Positions 1-64,000 of a DNA stretch of 64,000 nt are shown here, in pieces. Every line of letters begins with the position of its first letter. Position 1 is the stretch's first letter. The notes below the pieces were generated by a model, which was not told where the DNA came from, did no database searches, and saw nothing but the letters and a program-made list of their open reading frames with translations. The translations under genes were made by a program, and so were the position numbers. The DNA lies in NCBI RefSeq assembly GCF_000002425.4, contig NC_037262.1:10501129-10565128 (forward strand), read 5' to 3'. This DNA is from Physcomitrium patens (lineage: Eukaryota; Streptophyta; Bryopsida; Funariales; Funariaceae).

Positions 1-714
1 TTGAACTGTAGGCATTGTTGGTGGTGTTGTACGTACTAGAGCTTTGGGTGCTTGTACTGTTTTCAGAATATTACTCCTATCCTTCCTCCTTTCTCTTTTT
101 GTAAGCAACCCCACCGCATCTTCAACGTTCTTCCACTTCGTTGTCAATCCTTCATCTTCTTCATTGTCTTCAAGAAGGAGTTCTAATTTCCCTTGCAATT
201 CTCCATCAGCAGCTTGAAGAAATAGATCAACTTTGTTCGGCTCCAATGTCAATTTTTCTACCTTCGACAATTGAGAGTACTGCCTCTCAAATTTCCTTAG
301 TAGCTCTGTTGCTTGCAAATTCTTATTAGGCCGTTCAATCCATTCCAAAAACAGCTTCTTAGTAACGCGATCAGCATCTTCTAAGAAATATTCGTCTTTC
401 AATGCATGTGAAAAAACCTCCCAAGAATTCCCATAACAATCCGTAATCCATGTAATGTGGTCTCTTATCTCCGGTATCATGGCAAGTCCAAATAGTTCAA
501 CCATTTTCTTCTCACAAACCCGATTTAATTCCATTTCACGAACATAACATCTTAAATACCTTGAAATATTTCTTCCATCAAATTGATCAATTTTATTGAC
601 CACTGCTTGCAATGCTTTGATTGCCAAAGCTTCTGTTCGATCATTGCTTTGCTGTTGCTGCATTGATAATGAGAAGGCTTGAAACATACTAGCAATAGAC
701 GGATCCATGTGCAT
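1..714 (-). CDS. Retrotransposon gag-like protein (partial)
   Basis: The minus strand is open from an ATG at 714 to the left edge (238 codons, no stop). A second ATG lies at 708, and the frame is open back to a TGA at 832-834. The N-terminus is Gln-rich (MQQQQ). It is followed by a segment with FDGRN, then a helical body with charged and Leu-rich stretches (for example WEVFSHALKDEYF and LLRKFERQYSQL) typical of plant LTR-retrotransposon Gag proteins. The basic C-terminal part (KRERRKDR) reaches the window edge, so any zinc knuckle, protease and pol lie outside. It sits directly downstream of a primer binding site and LTR on the same strand, which is the expected order. Gag identification is from composition and context; assignment to Ty3/gypsy is inference. 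Confidence 0.75.
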   Translation of the reverse strand, partial: MHMDPSIASMFQAFSLSMQQQQSNDRTEALAIKALQAVVNKIDQFDGRNISRYLRCYVREMELNRVCEKKMVELFGLAMIPEIRDHITWITDCYGNSWEVFSHALKDEYFLEDADRVTKKLFLEWIERPNKNLQATELLRKFERQYSQLSKVEKLTLEPNKVDLFLQAADGELQGKLELLLEDNEEDEGLTTKWKNVEDAVGLLTKRERRKDRSNILKTVQAPKALVRTTPPTMPTVQ

Positions 715-840
715 ACCTTGTCCTTTAGAAGAATCCCTACCAGAAACTTCTCCCAAAAATCCTTTAAAATTTTTATTTTCATTTTTCCATAAAATAAAGA
801 TAAAATCAACCGAAATCCAATACCTTCCACCTCAAGCTTT

Positions 841-856
841 CACGTCGGGTTCACCA
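841..856 (-). other. Candidate retrotransposon primer binding site
   Basis: On the minus strand this reads TGGTGAACCCGACGTG. It starts with TGG, the complement of a tRNA CCA end, four bases inside the LTR boundary at 861 and just before the gag frame. The matching tRNA was not identified. Confidence 0.55.
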
Positions 857-898
857 CTTTTGTCGTATTACAAGCTTTCCTGCTCGAGAACGCGTCGA

Positions 899-3494
899 GC
901 GTTTGGTTGTAGAAGGTAGTATGGAGATTCGCCAATAGTCAAGCAGTCTATCAGTTTTTGACTGCTGGAATATAAACGACTGCAAGAATACACCGTAAAT
1001 CTATACGGATGCCCCTTCAACTGCTCACCGAAGTCCTTTTTTTCTCAGCCGGTAGGTCTCTAGACGTTACAGAGAACCCCAAACAACCCAAACTACTAAT
1101 CTTCGACACCGCTTTATACTCACAATCTTGTATCCATTGATTGTCTCGTTAGATTAACCCAATAAATTTCATTCACTCCGCATACTCAATCCTATAGACA
1201 CCCTTTTAATTCTTCAATCTCAGACGTAACTTGATTTCACAAAACAGTCAAGAGTAATCAAACCCACTTCATTAAAAATCCCGATTCACCATTACAACAC
1301 TGACTTCAGCAACGATTGCCTCAGTCTTCCCAAAACCCTATGAAGAAAAAAAAAACCCAATTCTCTGTCTTCTTTCCCCACCCGAAGCATGAAGCTCCTC
1401 TCCCCTCGATCTTCAAAAACCTCCCAAAAACTTATTCTCCCCCTAACCTTATCCTCTGAATTTCTTCAATCTTCCATTTTGGATCCGGAATTGCCTCCCA
1501 TCGTCAGAGCTTAGATCCAAAATTGGCTCCCGCCGTCAGAGCTTTCTCCTCCGTTTTTATCTTTAAGAGATCCATTTACCGAAAATAATGTTTCCTGAAA
1601 CGGCACAGAGAATAGGACAGCCTGAAACAGAATCGAAATCCCATACTCGGGTCCACATTGAGTCGCCCAACCAATTCAGTCTTATTTCCCCTTAGATNNN
1701 NNNNNNNNNNNNNNNNNNNNNNNNNNNNNNNNNNNNNNNNNNNNNNNNNNNNNNNNNNNNNNNNNNNNNNNNNNNNNNNNNNNNNNNNNNNNNNNNNGTA
1801 ATTAGACTGCATTGGGTGTCAATTGGTCCTCGCGTCAGATTGGCTAAGAGGCCCGTAGTAAGACCTAGATGTTTCCGTAATTAGATCAAATTGGTCCTTC
1901 GCGTCAGACTGGCTGAGGCCCGTAGTAAGACCTGGATTTTCCCCTAATTAGACTGCATTGGGTTGCCCGACCAATTCAGGTCTCATATTGGATAAGAGGA
2001 CCCGGATTGGATTCTTGAAATTGGATCCAATTGGCTCTTCGAACCAGGCTCACCCGTTGTGTGAATTGGTCCTTTCTCTTCCTGCTGACTCCCGTTATTG
2101 GAATCAAACGGAGCATTTCAGTATGTCCCGGCTGACTGTAACGAGGTGACTGAACCTGGCCACTCAGTATTTGCACTGGAATTGGTCGTTGCTCCCAATA
2201 TTCGAGGTAACTGAACATTAATAAAAGTCCCTTTTCTTTATATTTTTACGGTATACTCGTGTTACAACACGACAGCGTTTGGCTGTAGAAGGTAGTATGG
2301 AGATTCGCCAATAGTCAAGCAGTCTATCAGTTTTTGACTGTTAGAATATAAACGACTGCAAAAATACACCATAAATCTATACGGATGCCCTTCGACTGCT
2401 CGCCGAAGTTCTTTTCGTCCCGACCGGTAGGTTTCTAGACATTACAGAGAACCCCGAACAACCCAAACTTCTAATCTTCGACACCGCTTTATACTCACGA
2501 TCTTGTATCCATTGATTGTCTCGTTAGATTAACCCAATAAATTTCATTCACTCCGCATACTCAATCCTATAGACACCTTTTTAATTCTTTATCACAGACA
2601 TAACTCAATTTCACAAAACAGTCAAGAGTAATCAAACCCACTTCATTAAAAATCCCGATTCACCATTACAACACTGACTTCAGCAATGATTGCCTCAGTC
2701 TTCCCGAAACCCTATGAAGAAAAAAAATCCAATTCTCTGTCTTCTTTCCCCTCCCGAAGCATGAAGCTAGCTCCCTCGATCCTTCTAAAACCCCCCAAAA
2801 ACTTATATCCTCCCCTAACCTTATCCTCTGAATTTCTTCAATCTTCCGTCTTGGATCCAGAATTGGCTCCCACCGTCAAAGCTTGGATCCAAAATTGGCT
2901 CTCGCCGTCAGAGCTTTCTCCCCTGTTTTTACCTTTAAGAGATCTTTTTATCGAAAACAACATTCTCTGAAACGGCACAGAGAACAAGACAGCCTGAAAC
3001 AGAATCGAAACCTTGTAATCGGGACCACATTGAGTCGCCCGACCAATTCAGGTCTCATATTGGCTAAGAGTCCAGTAGTAAGATCCAGATGTCCCCGTAA
3101 TTGGATCAAATTGGTCCTTCGCGTCAGACTGGCTGAGGCCCGTAGTAAGACCTGGATTTTCCCCTAATTAGACTACATTGGGTTGCCCGACCAATTCAGG
3201 TCTCATATTGGATAAGAGGACCCGGATTGGATTCTTGAAATTGGATCCAATTGGCTCTTCGAACCAGGCTCACCCGTCGTGTGAATTGGTCCTTTCTCTT
3301 CCTGCTGACTCCCGTTATTGGAATCGAATGGAGCATTTCAGTATGCCCCGGCTGACTGTAACGGGGTGACTGAACCTGGCCACTCAGTATTTGCACTGGA
3401 GTTGGTCGTTGCTCCCAATATTCGAGGTAACTGAACATTAATAAAAGTCCCCTTTCTTTATATTTTCACGGTATACTCGTGTTATAACACGACA
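899..3494. repeat. Large tandem duplication inside the LTR
   Basis: Unit A (899-2274) and unit B (2275-3494) both start with GCGTTTGG and align nearly base for base. Shared landmarks include the AGTCAAGCAGTCTATCAG block, the ATCTTGTATCCATTGATTG block and the 3' part from the GGATAAGAGGACCCGG motif onward. Within each unit, blocks of about 60-120 bp around GACCAATTCAGGTCTC and GTAGTAAGACC are repeated again. Unit A has at least one more sub-repeat than unit B, and the assembly gap falls exactly there. Confidence 0.85.
1698..1797. other. Assembly gap (100 N)
   Basis: Exactly 100 N, a conventional gap of unknown size, placed in the sub-repeat array of LTR unit A. True length and copy number there are unknown. 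Confidence 0.99.
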
Positions 3495-3583
3495 ACGGTA
3501 ATCCGCAACTTCTAATATGTATGTATCTTATCAAGAAAAAGGGGTAATCCACTCTTAATCAAGATTAGACAAAGCTCTGATAT

Positions 3584-3684
3584 TGTAGGTGTACTCTTGT
3601 TAATCTGTCAAGGACAAGAACATGATAAAGATAAACAAACAAGTGAGACTTCTCTCATAGAAAGTTGACAAAATAGAAATAACT

Positions 3685-3723
<39 letters not shown>

Positions 3724-4178
3724 GAAAGAAATTACAATGGCTATTGCCAAAAGCCAAGAAAACTAGAGACCCTTGAAACTACACTGGAAGCAAGAAAGGA
3801 GTTGATAAGAGTGAAGAAGGCTTCACTCTTGTCTTTATATATACTATCTAACTAGAGGCTACGTGGCGACATTCTATAGGACCTCCAATATGTATTGACT
3901 TTGTAGGACACATGCCTTAACTTAGAAGGCAAATTTTTCTACGTGTGGGCCACATAGTTAGCTTAGTCTTCAAGCTAACAACATGTGTGGTACATGGCCA
4001 ACTTGTTGACCACATTTCTAATCCCAAAAATTCAATTAAAGACACCTATAAAGTCAAAACAGCATCTATATAGCTTCTAAGAAGCTTCCATATCAAATAT
4101 TATAGAATTAACTTACTTTTACTTACTTCTATCTATTTATACATGTAATTATTGGCTTACATGCATATGTCCATGACA
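3584..4178 (-). mobile_element. Copia-like LTR, 5' end of a truncated element
   Basis: Read on the minus strand the segment starts TGTCATGG and ends CCTACA. It has a TATATAAAG promoter-like motif near its middle (around 3830-3842), and is followed at once by ATATCAGAGCTTTG, which matches nine bases of the initiator-Met primer binding site (TATCAGAGC). Only about 85 bp of leader remain before the neighbouring retrotransposon LTR begins, so the body of the element is missing or displaced. A (TA)n tract at 3687-3722 lies inside the LTR. Confidence 0.65.
3687..3722. repeat. (TA)n microsatellite
   Basis: Uninterrupted AT dinucleotide run inside the Copia-like LTR. Similar runs occur near 10726-10752, 13189-13211, 16433-16454, 16747-16770, 28876-28894, 29080-29107, 35224-35246, 50070-50089, 56232-56253 and 57325-57343. 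Confidence 0.95.
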
Positions 4179-4896
4179 ATAACCTCGAATTGATTGTTTT
4201 AGAATAGTTATGTTTTATCTTATAAGTTTCATAGATATTTTTATAATTTGAGATATTAAGAACCATTTCAGCCTAGTGATAAAAATTTTGGAGCCTAAAC
4301 AAGGTGTATTTCACTTCAAAATAGCCAACTAGCTGAGACATGTGAAATAATTCTAGTATACCTCTTAATTTAGACTACCTTGGTACTTGAAGGCTACATC
4401 TACCTATTTGAGTATTTTTCTAATTGAAGAATGTATTATCCTATGTAAGGTATTAGAAAAGTTGATATCTTATATATTTCTTTATTGTGATAATCATGCT
4501 TCTTGATATTAATCTACTTAAGTAAATAGCTAATAGAGCCTCCTACATCTTACTCTCCATAATTTTTTATAAGTTGTAGATAGAGGAACTAGCTGTGTGA
4601 AGGTAAGATAAGCAATAGCTACCACAAGAAATCTCCTTATTGAGTGTTTGAGTCAGTTGTCACAAAAAAGAATCTAAGTGAGTTTAGTCAATAAATGTAG
4701 CAAGCAATTATATCATTTTAGATTAATATTCACTACAAGGCCAAGGTCATTGATTTATATCATATAATATTATAAATCATGTATTATTATCCTATTTTTT
4801 GTGCTAGCAAATGTATATTGTTTCTAAATCAATTGTTGTTAGCATTTTATAATGAATTATTTGGTATGATGCTAAAATATTATGTATGTTCTTATG

Positions 4897-4929
<33 letters not shown>

Positions 4930-6265
4930 TGTCATAATCTAAATAGGCAAGAGACCACCTATGTATGTCTATTGAATTTAGTCACCCCTCAATAGAGTAG
5001 AGGGAATGTAGTACCTTATAATTTCTGGATATATCCATGGTGGTTGAATTGAAGGGCAAGTTGATAAATATTGAGGTGAAGATAGTTATAAAGTTTATTT
5101 CTATCTGTAACTTTTCAAATATAAATAATGATTTAAAACCTAATGGCTAAAAAAAGATCTTTGTACATATCTTTTGATATTACTTACCACATTACTAATA
5201 TGTCTTACATTTGATTTAATCTAATTCAGATTGTATAAGTTATCATATGCATATCATTTAAATTTTTTATTATATGACAAACAATGTTGTATAGCACAAT
5301 TCTTAATAGACTTTAATTTTGACCATATAATTGTTTATCTTTGGCTTAAAAGACAATGACTCATAACCTTGCATATTGCACATTTCATATACCTAGCTTT
5401 CTATAAATCTTTGATATTTTAGTGGAGCATCACAATACTAAAAAAATAAACATTGCTCTCATAAAATCTACTCTTTAGCTAAAACATCTTTATCTCAAAG
5501 AATAGAAGGATTTATTTTTGTATAATAATATTCTATGAAAAATAATCTATCTTAGGCTCTCCAATAGGGATCTATTTCATATCAAATAAATATGGCAAAT
5601 CTATAGTCAAAAATTATAAAACAAGCAGCACCAAAATCCATGTAGTATGAATCATTGTTTCCATGGTTTTAATGGAAGAGAAAGAAAAAAATATGTCTAA
5701 AAGTATTTGCAGGTTGTTCTTTAACAACTTCTATACTAAAATAGATGATTTTAATACATTCTATGAAGGAACTTTTTTTATATCTTTCACAAACCTAAAT
5801 TATATTTCAGCCACCTAAAATCCTAAAAATAAATCTCTTACAATTACTTATGAGTGAAATTATGAACTTCAACATTTAAGTATAAGTAAATGGGCTCACA
5901 ACAACAAGCCATCTGAAGACATGTATAGAGACTATGCAATTACTTAAAAAACTGCCACATTTTAGGCTTATGTAGCACATTGAGAAGTTTACAAAGAAGT
6001 TAATGGTTTATATATTACAAACTACAAAGTGCAATTATTCATCCAGAACGTGAGTAGTCATGCTCACAAGCCAGCTGCCAAAATCCAACTCCCACCATAA
6101 GCAGAAGTGCGGGATGGCCTAGTGATTGCCTGTATATAATCAACCTCTCGGGTCTGCAGAGTTATTGCCTGAGCACGTTAAGGGGAATACAGAGTTGAAA
6201 TCAACTCCCTTAATTCTCAGGTGAATCTTTAGAGCGTGAAAGGATTGCCAACTGAATTGAAAAAA
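4179..6265. other. AT-rich spacer
   Basis: No coding signal was found. There is a poly-A run at about 4903-4929. The last 200 bp (about 6050-6265) rise in GC and are probably the 3' UTR of the minus-strand gene that stops at 6266. Confidence 0.7.
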
Positions 6266-7425
6266 TTATACTTTGGGTGTGATATGTGTACTAATTGGTG
6301 GAACATAATCAGCAGATGTCACACCCTCGTAGGTTCCCTTCACATCTTCCTCCTCATAGCCAAAGTGGTCAGCCCGAGCGTTTACAACCAACATCAAACA
6401 AATGAGCCAGAAGAGGGTCGAGTCCAAAGCCATAAAAGCAGCTCCTCCGAACAAACCAGCCTTAGCAGTGGGGCAAAAGCCTGGGATAGCACTATGGTGA
6501 TTGTGGCTGCGGTGGACGCTCTCAAGTACCGTAGCCCAGAGGAGTAGGGATTCCGCGACAAGGAAGAGGGTTCTGTAAACAGATAACACCTACAAATGAG
6601 TCCGCATTCAAAACAGGCCTCTCAAATATACTTATACCCAGCTCTTTATCCGTAGGTCATGAAGACGGGTGAATAATCTCAGGACATACATTTCTGTGAA
6701 GGTTTTTACTATAGAGGCAGTTTAATGGAAAACTGATGACAAATAAATTTTTGACACTTAGAAATGAAATCCGTTCGTAAAGCGGCAAAAGCATGGATCA
6801 TGCGATTGCCTACATGTGATTGACTAAAAGATTCGAATGAAATCAAAGCTCGAAATCGTGAAACAAAAGAAATTAAAAGACAAAGAAGTATGTCGAAACA
6901 TCTTGAGAGAATGCACAAGCTGGAGCTATGTGTAAATCAGAAACTTACAGAGACAGAACAACGAAAGTCACCAGTCCAACACTCTTTGCGAGGTTCTTGA
7001 TGGAAATGCGTTTTCCTTCATATGGGTACACAAGAGAGACCACAGCAATGGTGGCAGAAATGAAGAGTAGAATTGCAGCCAGGGTGCCCAGAGCAGGTGT
7101 AGGATCTTTCGGGTACAAGCAAGTTGTTTGCCCACTTGCGCTGACCAATTTCACAGCCAAGTCACCCGTCGGCTGCAGGAATCCAACGTTTCGCATATTA
7201 CGTCAAATTACTCGCACAGAATGCAGTATTCATTTACGGTCGATGCAATGCCAATTCAAAGCCCCCTTGTGAATGCTTGTAATTTCCTTATGTCATCCAA
7301 AGACCGAGCTGGAGGAAATTAAAGAACCTCACCTTGCTGTTCTCAGCAACAATTCCAAGAATAAAAGCGATCACCCCTGGAAATGCGACCACCAAAGCAA
7401 ACGTCCCAGCCTGTCCTAACGCCAT
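6266..7425 (-). CDS. DUF1218 four-TM membrane protein
   Basis: Three exons on the minus strand: 7425-7333, 7172-6949 and 6572-6266. All introns are GT-AG and phases match, giving 207 aa. Exon 1 encodes MALGQAGTF and a first hydrophobic segment ending in GIVAENSK. Exon 2 has the CLYPKDPTPALG motif and a second membrane segment. Exon 3 gives the third segment and then FCPTAKAGLFGGAAF followed by a fourth, with an acidic tail (YEEED). The conserved Cys pattern and four membrane spans fit the plant DUF1218 family. That family includes MODIFYING WALL LIGNIN and DEAL proteins, implicated in wall lignification and leaf symmetry in angiosperms; a role here is unknown. I chose this start because the first membrane helix follows immediately. 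A 5' UTR intron is possible in 7430-8480. Confidence 0.82.
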
Positions 7426-9606
7426 CGCTTTACTGGGACACGAGAAACCATTTCACGTTGATTAGCGGGAATGGAACGCCTGTCTGCCCAAGAATGGATG
7501 ATAAGAAAAAACAACAGTGCAGTGGAACAAAGTTAATAAAACCAAACTGACGAGACAATTTCAGAGGACGAACTGGGAACCAATTTAACACCCTACGAAG
7601 TTCTGTTACCATCAACTGAGTAACGCAAACTTCAGCACATTCATGAACCATAAAAAGACACCCTAATGAACTCATCAAAATGAGAGAAGGATGCAAAGGT
7701 GAAAAAAACAAAACAAAACAAAAAAAAAAAAAAAAAAAAAAAAAAACTATAAATCCTCTACACATTTGCAATCAACTGGTTCTGCCTGGCTCACACTGTG
7801 ACATCAGCCTACTCATTGAACCCATCCTCGAAAATATAACATTAGGCCGTTTCTACATATCTCAACAAACGCCTGCACTCGACCTCGGTTACAAGACCGA
7901 AATCAGAGGGATTTTGTTGTATATTTTAAGAAGAAATACAACCAAACGAAAACAAAATGGGTAATGGGAAACAGAATCAGAATCAGAATCCAATTCCAAA
8001 ATTCTCATTCCTACAGAACTTGCTGAAAAATCCAACCTCCAAAACATCGAAAATCGGAATACAAACAACCAGATCCGTACATTCCATCCTTAAGTTCCAA
8101 ACCTTAGTAGAAGCCACGAAAACTTCGATGCAGAAAAGGAAGCAGAACAGAGGCAAGAAAGATCCAAGATGCCAAGGAAAAGATGGTCCAGAGAGACTAC
8201 AGTGAGAGGCAGCAAACAGAGAGAGGAGGTCAGGGCTCTGGGAACCAAACGTGCAGCAGAATGAGGGGAAAAAAAAAGCAACAGCGCAATCGCAAACGAC
8301 TGCAATCGCAGCAGATTGGCCCTGGATGGATGACCGTGTTCATATCTTGGATGAACGTTGACAGATGTCATCCATATATCTTGCACATTCTGCACTCCCT
8401 GCAGTTTGCCGTGGTATTGTACGTAGTGCCGAGTATGTACGAATTATTGCGTATTTTATGTAGTGTATGGAGTTGGTGCCGGAATTGAGTGAAATGCTTT
8501 ATTTAATTGATTTTGGGTAACATTCCAAATGTGAATGGTGGAATTATTGCATACACTGGATTCTAAGTTAATAAGTAAAGTGATTTCAGAGAATCATTGC
8601 ATGTTAGCAATGGTAATCAAGAATCAAAATCATTCTTCTTAATTCATCAAAATTAACATTTATAATTTTGTAGATTTTAAAGAACATTAAAAAAAATTAA
8701 TAATTTGATCAGTTATTAGCAAACTAAGTTTTCTCCATTCATGTAAAAATATCAATTAAAATATATAACTAAAAAACATTATAAGATACAATATTTTTTA
8801 GACATATATTGAATCAAATACAAATAGGTTTTATTTAATAAAATAGTTACTTTTACATTATTTAGATAAAAATTAGAATAATCAAGACCAAAAATTCTAT
8901 AAAGGTTATATATATTTATTTATTATAATAATTATTAAAAAAAATATAGAAGACATGAGAGTGTATCAAAAAGAAACTGATGTCTCTACAAGAGTTGCAA
9001 TTTGGCAAGACAACTTCTAAACTTGTATTCTATGGATGAATAAAACTTTGTAGATTATCATCTAACAAATAATATTTAGATAGAAGACTCTATTCTTATT
9101 TGTTGCTCTATGAGCGTAGATAGTATAGAGCAAGAGCCAAATCTTTCTTTGCATGTTTGTCTCAAAATTTTTGAAAAAAAGAGATAGTGATAGATGTTAT
9201 GGTGTGACTAACAAGTAACAACCTTTATTTACATAAGGTCTTTGTTTAAAATCCATGTATTGATAAAATGACATTACCATTTTTTTAAATGTTTTTTATG
9301 ACATGTGCTATATTATTTTGAAATAAAATATTTTTACTTGGCTCATCAAGATAAGTGAACACATCAAAGAATTTTTAATTTGTCTAAATGCTTGATTTGG
9401 ATGAATACCTCCTATTAATTTTTATCTTCTCTAGGTGCAAATTTGATGGTAGTTTCTTCTTAGCTATTAGAATTATGGATGTTATAATAACTTTAAAGAA
9501 TAAGAAATTTTTTTGTAATTATAGTTCTAACTTATTTAATGTATGGCATATTTTTTATTTTACATTTAAGTCTATTATGCATAAAAAAAAAAATTAAATA
9601 TATATA
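7426..9606. other. 5' flank of DUF1218 gene, then AT-rich spacer
   Basis: The part from 7426 to about 8490 has moderate GC and A-rich runs (about 7713-7746) and looks like promoter or leader. Open frames there on both strands overlap each other and have no recognisable product. The stretch 8500-9606 is AT-rich with no feature seen. Confidence 0.6.
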
Positions 9607-10719
9607 GGAAGTTGATAAAACCACATCCCAATGTTATTAAAGCCACATTCTCTCTTCCTATCTCATGATTAATTCTATCCATCTTTTCTCTATGTCCCTC
9701 ATTTCTTGTCCCCCATCCTCTACTTCCTATCTTTTATTTTTTGTCTCCAGTCTCATGTCCTCGATTCTTTGTTTCTTGTCACATGTCCCTCATTTATTAT
9801 CCTCTATCTTTCATTTAAGGGTTGTTTTCAAATAAACATTTTGGATATTAATTTTTAAAAAAATTGTATATGCCACTAAAGGAAAATTTTGAAGCTTAAT
9901 TGAAAAATTGTTGGTTGTGAGAATCTGCTTTTAATTTCAATGCTTCGTTTCAAATTTCCTTTGAAATAGATAATGCACTTTTGTGAAATTTAAATATAAG
10001 TGAAAGAAGTTAAACCAAAATTTAAATTTATTTAATTTTTAAAATTATTTATTCCTAAAAAAATGATGAACTTGCAGGTTTCTATTTTACATGGTTATAG
10101 AATGTTTTACAGATAGCGATTTTAAAAGAAACAATTATATATTTTTATTTATTTTATTATTATTATTATTATTTTAACTTTGTATCTAATCAAATAGTTT
10201 GAAAATAAATAAAAATATATAAATGATCATTTTAAAAATATACATAATCTTTAAAGAAATTTTATAATTTATAAAAACATATATATATACACACATAATA
10301 CCATTAAATAATGAAAATTTAAAGATATGATATTAAACTCAAAACCATTTATTAAATTTTCATTATCATACACAATTTTAGTGTATTGTAAGTTTATCTG
10401 TGCTTTTATCTAAGAAAATTGTATTCAAAGTGTTTGAATGATTACTAATATACAAAGTTGTAATTTGAAACCATCTTTAAATCATATTCAGGTTTCAATC
10501 TTCTATATTATTTTAGAATGAACTCTTGTCATTTAAGTATTGATGATGTTAATTTCAATTGATTTATTAACTATATCATATCTAAACTAGTAATATATAA
10601 TCAAACATGTTATATGTTAAAATAGGAAGAGAAGATTGAGATGGGGGATGGATGGAATCAATCATGAAATGACTAGGGACGTGTGGCTTTAACAACATTA
10701 GGGTGTGGCTTTATCAACT

Positions 10720-10722
<3 letters not shown>
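9607..10722. mobile_element. Non-autonomous TIR DNA transposon, copy A
   Basis: The left end reads GGAAGTTGATAAAACCACAT, and the reverse complement of the right end reads GGAAGTTGATAAAGCCACAC. Similarity continues inward for about 90 bp (ATGTT-TTAAAGCCACA, TCATGATT, CCATC). The 1.1-kb interior is AT-rich with no transposase frame. The element sits between TA-rich flanks, so the target duplication is ambiguous. A longer relative is at 55569-57323. Confidence 0.72.
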
Positions 10723-10756
<34 letters not shown>

Positions 10757-12222
10757 ATAAAATTTTGAAAATGATTTCTTAATACGATATTTAAACTTAA
10801 AAGTTTTTTTTTGAAACTAAATGTAGAGTTGTAGCCTATTAAAATTAAAAGTTACTTTTAAAAAAAATTATCCACACTCTATGAAAATTTAGACATATTA
10901 AATAAAGTGAATCTAAAGTGAAAAAATTCAACAAACTCTTTATTGCAATAAAGAAGTAGGCAAATCAATTGTAGAAAAACACTCACCACAATACATAAGA
11001 AGCTTTTGTAGGCATGAAAAAAAATGGATTTGTTTGAAGTATAAAACTTACATGTATAGTTTCATAAGGAGAGAGTGTGCATATTATAAACTAAGTATAG
11101 AGCAAGTGAGGTCAAATTACAACAATTTAATAGGAATCTTACAAATATTCAAGATTGGCTGGAAAAAAAAGACGCACACAAGAAATATTTCTAAAGAAGC
11201 CCCATGCTTTTCCAAACACATCATGCACTTTTTAATATTGTTCTACTTCCACAAGAAATATAATAGCATTTACGTATTTGATAAGATATTGACAATCTCA
11301 CAGTTCCATTTTCACAGTTCTCATTCATGCAGGTGACAAAAGTCTGTATGAATCTGTATTGTTCATTCTGAAATCAATGACATTTAGGAAATTTCGCTCT
11401 TTATATACTACATACTAACTGCTGTAGGGCATGTTTTCACTCAATTTAGTGTTAGTCATCTACATGTTTTGCAAGTGACTATTGCACTGAATGCCGTGTT
11501 TTTTATGAGCAAGCGTTCCCGTTCGGAGCACAGGGAGAACATTTGAGAACAATCCAATCGTAGCGAAAGCAATTGTACATTACATAATTGTTTGGAATTT
11601 TGTACTTGAAAGTTTAGGCAAGACAAGAATATCATATAAGGATGCTGACATGGACAAGGAATGCACAATTGACAATTAGTAGAGTAATATCTGTTTGGAA
11701 GTTTCCTGTTAGCAGTGCGGGAACTCGTGGCACTTGATATGAATGGTGCCACTTGTGGGTTACATGTCTCTGCCGTGAACACAGTCGCCATGTACATGTA
11801 CCACATCGAAAAATATCTGTATTAGTGAACAACCTACATTTTCCCTCGAAACAAGGAATATTGCTGACAAAGACTAAGTCCGCAGTGAGATAATTGCTTG
11901 TAAACGAACTATCTCCTCCTCAAGTCCTCCAACTGAAAACTTACAACAATGCGAGTCTTTCTATGGCTCGACGAATCATAGGTACAAATGCCTACTGAAG
12001 ATTAAACCGTCTCATGTCATGATTCGAAAATACAGACACAGAGTCTGAAGCGAGAATCCTCAGTCCACAGCAGTCTTTGTATCTATCAAAACGATGCTGA
12101 AACTGATCCAAGAGGTGACAATGCTAGTATTAGATTAATAAATACTCGGCCTATGTAGAGCACAACCATACATCGGCACATGAATTTCACCTCATGAAAA
12201 AATCAAAAGCATGAAAACACAG
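10723..12222. other. AT-rich spacer and 3' flank of P5CR
   Basis: The segment 10723-11340 is AT-rich, starting with a (TA)n run. The segment 11340-12222 has moderate GC and is probably 3' UTR and downstream sequence of the P5CR gene on the minus strand. Short open frames here match nothing I recognise. Confidence 0.55.
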
Positions 12223-15200
12223 CTAATTCCCCGCTAGCTCCTCCCCTCGCTTAGTTCCAGCTAAGACGGCATTAATAAGAGCCGACCGAAAGCCTCTCTC
12301 CTCGAGCTCACGTACCCCAGCAATTGTGGTTCCTGCGTTACGATAATGTGTCTTCTTTAGACCAAAATAGGGTACTTCCCAGTGCCAAAAGCCAAACGTT
12401 GTATTTACATAATATCATATTTGAAAAAGTTAAGCTTAAGATTTACCTGCAGGTGATGTTACCATATCTTTCAGTTCGCCGGGATGCTTCTTGGATTCCA
12501 ACACCATCTTTGCAGATCCCAACACCTGCAATTGAAAGTTCAGTAAATATTCAAATGGGCTATGGCAAAAAGAAAATATAGAGGATTAAAACAATAACAA
12601 TAAAATAAGACTGGGGAAGGATCTTAAGTAAATTATCATGACGAATCACTTTCATCTAAAAGCAGAAAGAGGACTTCAACTCACCGTCTGAGCAGCCAGG
12701 GACATTGCCACATCACGGGTAAGCCCAGAGGCTACACCACCATCAGCCAGAGCTTCTATTGCCATGAAGATATAAGCCGGACCGCTACCACTACAAGAAA
12801 GAACCCAACTTACACAACATTAGAATTTCAAATTTATGCATGCAGAATGTCCAGATTCCTCCACAGGCTAACTTGATCAACCGCAATTTTTATTACAGGA
12901 AGTGCAAAAGATTTTCATCAGCAGTAAATCCAAGGTTGGAAAACTTATATACCTGACTCCAGTTACTGCATTCAAAAGCCTTTCGTCAACAACATGGATT
13001 TTCCCTAGTGACCCAAACATTGTTGCCACAAGGTCTGAATCAGCTGGAGTTGCTGTTTTTCCTAAGCTCATTCCTGCCATAAATAAACTCACATTCATCA
13101 GACAATAAATGACGAAAAAAAAAGTTAAGAGTACGGTTGTGAGTGAAAATTTTCTAAAGGTCTGGATCACATAAACCTTACTCCACAATATATATATATA
13201 TATATATATACATACACACGTCATGATAACAATTATAGCACTCGGAGACTTTCTTTAACTTTCTTTCAGTAACTTCTAGAAGAAACATTCATCCACCTAA
13301 AGAAGCTAAATGATCATGTATGGAAAGAAACGCACCGGCGGCCGTCTCACCCACTAAACAGTTCACATTGGGCATCACCCTCACAATTCGTGCGTCACCA
13401 GCCCAAACCTGAGAGCAACAACAGAAGGTTCAGCAGAAGCATCCAAGGAAACCCGAGTTAAAAATAAATAAATAATGAGACAAGACAGGTTGCACATAAC
13501 TCTCGGGATTCTGCCTTGTACTACAATTACGCACCGTATGTCTCCATTGTGTAACTTAATGTGCAAGGATAGTCCTAAGCTGATGAATGGTGGTGGAGAA
13601 ACTTCAACGACGTAAAAGACATCAACTTATCTACCTAAGGTAGAATGATTCTTGCGTCTTAAAGAGTTTCACGTAATGTATGTGAACGACAGATATAAAA
13701 GAGCTCACCTGTAACTTCTTGATGGGTATTCCTGCAGCTATCGAGACCAGAAGATGATCCTTCGACAAACTTGGTCTCATCTCTGTCACAACCTTCTCAG
13801 CTGCAGAAGGTATCAAAATCGAGATATGAAGTAATAATTAGAATTGCATCGTAAGAATTTAATCATGCCAGTTATTGTCACTAAGTATCATGTATATCAC
13901 GGATATAAAGATGATGCTGCAAATTACAAACAAGAATAAGCAGCATGCGTCAAGTATGCCTCCTAGTGTTTACCGACCACCGTTTGCTTCTAGGAGGCAT
14001 CAAAATCATTTTAACCCTTAACTACTGACTGTGAATAATAATAATAAAAGAAAAGTAAAGTAAAAATAAAAGAGGGGAGGAATTGAACATTACCTGCTTG
14101 GGGTTTTACAGCCAGAATAAGCACGTTGCTGTTCTCTGCAAGCTGCGTTGCTCCACCAATCACGCCCCTATATTAAAGGCTGACTCAAAGGCGTAACATA
14201 GAGGCAAGTGACAAACTTATTGCCACAGCCCCTCTAGAATATGATCATATCGAACACATACTTGGAGCGATGAACAAAAACATACGTGGAATCCAACAGT
14301 GCAGGATATCTGGTGTAACCTTGCTGTTGGACGAGCAGATTGAGGTGCCCAGAGATTCGAAGACTTGCGTTCGACTGACATTGACATCAGAAGCGTACAT
14401 CCTGTCAGCAGGCACTAGACCCGACCTGTCAAGGCCCCTAGCTATTGCCTCTGCCATTTGGCCAGCTCCAATGAAACCCACGCGTGTGTTGGCCGCCAAA
14501 TCCATTGCCATTGCTACTACCACACTTGAGAACCGCTTCTGCTGATAACGCCAACTACGACAACCCTGAAATTCGCCCAACGACACAGTCAACAACCCTT
14601 TCACAGGCATTGTCAATTCAATGCCCGGAATTTAAACCATTCAATCATTTCATTACTACAACCAACAGGGTTTTGAATACGATAAAGACTTCCAACGCTA
14701 TACTCCTGAAAAACCAAGACTATAACCACGACCACTGCGGTTAATGATGAACCTGTAGGAGATTAGACCAGCGCAACATCTAAACTCCACTATTCAAACT
14801 CAATAACAAGCTCGTCGCAAACCAGAAGCCCCTAAAACAACTTGCTCTTTCGAAAGTCTCATGAATCACTGTCGCTTCAAACCTAATTCACTTCATCCAC
14901 AGCAGCGAAACTTAAATCCAGCGAACAGCTCCCTGAGGGCTACATTCGAAAGAATTAACCTCCCAAGTTCAAATTTGAGGAAACCACATTATGCATTCAA
15001 GCCAATCTGAAAATTATCATTTCATGAGACTAAAGTGCGGATGACAATAAAAATTTGAATGCCAATGCACTACCCAATCCCCCGCCGAACACCTCCAAGA
15101 GAATCTACCTTCCGTAATATTGTGCATGTGCTTAACTAATTAGCGAAACTCCGCGTACAAGACATGCAGCGAGGGTCCAAACAAAGCATTCTGGCTTCCA

Positions 15201-15885
15201 AAACCAGGGCATCCTGCACTTTCACCCTCTGCACTACGCAGTAAGTTGAAATTCTCCTTCCAATTGGACTCAACACCAGATTCGAAAACACAATCCTAAC
15301 GCCAGCTCTCAAGCCGCAAGGAAGAACCGGGCGAGGCTGAGGCCGAGCGCACAACCCAACGCCAAGCTACAATTCCCGGCATTCCCGAACCACGTTGAAA
15401 ACCTCCAAACCCCTCCCCAGGTCAGTGGCAACGACGTCCACAGCAGTGGAATCAAGTCACGATTCGCCAAGCTCGGCAGCAGGTTCCAAAAATTCCACCT
15501 CACCTCCGGACACACACAACTCTAGCACTCTACCCCACTCATATCCAACAAACCCAAAACCCAAACACGAGCCGTCGCATCGCAGACCAACACCGCGACT
15601 ACGACACATCTTTCGAGTTACTAAGCAGAAGCCAACGCCCTCTTCTCCAACCCAACTGAGCCAAGAGATGGTCAACCGAAAACGGACAGCACTAAACCTC
15701 CTAAACCCAACGCAGTACAAAACGGAGTAGCAGCGGCAGCATACCGCGGGCTGAAGGGCAGAAGGGGCACGGTCCCAGCAGAGGCGCGCAGGCAGCGGGG
15801 CAGAGAAAGCGCTAGAACTCAAGGAGGTCAGCAGGCGCAACACAAAGCCGGAGGAGGGGACGAGGGTTTTAGAAGACGAGGGCAT
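12223..15885 (-). CDS. P5CR: Pyrroline-5-carboxylate reductase
   Basis: Last step of proline synthesis: NAD(P)H-dependent reduction of pyrroline-5-carboxylate. Exons: 15885-15745 (likely targeting exon), 14565-14320, 14142-14094, 13800-13709, 13408-13336, 13073-12953, 12790-12685, 12525-12447 and 12332-12223. Every junction is GT-AG with matching phase; total 338 aa. Visible are the Rossmann motif [39 protein letters not shown], the C-terminal dimerisation part with [20 protein letters not shown] and [11 protein letters not shown]. This resembles plant P5CR over its whole length. The core is about 275 aa. The first 47 codons are Ser/Arg/Leu-rich and almost free of acidic residues, like an organellar transit peptide. 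If that exon is not used, the first in-frame ATG is 14610 (306 aa). P5CR core identification is very secure; the 5' exon is inferred from phase and composition. Confidence 0.93.
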
Positions 15886-16455
15886 GGCGACGTGGTGCTG
15901 GTGGCGCTGCTAGTGCTGGTGGCGCTGCTGGTGCTGGTGCCGCTCCACGAGAACGAGGAGGAGGCCCGAGAGCTCACGCGGTGGCCGCGCTCCCCTGATC
16001 CTCCTCCTCCTGACGCTACTCCCTTCCTTGCCTTCCTTGCTTGCTTGCTTCGTAACGCTCCGTGGCCGCGCTCCCCCCCCCCCCCCCCCCCCACCCTTCC
16101 CATGTGCCACTGTTAGTTTCTACTTCTATTGTTTTACATATATCATTGCATTTCGTGTAGGAATGGTTTCATTCTTGATGTGTTGTTGGCATGGAGAAAT
16201 TGTGAGTGGGTTGCCTTTGTGATGGGTTCTTGGATTGTCATGTCAAGAGCACATTTGGAACTTGTGCCATGATGTGTTTGTTGGGATATAAAGTGGTGTG
16301 GTGTTACAAGATGTATTGTTTTGTTATTTGTTTCTCTTTTTTTGTGGTTCATCTTTGTATTTCTTGATTTGTGGCTCTTTCTCTTTAGTTTGTATTTTTA
16401 TTAATTCATTTATTGATGGGTGGATGTGTAAATATATATATATATATATATATAG
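15886..16455. promoter_or_regulatory. GC-rich 5' region of P5CR with poly-C tract
   Basis: A local GC island in an AT-rich setting, with CTGGTGGCGCTG-type short repeats (15898-15945), a repeated GTGGCCGCGCTCCCC (about 15980 and 16062) and a run of 20 C at 16073-16092. It lies just upstream of the proposed first P5CR exon. It is followed by T-rich sequence and a (TA)n run. No motif was assigned a factor. Confidence 0.4.
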
Positions 16456-16653
16456 GAATGTTAAATAGACTTGAGTTTTTACTAAATTGACCCACCTATT
16501 CTAACCATCATGAAAATGAAAAAAATGACCTCCAAATTCATTTCTCCGCTATTGGATCTGAAACCAATAAAATTCAACTATATTCATCATGATTACCATA
16601 TTTTTCATTATAGGTAGGTTGGTTTAGTAAAAACCTAGGTTTATTTAACATTC
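16456..16653. mobile_element. MITE, about 200 bp
   Basis: The left end GAATGTTAAATAGAC...GTTTTTACTAAA is mirrored by the right end, whose reverse complement reads GAATGTTAAATAAAC...GTTTTTACTAAA. Both arms extend about 70 bp with scattered mismatches and share ATCATGA. The flanks are TA-rich, which would suit a TA target (Stowaway/mariner type), but this cannot be decided here. Confidence 0.72.
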
Positions 16654-18091
16654 ATTTATATTTAACATATATATGAATGGATGAAAATAAAATAGATGGC
16701 AGATGGCACTTTGAATAGAAGCATACACATATTAATACCTTTACCATATATATATATATATATATATATTGAGAATTTTAAATAAAATTTTAATTCAAAA
16801 TTGATCATTTGTTTTAAAATAACCATACTATATTCATGAGTTTTATTGGATTACTACAAGCTACAAGCTACTTAATTGCAAGTTGTATGTCTTAAATGTT
16901 GCACTTGTCAATTTGATTTTCAATATATTTAATAAGATATTCTTTTTCACATCATAGAATAGCTTGGTTTATTTTTAATTTTTTTTCAAATGTATTATAA
17001 AAAAATTACAAAATAATTTGATTAAATAAGTAATAATAATACATATATAATTTGATTGCAAAGGTTACAAAATAGAAATTTCAATATTCTTAGAAATACA
17101 AATTTATAATTTGTAATATCCAATACAAACCCAACACCTCTTTCAAACACAGTTTATGATTCTATTTAGAATCCTAAATCTCTGAGAATTCTAAAATCTC
17201 AATATACTTTATTGAAGATAAAATATAACAATGAGCTTAGGCATCTGTGAAATAAAATTGTCGTTTTTACTTAAGTATCATCAAATTTTTATATCTAGTT
17301 TTAGTATTAATGAAAAAACATGCATAATTTCCAATCTAATTTTTTAATTATACAAAAAAATGATAATAATAATAAAAACCACAGAACAAAATATTGAAGA
17401 GCTACAAGTAAAATATTCTTTCATATAATTTTAGCATTAATTTAGATTTTTTTTTAAATACTACACTTTCAGTTTTGTTTGAAACTAAATTATTTTTAAT
17501 TCTTAAGTTAAAAACATTGATACTATATATTTAAAATATAGTTAAAATACGTTTAAAATACAATATACATACATACATACATACATACATATATTACAAA
17601 AATTAATTGAAATTTCAAAAAAGAGGAATATTTTCAAAAAATTGCAAAAAGACAAAAAATAATTCAAAATTTGAAAGAGTTTGGTTAAACGACACAAAAA
17701 GTATGAAGCATAAAAACAATTCGCAAGAGAAGTTTAACAAATCTAAATCAACCTCCACTTCATTTTTATTTATACCGATTGCAAAAATAAGCAAATAAAT
17801 AAATAAAAGTTGGAAAACACCTATTTAATTTTAATGAAGTGTAGAAAAATTCTAAAAGAAGCTTTCATAATTCCATAGCACATTTTAAATCACTTTCAAA
17901 TGTTTCCACCAGACAACATGCTTCCACGTCAACCCTTAAGCTTCTTTTAAGCTTTCTATGATGCACTGTTCTATAATTGCAACATCAAATTTTCCCCTAC
18001 CAACTCTTTCAAAAAGCAAAAGAACAACAATTAACACCGCTTGTGTATAAAACAACCAAAATATGGATATAAAAACATGTAATGTACATGT
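16654..18091. other. AT-rich spacer
   Basis: Contains (TA)n at 16747-16770 and (CATA)n at about 17568-17591. No gene was seen. The last few hundred bases are probably 3' flank of the MATE gene. Confidence 0.65.
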
Positions 18092-21000
18092 TTAACATTG
18101 TAAATGTATCCGCGTAGATTGATCCTCAACTCTATTTCCTGGTTTCATTCCGCTTGTGGAACTTGAAGCAACTCTAGGATCGACAACTCTAAACCCTAAA
18201 CTGGAAAACCATAGTTTATCCAACAACACAAAGAGCAACTCCCGTATAGAAAAGGGGGAGTGCAGCGTTGTTGTGTTTACCATTACATATCCCAGCTTCG
18301 ACATAGAGCTCGGTGATGTGCACACGAGCCCTGCCGTTGCTCCAGCCTCGTGTAGCCCTTCAGCTCCTTTCCCCACTCTGCAAAGCTCACCATAACAGCT
18401 GACAATATTCAGAATGGCCCATTTCGGTGATGCAGAGTGAACAAACCGATCTATAACAGCAGAGATCGAGATATGGATCCTACGGAAGAAGGTGAGGCCA
18501 ACAATGAGGTATAAAAACACATAACATGCCTTGTCCTCAAGTAGATCCGCTTCTTCGTGCAATATGCGAGCTGCTACTTTCCGCACCTGTAAATGCAAAA
18601 CATCCAAAACTTTTATCAACTTGGTCATTTCATTCTCATACATCACCTTCTGTAACATTTTTCAGTATCCACAGGTCTCTGGTTCTGATCGTTCGTATAT
18701 GGATACGAATCCTAGTGGGGCTTGTACTGGAGATATTATGATTTTAGGGTTATATTTGAGAATACTGACACCTGCCAATCCAGTTGCAGCTCGGTGAGTG
18801 ATTCATACCTGTCGTTCCCAGTCTGTGCGCAGTGTAACACAGAGAAGGATTAGGGTCTGAGTGGCCAACCCACAAATAAGACCCAAGAAAAGGCCCTGCA
18901 TGTATTCCGTAGTAGATCTCAGGTTAGCTGATGTTCACAGACCGAGATAACAAAAGAAGGAAACGTTTCTGTATGCGATTAGCTACTGAACAAGTATTCA
19001 TCAGTTATTAGGGTAAAGCTTGGGTTGCGATGATCTTCATTTCTTATGTTAAAATCTACATGCTGAGAGAACTCTGGAAGACCATCAAGTTCCTCAAACT
19101 GCTGAAAATGAGGCATACACTTGTAATGAAATGAAATTCACTAGATTCTTTCGAACTTGGGTGCGTTACCACGAACCTCACTTAGATCCTAAGAAATTTT
19201 CTACGTTGATATTGAAAGGCTGGAAAAGCTGACATAATAAGGGCTCAAGGATGACATACTCGGCCTCCAAAGTTGAATTCGAAGGCAAGAAGTGCGGATG
19301 TCGGAACCCCCACTCCATAGAAGGCGCCTAGGTTAATAATCGCGCCGAGCTCTTGCCACCCACATCCTCTTGCCACACCTACATAACGCAAGTTTGTCTT
19401 TGAATCCCACTAAACTAGCTTCTTCACAGTCCATTCAAGACTCCTTGTGATTATCAGGAAATACAAAAGAAATGACACACACACACACACAATCATACAC
19501 ACAAAGCATACCTGAAAGAACACCCTGAATGCCATCAAGAAGGGCAATGCAAGCAACGAAAGGTAAAATTTCCGCCACTGAATCCACCACTTCCGCGTCG
19601 CCACTGAACAACCAGGCCCACTGGTGACGGAGCGACAGAAGCACGGAGGAAATGACCAGGGCTTGCGTTGCGGAGAGGCTGACAACTGAGACGACAGCTT
19701 GTTTTGCCGCAGGAGCATCGCCTGCTCCAAGCTCATTTGACACTCGCGTACTGCAGATGTGAAGTTAATCCCATCAGCTCGTCCCGAAGACTTTTTAAAC
19801 GAAGGATCAATTCCTTTATTGCACTCTACAAATGGTCATTGGTATGCTGATACTGCAAGATGGAAGCTCACTAACTCGTGTTACTGGAACGATGATGCAC
19901 AAAACTCAAGGCTACATGCACACCAAGATGGAGGAAGTAAATGAACCTGGCAGCGGCGCTCAGGCCGAAAGGGATCATGTAGTTCAAAGACGTTGTAGTC
20001 AAGCTGCAACATCCCACTGGTGGCGTTAATTCTATCGCCTAAGCTGTACAAAGAAGGAAACATGAAAGTATAGATTCGCAATCTAAGACCGCGAAAAAAC
20101 CCAAAAGGAAAGATCAGGTATGAAGGCTTACCACACAGAGAGTGTTGCAAGTTCAAGTTCTGGATTCGGGAGAAGTCCAGCTAAAATGACTAAGACTTCA
20201 AAGCACCAGTACTCGAGGCTGTGCAGATCATGTCAAGACGGAGACTTTACATCAGCCCCTTCCACTCAATAACTCCAGCCCCAGACATTGCGACACTTCT
20301 CAAAACCAAAATCGGCAAAGAAAAGGGAACCAAATTAATTCGAGTTGGTACATAATGGACTTGCCAGATCATTATGCAAGATGGGATAGCCAAACCGAGA
20401 AATTCCCGCAGATCAACGAAGGCATTCTTCGAGAAGCCCTCCCATGTATGTTTACACACGCCCGAAAATCTCACGTAGCAGACCAAGAAAATGGCGTTCA
20501 GCCAAAACGACAAGCTCGTTGCCAAGGCAGCCCCGCGGAACCCCAAACCTAGCATATAAACAAGAGTGTAGGAAATCCCCACATGCAAGGCCAGCGACCC
20601 TGCTGAGCAGATCATCATCGGAAGCACTACACTCTGGGTCTGCAAAAACTTGACCACGGGCTGTAGCAGGGCGTAGCCATAGATGCTGGGTAGCAAGCAA
20701 AGAGCGTACTCGCCTGCTTTCTCGGAGATGTGAGGGTCTTGCCCTAGCAACAGAAGAATGTGCTCCATGTAAATGAAAAGAAACGAAATCGGGATGCACG
20801 CTCCATAAAGCACTACAAGAGCTCGTTGCAGGAAGATCCCCAGCATGTGGTGGTGTATGGGGCCAGCCCCGAATGCTTGCCCGCAGAGAGTCTCCAGAGC
20901 GCTCCCCAGACCTAGCTGCAGCTCATAAACCAAACCAACATAGGGAAAAATCCCAATCAATCTCACCGATAAGGGCATGAACTTCAAACCTTGAAATCAA

Positions 21001-21715
21001 ACCAAATCCAGTTTCAAATAATTCATGCGAGCTGGTTTACGACATTGCAAAATGCTCAAATCAATTTGAAAATGAACATGTCTTCCATACACGACCTTCA
21101 ACGACCTCTCTAACGATGCAATCTCTAGCAAGTTGAGAATCCCCTTCTTCTCGTGTGTTTCCTCCCTCTCCTGTATCCAATTCAAAAGAAGTGCCACTAA
21201 CTTACGTAGCCATGAATGGAATTGTTTTAGAGAAATTGAGCAGACAAGTTTACAAGAACATAGTAGCCTAGGACACCGGCGAGCGAAGTGGCAATCGAAG
21301 CACCGGCAAGCTCCTTCTCTCCCAAATGACCCACGAATGCCAACGACACAACCGTGATGGAGTACTGCAACAGGTTTACGATAACCATAGGCCCCGCCAG
21401 CCAACACTGTCGCCCCAATTCCTGCCATACGGTGAGCTTCTGCGGCACCGGCACGAACTTCACGTCTCCAGACCAGCCTCCCTCCGCATCCTCACGCCGT
21501 CCATCCGCCTGCCGCTGCCCAGACAACGACGCCTGCAACAGCGGCTCCCGACCGGCATCCCAGCTTGGGCTGGAGTATGACCGCAAGAAGGGATGCGGGT
21601 CCTCCGTCTGGCTGTGTGATCGAAAAAATCCTCCTCGAGATGGGAACGAGGAAGCTGGCGACACCAGCTTCGAGCTGCTCCGGGTCAGGGTCGGAATTGC
21701 AACGGACGACGACAT
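18092..21715 (-). CDS. MATE-family efflux transporter (DETOXIFICATION type)
   Basis: Cation-coupled multidrug/metabolite exporter with two MatE domains. Exons: 21715-21254, 20915-20365, 20218-20132, 20003-19947, 19750-19512, 19378-19260, 18895-18809, then from 18586. The first seven give 534 aa covering both MatE repeats. A long Ser-rich cytosolic N-terminus (about 80 aa) precedes the first membrane helix (WLAGPMVIVNLLQY). Family hallmarks include VGHLGEKELAGAS, LETLCGQAFGAG, GLLPNPELELATLS, STRVSNELGAGD and GVARGCGWQELGA. Intron 2 (20364-20219) fits only with a GC donor (TG|GCAAGT); the join restores the expected MIC-LEYW. The 3' end is unsettled. From 18586 the frame stays open to 18092 (698 aa in all), longer than usual. 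A second possible GC donor (AAG|GCATGT at 18530) would end this exon at LLEDK. Substrate unknown. Confidence 0.9.
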
Positions 21716-24714
21716 GGTTGAATCACGCTCACCTCTTCCCAGTCGCTCAAGCGTTGTAAAACCAGCATATCACGCTTCACAACAAATCCGAAACACTAGC
21801 TGCATCAGACAAGTCGTGCAATACTCCTAAAACTCTAGTTGAGAGCACACATCCTTCAAACCCCTTCGGCCATCTCACAAAAGGCTTGGCTTCGACCCCA
21901 ACGAAATTCGCTCACTCCACTGTCGACGATCCGCCTAATGACAGTCCTGTGCACAATGCCCCACAAGGATCCGCGACCACAACAGGAAGCTGAAAACACA
22001 CATCAGCAGGGGAAAATGCTAGAGGAAATCTCTCGCATGGTTGGAGGGACTAGTCATCGAGAGGCGCAAATCGGATGCATGGCGAGGCACACAAGTGGCG
22101 AGCGGTGAATCCACGGTGCCTTTGGCTCTGCGGCAGGGCCATCGTCAACGCCGAAGCGGTACTGCTTCGCGAGCATTTGGGTAACCTCAAATGATCCATT
22201 CAGTTGTAACATTCATTGTATTTTGACCTTTAACTTTGTTTGCTAGAACTTTACCACGACCTATAAACCTGGATTGCATCTGATCCATGAAATTTGCACC
22301 TTGGGGTGAAAAGCAATATCACGACGCATCGAAGGATCAGACTAAAAACTGTTTTAGAATCAAGTTACGTGTTGCAATCAAGGGGATATTGCTTTTCACC
22401 CCAAGGTGCAAGTTTTATGGATCAGACACAATTTTTTCACAGGGGAGGAGGAGGTTAATAGTTTAGGGATTCATGTTAACTGAGATCTGAACATTGCTAT
22501 TGTTAATAATGTGTTTGCAACCTGTGTATTCCACGAGGTAAATTAATGAAGGGTCGAGGAGGAAGTGATTGCTGCCTTTTTTGCTGTCTTGTATTGTGGC
22601 TGCATTTGTAGTTAGATGAATGCTTCTGTTGAATTATGAGCAGTGTATTTGTAAAAATCTAAAGGACGTGACAATATATTCAAAATACCTATATCTCATC
22701 TAGAATGTAAAATTTCTTTTATATATATATATATGTATTTGTATGCACATTACATAAAATATTTATGCATTTTGATTTGAACATGACCATTACTTAAAGT
22801 ATGTTTCAAAATTGAATGTAATTTTTATAATCTCTTTCAAAACTGTTTTTTCTATTAAGGCAGTAATTCAAATTCTTAATTTTGTGCTTTAAAAGTAGTA
22901 ACAATGCATTTAAATAATTCCTTTGTTACAATTTTATATTATTTTATTTATTTAAAAGATAATAACGTTTATATCAAATGAGACATACTCAATACAATTC
23001 TAAAAAAATATAGAATTTGAATTTGAAATCAAAATTAAGAATTTGAAATGTGTCCAATTCTTTGATTATACACATGAAAAAAAATACTCGTTTCACTTTT
23101 ATAAAGAGTATTATAATAGTTTTATTTTATTTAAATTGAAAATCTAAACTAAATAAATAAATAAGATGTAGTTTTAAGCTTTCTAATAAATTGGAAAAAA
23201 TCTATTGCTGTTTTTTTGCTTTGTTACTGATATAAATAGATAGAACACTATGTTTGAAAAGTAAATCTAAACAGTGGAAGACTTTGAAAATATAGATGTA
23301 ATCTAAGTTGTTGGTATTTGTAATGAAAGATGTAATTAGAATCTAGTATCATTCATTAATTGAGCTATGATGTTAAAAAAAGTTCAAAAAAAACTTCTAA
23401 TTTCATTTTTATGAAATCATAACTTAATTTGTAGCTTCTTATTAGTTTTTGATTTATTTATTTATTTTTGTTTTGGTTGTTCAAAAATTATCTTCTCACT
23501 ATTGTTGATAAATTTGCCATTGCTCCACACATTGAAGAAAAATATTTCATTTCGTCTATGCACATTTGAGAACAAAGTATAGAATGAAGGGCAACAGCAA
23601 CTTCAACTACAAGTCATCTTTTTCTGTCAGTCTCTTCTTGTGCCTTATGGAGTGTATTACATTTTACGAAGACTTTTCAGCAAGTTGTGACAGCACAACT
23701 GTCAAGTATGTGTAATCGTTACTCAAAAGCTGCTTTCTGCTTGTCGAAATATTTGGTGTCCACCTCAATGTGGTAAATGTGATACTATTAATGACGTTAC
23801 AATCCACAAAATTCACAAAATCCACAAAACTAGGTCATGTCGCAGGGGCTTGTTTGTATAATTGCACTTCACGTTGGAAATGGCTCTTGCAACATGGTAA
23901 ATGTACATGTAGAGAAATGACATTATCTCAAAGATAGGCAATTAAATTTAACTGGCACAAAAAGCACTGATTCAAACATTAAGGATGGTTGTGTGCACAT
24001 TTGTTGAATAAAACTATTTCTAATATTAAAAAGAGTTCCTGTTGAGCAACTTTCATTCCTAGGCCACTTGCCAGAATGCAGGGATTGAGTTGTTCAGAAA
24101 TGTCTCCAAAAAGGCAATAGAATTACCTCACGATTCCCAGCTGACTACATTCCGAGAACTGAGGATCGTGACTCTGTCAGGTTATAATGATGTGCAAAGA
24201 ATCACTCAAGATCATAGACACCCTGTCGTCTTACTGACCCTCGCACAATAACGGGTGTTGGATCAGACTCCATCACTATAATTTGCTAATAAAAAATAAT
24301 TAGGGCAACATGCGTGTCCACTATATTTTTCATGAAGTAGCAGTTTGTAACGCCTTAATGCGCTTGCACACAGGACAAGCTAGGAAGGGACAATTTCCTT
24401 CCCAGAAACTTCCTTCAGATTACGAGGATCACATAGTTATGATTTATTACGCCACGAACTTCTCCCGAATACTGAGCTAGAAAAATCATTTCCACTTGAT
24501 AGTGCGACAGCATCCTAAATTCACCAATCATTCAAATCCCCAAACCCCTGTGAAGCTGAGCCCACAACATAAACAAAACCATCCGTACATGTCAAGCACT
24601 CAGACCTGACTCCATATCAGCAGTTTTCTGGTTTTACCAAGTGTAGCCAACTGGAACTCTAGCGAGATTAAGATCATTCCTAAAGACACGAACACAAATT
24701 CAGAAATTCTCGAA
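21716..24714. other. Spacer between MATE gene and basic nuclear protein gene
   Basis: The part 21716-22200 has moderate GC and is likely promoter and leader of the MATE gene. A long hairpin lies at 22279-22426. The part 22500-23550 is AT-rich. The part 23550-24714 has moderate GC and probably includes the 3' UTR of the gene ending at 24715. No further coding region was recognised. Confidence 0.6.
22279..22426. repeat. Long inverted repeat / hairpin
   Basis: Arms 22279-22320 and 22385-22426 are 42 nt each, with a 64-nt loop. They are reverse complements except at two positions. In a plus-strand RNA both mismatches become G-U pairs, so all 42 positions could pair. The shared core is CACCTTGGGGTGAAAAGCAA. 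It could be a small MITE or a small-RNA precursor. Confidence 0.85.
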
Positions 24715-26798
24715 CTAATTTTTTTCCTTGCCATTTTTGTCAAAAAATGAGGAAAGAGGTAATGGACCAACCTCCTCACCATCACTACCGCTGCTACTGT
24801 CTGTTGTACTCTCAGATCGTCTTCTTCGTGATCTGTGCCTCTCCTTCCTCTCCTTTCTATCCTTTCTGCTCTTTCGTCGATCTCGGTCTTTTCGCCGATC
24901 ATTGTCACTGCTAGAGCCATCTGCTGATGACTCAGAGTCGCTTCTACCACGACGCTTCTTAGAAGATGACCTCTGCCGACACAAATCGTGACGGATTAAT
25001 GAAAATATAAATATACACTTTTAAAAAATTTGGAATTGGCACCTGATCGAGCATACTCAGATACAACGGTGCAATTCTCCACGAGTTTGGTAAAATTACC
25101 TTTCTTTTCTTGATACTTTTAAGCTTGTCCTTGTCTTTGTCCCTATCTTTGTCCCTCTTGCCTGAAACATAGAAATTAGTTGTTCATTCAGTACACATGT
25201 CGTGTATTCCAAGCATAATGTGTGCAATCTATCAGTTGACATCACATAGATAATGGCCACATTGCATTGAACTGCCTAGATAATATGCACCAGTGGACCA
25301 ATCAGGTTTTACACAATCAAGAAGCTTAATCATAATCGCGATTATGACATTCAGAAGTATCCAGCACATCCAAGGGGCAGGCTCTTAGCTCTTACTCTTT
25401 TTTAAGACTTTATCCCGCAAGGTGGCATGGTTTGATCCTCGTGCTAGTTTCTTCGCTCGCTCAGCATCCAATTGTGCTCGATATTCCCTCATTAACTTAG
25501 CCTCATCAACTTCAAGTTCTTCTTGTCTCTTGGCTTCCTCCTACAATAGCGAAGACCCAATCTTCAGTAATACCTTCAACAATAGCAGAATAAAATATTG
25601 CTTATATCTATGCAACTTGATAATACTACAAGTTCTATCAAACTGCCTAAAAAGAAATGAAGAGAAGAGAAAAGGAAAGGATACCTTCTGCTTCTGCTTC
25701 CACTCTTCCCACGTAACTGTGTGCGAAGTCTGAAGAGATGCCAGACGTGCAGCATGCCATTCTGGAGAATGGAAAGATCCGTCCATCTGCGTCTCCTCTT
25801 GTCAGTAGCTCTCCAGGAAACACTAACTCTTCTACCTTACTCATCATTCAAAACCAAGACCTCTTCAAGATACGACACTTTTTTCAACAAGTCTATACGG
25901 GATGTCAGCTACAAGAAATTCCAGAAAAAGAGGCCTGTGTCATGACTAAAGTGAAAAAAATATCGCAGTCAGTCGGAATATCTATCCAGTTTATCACGCT
26001 AAAATGTAAGATATAGGATGACGTGAGGACTACATATTTTGGTAAGACTGCTGACACCGAGTCACAGGGAACAAGAGCATGTGCATAAATTGTTCTCCAC
26101 TGCCACATCCTAAATAATATGACGGCAGGCCCAGTTTTGCGTTGTAATTTGGTAGCGAAACTTTCGTTGATGAATAAAAACTCTCAACTACTAAAGCCAA
26201 TGATTTCCAACATTGACGAACAAATTGAATGTTTTGAATAAGACATCCAATTACAGAACATCAACCCAGTACACAGGCAATCAACGTCTAAAGCAACAAA
26301 GTTTGGGTCGCACGTAGAATACTGATTTCTTTATCAGGTTGAAAACTTTATAATCCAATCCAACAAGAAAGCAACTCCTAATACCCGATTCCTACTACAT
26401 AATAATTAAACACGAGGTTTCGACAAGCTCTCACAAGGAACATCCAATATACGGCACCCGGAGGTTCCTCCTCAATCATTGGTAGAACGATATTGAGGGC
26501 TAACAAATAGGCTGACAGATGTTCCTGCGTGAAACATAAATTTATTTTCTCCAACAACGTAACGCGCTCCTGAAAGCAAATTCAATGTGTGTAATGCGCA
26601 TCCGGACAACCAAACATACAGTGGTGCCTGAGGCTATGGCTCTAACTACAAACTCCCCGTTGCAACGACAGTAACTAAAATCGGGGGTGGAAGAATACAC
26701 ACCATGCCATCATCAATCTCTTCGCCCGGACCGCCGGCAGCAGTACTTGTGCCCATTTTGGCCCGCTGCATCGCCTTGTATGCCTGATTCTTCCCCAT
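24715..26798 (-). CDS. FAM133-like basic, Ser-rich nuclear protein
   Basis: Five exons: 26798-26703, 25786-25685, 25540-25396, 25161-25100 and 24972-24715. All are GT-AG with consistent phases, giving 220 aa. The N-terminus MGKNQAYKAMQRAKMG leads to GSFHSPEWHAARLASL and VTWEEWKQKQK, then an acidic/basic helix (MREYRAQLDAERAKKLARG). Then come KD/RD repeats and an Arg-Ser and Lys-rich tail, ending in GPLPLSSFF and a short basic end. This layout matches plant proteins I recall as FAM133-like: conserved N-terminal third, RS-like tail, likely nuclear and perhaps splicing-linked. The name is from memory and function is unproven. The 3' end is in frame; a possible donor (ATG|GTGAGG) at the SGSDG position could give another C-terminus. 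Confidence 0.78.
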
Positions 26799-29073
26799 AG
26801 CTACAAAACGCGTCTCCTTCACTTACCCTAATTGACACCCAATTTTATCTCCGCAAAGCCTGCTCCGAACTCGTCCCCACCAAGAAATGGATCTAATTAA
26901 TCCTCTCAAATCCTCTCCAACACCAATCCATTCCCAAAACCTAAAACCCTAAATAATGGAACCATTGCAAGAGCCTTAGCTCCCAACAATCCAACGAATG
27001 CAACCAAATTCCTCTGAGAAAAAAATTAAAAAGGTTCACGCCTCAAAATATACAGAAAAAAAATCCCCCGCTGTCAAACTCCATCCCCGGCTTCAAGTAA
27101 CAATATCATACTCTTCAAACCCCCTTCGATTCAAACGAACAGCTTAACTGTCGAAAATCCCCGACCCAAAACCGACATTCCACTAGCCTCATGGGGGGGG
27201 GGGGGGGATTAACACAGGGAAACCAAAACCCTAATGTATCAAAACACCGTTATGGGTAAGCGTCAGAAAGGACCAAATAAGGGACCCAACAAGGGTAGTG
27301 TGGGTGGGTGTAAGTCAGGCAAGCAAGCTGGCTATGGCGATGGAAGCCTTCATGAAACCAACCCCAACTCTGTGAAGAGAGACAGAGCCAGAGCCAAAGC
27401 CAAAGAGAGATGGTTGATGAAGAGACCACTTCCACCACACCACCCCCCCCCCCTCGATCAACTGTCGCCGTCCCCCCCCCCCCTCGTTCCTCGAACTGCT
27501 CGTTCCCCATCCTCGTTCCCGTTCTGCCCTCCCGCCCGTCCATTGCCTACAATTAGGTTTCGCAAAAGTAACTGCAAAGTGCCGGGTTCGTGTTCACACT
27601 GTGCAATATTGTCAGTGTGTGAGGGTTTGTGCTGACTGGTGTGCTGCAATACGAAGTGGCATTGGCCATGAATGAATGGATATGTGAGTAGGCGTTACTT
27701 TGTTCCAGTCCTTCTTCATGAATGATCTACATTTGGCTTACATTTCTATGCTGAATGGATTGAATTGGATCGTAATGTGATTTACTTTTTGTTCTACTTT
27801 TATTTTACTTTTTATATTACTTTTTTTGCTTCTGTTTTCTCGAGACTATATTTCCTCTTACAAAAGTACCCAAAAAATGTTGCAGTTTCTTTTCAGTTTG
27901 ATTGTAATTTCACTAATGATTATTATTATTATTATTATTATCCATATTTCTATGATGGATCCTTTGTTATCTTTATTTCATTTGGATGTGGTAGTTTGAT
28001 TTCTAATTTACATGTTGTATTTTGTTCATAGTCACCTAAATAACTATATGTGTTAAAAGATGGTTTGTAAACACCATATCTTTTTTATCCTATATTTCAA
28101 TGCATGTAAACAAATATTTTACATGGCATTCTATTCATACATGTAAACAAATATTTTACTTTTAGTATTGCTTGTTTTTATTTTCTCTCTAAGGATGGTC
28201 CACAAAATCACTATTGCAACAAGTGTTTTGAAATGTTAAATGTATTGTTACCTTGCTCCATGTTTTGAATATATGACCAAAATTATTAATAACTAAAGAA
28301 AATTTAAGGAGATGTGAATGAACTCTTTCACAACTTGTTTGGTATCAAAATTGACGTTGATTCTATTTCTAATCTTATAATTCAATGAATGTGAAAAAAA
28401 TCTATGTAGTTTTGTTTAATTAGATTAGACTTTATAAAATTTATTACTAAACGCTTCTTGCATTTGTCATTTATTTTTATACTATATGTGTCTAATAAAA
28501 AGGTTCTTGTAGACATACAAGAAACAGATTCCACGATCCAAATTTACATAGAACATAATAATCTGATGTTTTCCAAAAGAGATTTAAGCCTATCATATAT
28601 TCAGTAATTTTGAAGAGAATTTAGAGAAATCAAGGCATTAAAATTTGCTTCTAAATACTAAAGTTGTAAAATAAATAAATAAATAAATTTGTAATAACAA
28701 GTCAATCTTAAATATTGGTTTCTCTTAATCTCAAAATTCTTCAAAGAGTAAATTCAAAAAAGAACAGAACAAATATAATTGGAAAAAAACAAAAATTGGA
28801 ACAATTTTTAAATTACAGAAACAATATGTAAAACACAGAAGTTTGTTGCTAAAACCTCCAATATGAATTCTTGCATATATATATATATATATATACATTA
28901 CTTTTTATCATAGATTTAAAAAAAATTAAGTCTTATTGAAATAATAGCAGATCAACTTGAAGAGACAGAAGACAGATATGATAATGACTTTTGAAATAAA
29001 ATATCTATTAAAATTATGATTCAATTTTTTTTGTAAATTTTTTACATCTTAAAAAAAAAATTAGTACCAGTTA

Positions 29074-29112
<39 letters not shown>

Positions 29113-32100
29113 TAATAAAAAGTAGAAGATAAATTTGAGCAAATAAAAAAAAATACAAATAATCGTAAAGGTTTTAACTTTGAAAAAAACTAAACTGAAA
29201 TTTTTGAAACCTTTATACATGTTCAGAATTTATTTATGTTAACTGTGTTATAAAAATTAAAAATTAAAACTAAAAGAACTACGCATATTTAATGTGTGAT
29301 AAATGAGTGAATGTTTTTTTATTCATATAAAGTTATTGAATAATAAAAATACGAAAATATCATTTTTGTAATTTCTGGTCAAACAATAGTTGTGAGTTTC
29401 ATGCTTAATTTTAAATATCTGTATGCTTTCTTAATTTTGATTAATATAATGAATTTTTGTAAGTTGAGCACCATTAAGTGTGCAAACCACAAAAATGATT
29501 TGAAATCATCTCTATTCTCTTTGGGCCACTCTAAATTTATTAGATGATTATATACATATACATTATGCTTACTATGTATTTCATGAAAATAATCATATTC
29601 ATAAGGTTTTTGTAGATGCTATAGAATATTAAGTTTATTTACTTCCAAGCAAAGATAAATGGGCCATGGTTGAAAATACATGTATGTGTATCAAGTCCAC
29701 ACACAATAGTTTCCCACAACAAGTCAAATAACAACCTAAGGTTACCATAATCCAATGAAAAATTTGTTTTCACATTCAAATTTAGTCATATATTGGTTTT
29801 TTATGACAAAAAAGTATTATATTCTTTAATTTATTGTTTGACGAAGATGTAATTTTTTAGACAACAAAACAAACAAACAATTCAAAAAGAAAAATTCATA
29901 AACAGAACAAATTAAATAAATAAACAAGTAAAAAGGTGTATGTATGTTCAAATACCACTTTAATCATTAACCCAAGTAATTTCAAATATATTTAGAAATA
30001 ATAATGTGATGGTTCACAAGGCCGACACTTTTCACTTGCATTACCAATTCCGAAATATTTGTGAACTTTGGCTGCCGTTTCAGAAATGACTTCCTTAAAT
30101 TAATCTAGTCTAGTGATCTCAAAGAATTTCTGAACACTAACACTACCACTTACGTTTATTTATTTATTTTGTTTGTAATTCTAAGCAGTGTTTGATTTGC
30201 CATCCATTTTATTTTCCATTTTGATCATGATAGTAAAATTTTGTCTCAAAAAACTTCATACCTTATCCTTGACTTTCCCTACCAATTTTGAAACGTGGGT
30301 TTTCATTATGGAAGACACGGTGTCCTACTTTTATAAACCAAAACAATGTATGAAACCTGAGGTAACCACATCTGTAAAATTACTTTAAGAATCTATTTCT
30401 TCCTTTTCATATCTTATTTTTCTAAACAAATATTTTTTTCATAGATTGTTGAATATTTATGCCTAAATCACTGCTTCTTTTTTTTTTTTTCTTTTTTTTT
30501 CTTTTTTTATTATTTACATGCTTAACAATGAAGATTCCAGTAAATTAGTTTCAGTTTATTTTTAAACTATGAAATATAGGAAAAAGTAAGAAATTAGAAT
30601 TGTAAATAATGATTTTTTCAATGCAGCTGTAACATGCTTTTGTACAATGAGCAACATAATATTTAGTTGAATTTTATCATGATTTTATGACCAAAGAATT
30701 TATATATAAATTGAAGAATCAAAATACACCAAAATATACATAACTAATAATGCAAGAATTATATATATATTTATTTTGTATAAAGTAATGATATCCATCT
30801 ATCTAAAAACAATGAGTGATTGGTTGTGGTTGTTAGTATGATCTAAAATTTGCAATTGACAATATTTAAAATTAGTGATTAGCATCGTATAAATTAATGA
30901 TTCAACATGCAATTAAATTTTATTTCTTTTTTAAAGTGCAATTTAAACAAACAACCCTCACAAGAAAGGATCATTGTTAGTTTGTCTTGTTTTGTGTTAG
31001 AAGGATAAAAGAAAAGTAGAACTAAGTTTTACGACCACATTATAGTTTTCTTCTTTGTCCGTTTTGTTGCATTTTTGTTACATTGCCCATTCTAGGATCT
31101 CCCATACTATTTGCTCATGGATGATTGATGATTGTAAAATTCATTATTAATAAGTTCATGTCATGACTTATCTTATATTATACAATCACAATCTTTGAAT
31201 TGTCTCCATTTTTAAGCAAATGCATTGCTTTAAAGTTGTATAGATTGCACTTTGAAAAAACAATGAAAGTCAATAGTTCCACTTCCTCCTTCTCTCTCTT
31301 CTCTCCCCCCTCCCACTTCTTTCTCTATCTCCCAAATACAATGATTGTAAAAATACAAAAAAATAGAAAAATAAAATAACAATGATTTTTTTATAAAAAC
31401 ATGGACAAAGTATAAAATTAAGTTGTGGTTGTGAAACATAGTGCCACTTCCTCTCCGCCATCCTCCAACCATAAAGAACATAAAAGTACAAAACAAACTA
31501 AAACATGGATGTTGATTTACTTTCAGTCCATTATAAACATGGTCAAAGTTGTCCTTGTATCTATGAAAAAAAAGCAGACTACAATGTTTTTATAGTGATA
31601 CAAAATACAGCATAGAAATATGCCAATAATAAACATGATTGCGCTCAATATTAAGCATTTGATACAAAACAACATGTTAGTGTACAGTAGGCAAAAATTA
31701 ACTAAGAAAAAGCTACATAGAGAGTTTTTGTTAGAATATGGCATAGTACAACACACATACAAATTGTTTGTGAATGTGCATCAAGGAACTTGCACAATCT
31801 CTTGACTAATCCTAATACAAATTGTGATGTATTTTGAAGGTTGAATAAAGAATATAGTTTTTGCAAAGTTTTTTTTTGAGACAAAAGAACAAAAAAATGG
31901 TTTGATTTGTAATCTATAAATTAACAAATGTTATTTGCAAAAGAAGGTGTTTGTTCTAAAGATACATACATTTGTAAATTATCTTGCATTGCTAGAAGAT
32001 CAAAAAACAAACTTGAATTATAAATCATTATCTTTTTATACAATGTTGTCTTTTTATTTACTTTCAAGCATGTGCAAAGCAATGGAATTTAAGTTGGATC

Positions 32101-32229
32101 CTAGAATCCATACCTACAATATAAAAGACTTCAACTATCATATAATAAGAGACTTATTGTTGTTGCCTAAAGCACCTACCTAATTTTTGCAAGTTTATAT
32201 GTATTACTTGGCAAATCAAATGCAAAATA
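26799..32229. other. 5' flank with telo-boxes and G/C runs, then AT-rich spacer
   Basis: The part 26799-27650 has moderate to high GC, with a run of 15 G at 27193-27207 and C runs near 27444 and 27472. A plus-strand open frame there (27234-27635) is Pro-rich low complexity and not supported as a gene. From 27700 on, the sequence is strongly AT-rich with (ATT)n at 27918-27941 and (TA)n runs; no gene was seen. Sequence from about 31690 may already belong to the decayed Helitron described next. Confidence 0.6.
26944..26952 (+). promoter_or_regulatory. telo-box motif (AAACCCTAA)
   Basis: AAACCCTAA, about 146 bp upstream of the start codon of the minus-strand FAM133-like gene. A second copy is at 27226-27234. 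Telo-boxes are known in promoters of plant housekeeping and translation genes; function here is inferred from position only. Confidence 0.4.
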
Positions 32230-35000
32230 AATACGATCAAAATCTAGATCTTGACTTCACTCATTTGACAACAATTTGAAGAATACTTGGCAGAATAAAT
32301 CCAGAAGTAAATATTTTTAAAGATATCACTAATTATTTATCTATTGACTCAAACAAGGAATGAAATATTTTTATATTAGAAAATTGTTCAAATCACTAAT
32401 ATTGAGACCTAAGCATGTACAATGCGCCAACAATTGAAGAAGTTGTAATGGTTCTTCCTGTAGAGGTGAGCAAAGTAAGGAACTGTAATATAGTTGTGAA
32501 ACAAAGGAATGGACATTGTTTTGTTTTTTTTCTGTTTTTTGTTTTATTTTTATTTTATTTTATTTTTAATTCTCAAACCACTAGGATTATTAAAGAAGAA
32601 AAATAATAGAATCCACATTTCAAATAAGATTTGTCATGGCTATAAATGCTTCAATCTATTCAATATTCAAAAGCAATATATTTCTTTTAAGTAGTGCTTG
32701 CATGTGTTTGTAAGTATAAGACTACTTTGATTGTAGATATAGATTCCTATGCCCACTTGTCACAAGGTTTAGTATAGACATGGATAAAAATTTATTCAAT
32801 TATTTTTCAATAAGAATAAATTTATTTTCAAAAAAAATAAAATACATGATTAATAATAGCTTTAATTGTGCCACCTTCTTCAAGTTGCCCAAGTCTCATG
32901 TCATGCAATATTTTATAAATATAACAATATAGTACCTTAAGATGTAGAGGGGTGCCAAAACTGAATTTTTTTGTGAAAATAATATGCAAGTTAGAATGAT
33001 GATATATAATACATGCTTCACTCAAACATATATTCCACTTTGTATCTTATTGCAGTGGTTCAAAAGCATTTTATAGAGTCTAAAATTTTGAATAGATAAC
33101 TCCATCAATAATATGCAAATGTTCAAAATTTGTTGACCATAGTAATTAACAAGCAGGAGAAGAAGAAGAAGAAAAAAAAAATAAAAAAATAAAAAATGCT
33201 AGATGTAATTGATACAAAATAAATATATTCTAGTGTAAGAGCTCCAAACCAACAAACAGTCTATGTTTTTTTTGTAACTTTTTATACATGGTTTATATAA
33301 GAAATCTATCTAAAGCGCATTGTAGGAGTAGTCATTCATTACATTGATTGTTATATTATACAACATATCTATCTTCACCTTGCATTATTTGCTTGCAAAA
33401 TGTCCTTAGATATCTCTTGCTACAGATGTCATTCTCAATGCAATGGATAGTTCAATTCTTAACTTTATATGATCTATGCAAGAGGCAAGTGGTTATTGTG
33501 TTCTATAGCTCAATATTATATTTTTGACTATAGTTTGGCATAGACTAACCAATCTATTATTTTTATGGTCATAATCTTTTGATTTCAAGAAAAAACCAAA
33601 AAAATGTGAGCATGCAATAGCCCTTGCTTTTAATTTTTTTTGTCAAAATAAATCAAACAACATCAACAAACCATGCATTTCTTATTAATCTTTTAAGGAA
33701 TAAATATATCTTTATAATAAAGAGGCAAATAACCAAATTGAATCTATCAACTAAGGTTTGACCTTCAAACAACTTATTTGTAATATCTTTATATACAATT
33801 TAGCTCTTTGAGTATAAATTCAGGTTTAGGGTTTAGATTTTTTGCATGTCTTTATTTGTCTAAATGGTAAATTTGCAATTGCAATTGCATCTTCAAGAAT
33901 TATGGCCATTCTACTAGATGGTGGAAAAACACCACATTTTATTTTTAGAATTTCTATTAACATAAATTAAAAAATAATGTATAATTTCAAGCACATAAAG
34001 TGATATTGTTAATATAATTTCTATAAAAAAGCTCATTGTTTGAAATAAAGCATATGCAAAATATTATTATTGTACCAAAAATATAAAATAAATTTTGCAA
34101 GACCTTGTGCAAAATCTCTATATAATCTTTAGCAAAAATGTAGTCATATTTGATAGAGATTTCAATCAATGTCATGTTGTATTTCAAAGCACAAGAGCTT
34201 CTATTGTCTCATTTTCTTTAAAGCAACTACTGTTTTTTTCTATAATTTGTTACCTCAAGTTTAATAAAAATATGTAATTCACATCATATCATACTTCTTA
34301 ATTCTTTATATAGTATATCTTGTACATTAATGATGGTGTGAAGTTTGTATTTGATCATTACATAAACATTGTTGATACAAAAAATAATTTTTGTCTTAAA
34401 ATCATACAATGCAAATTTCAAGAGGCATTGATAGATCTGTAGACTTAATTGTGTGTTTTCATATAGTTGGCCATTCAAACAACCAAAGTATTTTGACAAC
34501 TATAAACATCAATGTTAATCATATTAATACAACCATTATCAATTGCATGCATATGCACCAATACATATTTTTGTTTATAGACATTGTTGTATGTCAAGAT
34601 GTCCAAACTACAATATATGGAATAGAGTTCTTTAATACTCTTAACTTGCCATGTATGTCACTTCATAGATTGGTGTTGAAAGTAGATAATCCAGTAATAC
34701 TATTGTATCATCTTGATGTACCAATTGGCCTTTGTAATAGTACATGTATAATCATTGTTTGTCTTAGATATTGACTAATTATTCTTAGATCTCTAGTGAG
34801 GCTCATATTGATGAGAGAATAAAAAAATTGTAAATTACAACTTGTTGCAAGAGAGTAGATACTCTTTCATGCTTATATAACATGAGTTCTTAATTCAATT
34901 GGCCCTTGTAAGACAAAGCACAAAGACAAATTATAAACACTGTTGATGTATACCTTCTTGACCTTGCATTCACCCATGTCAACTTTATGTTGTTCTTTCT
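32230..35000 (+). pseudogene. Decayed Helitron (Helitron-like N domain and Pif1-type helicase)
   Basis: No intact frame, but fragments of Helitron protein appear in the right order on the plus strand across shifting frames. Near 32240-32330: LDLDFTHL and GRINPEVNIF. Near 32415: MYNAPTIEEVV. Near 33876-33960: IAIASS-IMAILLDGGKTPH (helicase motif after Walker A). Near 34095-34230: KNVVIFDRDFNQ and TRASIVSFSLK. Near 34640-34771: LPCMSLHRLVLKVDNPVILL and DVPIGLCNST. Near 34895-34990: DKAQRQIINTVDVYL and LAFTH. Many stops and frameshifts separate them, so the element is long dead. The 5' TC and 3' CTRR ends were not located. Identification is from motif memory of Helitron helicases. Confidence 0.8.
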
Positions 35001-38000
35001 TTAATCACATAATTTGTTGATGTCTTTGTCTGCTGCATAAATAGAAAATCCACAACCAATGTTATGTATTGTGAAATACTTCAATGGTACCAAATGATTC
35101 AGACAATTATTTAGTTTGTTAAATATGTTTCTTCTAGATAAAACAATCTTTTAGTAAATACAATTGACAAATTTAATAAAAAAATTCTTTACACATCAAA
35201 GGTGCCTCAAGTTCTTTGTCTTTATATATATATATATATATATATTAACGTCATTATTACTCACAATGTTCACCATCTGTGGCCATTTTTTCTGCCACTT
35301 AGAAGAGGCAATTTTTCTACACTTGCATAAAAAACAAAATAAAAATCTACAATTATTCAAACCCAAAACATAATGATATACTCAACTAGTTGCATTAAAG
35401 AACTTCTTGCAGAAACAAAACCTCGATCCTTGCATGCCTTGTTTCCACATAAATCTGAAAATCGAACTTTGCTAAATTTTTGCTGAGCCTCTGCACATCA
35501 AATGAAATCGCATTAGTTCATCATTAGAACATCATTCCTCCAAATCACTATAACTCAACGCCTTCATTTGGACATGACCCCACCGCAAGGTACTCGATCA
35601 CAACATGTCCATCGGCTTGTCGGGAAGGAGAAGCTTGGATTTCCATCAACGGGCTCCGATCCTAATCAGCAATTGAATCTACAACTTGGGGCACCACCAC
35701 CACTTTGCATGCTGCGTCGGTACGCAGCTATAATGCTGGTTCCTCTCTTTACAGCGGAAGAAAATCGATGCATCGCCCAGTTACAATGAGAAATTCGATG
35801 ATAGGACCATTCAGCCTCTGAGAAGATAATGTACTTGGCGGTTTGACTTTCAATCAGAAACACTGCAATCTCACACAGTCTGAAATCTCTAGCAGCGCAG
35901 CAGCAGCAACGGCACTGATCTCTAGCGAGGGTGGAACAATCACTGCGAATCGCACCTGACAACCGATGCAGCTCAGCTCGTCTCGTCGCACCCGATTCAG
36001 TGTTCGGTGTCGGTGGTCGCCGCAATAGCTTGGAAATTACGGAACCGTTGACTTCGGTACCGGAGTTTAGTCAACAGATGTTGCTCTATCCATTTGTAGA
36101 AGAACAGCTCGAGTGTCGGTGTGATGTAATTCATTTGTGGACGAGGTTTATTTTCGGTTCAATTTTTTTTAACGGTCACATCTCGGTTGCAGATCTTCAC
36201 CAATTTCAGCAATAATTAGTAAATTAATTCATTATTTGCTGAAATTCTGGCATGTGAGTCGCTAAAAATAGTTGCAAATGTTTAGCTTCAAAATAGTGAA
36301 CCGTCATTGGGGTGTGGAAAGTTCACTGACGATAATATTTTGTGAAAAAAACATTTGATGGCCATGATAAACATAGTTAACCCAAAGCTTCAAAGACTGC
36401 ACAGTTCACATGTTTGTCTTGGTATGTTATGTATACATTTATTAAAAAAAAAATCATTTAATGAAGTGTGTAAATTTTTCTATAAACAGCAATTAAATCT
36501 TAAACTTTAGGAAAATGTATGTAAATACATGACATTGTTAATATGAGATTTTACTGTAAAAAATTGAATATTGTGTTGCTACATATTCTAATTAAAATCT
36601 AATTGTGAACCTTTTTACTTCTGTTAATGTAAATTAATTCTAAAACACTTACTTCTAAACCTATTAAACTATTAGAATAGTAATTTTTAGATGTTAAAGC
36701 TTAATTGAATCTAAACAATAAGCGACTTAATTAATTAAGATAAGTTTAATTTTAACACATATAATTCTTAAGTTCACGAAAGCACACAAAATATAATTCT
36801 TAAGTTCACAAAACAGTATTTAAATTGTAATCAATATGTTCAGTTCAATTCATTGGATATTCTAGTGGGATAAAACAAAATCACTCATTGTATATATGTA
36901 AATACATACATACATATACACACAATTCTTTCAATCATTATACTTTGTTATGTATTTATTTTAGTTGGTATTTTTAAAAAGAAGGAAGATTATTAGAATG
37001 TATTTGTAATTAAATATCTTTGTTAAGTGACAAGCACCAGTTTTTTATATTTCATTGTTTCCAAGCGAACAAAAGTGTTCAAAAACTTTCCAAAATATGA
37101 ATGTCTTATTTTCCTTTGTAAATTCTCATAAAAAGTTGTGTTGACAATAATGTCTTTTTTCCATTACACACACAATACCTTTGTTTGTATGTATGTATAT
37201 ATATATGGATGTTATTGACAAAAGGGTGCACAGAGACACTTCCCTCAATCAGTTGGCGGGCACTGCATGCTCAACTTCGCCCATGCAACTTCTCCAAAAA
37301 GCAGTCTCTTGCACCCTCTAAATACCACAAACATCAGAAAAAAGGGGAACTACAGTTCCGGATGGAGAGGGAATTAGGGTTTCGGAAACAAGCGGGGGAA
37401 AATTAGGGTTTAGCAAACGGAGTGCGTTACGAGTTCTCCGCGAGATGACCAGCGTTGTTGCACAGAAATGGCGATGGGGGGTCCGACCAGGTTGACTCCT
37501 CCCCCTTACAAGCATTATTGCGAAGCTGGTCAATGCTTTGTTCGGGGAAGGGCTTGCCACACCATGATGCCCTTGTGGCTGGTTAAATGTTTGTATCCAT
37601 TGGGTGGGGACTCTCACCGCTGTGAGCCTTTTCAACAACCCCGCTTTCTTTCCAACCTGGTCCCCTTCATATGCGAAACGGGTCCCCGTTGTGAACAACC
37701 CACAAAAGCTTGTCTAGCAACGAAAGTTTGCAACCATTTGGATGAAGGGTGGCGAGTTGCTTCCTGTAGTAGTCAGTTGCAGGATCAGAGTTTGAAACGC
37801 GACGGAAAGCTCTCCACACGTCAGAATCGACGTCTGCTCAAAGTACTATTAGAAGACGGGGAAGATGCCTGCTGTATGCACAACCTGCCAAATCCACTGT
37901 AGGGGTCAGTTAATCGTGGGTCAAGGTATTGTGGCAGAGAGATACTATTCATCAAAGCAGAAAATGTGGTCGATTGTTAGTTCCAATGTGGAAGTTATTG

Positions 38001-40521
38001 AATAGCACAACCGAGGGAGGCCCCTATGGCCATTCCGGAACCCTACTCACCAGCACTAAGTTACCACTGTCATGTCACTTCTGCTCAGACTTGTGCTCAT
38101 AAATGCTGGCTGTCTGGATCATGAAGCGCAATCTCTCTGTGAGCCTCAATAACTACTGTCCCATGAGTTAGTTGGCAACACCCCATGCATTAACTAAACA
38201 CGATCCCGATCGCCAATCGGACAGCTACGCGTCATCAGAAGTGACCCCCCCCAAAGCTCTTGCCAAGGCCGAAGCCTTCTACACACTTTCGTGGCGGGTC
38301 TCGCAAGACTTCCGCCAGCGCTTGCGGGGAATTATTCTCCCCGAGGCCTTGCCAATCTTAGGATTAGCACGAAGATTAGCGCCGTGGATGGTTATAGTGT
38401 TTTATCGGACGGCACTCAAGAATCGAGACAGATCTGGGATCCAGCATGAAACTGAAGCAAGCGACGACATGGTGTCTTACTAGTAGGGTCTTGGAGAGCG
38501 AGGGGGCTCTTGGAGGGGGATGGAAGACTTCGGAGGGCGTGTTCCAAAGAAAAGGTTGTAATTTCCTCTCACTGCACAGGGCGTGCTGATCTATGTGTAG
38601 CATATGAGTAATCCCTCACTTAAGCTGAGATTGGAGCTTGCTTCAAGTTCTCGACCGAGTTTACGAAACTCGAGGTTTGTTGGTTACAGACAGAGTTGTT
38701 GATTCTGACAGACGGACGCATGCATATGCACACGCACAGAAGCAGAGTTTGAGTTTGATGGTTGCAAGCAGATAGGCTGATTGTGACTAACATGTACTTA
38801 GAAGGAAAGCTTGTTAGAGAGAGGTGTTAGAGACGGAGATTAGAGAAATGTAATGTCGATTCGCACGACTTGACTTAGGCAGTGAGTGGCAGGTGATGGA
38901 GTAGACGTGTGTCGTCCTTCCCCGTGGTGATGACATTGTAAGGCAACGACACGTCATTGTGGGAATCTCTGCACTGCTTCCAGGGTTTTGAGCCATTCTT
39001 GGCGTTGGAGTGTCTTGTCATCACGTGAAGGCGGTGTTTATTTCCCCTCTTACTTGGTGGGTGCTGATTGATAAGCTTGCTCCGCCACTTTATATCTTTA
39101 ACACTTATTTTAGATTAACAATTTTGTAGGAATTATGAAAGAAGGAGCCAGAGGGTTCAAGAGTTTAAGAATGGGAAAATTGGAGAATCGTAGAGGGGAT
39201 AGGTTGTAGATTTGAGAGGGAGGCTGACCAGTTTGACTACTGTTGGATTAAGAGCCAAGTTTTGGGAGATTGTGGGGTTAGATTTTGATGACGCTTGTGG
39301 TGGTTTGGATCTTGCCGCTCCGTTCCTTGCTGTGAGGCCATTTCAGGTGAGAGGGAGCCAGTAGGTTGGGTTTGGATCCACGTTTGTGAAGCTGAGGTGT
39401 GAGCTTTCAGCGCCGAGGCGTGTGCAGGAATTGCGTGATTTTGTACCTGAGGATGGCATACAGGGTTGCAGGGATTTGTTACCTCTCTTAGATCTGTTTT
39501 CTCGAGGTTCAGAGGTTTTGATTATTGGGTTGGACTGCTTATCAGAATGTAAATATCGCGAGAAAGGATTGTTAAAAATTGGTCACGTGAATTGGGTTGT
39601 TGTAACAGGGGAGGGAGAACGGGGCTGCAGGAGTTCGTTGCCTCTCTTAGATCTATTTTCGTGAGGCGCTGAGGTTTTGACTTCAGGGTTGGACTGCATG
39701 TTAATTTTCCAACCTCGCAAGAAAGGATTTCTAGTAATTGGTCACTCGAGCTTGGTTGGCTTTTCGTCCTGGAAGTGGTTGCTCTCTGGTTCAGAAGTTC
39801 AGTTGGGGATAGCAGGTTTCGTCTCCAAGCAGTCCCCAGAATTTCACATAGTGCACAGATTCTGCAGCATTTTAGGGGATCATAGGTTCAGGTGGCCGTA
39901 GGCAATCTGATAACAGGAGGAATTATTAATTCTCTATGACTAGCCTTTGAAGATCCTTGTTCTTTGAGAAGTTGTAAAAGGCAGTTAACGAAATTACAGG
40001 AAGAAATTGCCGCTTGGAGATCAGTATGAACCCCTCACGATGTATAGACTGCAGTACAAGGAGAGTTTCGAAGTAATGGCGGGCTCAAATTCTGTTTTTC
40101 TTCCACCTCCTGGCGTGGTTACCATACATGACCGACATTGGAAGCAAGCACTACACTTGTACGCATTTCCTCTGGCTTTTCATGTTCTTCTCACTGGATA
40201 TTGTGGGAATCCGGATTAGGTGATCGGAGAGCTCTGGATTAAGCTAGGGCCTCCTATCTGTATCCTTGCGTTAGAGGGTTTAATTTTTTGAAAGTATGTC
40301 ATTGAAGCTGAAGCAGAACCAGTCGCTAGTTTGGTATTGAATTCAGCCTTGGATCAGAGGAGATTTAAGTGGTTTTGTTAAACCGCTGCATTGAGGAGCT
40401 GAACTGGGTTTATAGTTGGTGCGAACGGAAGACAGAATTGGTCATGAATGAGGTCGGTGACATCGCTTTCGTGCTAAGCACTGATTTCCTCACGTTATAC
40501 TATCGAGTCTTGTGAGAAAGC
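35001..40521. other. Spacer and long 5' region of the WD40 gene
   Basis: The island 35540-36200 has moderate GC, with overlapping open frames on both strands but no recognised product. The part 36200-37200 is AT-rich. The part 37200-40521 is low-copy-looking with moderate GC. It includes TTAGGGTTT telo-box-like motifs at 37374 and 37404 and an open plus frame at 37468-37902 (144 codons) that matches nothing I know. It is best read as upstream region and leader of the gene starting at 40522. Confidence 0.5.
39464..39770 (+). repeat. Diverged tandem duplication upstream of WD40 gene
   Basis: Two copies with a period of 159 bp share CCTCTCTTAGATCT (39482 and 39641), GAGGTTTTGA, GGGTTGGACTGC and AAGAAAGGATT/AGAAAGGATT followed by AATTGGTCAC. 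They are clearly diverged. They lie about 0.8-1.1 kb before the start codon and may be in the transcribed leader. Confidence 0.75.
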
Positions 40522-43500
40522 ATGGATGGTAAAATCGGATCGGAGGATGAGTTTCACGAAACTTTGGAAGATATTACATCGGCATCAAGTTCAGAGGCTG
40601 AAGAGGGTGGTCGAAGAGCTATGAGAGCGGGTATAGCCGGAGTTGCTCCGGCAACTAGCCGTGAACGGCCGCCCGTTTGGACACCTTCTTCATTTCATTC
40701 CAAGTTTTCAGTGTGGAAGAATGATCCCAGTAGTATTACTGATCGCAGGCAGCGATTGTTTCAAAATTGGGGAATAAAAAATCTCAGAGAGGACCCCAGT
40801 ACTGGTTCCACATCTTCACTGGCGAACAAAAGTTTGTTGACATCAGGAGCTGACAAGGTTGGCCAGTATGTTTGGAAAGTATCTCAAAGTGTCTCTTGTG
40901 TATCTTCTGCAGATACTGATGTGAGTGGTAGTCGTTCCCTTTTTTCTTGTTCAATTTGTTGAGTTACCAACTGTTGAACTTGTTGCGGAAACTACTTTTG
41001 GTTTTACCTGACCTTAGAAACTATTTCAGGAAAATAATCACACTTTAATATTACTGAAATCGGGGGCTTCTTGGGAAATTTAACTGTACTCAGTTATACA
41101 CTCGTTTTAAGTATTGGATGTTTCAGAAAGCTTAAACTTGTCCGCCATTTAGACTCTTTTCACTTGATGATTTGCAGTTGGAGGGGTTCTTAAAACCTTA
41201 CTCTCAAACGTCTTTTGAGACTTCAAACTTATGTTGAAGTGATTTCCATGTAACAACCATGTAGGGTGTGGTATACTTTGCCATTCTCTATTTTGTTTTT
41301 GTTTTTTAAAATTTCGGAGTGTGGACTTCAGAGTTAAGTTGCTTTAGTTGAATTGCACTGAAGCAAGTCTTCAAATGACAGAATTTGTGGACGTCTCACT
41401 CCGTCAGGGGGACTGAAAATCGAGATTGGTCGATGTTGGACTGAAATAGATTATAGGACTCATGTGTCTGTATTTTTTTGTGTGCAGGAGACATCAGCTC
41501 GTGAAACATTAGCAGAAAAGAGAGCAGACTCTAACACTGTAGAGAACGGCTTCGCGATCGATTCTGGCAATAAGCGACTGGAAGAGAACAGTGGTGCAGT
41601 TCTGAGGGAAGGGAATAGCAAACTAGGTCCTGTGCTCTCTAGATTAGGTCCAGTGTCAGCAGTGACGTTTCGTGAGGGATCCAATGGGAGCACATTTAGG
41701 AGCTCTGGAAACAGTCCTGACGTTAGTCCCTATCCAGAATGTCACACTAAATTGATGGCGAGCCCTGAGGGTAGCCTTTCGCCTCTTTGGGATGGCTGCG
41801 CAAACACGGAAGCTGGACACCTGTACCAAGCGTCCAGTTCTCAGGAAAAATTGTCACATTCATATGATACTGATAATGGCTATGAGACTAGAAGTCAAGA
41901 TGGGTACAGTGCAGCTGAAGACTACAACATCGACGATTTGTTGAAGATCAAAGACTTGGACAGTGGTAAGGAGTTTTTAATTAATAGGTTCAGCACAGAT
42001 GGGTCACTGCATATGCTGAGGGAGGTTGATACAGGTAGGGAGCTGACTTTGGCAGAATTTGAGAAGGTTGTGGGTCTTTCTCCAATCACGCAGGAGATGA
42101 TGAGACGGCAACAAGCTGCAGAGAGTGGGTCTAGCAATGAGAAGCAGGGATCAGGGAAAACCTCGGGTAAAAAGAAAAATGGTTGGTTGAAGTACTTTGT
42201 GGTGAAAAGGTCTACAAAGGAGAAGCCTGTAATAGGAGGTAGTACAAGAAGTGATAAACAATCCCTCAGCGGTGAGGATACAGATGGCTCCACAAAGGGA
42301 GGAAGACTTTCTCCAATTGGATCTTCGAAGGGAGGTAACTCTAGAGAAGGTTCATTCGCCGATCCTGACAGGGATGTATCTACCAAGGGCGAGCTTCCAT
42401 CTGATGACACTGCTGGCCCTACTTGGAGGCAACCTCAGAAGGTAAAAGTCAAGCTGCGTCGGAAATCTGTCAAAGAGCTTTCAGGCTTATATATGGGGCA
42501 GGAGATTCAAGCTCATCAAGGGGCGATTTGGACTATGAAGTTCAGTACTGATGGACGATACCTCGCTAGCGCTGGTCAAGACCGAGTGATTCAAGTCTGG
42601 GAAGTCGTGGATCATCCATCTGTTTTGGAATCTGGTATGCCTGCAAAATATATCGTTATTGATGACATTATTTTGTACACTTGCTACGTTGGTGTTGTTA
42701 ATAGACTATCTATTTCTGTCTTAAATTCTGAGGCTTTTGTGCAGATATCTCTGGAGGACAGGAGAATGGAGATTTTGATAATGGAGTACATCTCCAGGTG
42801 AATGGCGGTTCCGTCAAGAATGGCAGTGTCAAGGTTGGTCAACACTATAGTTCCAAGGCGGATAAGGAAGGAAGTACGAAGGGTGGTAAGATAGAGAACA
42901 CTGAGGTAGAAAAAGACGGAAATACCAAGTTTTCCAAAGATAGTAGTACCAGGAGTGCCAAGGAAGGAAGTACAAAGGGTGGTAAGATAGAGCACACTGA
43001 GGTAGACAAAGACGGAAATACTAAGTTTCTTAAAGAGTGTAGTACCAGGGGTGCTAAGGAAGGAAGTACTAAAGGTGTAAAATCACCATGGCAAGATTTG
43101 AAATTAGGCCATCCGCACAAAGGTCATTTACCGAAGCTCTTCTGGCTGTCGGAAAAGCCCGTGTGCTCCTTCCATGGCCACACGGGGGATATTTTGGATT
43201 TGTCATGGTCGCAGTCCAAGGTACATTTGAGAGCATAAGCTAGTTTTTGAATTTCTGTACAGAGTGGCTCTTAATTTGTATGAGGGATTGTTACCATGTC
43301 GGTGTTGTGTTGAATTGTTATTTCAGTTTTAGTAAATACTGTGTTGCTCTGTCTGGCAGCTTCTTTTGTCTTCATCAATGGACAAAACCGTTCGGTTGTG
43401 GCACATTTCGGAAGAGGATTGCTTGCGGGTGTTTTGTCATAATGATTACGGTAAGTAACACTCTTTCTATCTACCTAGTTTCTTTCTCTCTCTCTTCTCT

Positions 43501-45704
43501 CCCTTGGGAGTTACTCAGCTGCTTTTAACACTTTCTGGTATCTGCATTGAGTGAACTGCCATTTTGGAGGTCCTTATACTTAAGTTCTCTTGATTGTCCT
43601 CAGCTTTGAGGTCATAAAACATAAACTTCAATTCACGTGAGCATGGAATAAGTCTTAATTGCGATTGTAAGTAGAACGGTTTTCTGTACTGCATGATTTA
43701 CATAGTTTCTGAGAAAGACTTAGAGGGATGTTTCTTATCGACGAATTGTTTTGTAACAGTTCTCCTCTAACATGACTTGGAATGCAGTAACTTGTGTACA
43801 GTTCAACCCAGTTGATGATAGCTACTTCTTAAGTGGATCCCTGGACTACAAGCTTCGGACTTGGAGCATTCCTGGACATCAAGTTGTTGACTGGATTGAT
43901 CTGCGCGAAATGATCACAGCAGTGTCCTACGTTCCTGATGGAGAGGTATCTATATATTTTCTATTGATTGTGATTGCAATAAATCAAGGAAGTCTGAGCT
44001 GTTTATTTCTGGTGGAGGATCTAATCAAGCACTTCGTCTCGATTCCAGAAAGCAATTGTTGGTTCCCACAAAGGGACTTGTCGTTTCTACAACACCAAAG
44101 GTTTGTGTTTTTCCGTTTTCGTGTGCTCCGTGATATCTTGATGTGTAGACTTTGCATAGTGGTGGTTTTACTTTCTTAGATGCTTGTTCGTTTGGAGTGT
44201 TTGTGGTTCATTTCAGAAGAGAAATTATTTCTCTTATTTTACAAACATGTTGCTGGAGTTTAGAAGACTGAGATGGAAGTTAGTTTTACAGGAAACAAGT
44301 TGCAGCTTGATGCTTCTTTTGATGTTCGCACTGAGAACAAGAAAGGAAGAGGGAAGAAGATAACTGGACTACATGTAAGATAATTTCAATGATACTGCCT
44401 TTTCATGGTCTTAAGTAGTGCCATGTGTTCGTCTTATGATACTCACGTCTGTTGTAGTTGGACTCAGTTTGAGTGTGGTTGTACAATCAGTTTCTCAGTA
44501 ATTCTGCCTCTGAATTTTATGCTGAGTACCATTGCTGTAGGTTAACGGATGTACACCTGGAGTACGTTCATCTGTACCTGATAGCTTGTCATGTGGTAGT
44601 GTATGCCTGGAGATCCGCAGAAAGTTCTCGTAACTTCAAATGACTCTCGCATTAGAGTCTACGATGGCATGGGACTTTGCGCCAAATACAAAGGTTTTCT
44701 CAACTTTACGGTGCTTATTTCAGTTTGGAAGTAGTCTGCTTTGTGCGTTTCTCCTTTCCTGGACCTTTACACCCCATCAATCTCATTCGTGGATCTGTGT
44801 CTGATACACTTGAATACTTGCAATTATTGTTGCCATGACCAACTTGTTTGCACATTATTCTTTGCTCTAATTCCTCTGATTTACTGATCTCAATGTAGGT
44901 CTGAAGAATATAAACAGCCAAATCTCAGCGTCCTATACTCGAAATGGAGACTACATCATCAGCGCAAGCGAAGATTCTCGAGTTTTAATTTGGAGTTCGG
45001 ATAACAAGGACCCGTCCTCTGCCAAGTCGCTTTATGGAAGAGACAAGCAGCTGGCTTGTGAAGAATTCAGCTGCCGTTTCGTTTCATTGGCTATACCGTG
45101 GCCGGGAACCAGAAACTACTCAAGTTTTTCACAGCCGGATATTGGAACCCCAGCTGGGTCTGACTCGAATGGCGACGCACGTGCTGCAAGTGAAGCTGAG
45201 TTTTCTTCCCCACCAAACTGCGCGGACTTGGAACAGTCCGACGACAAATTTGATTGCTCTGACAGGTTTCTAAGTTGCAGGGATCCCTCAGACAGGTTTC
45301 TTAGTTTTAGGGATCAAGTTGACGTAGATGAAGACTCTGATTCTATTGACCAAGTTGATAGTGCGAGGTTTGAAAATCAGGGTTCTCTCTCAGGTGATGG
45401 CGAGAATTTTTTTCCTCAACCACAGTCGTGCAGGAGCTTCTTTGATAGCATTGGACCAAATGGATCGACCACGAGATGTTCGGGAGAACAGCCTCCTGCA
45501 TCCGGCAGTCCTTTGTCCTCTGGGTTTGGCATGATGCGCTCAGCCTCGCTAGGAAGTGATGATGGCAGACGCATTGTTGAAGATACAGCTCCAGCGGAAG
45601 ACACTCCTGCAGTTTCTGCTCTCTGGGGTTTGGTGATTGTGACTGCAGGGTTGGATGGTAAAGTAAGGACATTCCAGAACTATGGCCATCCTGTCCGGCT
45701 TTGA
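40522..45704 (+). CDS. WDR44-like WD40-repeat protein
   Basis: Nine exons: 40522-40920, 41488-42634, 42745-43220, 43360-43450, 43788-43945, 44049-44100, 44292-44374, 44600-44693 and 44899-45704. All are GT-AG with matching phases, giving 1101 aa. An in-frame TGA just upstream fixes the ATG. The first 470 residues are acidic/Ser-rich and hold a conserved-looking block (REVDTGRELTLAEFEKVVG). The WD40 propeller follows: AHQGAIWTMKFSTDGRYLAS, HTGDILDLSWS, SSSMDKTVRLWHI, VTCVQFNPVDDSYFLSGSLD, KVLVTSNDSRIRVYDG, SASEDSRVLIW, and a closing TAGLDGKVRTF at the C-terminus. The Ser-rich insert before the last blade is about 180 aa. This matches plant WDR44/Rabconnectin-like proteins (animal WDR44 binds RAB11; plant partners unclear). 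Exon 3 carries 96-bp tandem repeats. Confidence 0.9.
42864..43080 (+). repeat. 96-bp coding tandem repeat in WD40 gene
   Basis: Starts at 42864, 42960 and 43056: two full units and a partial third, 32 codons each. The unit begins KEGSTKGGKIE and continues with NTEVEKDGNTKF or HTEVDKDGNTKF. Unit length is a multiple of three, so the frame is kept. It lies between the first and second WD blades. Confidence 0.92.
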
Positions 45705-47023
45705 GTATGAGTAGCTTGCGTTTGATTCAGCGCTAAGGATGAACGATTTTTTGTGTTGCAACGGCTTATCTCCTTCAAAGGGATCAATCACAAATTGTGA
45801 TTATCAGTTCTTTCTGCTCCCAAGTCACCTTGTATTCGGATCTTGTATCGTAAAGAAAGTCATAAGCTTAAGTGTGGCTGTTTAGGACAATTCATTGTTT
45901 TTTTTTTTCAACCCTTCTGCAAGTATCTTGCATTACCCATGTTGACTCACGAGCTGTAATCGCTATCAGGTATTTTCATCATAAACAACAGCTATGTGTT
46001 TACCTTTTTGATTGGAAACTCCACTGGGTTGACCACTTAGTAACATTTGTCACTGCATGCCATCATGCTATTCTCAGAGTGCATGGTATAATCCTGTGAC
46101 AGAAGCTGAGGGTTGATGGATTCTTATGGCAAGTATGCTTTGTGACAAGACACAAGGTGTTTTTATTTGTGAATGAAAACATTGATTCAAAGGAGAAGCT
46201 GCTAGTAGTTACAATTTTAGAATCTGCAACTGTGTCATAATGCAGAAAAACATCACTTTTGAGTTATTCCGTGTTTAGGTTACATTCAACAAATTTATCA
46301 AATCTCAGCAAATATTATGTCAGCCACCTCAGCTTCTAAGGCATGAAATGTGAGTTAAGGGATGATTGAAACCTCTGCACTGGCAAGACAACAAGCTCAT
46401 TTTACGGTTGCAGCAAGACGCCACTGGCAGACAATCGAACATTGCTTTGAGCCGCCGTGAGCTAAGAGCGATTAGGCACACTTCCACATAATGTCCAGTT
46501 TGCGTTTTCCCATCCTGAAGCAAGAGGGTTAAGGCAGGCTATTTTCAAATACAAGCAGAACTTAAGGTGATTCTACAGGCCGAATTTAAACTGCAGCAAA
46601 CTTTTGGGTTCGGCACTCGATTGGCTCACCGATTATATAGCGAAATTGAAGACGTCTGGTGACCACATACGTCAGAGTTTTCCCTTCAGAGACCTGTTCA
46701 TGACCACGAATTTTTTTCCGCTGAGTGGATGTGAGAATCACCCACGTCACCACCCGGAGTGTTCCATGCACACTCTACCGGTTCCGTCAAATTCGTACCC
46801 ATTAGATAAACCCGCAAGGTGAGCGTGGCAGAAGATCGGCCGTCAATGTTCGGATCGATTACCCCAGCCACGGTCAGAAAAGTCTCTAGTTGGGTTGTTG
46901 ATTTCCTCATCCCCAGAGTGAATGGATATGGCCACTTGAACCCGGCAGTCTGCCACAGAGTTGTGCATTTGCAGTCCTCGGTGGTGGTGGTGAGTTTTGA
47001 GAGGGTCATCGGAGATTAGGAGA
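45705..47023. other. Intergenic region between WD40 and ENH1-like genes
   Basis: The start is probably 3' UTR of the WD40 gene (to roughly 46100). The remainder, of moderate GC from 46350 on, is likely the promoter and leader of the ENH1-like gene. Short overlapping frames on both strands were not supported. Confidence 0.6.
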
Positions 47024-49688
47024 ATGGCTACCGCAAGCATTTCCGGCTCCAAGGTCGTCTTCTCTACGCAGGTGCCGCTAGCCCAAGCGCCCACAGTCGA
47101 GCAAAAGACCTCGGTAGCGTTTAAGAAGCCTGCAGCATTGTCGTCTGGTCAGGTACTCTTCTGCAAGCATTGTAAGCATGCTTCGAAGCATGTTCGTGAT
47201 GTGTCGTTTCCAGCACTGTACGAGGTGCGGAAGTGTGGCTTGTTGCCTTGATCTGATGAATTGGACGTTCTTGAGGAATGGGTAATTGGAAGTAAGGGTT
47301 AGTGACTGGTAGACACCAAGAGGAAGCCTTAGAAGCCTTCGCATTACTCCTTTTAATGGGTGGTTCCGGTTCTGGTAGTGTTGACACGCAACCCAAACCA
47401 ACACATTCTCCATGTCGATTTGATTTGCAACTAGTTGTAATGAACTTTAGATTAGAATGTCCTGGAATTGTGTCTTATTTTACCAGGTCACAAACTAGTT
47501 AGTTGAGTTCTGGAGTTTGATTTCCTTCTCTGAATATTGATATAGTGTCCGATGTCGTCCTCTTGCGGTCCTGTTTAATTCGAAAACAGAAGTACGGAAT
47601 AGAAGCTGGTAAAATCCTTGCACTTTTCGTAATTGCTTCTCATCTGCCTGGAAAATTCCGACGGAGAATATGTTTGCGGGATGAAAAGGTCGCACCAGCA
47701 CGATTCATCTGCAGTAGTCGGAATGTGACAGTGTCAAATTTCACTCTCTGACATTAGTGATACCAGAGGCAGTTTCTCTTTCATCTATTAAATCTATGTT
47801 TTGAGAAAAATTGTGTTTCATGTTGTTGCTGAACAGATTTATGGGCTGGGAGCATCTGGTTCCCTCGCCAACAAAAATGAACTCCGAATCGCTCGCGCTT
47901 CCTCCAATTCTAGACAAGCACCCCGACTTCGTCTGGAGGTTTGTCATCAACTTAAATCCTCAAACGTACAGCATAATCTTAGTACAATGTGATGGTGGGA
48001 TTGTTCATGAATAATTTTATGATTGTCCTTTTTCTTTGTGCAATCCTTTGGTTTCGCTTTCTCCTTAAGTTTTTGGAAGTATTATTTGCATACGCTTCTT
48101 TTAGTAATTACTGGTTTTGAAATCGTGAAAATTCACATGTTTTCTGTGTCCCAACAATCTAACTGAGGGTAATTACCTTCAACGCAGGTAACGGCCAAAA
48201 CTGCAGGAGCTGCGAAGCAGTTCGAGACAGAGGTTGACAAGCCTCTTGGACTTGTTCTTGGGCAGAACCCTGGCGGTCGGGTCGTAATCACGGTACGGGG
48301 ATATATTTTATCCTTGAAGCCCTGAAGAACCATGCATGTAGAAGATAGAATGCGCCATGCGGTTTCATTAGGGGTTCAATGTCACACTTCTCTAGTTTTT
48401 TTAGCTTAGAACAGTGCAGTATGCATTGTATGCTTCTCACAGAATGAGTACACGCATATGTACCTGTTTTCTCTGTAGGCGTCTTGTTAAACAGGAATTC
48501 TAAATATGCCATTTATTCACAATTTCAGCACTTCGTCGTAGAACTTGAGTTATGGTCTCTGAACATGGCTTGCAGCAAGTAGATGCTCGAGGAAACGCGG
48601 CAAAAGCAGGCTTGAAGGTAGGCGACCAAGTGATCTACACTAGCAGTTTCTTTGGTGATGAACTCTGGCCTGCGGACAAACTTGGTTTCACCAAGACGGC
48701 CATCAATGCCAAGCCAGACTCGGTCTATTTCGTCGTAGCCAGGTGAAGTTCAAATCTGTTTATATTTATGATTCTTGATTAATATGAAAAGCACCCAGCA
48801 TGTAAAGAGCGATGATCTATTACTTTCTCAATATCCCTTAGTTTACAATAGCTTAATGCCCAGCAAAGCCCCCAAGACGTGGTCGTCTATTCATCCCCAT
48901 TTTCGAAGAGATATTTCAATGGTCAGCGTGTAACTCCATTTGATCATGTCTGTTTGCTTTTCTCCATTCAGAGGAGCGGACGTAGACGTCAAGAGGCTTC
49001 CGAAAAGACCAGCGCCTCCCCGATTTGGAAGGAAGCTAACTGATGCACAAAAGGTGAGGCAGGCAGCTAATAGATCGTCAAAATTCCGCCATTGAGGGAT
49101 TTAAATGCGTCGTGGTTTTTTCCTCAGTAGATACAAAATACTTAACTTAGTGCCTCCATCGGATGTAGGCACGGGCAACGCACGTGTGTCTTGACTGCGG
49201 ATACATCTACACTCTCTCCAAGTCATTCGACGACCAGGTAATCTCCAAACGAAGCACCTCAGCTGATCCCCACCTCTTAGGAAGATTTGCGGTTGAATGC
49301 ATACTTGATGTCTGTCCTGTAGAGCTGGCCACTATAGATATGGCCCGGCTATGAATGATGTCTTTGAGTCCTTCTATAATGGAACGTTGGATCTGAGTTC
49401 TACTTTGAGTGCATGTATGGTTCAAAATGAGTCGGTTTCATCACATGAATTCAGCGATATTAGGTCCAATGATTACGTTTCGGAACTAATGTTTTTATGG
49501 TCTTGTGTTGGCTTCAGCCGGAAGACTGGCAATGTCCCCAATGCCAGGCTCCAAAGAAGAGGTTTGCTGGCTATGACCCTGAGACAGGGCGCACCATTGG
49601 AGGACAGGCAACTCCTATCCCAGTGCTTTTGGGAGTCGTTTTTGGGGCTGCCGCAATCGGTGCCATACTCTTCTTTGGTCTGCAATAG
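47024..49688 (+). CDS. ENH1: ENH1-like chloroplast PDZ-rubredoxin protein
   Basis: Seven exons: 47024-47152, 47837-47938, 48188-48292, 48576-48742, 48972-49053, 49169-49237 and 49518-49688. All are GT-AG with consistent phases, giving 274 aa. The first two exons give a Ser/Ala/Arg-rich transit-peptide-like N-terminus. Exons 3-5 give a PDZ-like domain: KPLGLVLGQNPGGRVVI, ARGNAAKAGLKVGDQVIY, FFGDELWPADKLGFTKTAI. Exons 6-7 give a rubredoxin iron site with two CxxC pairs (CLDCGYIY and CPQCQAPKKRF). A single C-terminal membrane helix (VLLGVVFGAAAIGAILFFGL) ends the protein. This order is that of Arabidopsis ENH1 (enhancer of sos3-1), a thylakoid protein linked to salt-stress redox control. A neighbouring-family alternative is RBD1-type rubredoxin, which lacks PDZ. 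The upstream TTG at 46997 is in frame but the ATG is preferred. Confidence 0.93.
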
Positions 49689-51821
49689 GTCCTATCTTAT
49701 TTGTCGAAAAGCAGAATTGGAACCCATCATTATCTCGTTCAACACAGACTCTGAGAATTCTGAATTTCCAAGCCGAAGGATGTAGAAACTTTTACCTTAG
49801 GACTGCAGCAGATTGTATCACTTGGTATTCTTCAAGTGGACTGAATCTTCGGGTGTCTGAGCTGATGATGATTTTCTCCAATTTTTTTCCCTCTCTTTTA
49901 TATTTCTTAGTGACGTATCTGTGCTTCTACTAGCCGCTGCTGAAACGTGCCAAGGGCATGACTGGTTCCTGCTTTCTGAGTAGACTTTCTATCAGTCACT
50001 GAAAGTGGTAAGTTCAGTGCTTGTCAGCTATCCATAACTACATTGATAATTGTTTCGCTAAATGGTTATATATATATATATATATATAATCTTCAATTTT
50101 TTTTTTCTATAATTGGTATCAAATATACATTCTAGCTGGAAGTCAATTGGTTGATTACTAAGATATATGGAAGAAATTTCGCCAGTACTAAATACACTTT
50201 TCATGATTTACTACAGTATTATATGTCTAGTTTTCACATAAAACATTAACTTTTCATTTTTCACGAAATATTCTACATGAATTATTCTAAAAATGCCTAA
50301 ATCAAATTTCTAGTAATAAATGTTCATCTACCGCATGGGCTAGGTGTCTTTATCATGTACATCTGTTGCACTCCCCTCCATCTTCTCCCAGCCCAAATCC
50401 ATACTCGGCTCTATTAAGATTGGCATTAACAACATTTAAACAAATGAAAATGAAAATGGAAATGTTCTTCAATTTATTTACAAATAGATGCTTCTAGTTT
50501 AAATTTATTATTAATAGCAATCGTATATAAAGTTAAAAAGTACTTCAATGTTAACCATATCAATTACATCCTAAGTTTACTTTGAAACATGCTTATTACG
50601 TAACATTTATGAAAAGTAATAATTATCGGGTTTAAATTTCTTCCAATAGGACTGTTATGAAGTAATATGTATGCATTCAATTATTACTTAAACCATATAC
50701 ATATACAAAAATTACAAGTATGTAGATCTTTGATAATGGGATTAAAATAACCAAGGAATTTAAAAAAAAATACCCCTTGCATCGCATCGTGTATGATTGA
50801 GTATTATGAGTTTTGTCGTCCATTTTCTTTGAGGATCTTCCTACAGCCTCGACTCTTGTCTTCGCCCGACGCCCAACACCAAGTATAAGATATGACCACT
50901 TTAAGAATAAATTTGGATACTCAACATGTGAGGGGTACATTTAAAAATTTCCCAAAAATCATTGACAATAATGTGCCCATGTGTCATTTTCAATTACATA
51001 CTAATTTTTTTGAAAACTAACTTTGCACTAAGCAATTAAAAATTTAAATACAAATTAATACATGTTATATATTAAAACAATGATAGAAAGTATATATTGA
51101 TTAAATCTATAAAAATAAATAAAAGAATCAACCAACTTAACAATTTCAGTACCCTTTTACACGAAATAAGCAAATAAAATGTCTCTAAAAAAATCAAAGA
51201 AGAAGAAAAGAAAAGAATTAAAATACTTGTAAAATACATCAATATGTATAATAACTTACTTAAGTTTTTAGTAAGGTTAAAAAAATAAAATAAGTGGCAA
51301 AATCAAAAACATACTAATTGCCAACTATTTGTATAAACTAGTCACTTAAATATAAAAAAAATTATAAAGTACAATTGTTTTGAAGAGAAGACCGAGTACA
51401 AGATTGATATATCACACCTAATTTAGTTTTTTGGAAGTGAGGTAATTGTTCTCGTTTATTGGCAAGAGACAGGAAGTGGCACATACCACACCATGACTTC
51501 CAAAGCACTCAGCATCCCTGAGAATGAAGCTCCAATTTTAATCTCCGAAAACCCTAATTTTTAACACCGACTTCATGACGACTGCTCCGGCAACGCATGT
51601 CATGGTTGCGCTCGAGCTCTGCGGGAGTCTGAAATTGAGCTTTGGTCTCGGTAATGCCGCCGCTGGTACTCCTCCATTCTCCTCCAACACAGGGGCGTGC
51701 ACTATTGAGGGAACACGCACTCCCCGAAACCTGAGAATCACGATATGGGTTGGAAATTTGTTAGTGATCCGAGTTTTGAAATGCACATCACTCAACAAAC
51801 CCCGCGGACTGCAATCGCGAT
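49689..51821. other. 3' flank and AT-rich spacer
   Basis: The part 49689-50050 is likely 3' UTR of the ENH1-like gene. The part 50050-51480 is AT-rich with a (TA)n run at 50070-50089 and no gene seen. The part 51480-51821 has higher GC and lies downstream of the glucanase frame. A plus-strand frame at 51575-51976 overlaps the CBM43 sequence antisense and is not supported. Confidence 0.6.
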
Positions 51822-52124
51822 CTAGGCATCTGCAAACTGGGGTCCGGTTTCGAGGAGGACGAAGAATGTGTGCGAAGTTTGTAGATGCTTACTGGGATCG
51901 GTGGAGGTCAAGACGCCTGCGCCGTCAAAGGAGCAGCTCGCGCCAGCGCCCTTATATTTCTGCCAGTAGCTGTTGAACGCCCAATCCGCATGCCTCACTA
52001 GGGTGTTGGGAAGATAACAGCTCTGGCCTGGTTGAATGGCCGCGCAAAACTCTGCGTCTGCACCACAAGCAAAGTTGAAGACATTCTCAAGCGTGACGGG
52101 ATCCGAAGCCGGATTGTCGATGCA
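51822..52124 (-). pseudogene. CBM43 (X8) module cut off by an in-frame TGA
   Basis: Directly after the TGA at 52127-52125 the same frame stays open for 100 more codons to a TAG at 51822. It encodes CBM43 hallmarks: CIDNPASDP, NFACGADAEFCAAIQPGQ, SCYLPNTLVRHADWAFNSYW and GASCSFDGAGVLTSTDP. CBM43 domains begin with a Trp-Cys pair. Here the TGA stands exactly where Trp is expected before CIDN, so a TGG-to-TGA change explains the break. A GT donor at 51873 (CCCA|GTAAGC) may mark the end of the exon. Confidence 0.8.
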
Positions 52125-53602
52125 TCATGTGCCTGACCCGGACACAAGTGGCGAACTGTCGCTGCTAGGACTGTTTTGACTGTCGGAGAGCTGGCCCGTG
52201 AGGTCTAAGGCGTACACTTGGGAAAGGTTGGGGTAGAGAAGTCCCCAGTTGCGCTCAGAGCCGGCTCCAGGCTTGAGGTTTTCGTTAAAAAGAGCGAAAA
52301 TGTAAGATGGGATGATGAAACCAGGCCGGCTAGGAGTGCCGATTTGTGTTGTGGACAGTGCTTTGCGCACCAATCGCCGATTGTAAACTGCAGCGTTGTC
52401 GATTGGGGCGTGAACTTGTGTTGGGTCGCCGGCTGTGGGCCATCCAGTCTCCCCCACGGCGATGCGCAAGGATGCGAACCCCAGCTTGAAAGAAGCAGCA
52501 TACACTGCGTCCAGCTGCGCGTCCATGAGATTAGTATACGTGAGAACGCCATCTACGACGTCGTTTGTTGAGTTGGCAAACATGGCGTAGCTGAGGCTAA
52601 TGTCAGAGCTGCTGGAACAAGTCAGGAATGGATACACGTTCACGAACAAGTAGGAACTTGTGGTAGTGAGGAATGTGAGCAGGGGCTGAATGATATGCGT
52701 GGCAATATCCGAGCGAAATGATCCTGCAGAAGGGGGGAAGGAAGAAGTCAGCACGTCCAGTGCTACAGCGGTGGAAATCTTAATCTGTCCCGACCATCCG
52801 AGGCTCTCAAGCGCGGCGTGAAGGTTCTGGATCGCTGGGACAAGTGACGTCCATGTCGATTGAAAAATTGTTCCAGTGAAGATCTCGTTTCCGACGAGGA
52901 TGACCACGATGATGGTTGCGGGATAATACGCTGCAACGTGCTGCTGAACCCACGCATTGGCTGCGGAGGGGCTTGCTCCAACCTCGACAATTTGCTCATT
53001 CGGAACCGCCACCACGACCTCAATGCCGGTATTCGCAAGCGCAGTCAGGATTTTCTCATTCGGATTGAAAATCTTCACTCTTCCAAATTTCATTGTCTTG
53101 ATGGCTGCGACTGCGTCGGTAGGACTTGGAAGGTTGTCGCCAAGAGTTCTGTAGTTGATGCCTAAGGTGCGAAACTGTTGCGCGTATCCGCCTGCAATTA
53201 GATATATGCAAATTAAGCGCCTTCAGCGCATTCACAACTTCATGCTCCAGAACTTTTTGCATGAAACACCTTATATCAACAATTCTCTGCCTCGTACTCC
53301 CTCTGTTCATCGGTTTGGATCATATCACTGAAAGTTCCGTGTTTCGAATCAGTGAATAGATCACAACCATCAGCGGAGCTTCTCAAATGTCCATTGATCG
53401 AGGTCTTTCAGATCACTTAGTGCAATTCAATCATTTAAGAGCATCAATCTTTTACGGAGTCGAAAGAATAAGAAGCCAATCAATTTAAAATTACGAAGAA
53501 TTTGTGTGTCTTACTGTCAGCGGGAGTTTGTGCCCAGCAATGCCAAATAAACAACACCAGGCATAGTGAGAGTGAAAAGGGTGGCGACATCTTTGAATTC
53601 AT
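52125..53602 (-). CDS. GH17 glucan endo-1,3-beta-glucosidase, truncated
   Basis: Cell-wall/callose glucanase of glycoside hydrolase family 17. Exon 1 (53602-53515) encodes a signal peptide with core SLSLCLVLFIW, cleaved probably after WAQ. Exon 2 (53191-52125) carries the catalytic domain. The join is GT-AG, phase 1, giving 384 aa. The start of the mature domain (INYRTLGDNLPSPTDAV) is followed by KFGRVKIFNPN, the acid/base Glu in VILVGNEIF, FVNVYPFLT, the nucleophile Glu in VGETGWPTAGD, and FNENLKPGAGSERNWGL. All expected catalytic residues are present. A Ser-rich linker ends at a TGA, behind which the CBM43 module continues in frame. A second ATG at 53590 is also possible. As read, the product is a secreted glucanase without its carbohydrate-binding module or GPI region. 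Confidence 0.88.
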
Positions 53603-55568
53603 TGAGTACAAATTTCCTCGAACGCTCAATGATCCGAGCTGCCTCTTCCTTTACCCCGCAAGTCGGTATCTCTTTACAGTTCGTGTGCTCATGTCGTATT
53701 TCTTTCAACGAAGAATGCAAAGGTTATCTAAGTCCTTTGAAACAAAAAGAATGTGCTTTCCAGTATTTTGCAATTTCAGGCCAGACATCAGATCCAGGAG
53801 AGATCCTAGGACGTCATTTGCCCAGCTCCATTGAGTGCTGATGGAAATCAAGACGCACGTCCGACCTTCGCCGAGACTGACCAAGAACCTCCCTTGAGAC
53901 TTAGCATCGTAGCTTTCACAACGTAATTACGCCTTGCTATGTCCTGAACTGAAACATCGCGTAAGCTCTGAAATGAAAAACTTGTTCCTCTCAAAGGACT
54001 CAAAAGAGTTGCGAAAACCAAAATCAAAGACAGCAAGTCTGTGAAAGTTCACAATCCAGCTGCTCAATCTAAGAAACCTCATGACAATTAACTGTATGGA
54101 CAAGCTGGCTTAAGTTTACAGGCTCGAACGATGGCTTTGTGACCAACACTCCAACGGACAAACTAGACCTTGACAAGTAACTCTTCATACCACCGCCATT
54201 ATCAACCAGCTCAAAAGTTCGATTCAATCCCTCAATGGCGGATCGATGTCTCAAATCTTGTGAATGACCAAAGATCTTGGTGATGAACTGTCACAGTGGT
54301 CACTGAAGCATGTACAATCCACCAGCTGCGTCGTCTGCACCTCACAGAATGTGTCACAATGCTGGCGAATCGATTGCAAAACAAACAACCCGTCACGAGA
54401 TGATGCAACTCTTTTACACGTCATGAGGTTTATTTTGACTGGAAGCGTACAGCAATGCCTTCTATACCCAACGACCGAGGTCTTTATATTGTTCGACTAC
54501 GTCAAGGCCCCCTCCTGCGCAGCAATTTCACCAGACGAGCGCACACTCAACGTGGCTGTTAAGTGCAAGTAAACTCCTTGAAAAAGAGCAAAAGATTTGC
54601 AGGAGGTACATGGGACTACCACCGATCTGTACGCTATCTGCCACGAATTCTCCAACTTCAATCTCTCGGGGCGTATTTAAACGAGAAAATCGAGGTGAGA
54701 TGGTCTTCTCTCGCATCATGAAGTTCATGAAATTCTCTGAATTAGTTGGGGTCTTCCCAAGCTGGGACCCCATTCTCTCTCTCTCTCTCAATCCCACCCT
54801 CAAATCCCGAGCAAGCGAAGGTACATTTTTGACTTGCCAAAAAGCCATCCATTCGAGAAGATTCAAACATTACTGAACCCAATGTCCACTCCGCAGGCCT
54901 CGCAATCTGCACTTTTCCTCTGACCCTACGAACACGCCACGAGAAGTAAGAATGTTCTCTGATTGCAAGCGACTCGATCAAACTGCGCGTCGACTTGGCA
55001 CTTGCCGAACTGACAGCAGCTGATTGATTCACAACAGGTAAAACCCAACCAACGATCGGAGAAAAAGCACACTCATTAAGTATGTCAAGGAACAGCTGGA
55101 GCCATATCCTAGCGAAGCAATCAGCGATGACGCTTCCTTCCGACTGCGCACATTTCTCAAACCACCATCGCACAGAAGATATCCGCAGCCATCGCATGAC
55201 AAACAACTTTGACTCACGCATAGCTGCCACTGGATTTCTCACCGAGCACCATGTAAACAGGATCGACGCGGGGACATGTCGAGCATCTCCGAAGGAAGAA
55301 GAACCAATCAATAATGCAAGTGCACAGATTCGAGACACTCTAACCTGTAAACCAAACCCTAATTCATTAGCGCGATAGAGTTTGTGTGGAAATATTTATG
55401 GGACTTGGAGCAGTAGAATGGTTTGGAATGGCATGTAGAAAATGTTTTAATAAAATCCATGTAAACCAATGGTTGAATAGTCAATCAATTAGTTGTTGAC
55501 ACTTTCTATTAGTCATTTTCTTGAAGTGAAAATGATTTCTTTCAATGGTAAAATATATTTATTTTTAC
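53603..55568. other. 5' region of the glucanase gene
   Basis: Moderate GC up to about 55390. It contains a minus-strand frame at 55338-54742 (198 codons, no ATG at its start) with no recognisable domain. It may be leader exons or intron of the glucanase gene. From 55390 the sequence turns AT-rich towards the transposon at 55569. Confidence 0.45.
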
Positions 55569-57323
55569 GGACTTGTTAAAGCCATTTCCCACTTCATGAT
55601 CAATTTTGCACATGTCCTTTGTCCCCAACCTCATTCCAAATCCTCCTCCCTCGTTTCCATCCAGTCCCCACCCACTATGACCCCACCCCACCCCATCTCC
55701 ACCTTGCCCAAATCCACCTCATCTCCACCTCCACCCTTGTCTCGGGAGTTTTTTATTTTTATTTTATTTTTATTTTTTAAATGAATTAATCATACATGTT
55801 TTAGAGTTTATCAAGTAGGTTTTAATTAGCTGAATTTTTTTGATACAAGTTATTGTGGTATTAGATTGGCACACTAACATGATGTATGATACTACTTGCA
55901 AAAATAAAATTAAAAATTAAAAATTCAGCTGTATGAAGAAATGAATTGTCATGAAATAATAGTTTTTGTCATTGTATTTATTTTTAATTAATTAATTAAC
56001 ATGATTTTATTATTATTAATTAATTTTCTATTTATATTAGATTTTGAAAAAATATGTTTTACACGATGGTAGTGCATATCAAGTTGTTGTCTTTTTAGAT
56101 TAATGTATGTGTCCACACATCTATACAAACAAATAAATGAATAACCATTAAAAAAACTCAAATAACAATGAGAGTGTGATATTAATTATCAACAATTGAA
56201 TTGAATACTACAATGTCCCTCAATAAAAGGTTATATATATATATATATATATATTTTTATATGTCCATAAATATGTGTATTCTGATTTTTTTAGAGTTTT
56301 AAAAATAATTCCTTACAAAAAGGAATTCACTTGAGGATGTCTTGATTTTGAGACCACCTATTTTAGTTTATTAATCATTCTTAACCTAAAAATTTGGTAC
56401 AAATATTATTAATAATATTCAAGAAATTTTGCATTTAATATTTTTTTAGTATTATAAATAATCATAAAAATAACAGTATGGTTCGAGTTTTTGGAATAAT
56501 AAAATATTAATTTTTTTTTTTATATATGACTTAAAATTTAAGAAGTTAAAATCTGAAATTAAACCGATATCAAATTAAGCTAAATTTATTTTATTTTCAA
56601 CTAAATTTTTTACATATCTATTAAGAAAAATCTATAACAATCTTTTAAATTTTATACGGATAAACAAGATTATAAAGTTTACCTAAAGTACCCTTAAAAA
56701 TTACGTGGTATTTTATTATTTATTTATTTATTTATTACTTATTTATTTCTTTTTCATATCATGTGTATGTGGAATTAGATATATATAAATAAGCATATTA
56801 ATAGTTTTTTTAAAATACAATTATCCTACTATTAGATGATAGAAATTATATAATAAAAATATTTTATTTAAAATTTATAGAATTTTAATTGAGGTTGTGG
56901 ATGTGATAAATAACTACTCAAATAAAATTATGGACATAAAGCTCTATCGTAATTATTTAATGTATTCTTTTGCAAACAAAAGAAGTATTGAAGGATTGTT
57001 TTATTATTTTTAAAAATAAATGTGATTTTTTTTATATTTTATGTTAGATAATTTTGGTAAACTAATGCCTAAGATATATTTTATTTAAGTATTAAAGAAA
57101 ATAAATAACTAATTGAATTATTTAATTTCAACTGTTAAGGACGGGGTAGAGTTGGAGTAGGGTTGAGCAGGTGGGGATGGAGCAGGATGGAATCATGGTG
57201 AAGTTGAGGTAGATGGGGACATGACAAGAACAAGGGAAGAGGGTTGGAAATGAGTTTAGGGAGAAATGACATGTACAAAATGAATCATGAAGTAGGAAGT
57301 GGGGTGTGGCTTCAACAACTTCT
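55569..57323. mobile_element. Non-autonomous TIR DNA transposon, copy B
   Basis: The left end reads GGACTTGTTAAAGCCATTTC and the reverse complement of the right end reads AGAAGTTGTTGAAGCCACAC. Both continue inward with CCCACTTC, TTCATGAT, ATTTTG, ACATGTC and long pyrimidine-rich sequence, for roughly 200 bp. The right end (GGGTGTGGCTTCAACAACTT) matches the right end of copy A (GGGTGTGGCTTTATCAACTT). The interior is AT-rich and non-coding. It is flanked on the right by (TA)n. Confidence 0.7.
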
Positions 57324-58109
57324 TATATATATATATATATATAAATTGCTATAAAACAAAATACCTCACAAAATACCTTACACTTAGCAATGTATGGCCA
57401 TTTCCATATTAAAAATATTGATTATTATTTCTCAAAGCAATCTAAAAGAAAATATTGTTAACATGATCATTGATTATAGCATAGTGTTTACGAAGTAATT
57501 AAGAAATGGCCAAGGAAATATAGTTATAAAAATTTAGAACAAATTTTAACTCTACTTTAAATTATTATACTACCATTGAGCAATCCTTGATATTATTCTC
57601 AATATCAAATTAAAATTCTTAAGAATTTAGTTAGAGATTCTTCAAGGGTCATATTTTACTTTTCATAACTCAATACATTGTTGTCTTAAAATATGAATAC
57701 TTTTCAAGATTCTAGCATTAGACTATCCATGGCATTAGTAAATGAATTAATACAATTGTAATCTTCAAGATCTTTGTAGCTCTTACGGGGATTTGCTTCA
57801 AGCTCTTGTAGTATAACAGATTTCAACAAAATTCCACATCATGTATATAAATATAAATATATATACTAGCGGAAATTCATGCCGTTGGGCACAAAAAAAC
57901 TGGAAATCTTCTTACAGATTATACATGGGTTTTTGTTGGTTAATGATTTCTTTAATTCTGGCTAATGAGAAAGCTTCTTTGTCTCTTTATCTTACACCTA
58001 AACCTCTCATGCACATGTATATATGTGCATGAATGGAATTTTTAGAAGTTTTGCCGTTTTTAGCATCTGGTACCACATTGCAACCAGACACAACCCACCA
58101 TCGGACCAA
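57324..58109. other. AT-rich spacer
   Basis: Starts with (TA)n at 57325-57343. No coding signal was seen. The last 100-200 bp are probably 3' UTR of the minus-strand frame ending at 58110. Confidence 0.6.
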
Positions 58110-58918
58110 CTAAACACGGGATGCATCGTTCTCAGCAGAAGGGGTGGAAGAAAGTGTGAGATAGTAGCTATGGGATTCAGCTGGGGGAGCGCTGAGCAGG
58201 ATCTTGCTGCCTAGCACCATCCTGCGAGCGTACGCAGAGCCTGCTGTGCCAATATCACCAAGTATCACCGTGTCATCCTGCCATACGTGAGTAATCACAG
58301 CAGAGTCTGACGTGCCATACCTGAAGTAAAAATACACATACCCCAATTGGTATGATTCGCGCATGTTGTAGAACCCAGCAGCTCGATAACTTCTGCTTAA
58401 AAGCTCATCTGTCTTCTCACCCCAAAAGTGCCTGAAGACTTCAGGTTCCTGGGACTGAGCATTCGTCTGTCCAAGATATCCTCCCGTCACGGTCTTCACA
58501 TTCATTTTCCTGAGCTGGTCTTTGTACTTGGAGCTCACGAAGAAACCACAAAGACAACCGTGTGCGTAGTCGTCCAGTTGTTTTGCCCAGCAACTACCTT
58601 GCAGGAAAGGTATCTGGATTGGGTTCAGGTATTTGTACTCATCCAGAGCTGTTGTAATTCCTATGTAGGCAATGGCCTCCTGGTCCAAAATCTCCACTTT
58701 CCTCGAGCTGTCGGTGTACAGCCTGAAGCTCGTCCCCACTAAAAAGTACGTCTGGGAACAGAGACAATCCGAATGGTTAATCCGAAGGTCGAAAACATTT
58801 TTACAATCGGAGGGGCAAAGTGGTAAACAGGCGCAGCAGCCATCGGAGGAAGATAATCCTTGACAGTAGCACTTGAAAAACGATTCTTAGCAGTAATCCC
58901 AGAGAGCGGGCATGTGCA
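58110..58918 (-). CDS. Unrecognised protein or C-terminal domain of the adjacent kinase
   Basis: A two-exon reading fits well: 58843-58805 (starting MAAAPVYHFAPPI), a 53-bp GT-AG intron, then 58751-58110, giving 226 aa. Coding-looking sequence continues in frame upstream of that ATG to 58918 (CTCPLSGITAKNRF, SSATVKDYLPP), where an AG could be a splice acceptor. I do not recognise the family. Visible are a Cys-containing stretch (QGSCWAKQLDDYAHGCLCGFF), aromatic-rich YFYFRYGTSDSAVITHVW, and a Ser-rich end; there is no membrane helix or signal peptide. It starts only 255-330 bp after the kinase stop codon on the same strand. Either it is a separate small gene or the last exons of the kinase gene. 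Confidence 0.6.
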
Positions 58919-59172
58919 CTCACTCCGGAATCACCACCCATATGTTATATAATTCCTAGATTATTCTTCAACTTATCACCCTAGCTGACAATCCACGAGG
59001 CACAGATCTGATGGACCCACCTCTCCAACCTCATGACTTGTTGTGGTATCCTTGAGTCCACTTGCTGCACATATGAACACAGCTGAGATGTCTCAAACAT
59101 GTTTTAAATGCGGAAAATCACAGTGGAGCAGTGTGACATGGACACATGTTAAAAAACTTTCTGTGGCACACA

Positions 59173-60975
59173 TTAGTTATGAATACCTGCACACACTTCA
59201 GGTTCTCGCTTTGAAGCAATTTGCAGCGAAGGATCGCCAAGCTTTTGCACATGTTTGAAAGCAGACTCGGCAAGAGTTGCATTCAAACTCACGGCTTTCG
59301 CAACAGTGAGCATTCTGCATATATTCTGAAAGTTTGGTCTCTGTTGAGGATCCAGGTTCCAGCAGCTTTCAATGCAGAAACGCAGGCAATCAGGCAGGTT
59401 ATCCGGCAAATCAGGCCTTAATCCATCTTTGATTTTCTCGTGAAGATCTTTTCTTTCAAGTACACGGTGAAAAGGAGTACGACCAGTGAGAATTTCTGAA
59501 CATGTCATTGCAAAACTCCAAACGTCAGCCCTGGGAGGATAATTTGCCGTCGTGGTGCCATTCTCAGCTGGGAGGAAAACCTCAGGTGCCGCATACACCG
59601 TTGTGCCCAGCTTCCGAGTTTGAGCACCTAAGGTTTCAGTGTGCTGGTATACTTTCGATATCCCAAAATCTACCAACTTCACATGCAAAGAGTTTCCTTG
59701 AGTTTCCACTAGTATATTAGCGGGTTTGAGGTCTCTGTGGGTGATCTTACTCTTGGTGATCCTCTTACCGTGAAGGTATCGCATTGCTTTTGCGATCTGA
59801 AGCATTATGTCGATCGCCACAGGCAGTGCAAAGGGTGGACTGCCTGGATTCTTCTGCTTATTCTCCCAGATTTCAAGAGTGAGGTTCGTACGCATAAGTT
59901 CCATTAGTATGTAGGAATACTTCTCATCCTCCAGAAAACAATTCTTCATTTTGTCAATAGCTATACGGTCGGTAACGATCTGCTCCCAGGACCAAAAGTA
60001 CTGCACGATATGTGGATGATAGCAAAATTTCAGAAACTTCCCCTCCAAAGCATTAGGTTCAAGAATTATTTTCACTGCTTGCTTGGGAATGTTCAGGTGC
60101 TCCAACCCCTTGGTTTTATATACGTAGCCATATGCACCTTCACCCACGCTCTCAACCAATTGGACCTTCTTTCCGAAGTACTCGTCTAAACATTTGACGT
60201 CACCATCAGGAATAGAGTTACCTTGTAACTCTTTGAGACGGCACTGCAAGTAGGTTACCAGCAGGTGATGCTCCGACCCCTTGTCATGCTTCGAAACCTC
60301 TTTCTCAAGCTTGGACAGCAGATGTGCCTTATCTTTATTAGCTGCCTTTTGCAAATCTTCCAAGTCGTCCGACAACTTGTCATAAAGTGATTTCTGCTGT
60401 GTTTCTGCCTTGGCCACGTTGCTATCTTCGTCAGTATCTACTGTACTATCCAAGTGGCTAGTAGTTGATAATTTCAACATGCGTGTGCACCATGCAAGCT
60501 CAAGTTCAATATCCAGCACATGCTCTTTGATATCTAGAAGGGCTACTGCTGCACAAAGCCACGATTTTCTGTTGCTGCACCTGCATTGCTTAAGCAAATC
60601 AGTTGCTCGTTTCATCACTGCCTTCAATTCTTGGTAGATCTTCTTTTGAATTCCAGTCATTTTCAAAGGATCATACTGATCATGTATGTGGGTTTGCGTC
60701 TTAGCAAGCTTCTTTTCTAAGCGCATGCAAAGTTCTACATTAATTTGAAACTTGCGTCTCTGTAATGAAGGACCAAATCCAAGGTAGAGAGACAGAAGTA
60801 TCACCGCTACCAGAAGCACGAATACAATAGAATTCATCGTACTACCCACGTACTTTGAGATGAAGATATTTACCAAACAGTTACAGAGTTCTGTGCTACA
60901 AGCTGGAAAAATTCTGAACAATTTTGTTACCCAATAGACTTTAGATCCTGGATTCTCGAAGGTTGCCAACCACAT
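59173..60975 (-). CDS. Membrane-anchored protein kinase with N-terminal helical domain
   Basis: A single open exon of 600 codons from the ATG at 60975, the first after an in-frame TAA. Residues 49-68 form a membrane helix (VFVLLVAVILLSLYLGFG). Residues 75-255 are a long helical domain (SWLCAAVALLDIKEHVLDI, ELELAWCTRML) resembling the helical bundles fused to kinases in bryophyte families and in plant MLKL-type proteins. The kinase domain (about 270-560) is intact: VGEGAYGYVY (277-286), Lys302, HRDLKPAN (413-420), DFG (437-439), APE (463-465) and WSFAM. The full catalytic set suggests an active kinase rather than a pseudokinase. No extracellular receptor domain is present. The GCAG|GTATTC near the end (59187) could be a splice donor joining downstream exons. 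Confidence 0.88.
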   Translation of the reverse strand: MWLATFENPGSKVYWVTKLFRIFPACSTELCNCLVNIFISKYVGSTMNSIVFVLLVAVILLSLYLGFGPSLQRRKFQINVELCMRLEKKLAKTQTHIHDQYDPLKMTGIQKKIYQELKAVMKRATDLLKQCRCSNRKSWLCAAVALLDIKEHVLDIELELAWCTRMLKLSTTSHLDSTVDTDEDSNVAKAETQQKSLYDKLSDDLEDLQKAANKDKAHLLSKLEKEVSKHDKGSEHHLLVTYLQCRLKELQGNSIPDGDVKCLDEYFGKKVQLVESVGEGAYGYVYKTKGLEHLNIPKQAVKIILEPNALEGKFLKFCYHPHIVQYFWSWEQIVTDRIAIDKMKNCFLEDEKYSYILMELMRTNLTLEIWENKQKNPGSPPFALPVAIDIMLQIAKAMRYLHGKRITKSKITHRDLKPANILVETQGNSLHVKLVDFGISKVYQHTETLGAQTRKLGTTVYAAPEVFLPAENGTTTANYPPRADVWSFAMTCSEILTGRTPFHRVLERKDLHEKIKDGLRPDLPDNLPDCLRFCIESCWNLDPQQRPNFQNICRMLTVAKAVSLNATLAESAFKHVQKLGDPSLQIASKREPEVCAGIHN

Positions 60976-63900
60976 GTACACGGAATAAGGAAACCCTGAT
61001 TTCGAAGCTGGTCTGAATTACACATTCGCAATAAATCAAGTGCACAGATGAAAGAAACTAATGCTCAAATGAAGAGTATTGACTATTAAATCTTTTGGAT
61101 GTGTTACACCTCAACATCCGAGATATCCGCGACCGCCCGATGAACCCACTTCCTTGGGATCTCGTAAAATTATAGGTCACAGCATCTTGCATCGTTCATG
61201 AGATCCTGACCAGAAAACAGAAACCGATTATCACCGGCAGATACAAGCCTCCACAAGGACCCTGAAGCCACCAGAACTCGTCCCACATGCCAATCCTCAA
61301 AGAGAAACCGCGAACATCAATCTCTGGCCACTACCAAAACAAGTTGCAACAAGAGCATGCGGCAGAGAACGGGTAGTCTTACAATCACGAAGTACTGTAG
61401 TGTGGATTACTGTATCTCTTGTAGGTGGGTGCCATTCTGCCACCTAGCTCAACCTCTACGCAAAATGCAATGCAGAAGGAGGAAAGCGGTCAACATTCAC
61501 ACATTCCAGAGTATTCCGAGAGCACTCAGTGCAGCTTCACAGATCGTCTAACGTAGTTTTTAGGGTTTACTGAGCACGTTGAAATGAGTCAAATGATTCA
61601 GCTTGACTCCATCAAGATGCTAATGCCGTTGTACAGACAATTAGTGCGGTACCGATTCGACAATGCTTTGAGCATTGTGCACTGTCCGTATACCGACAAG
61701 GTAGTCATTCTTAATTGTAACTTGTCCGGGTACTTACTCTTCCCCTCTATTGCCATGTGGATGGTGATGTGGATTTAACTTCCTTGGATTGTGTGTTCCT
61801 TGCCCAACACCCTCATCCCCCACCCACTCCATATTCCTTTCGTTTAGTCGTTTTTCAACAATGGGGGATATCGTGTAAATAGTGGGTCCAATGAGGCTTA
61901 ATTTGACAGTGATAACATGTTGTTCAATCCCACCAGCATGTGCTCTGGGTTCCTGCCTACCATACCCTTCCCAACACCCCTCTTGAGTAGTTTTGTTTTA
62001 AAAAATAATATAATTATTACCATTATTTCTACACAAGAGGGGTTAAGTAAACGCATGGTCGGTATTTGGAATTCAAACTGTCAACGTTTTATTTTTGTTT
62101 ATCCTTTTAGGTCCCACTTGCCATGTTGTAATAGTTGAAGATTCTTTTGCATTACTTCTTCTTGATGTATCTTGAAGTGTCTAGAATTTATTTTTTATAT
62201 TTTTGTGTTGTTGACACATATGAAGAAAAACTTTACTGCAAATTGAAGGAGGCAGATACAGACACCCCGGCCAGATCTGGCCAGGATGGGTTACATGTAC
62301 AAGCTAGGACAAATAAGTTTCCACTTGGGGTGATCCCAATCCCATATAGCAATTACTTAGTTGCAACACCATTGCCACTGGAATTCTTCCTTTATAATTT
62401 CTGCTGTATTAGGGGTCTTCATGATCTTTTCCTGTGTTGACACCCATGCCAATCTTCCATAGTCCACCAAGCTGAGTCCATATACATTATTCTGTATATT
62501 TTTTCTTTGTGCCAATGTCTACCTTTGAATGCCACATTGTTGCATTCCACATGATGATTCCACACAAGAGTTGCCAAAGTGTATTGGTTTTCTTGAACCT
62601 CTGAGGTATTATGTGTGCAAATATGCCATGTTTTGAAGTAGGATTAAGATTTTGAATGATGTTTCTTCTTGCTGTTTGATTGATGTCAGGTTGGGTATTC
62701 CTGCTTGCACAGTTGTCACATCATCCTTTACTTGAGGGCCAATTGTGTACATTTGCTATCATTTCTTCTTCTGTTGGATTAACACAAACACAACCACCTC
62801 GAGGTTGATTAGGTTGTGAATATTGTTTGGATACTATGAGTCTTTGTACAACCTTAAGGTCCCATAATCACATGAGGAAAGCCAATTCATATTTCCAAAA
62901 ATAATATAAAATAGTTTTTTTTTTACTTGCTAAAGACATGAGATAACACTTATCTGCACTCTTATTTTTTTTGGTCCCTCCATGTGTCAATTGCAACAAA
63001 TTTGTGTCATACCAACCATATAAGGCTAAACTCTTTGTATTCTCTTTGTTTGTTCCAAATATTTTTCTACTTGAGCTTACATAAGTTTGGTAAAATCTCA
63101 ACTCATTTTTCTTCTATCACAATGGAAACCTAGTATCTCTTCTAAAGTAATTGCCTGCCTAATTGAGTTGAGTAGCTTAAGAAGTGGACATTATTAGGAC
63201 AAAAAAAGAAGCCAAGCTCCCATTGTAGTCAATCTATGCAATTGTAGAATAATATTATGGTATTATCCTTCTGTTTGCATCTATTCAATTCTACCCAATT
63301 GTGATGCATAACTCTTTGTATATTGGTACTTCTATTAAAGCATGTGGATCTATATTATAGAGTATTAGCACTATTGGTAACTAAGGTGTGTGTATTAGCT
63401 TATATTTTAATCATCTGCATCAATGTATGGATCCAAGACAAGGCCAAGTTTAGCTATTTTGTGTATTCAAAGTAGGATTGAATAATTGTGTATGGAATGA
63501 AATCACCATCACTCTCGTAAATGCCAATTCAATCACATGTTTTTGTTTGATTCATATTAGAATACAACACATGTCTCCAATTGCACTACATTTGCTAGAT
63601 AGTCGCTTTCCATGTTGATATTTTATCAAAGAAAAAGCCAAATCAAGCTTCTGCTTTGCTTGTAGAAATGAATCCCACCATGATCTATATGTCTTAATAT
63701 CTTCTCATCTATGCTTTGTAAAGGTGAGATGCTTTTAGTTTAGAAAAGACAACACTATTCATTGGCATGGTGGAGTTGTGCCATAAGTTGTTACTCAATA
63801 CATCCTTAAGATGTTCTAGGGGCATATATAAAATTTCTACTCGAGCTTTTTTTATATGGTAATTCTACTTCATTGATCCCTAATGATATTGATGTTTCAA

Positions 63901-64000
63901 TAGGATTCATTATTCAAGGCTTAGAGCTCATTTTCTAATTTTTTTTTCAAATTTTAACTCAAAAAGTCAAACATCACAATTCAAACCTACTCAAAATCAT
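60976..64000. other. 5' flank of the kinase gene and AT-rich spacer
   Basis: The part 60976-61560 has moderate GC and is likely promoter and leader of the kinase. From about 61750 the sequence is AT-rich, with a small 10-bp inverted repeat (61976-61985 and 62034-62043). A GC-richer patch at 62230-62330 may be transposon-derived but was not identified. No supported gene. Confidence 0.55.

Follow-up and report, generated by a model that had tools for sequence, protein, structure and literature searches.

The locus was modelled from sequence as a minus-strand gene of three exons (53602-51702) in the window, that is, the whole stretch of 64,000 nucleotides of Physcomitrium patens DNA that was analysed. 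Exon 1 (53515-53602) opens with the start ATG at 53602, followed by a second ATG at 53590, and encodes a hydrophobic N-terminus which, judged by eye only, resembles a secretion signal. Intron 1 (53192-53514, 323 nt) separates it from exon 2 (51893-53191), which holds a GH17 domain, a Ser-rich linker, an in-frame TGA (52125-52127) and most of a CBM43/X8 module, with the TGA standing at the Trp position that precedes the first Cys of the module. Intron 2 (51731-51892, 162 nt), bounded like intron 1 by GT..AG, leads to exon 3 (51702-51730), where the module ends with FGECVFPQ and a TAG stop. Exon 3 is supported by both closest paralogs in the same genome, in which a matching intron is followed by SYGACVFPH and a stop (L014, contig 3) or SFGTCLFPH and a stop (L013, contig 26). 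For the more distant paralog L005, no equivalent of this exon was found within the range scanned, and in the same scan a candidate was present for paralog L001. This model revises two points of the preliminary description of this DNA. The TAG at 51822, at which the gene had been ended, sits within intron 2, and the roughly 100 clean codons that had been read past the TGA are in fact 86, reaching to the gene end at 51702, the last of those claimed being intron 2 sequence. The corrected 3' exon (51730-51702) matters for annotation whether the TGA is real or an error.

Upstream of the TGA, residues 39-359 match PF00332 over profile positions 1-305 of 306 (285.4 bits versus a curated cut-off of 28.2, E 8.7e-85), and the translation contains the motifs ILVGNEIF and AVGETGWPT, being of the VGNE and GETGWP type in which we take the two Glu to have catalytic roles. 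Both motifs align with the VGNE and SESGWP-type stretches of PDB 6jms and 2cyg. By domain match, the locus is a GH17 beta-1,3-glucanase gene, and the corresponding activity is predicted. Downstream of the TGA, PF07983 is matched over profile positions 3-75 of 76 (61.5 bits versus a cut-off of 25.7, E 1.2e-16), six Cys are found among the 86 encoded residues, and the module has no frameshift and its splice sites are in place. The TGA column aligns to the W in GSWCVPKP of PDB 2jon, so that a TGA stands where a CBM43 module has an aromatic residue before its first Cys. The module match is not a chance one; the uninterrupted frame past the TGA would by itself prove little, as 5.7% of 20,000 mononucleotide shuffles (232 nt) also stay open. 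The X8 score of the module (62.2 bits) is near those of L014 (63.4) and L013 (65.1), and it lies below that of the solved CBM43 2jon (87.3 bits), yet it is no worse than in the paralogs. Thus, the intact GH17 catalytic domain, the in-frame TGA at the conserved Trp and the CBM43 module downstream of it, all three claimed in the preliminary description, are borne out, the second of them by the 2jon alignment together with the TGG of four codon-aligned paralogs (see below).

This organization is the one of plant GH17 beta-1,3-glucanases with a C-terminal CBM43/X8, namely a secretion-like N-terminus, GH17, a linker and a six-Cys X8, with nothing beyond the module for a GPI anchor, and the paralogs L014 and L013, of the same GH17-CBM43 type, share the last intron and exon. 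In the excerpt of PMC4033164 used here, enzymes with GH17 and a C-terminal CBM43/X8 fall within the "type 1", secreted GHL17. What sets the gene apart from these glucanases is the stop in place of the Trp that precedes the module's first Cys. A truncated product would have the architecture seen in GH17 structures that consist of one catalytic domain (for example PDB 6jms, 2cyg and 4hpg), but, unlike in those, the module here is still encoded past the stop and without decay.

The genome (470,438,890 bases in 101 contigs) was searched for X8, with 26 candidates scored and at least 25 places found, and this locus is the only one of those places with a stop inside the X8 match. Immediately ahead of the first Cys, 14 of the 25 places have Trp, four have Tyr or Phe, one has Leu and one has the TGA; in the remaining five, the first Cys is absent from the matched stretch. 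The places with Tyr or Phe instead of Trp form a group of four (L019, L020, L021 and L023); in the one with Leu (L018), an intron may intervene. In all four GH17 paralogs that were aligned by codon, the two closest and two more distant ones, the stop column holds TGG. The identity of the closest, L014, to this gene is 78% (catalytic part) and 79% (module), compared to 70% and 71% for L013, and the 14 bases before and six bases after the single differing base are identical between L014 and this gene. The one-base change from TGG to TGA proposed earlier is therefore supported, since the paralogs carry TGG. Relatives in the bacterial and viral collections amounted to 25 and 2 pattern matches, respectively, none of which was confirmed.

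Downstream of the TGA, the gene shows no excess of amino acid change. The dN/dS of the CBM43 part, which had been suggested as a check, was computed against L014 (Nei-Gojobori) and amounts to 0.100, with no sign of decay, compared to 0.167 for the catalytic part; the module dS in this comparison is high (1.3), and the distances to L013 are saturated in the module. Amino acid changes unique to this gene occur in 27 of 337 catalytic columns and five of 78 module columns, and those unique to L014 in 21 of 337 and seven of 78, respectively (gapped columns skipped). A "dead module" had been proposed, of which the stop is confirmed, as the TGA precedes the module, whereas "dead" is premature, given that otherwise no decay is seen.

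A joint codon model of three sequences was used, in which the module evolves neutrally over a fraction f of the branch leading to this gene. The best fit is at f = 0, and the 2dlnL values (module rate shared with the catalytic part / free module rate) are 2.75 / 4.86 at f = 0.10, 4.59 / 7.76 at 0.15, 6.61 / 10.67 at 0.20 and 41.75 / 45.8 at 1.0. Since the model penalises the larger fractions, the module, if untranslated, has been so for at most about the final 10-15% of the branch dating from the split with the closest paralog. Taking the 0.433 neutral changes per site that this model gives as the shared branch length, and a mutation rate of 9E-09 per site per year, as quoted in an excerpt of PMC7358436, the untranslated span would, as a rough estimate, not exceed some five to seven million years. 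Neutrality on this branch is rejected when the module and the catalytic part are fitted jointly but not in the module-only fit, as the latter (78 codons, three sequences) gives a dN/dS of 0.104 with 1 not rejected (2dlnL 2.47). When the intact L014 is taken as foreground, the module-only dN/dS is near 12, in an unstable fit, and the catalytic dN/dS is 0.327, with 1 not rejected (2dlnL 2.38). The earlier suggestion that the change is recent thus finds support in the TGG paralogs and in the joint codon-model fit, and the missing decay is equally expected for an old read-through stop or a sequencing error.

We consider it likely that the locus carries a recent single-base nonsense mutation, perhaps laboratory-fixed, at the module boundary of a secreted GH17 glucanase gene. 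According to this reading, the codon for the Trp that opens the CBM43 would have become TGA by one recent base change, possibly in laboratory culture, and ribosomes would halt past the catalytic domain and the linker. As the stop lies between the modules, any protein made would be secreted and comprise the whole GH17 enzyme but lack the glucan-binding module, and the loss of a CBM43 would affect glucan anchoring. In the gene model, the exon 2/exon 3 junction is positioned 232 nt 3' of the TGA, as in targets of nonsense-mediated decay, which is why the spliced mRNA is a predicted target of this pathway and a lowered level is expected. In the available part of PMC6009662, splice junctions in the 3' UTR predict mRNA decay in moss, and retained-intron transcripts largely resist it, so the splicing of intron 2 matters. 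The "secreted catalytic protein" foreseen in the preliminary description consequently agrees with the truncated GH17 product expected from a stop between the modules, but its level may be low because of the decay. Given the truncation and the predicted mRNA decay, the allele would probably have lost part or all of its function, and we infer that it is buffered by the two close paralogs.

Nonsense alleles of recent origin form a general class in plant gene families, and the present case is like them in having one substitution, a frame that is otherwise intact and intact paralogs that remain; unlike in these alleles generally, the stop is at a domain boundary, and the catalytic domain could survive. 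Most likely, the case is ordinary in kind, a nonsense allele and not a new kind of gene expression. If real, it offers a dated one-base snapshot of a modular cell-wall enzyme losing its binding module, in a knock-out-friendly moss, and the glucanase set of the reference strain may misrepresent that of wild plants. The sequenced strain is presumably Gransden. Mutations are described to accumulate in cultured P. patens, for Gransden pedigrees, in the excerpt of PMC7358436, and a laboratory-fixed change is therefore a live possibility. The terms "premature stop" and "nonsense" gave no match in that paper, and the gene is not named in the excerpts of PMC4033164, PMC6009662, PMC9293766 and PMC7358436.

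The main rival to a recent nonsense mutation is a base-call or consensus error, in which case the gene of the plant would have a Trp codon and specify a normal enzyme of two modules, and the finding reduces to a one-base annotation problem. All but one base resembles a working gene, with no frameshift, splice sites in place and no excess change in the module, as such an error would have it; on the other hand, 24 of the 25 X8 places in the assembly have no stop in the match, so that errors of this type appear uncommon, which is a weak argument against a single error. We regard an error as rather unlikely. Tolerated readthrough had also been raised earlier and, whether programmed or tolerated, would yield mostly GH17 alone and a small share of enzyme with the CBM43. 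Its sequence context is favourable, as A-TGA-T resembles Arabidopsis readthrough mRNAs, in which, within the excerpt of PMC9293766, TGA is 25% over-represented at stops and A or U are the commoner neighbours on both sides of the stop. In addition, the module is still constrained in the joint codon model. However, the bases identical in the TGG paralog on either side of the stop (14 and six, see above) indicate that this context was inherited and not selected around a stop, and the remaining 24 X8 matches are all free of stops. A stimulating RNA structure, which is not always required, was not found in the 120 nt after the TGA (z +1.28, 184 of 200 shuffles at least as stable). Therefore, of the case for tolerated readthrough, the context stands, while the flanks and the downstream sequence speak against it, and it appears improbable. 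Slightly harder still to credit is a stop fixed in the species, with low-level readthrough into the constrained module providing free and glucan-anchored GH17 from one gene in a fixed ratio.

Alternative splicing might also take the TGA out of the mRNA, and a donor-like CGG/GTCAGG is present just upstream, at 52137, with six of nine consensus matches, equal to each of the real donors. Yet a scan with simple donor and acceptor consensus and cut-offs found two in-frame pairings, of which the 144-nt one would delete the first Cys residues as well, and hence the module, and the other has its end at the genuine intron 2 donor. As neither keeps a normal module, an intron removing the TGA was rejected as a candidate. 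Moreover, the four paralogs are continuous in one open frame across the TGA position, and we give this explanation hardly any credence.

Within the 64-kb window, no second GH17 or CBM43 was found beyond chance-level matches. The strongest one (3932-3873, E 0.007) was considered as a nearby duplicate and rejected, stops being frequent in all three minus frames there. A DNA search of the surroundings of L014 against the window gave, among the matches listed and besides the gene itself, matches only at ~24-27 kb. These are the stretches 23958-25844 and 26668-27025, with 70-78% DNA similarity to stretches beside L014 on contig 3, and they could represent a repeat common to both places or a block that was duplicated. 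A run of exactly 100 N at 1698-1797 is probably an assembly gap. Elsewhere in the window, exons of a MATE-type transporter gene are found on the minus strand at 20247-21715 (PF01554 matches in two frames), and plus-strand frames at 40522-45704 may belong to one large gene, with a WD40 repeat matched in the frame 41464-42798. Finally, one open frame on the minus strand at 59173-60981 encodes a protein kinase (PF00069) whose N-terminal region is long.
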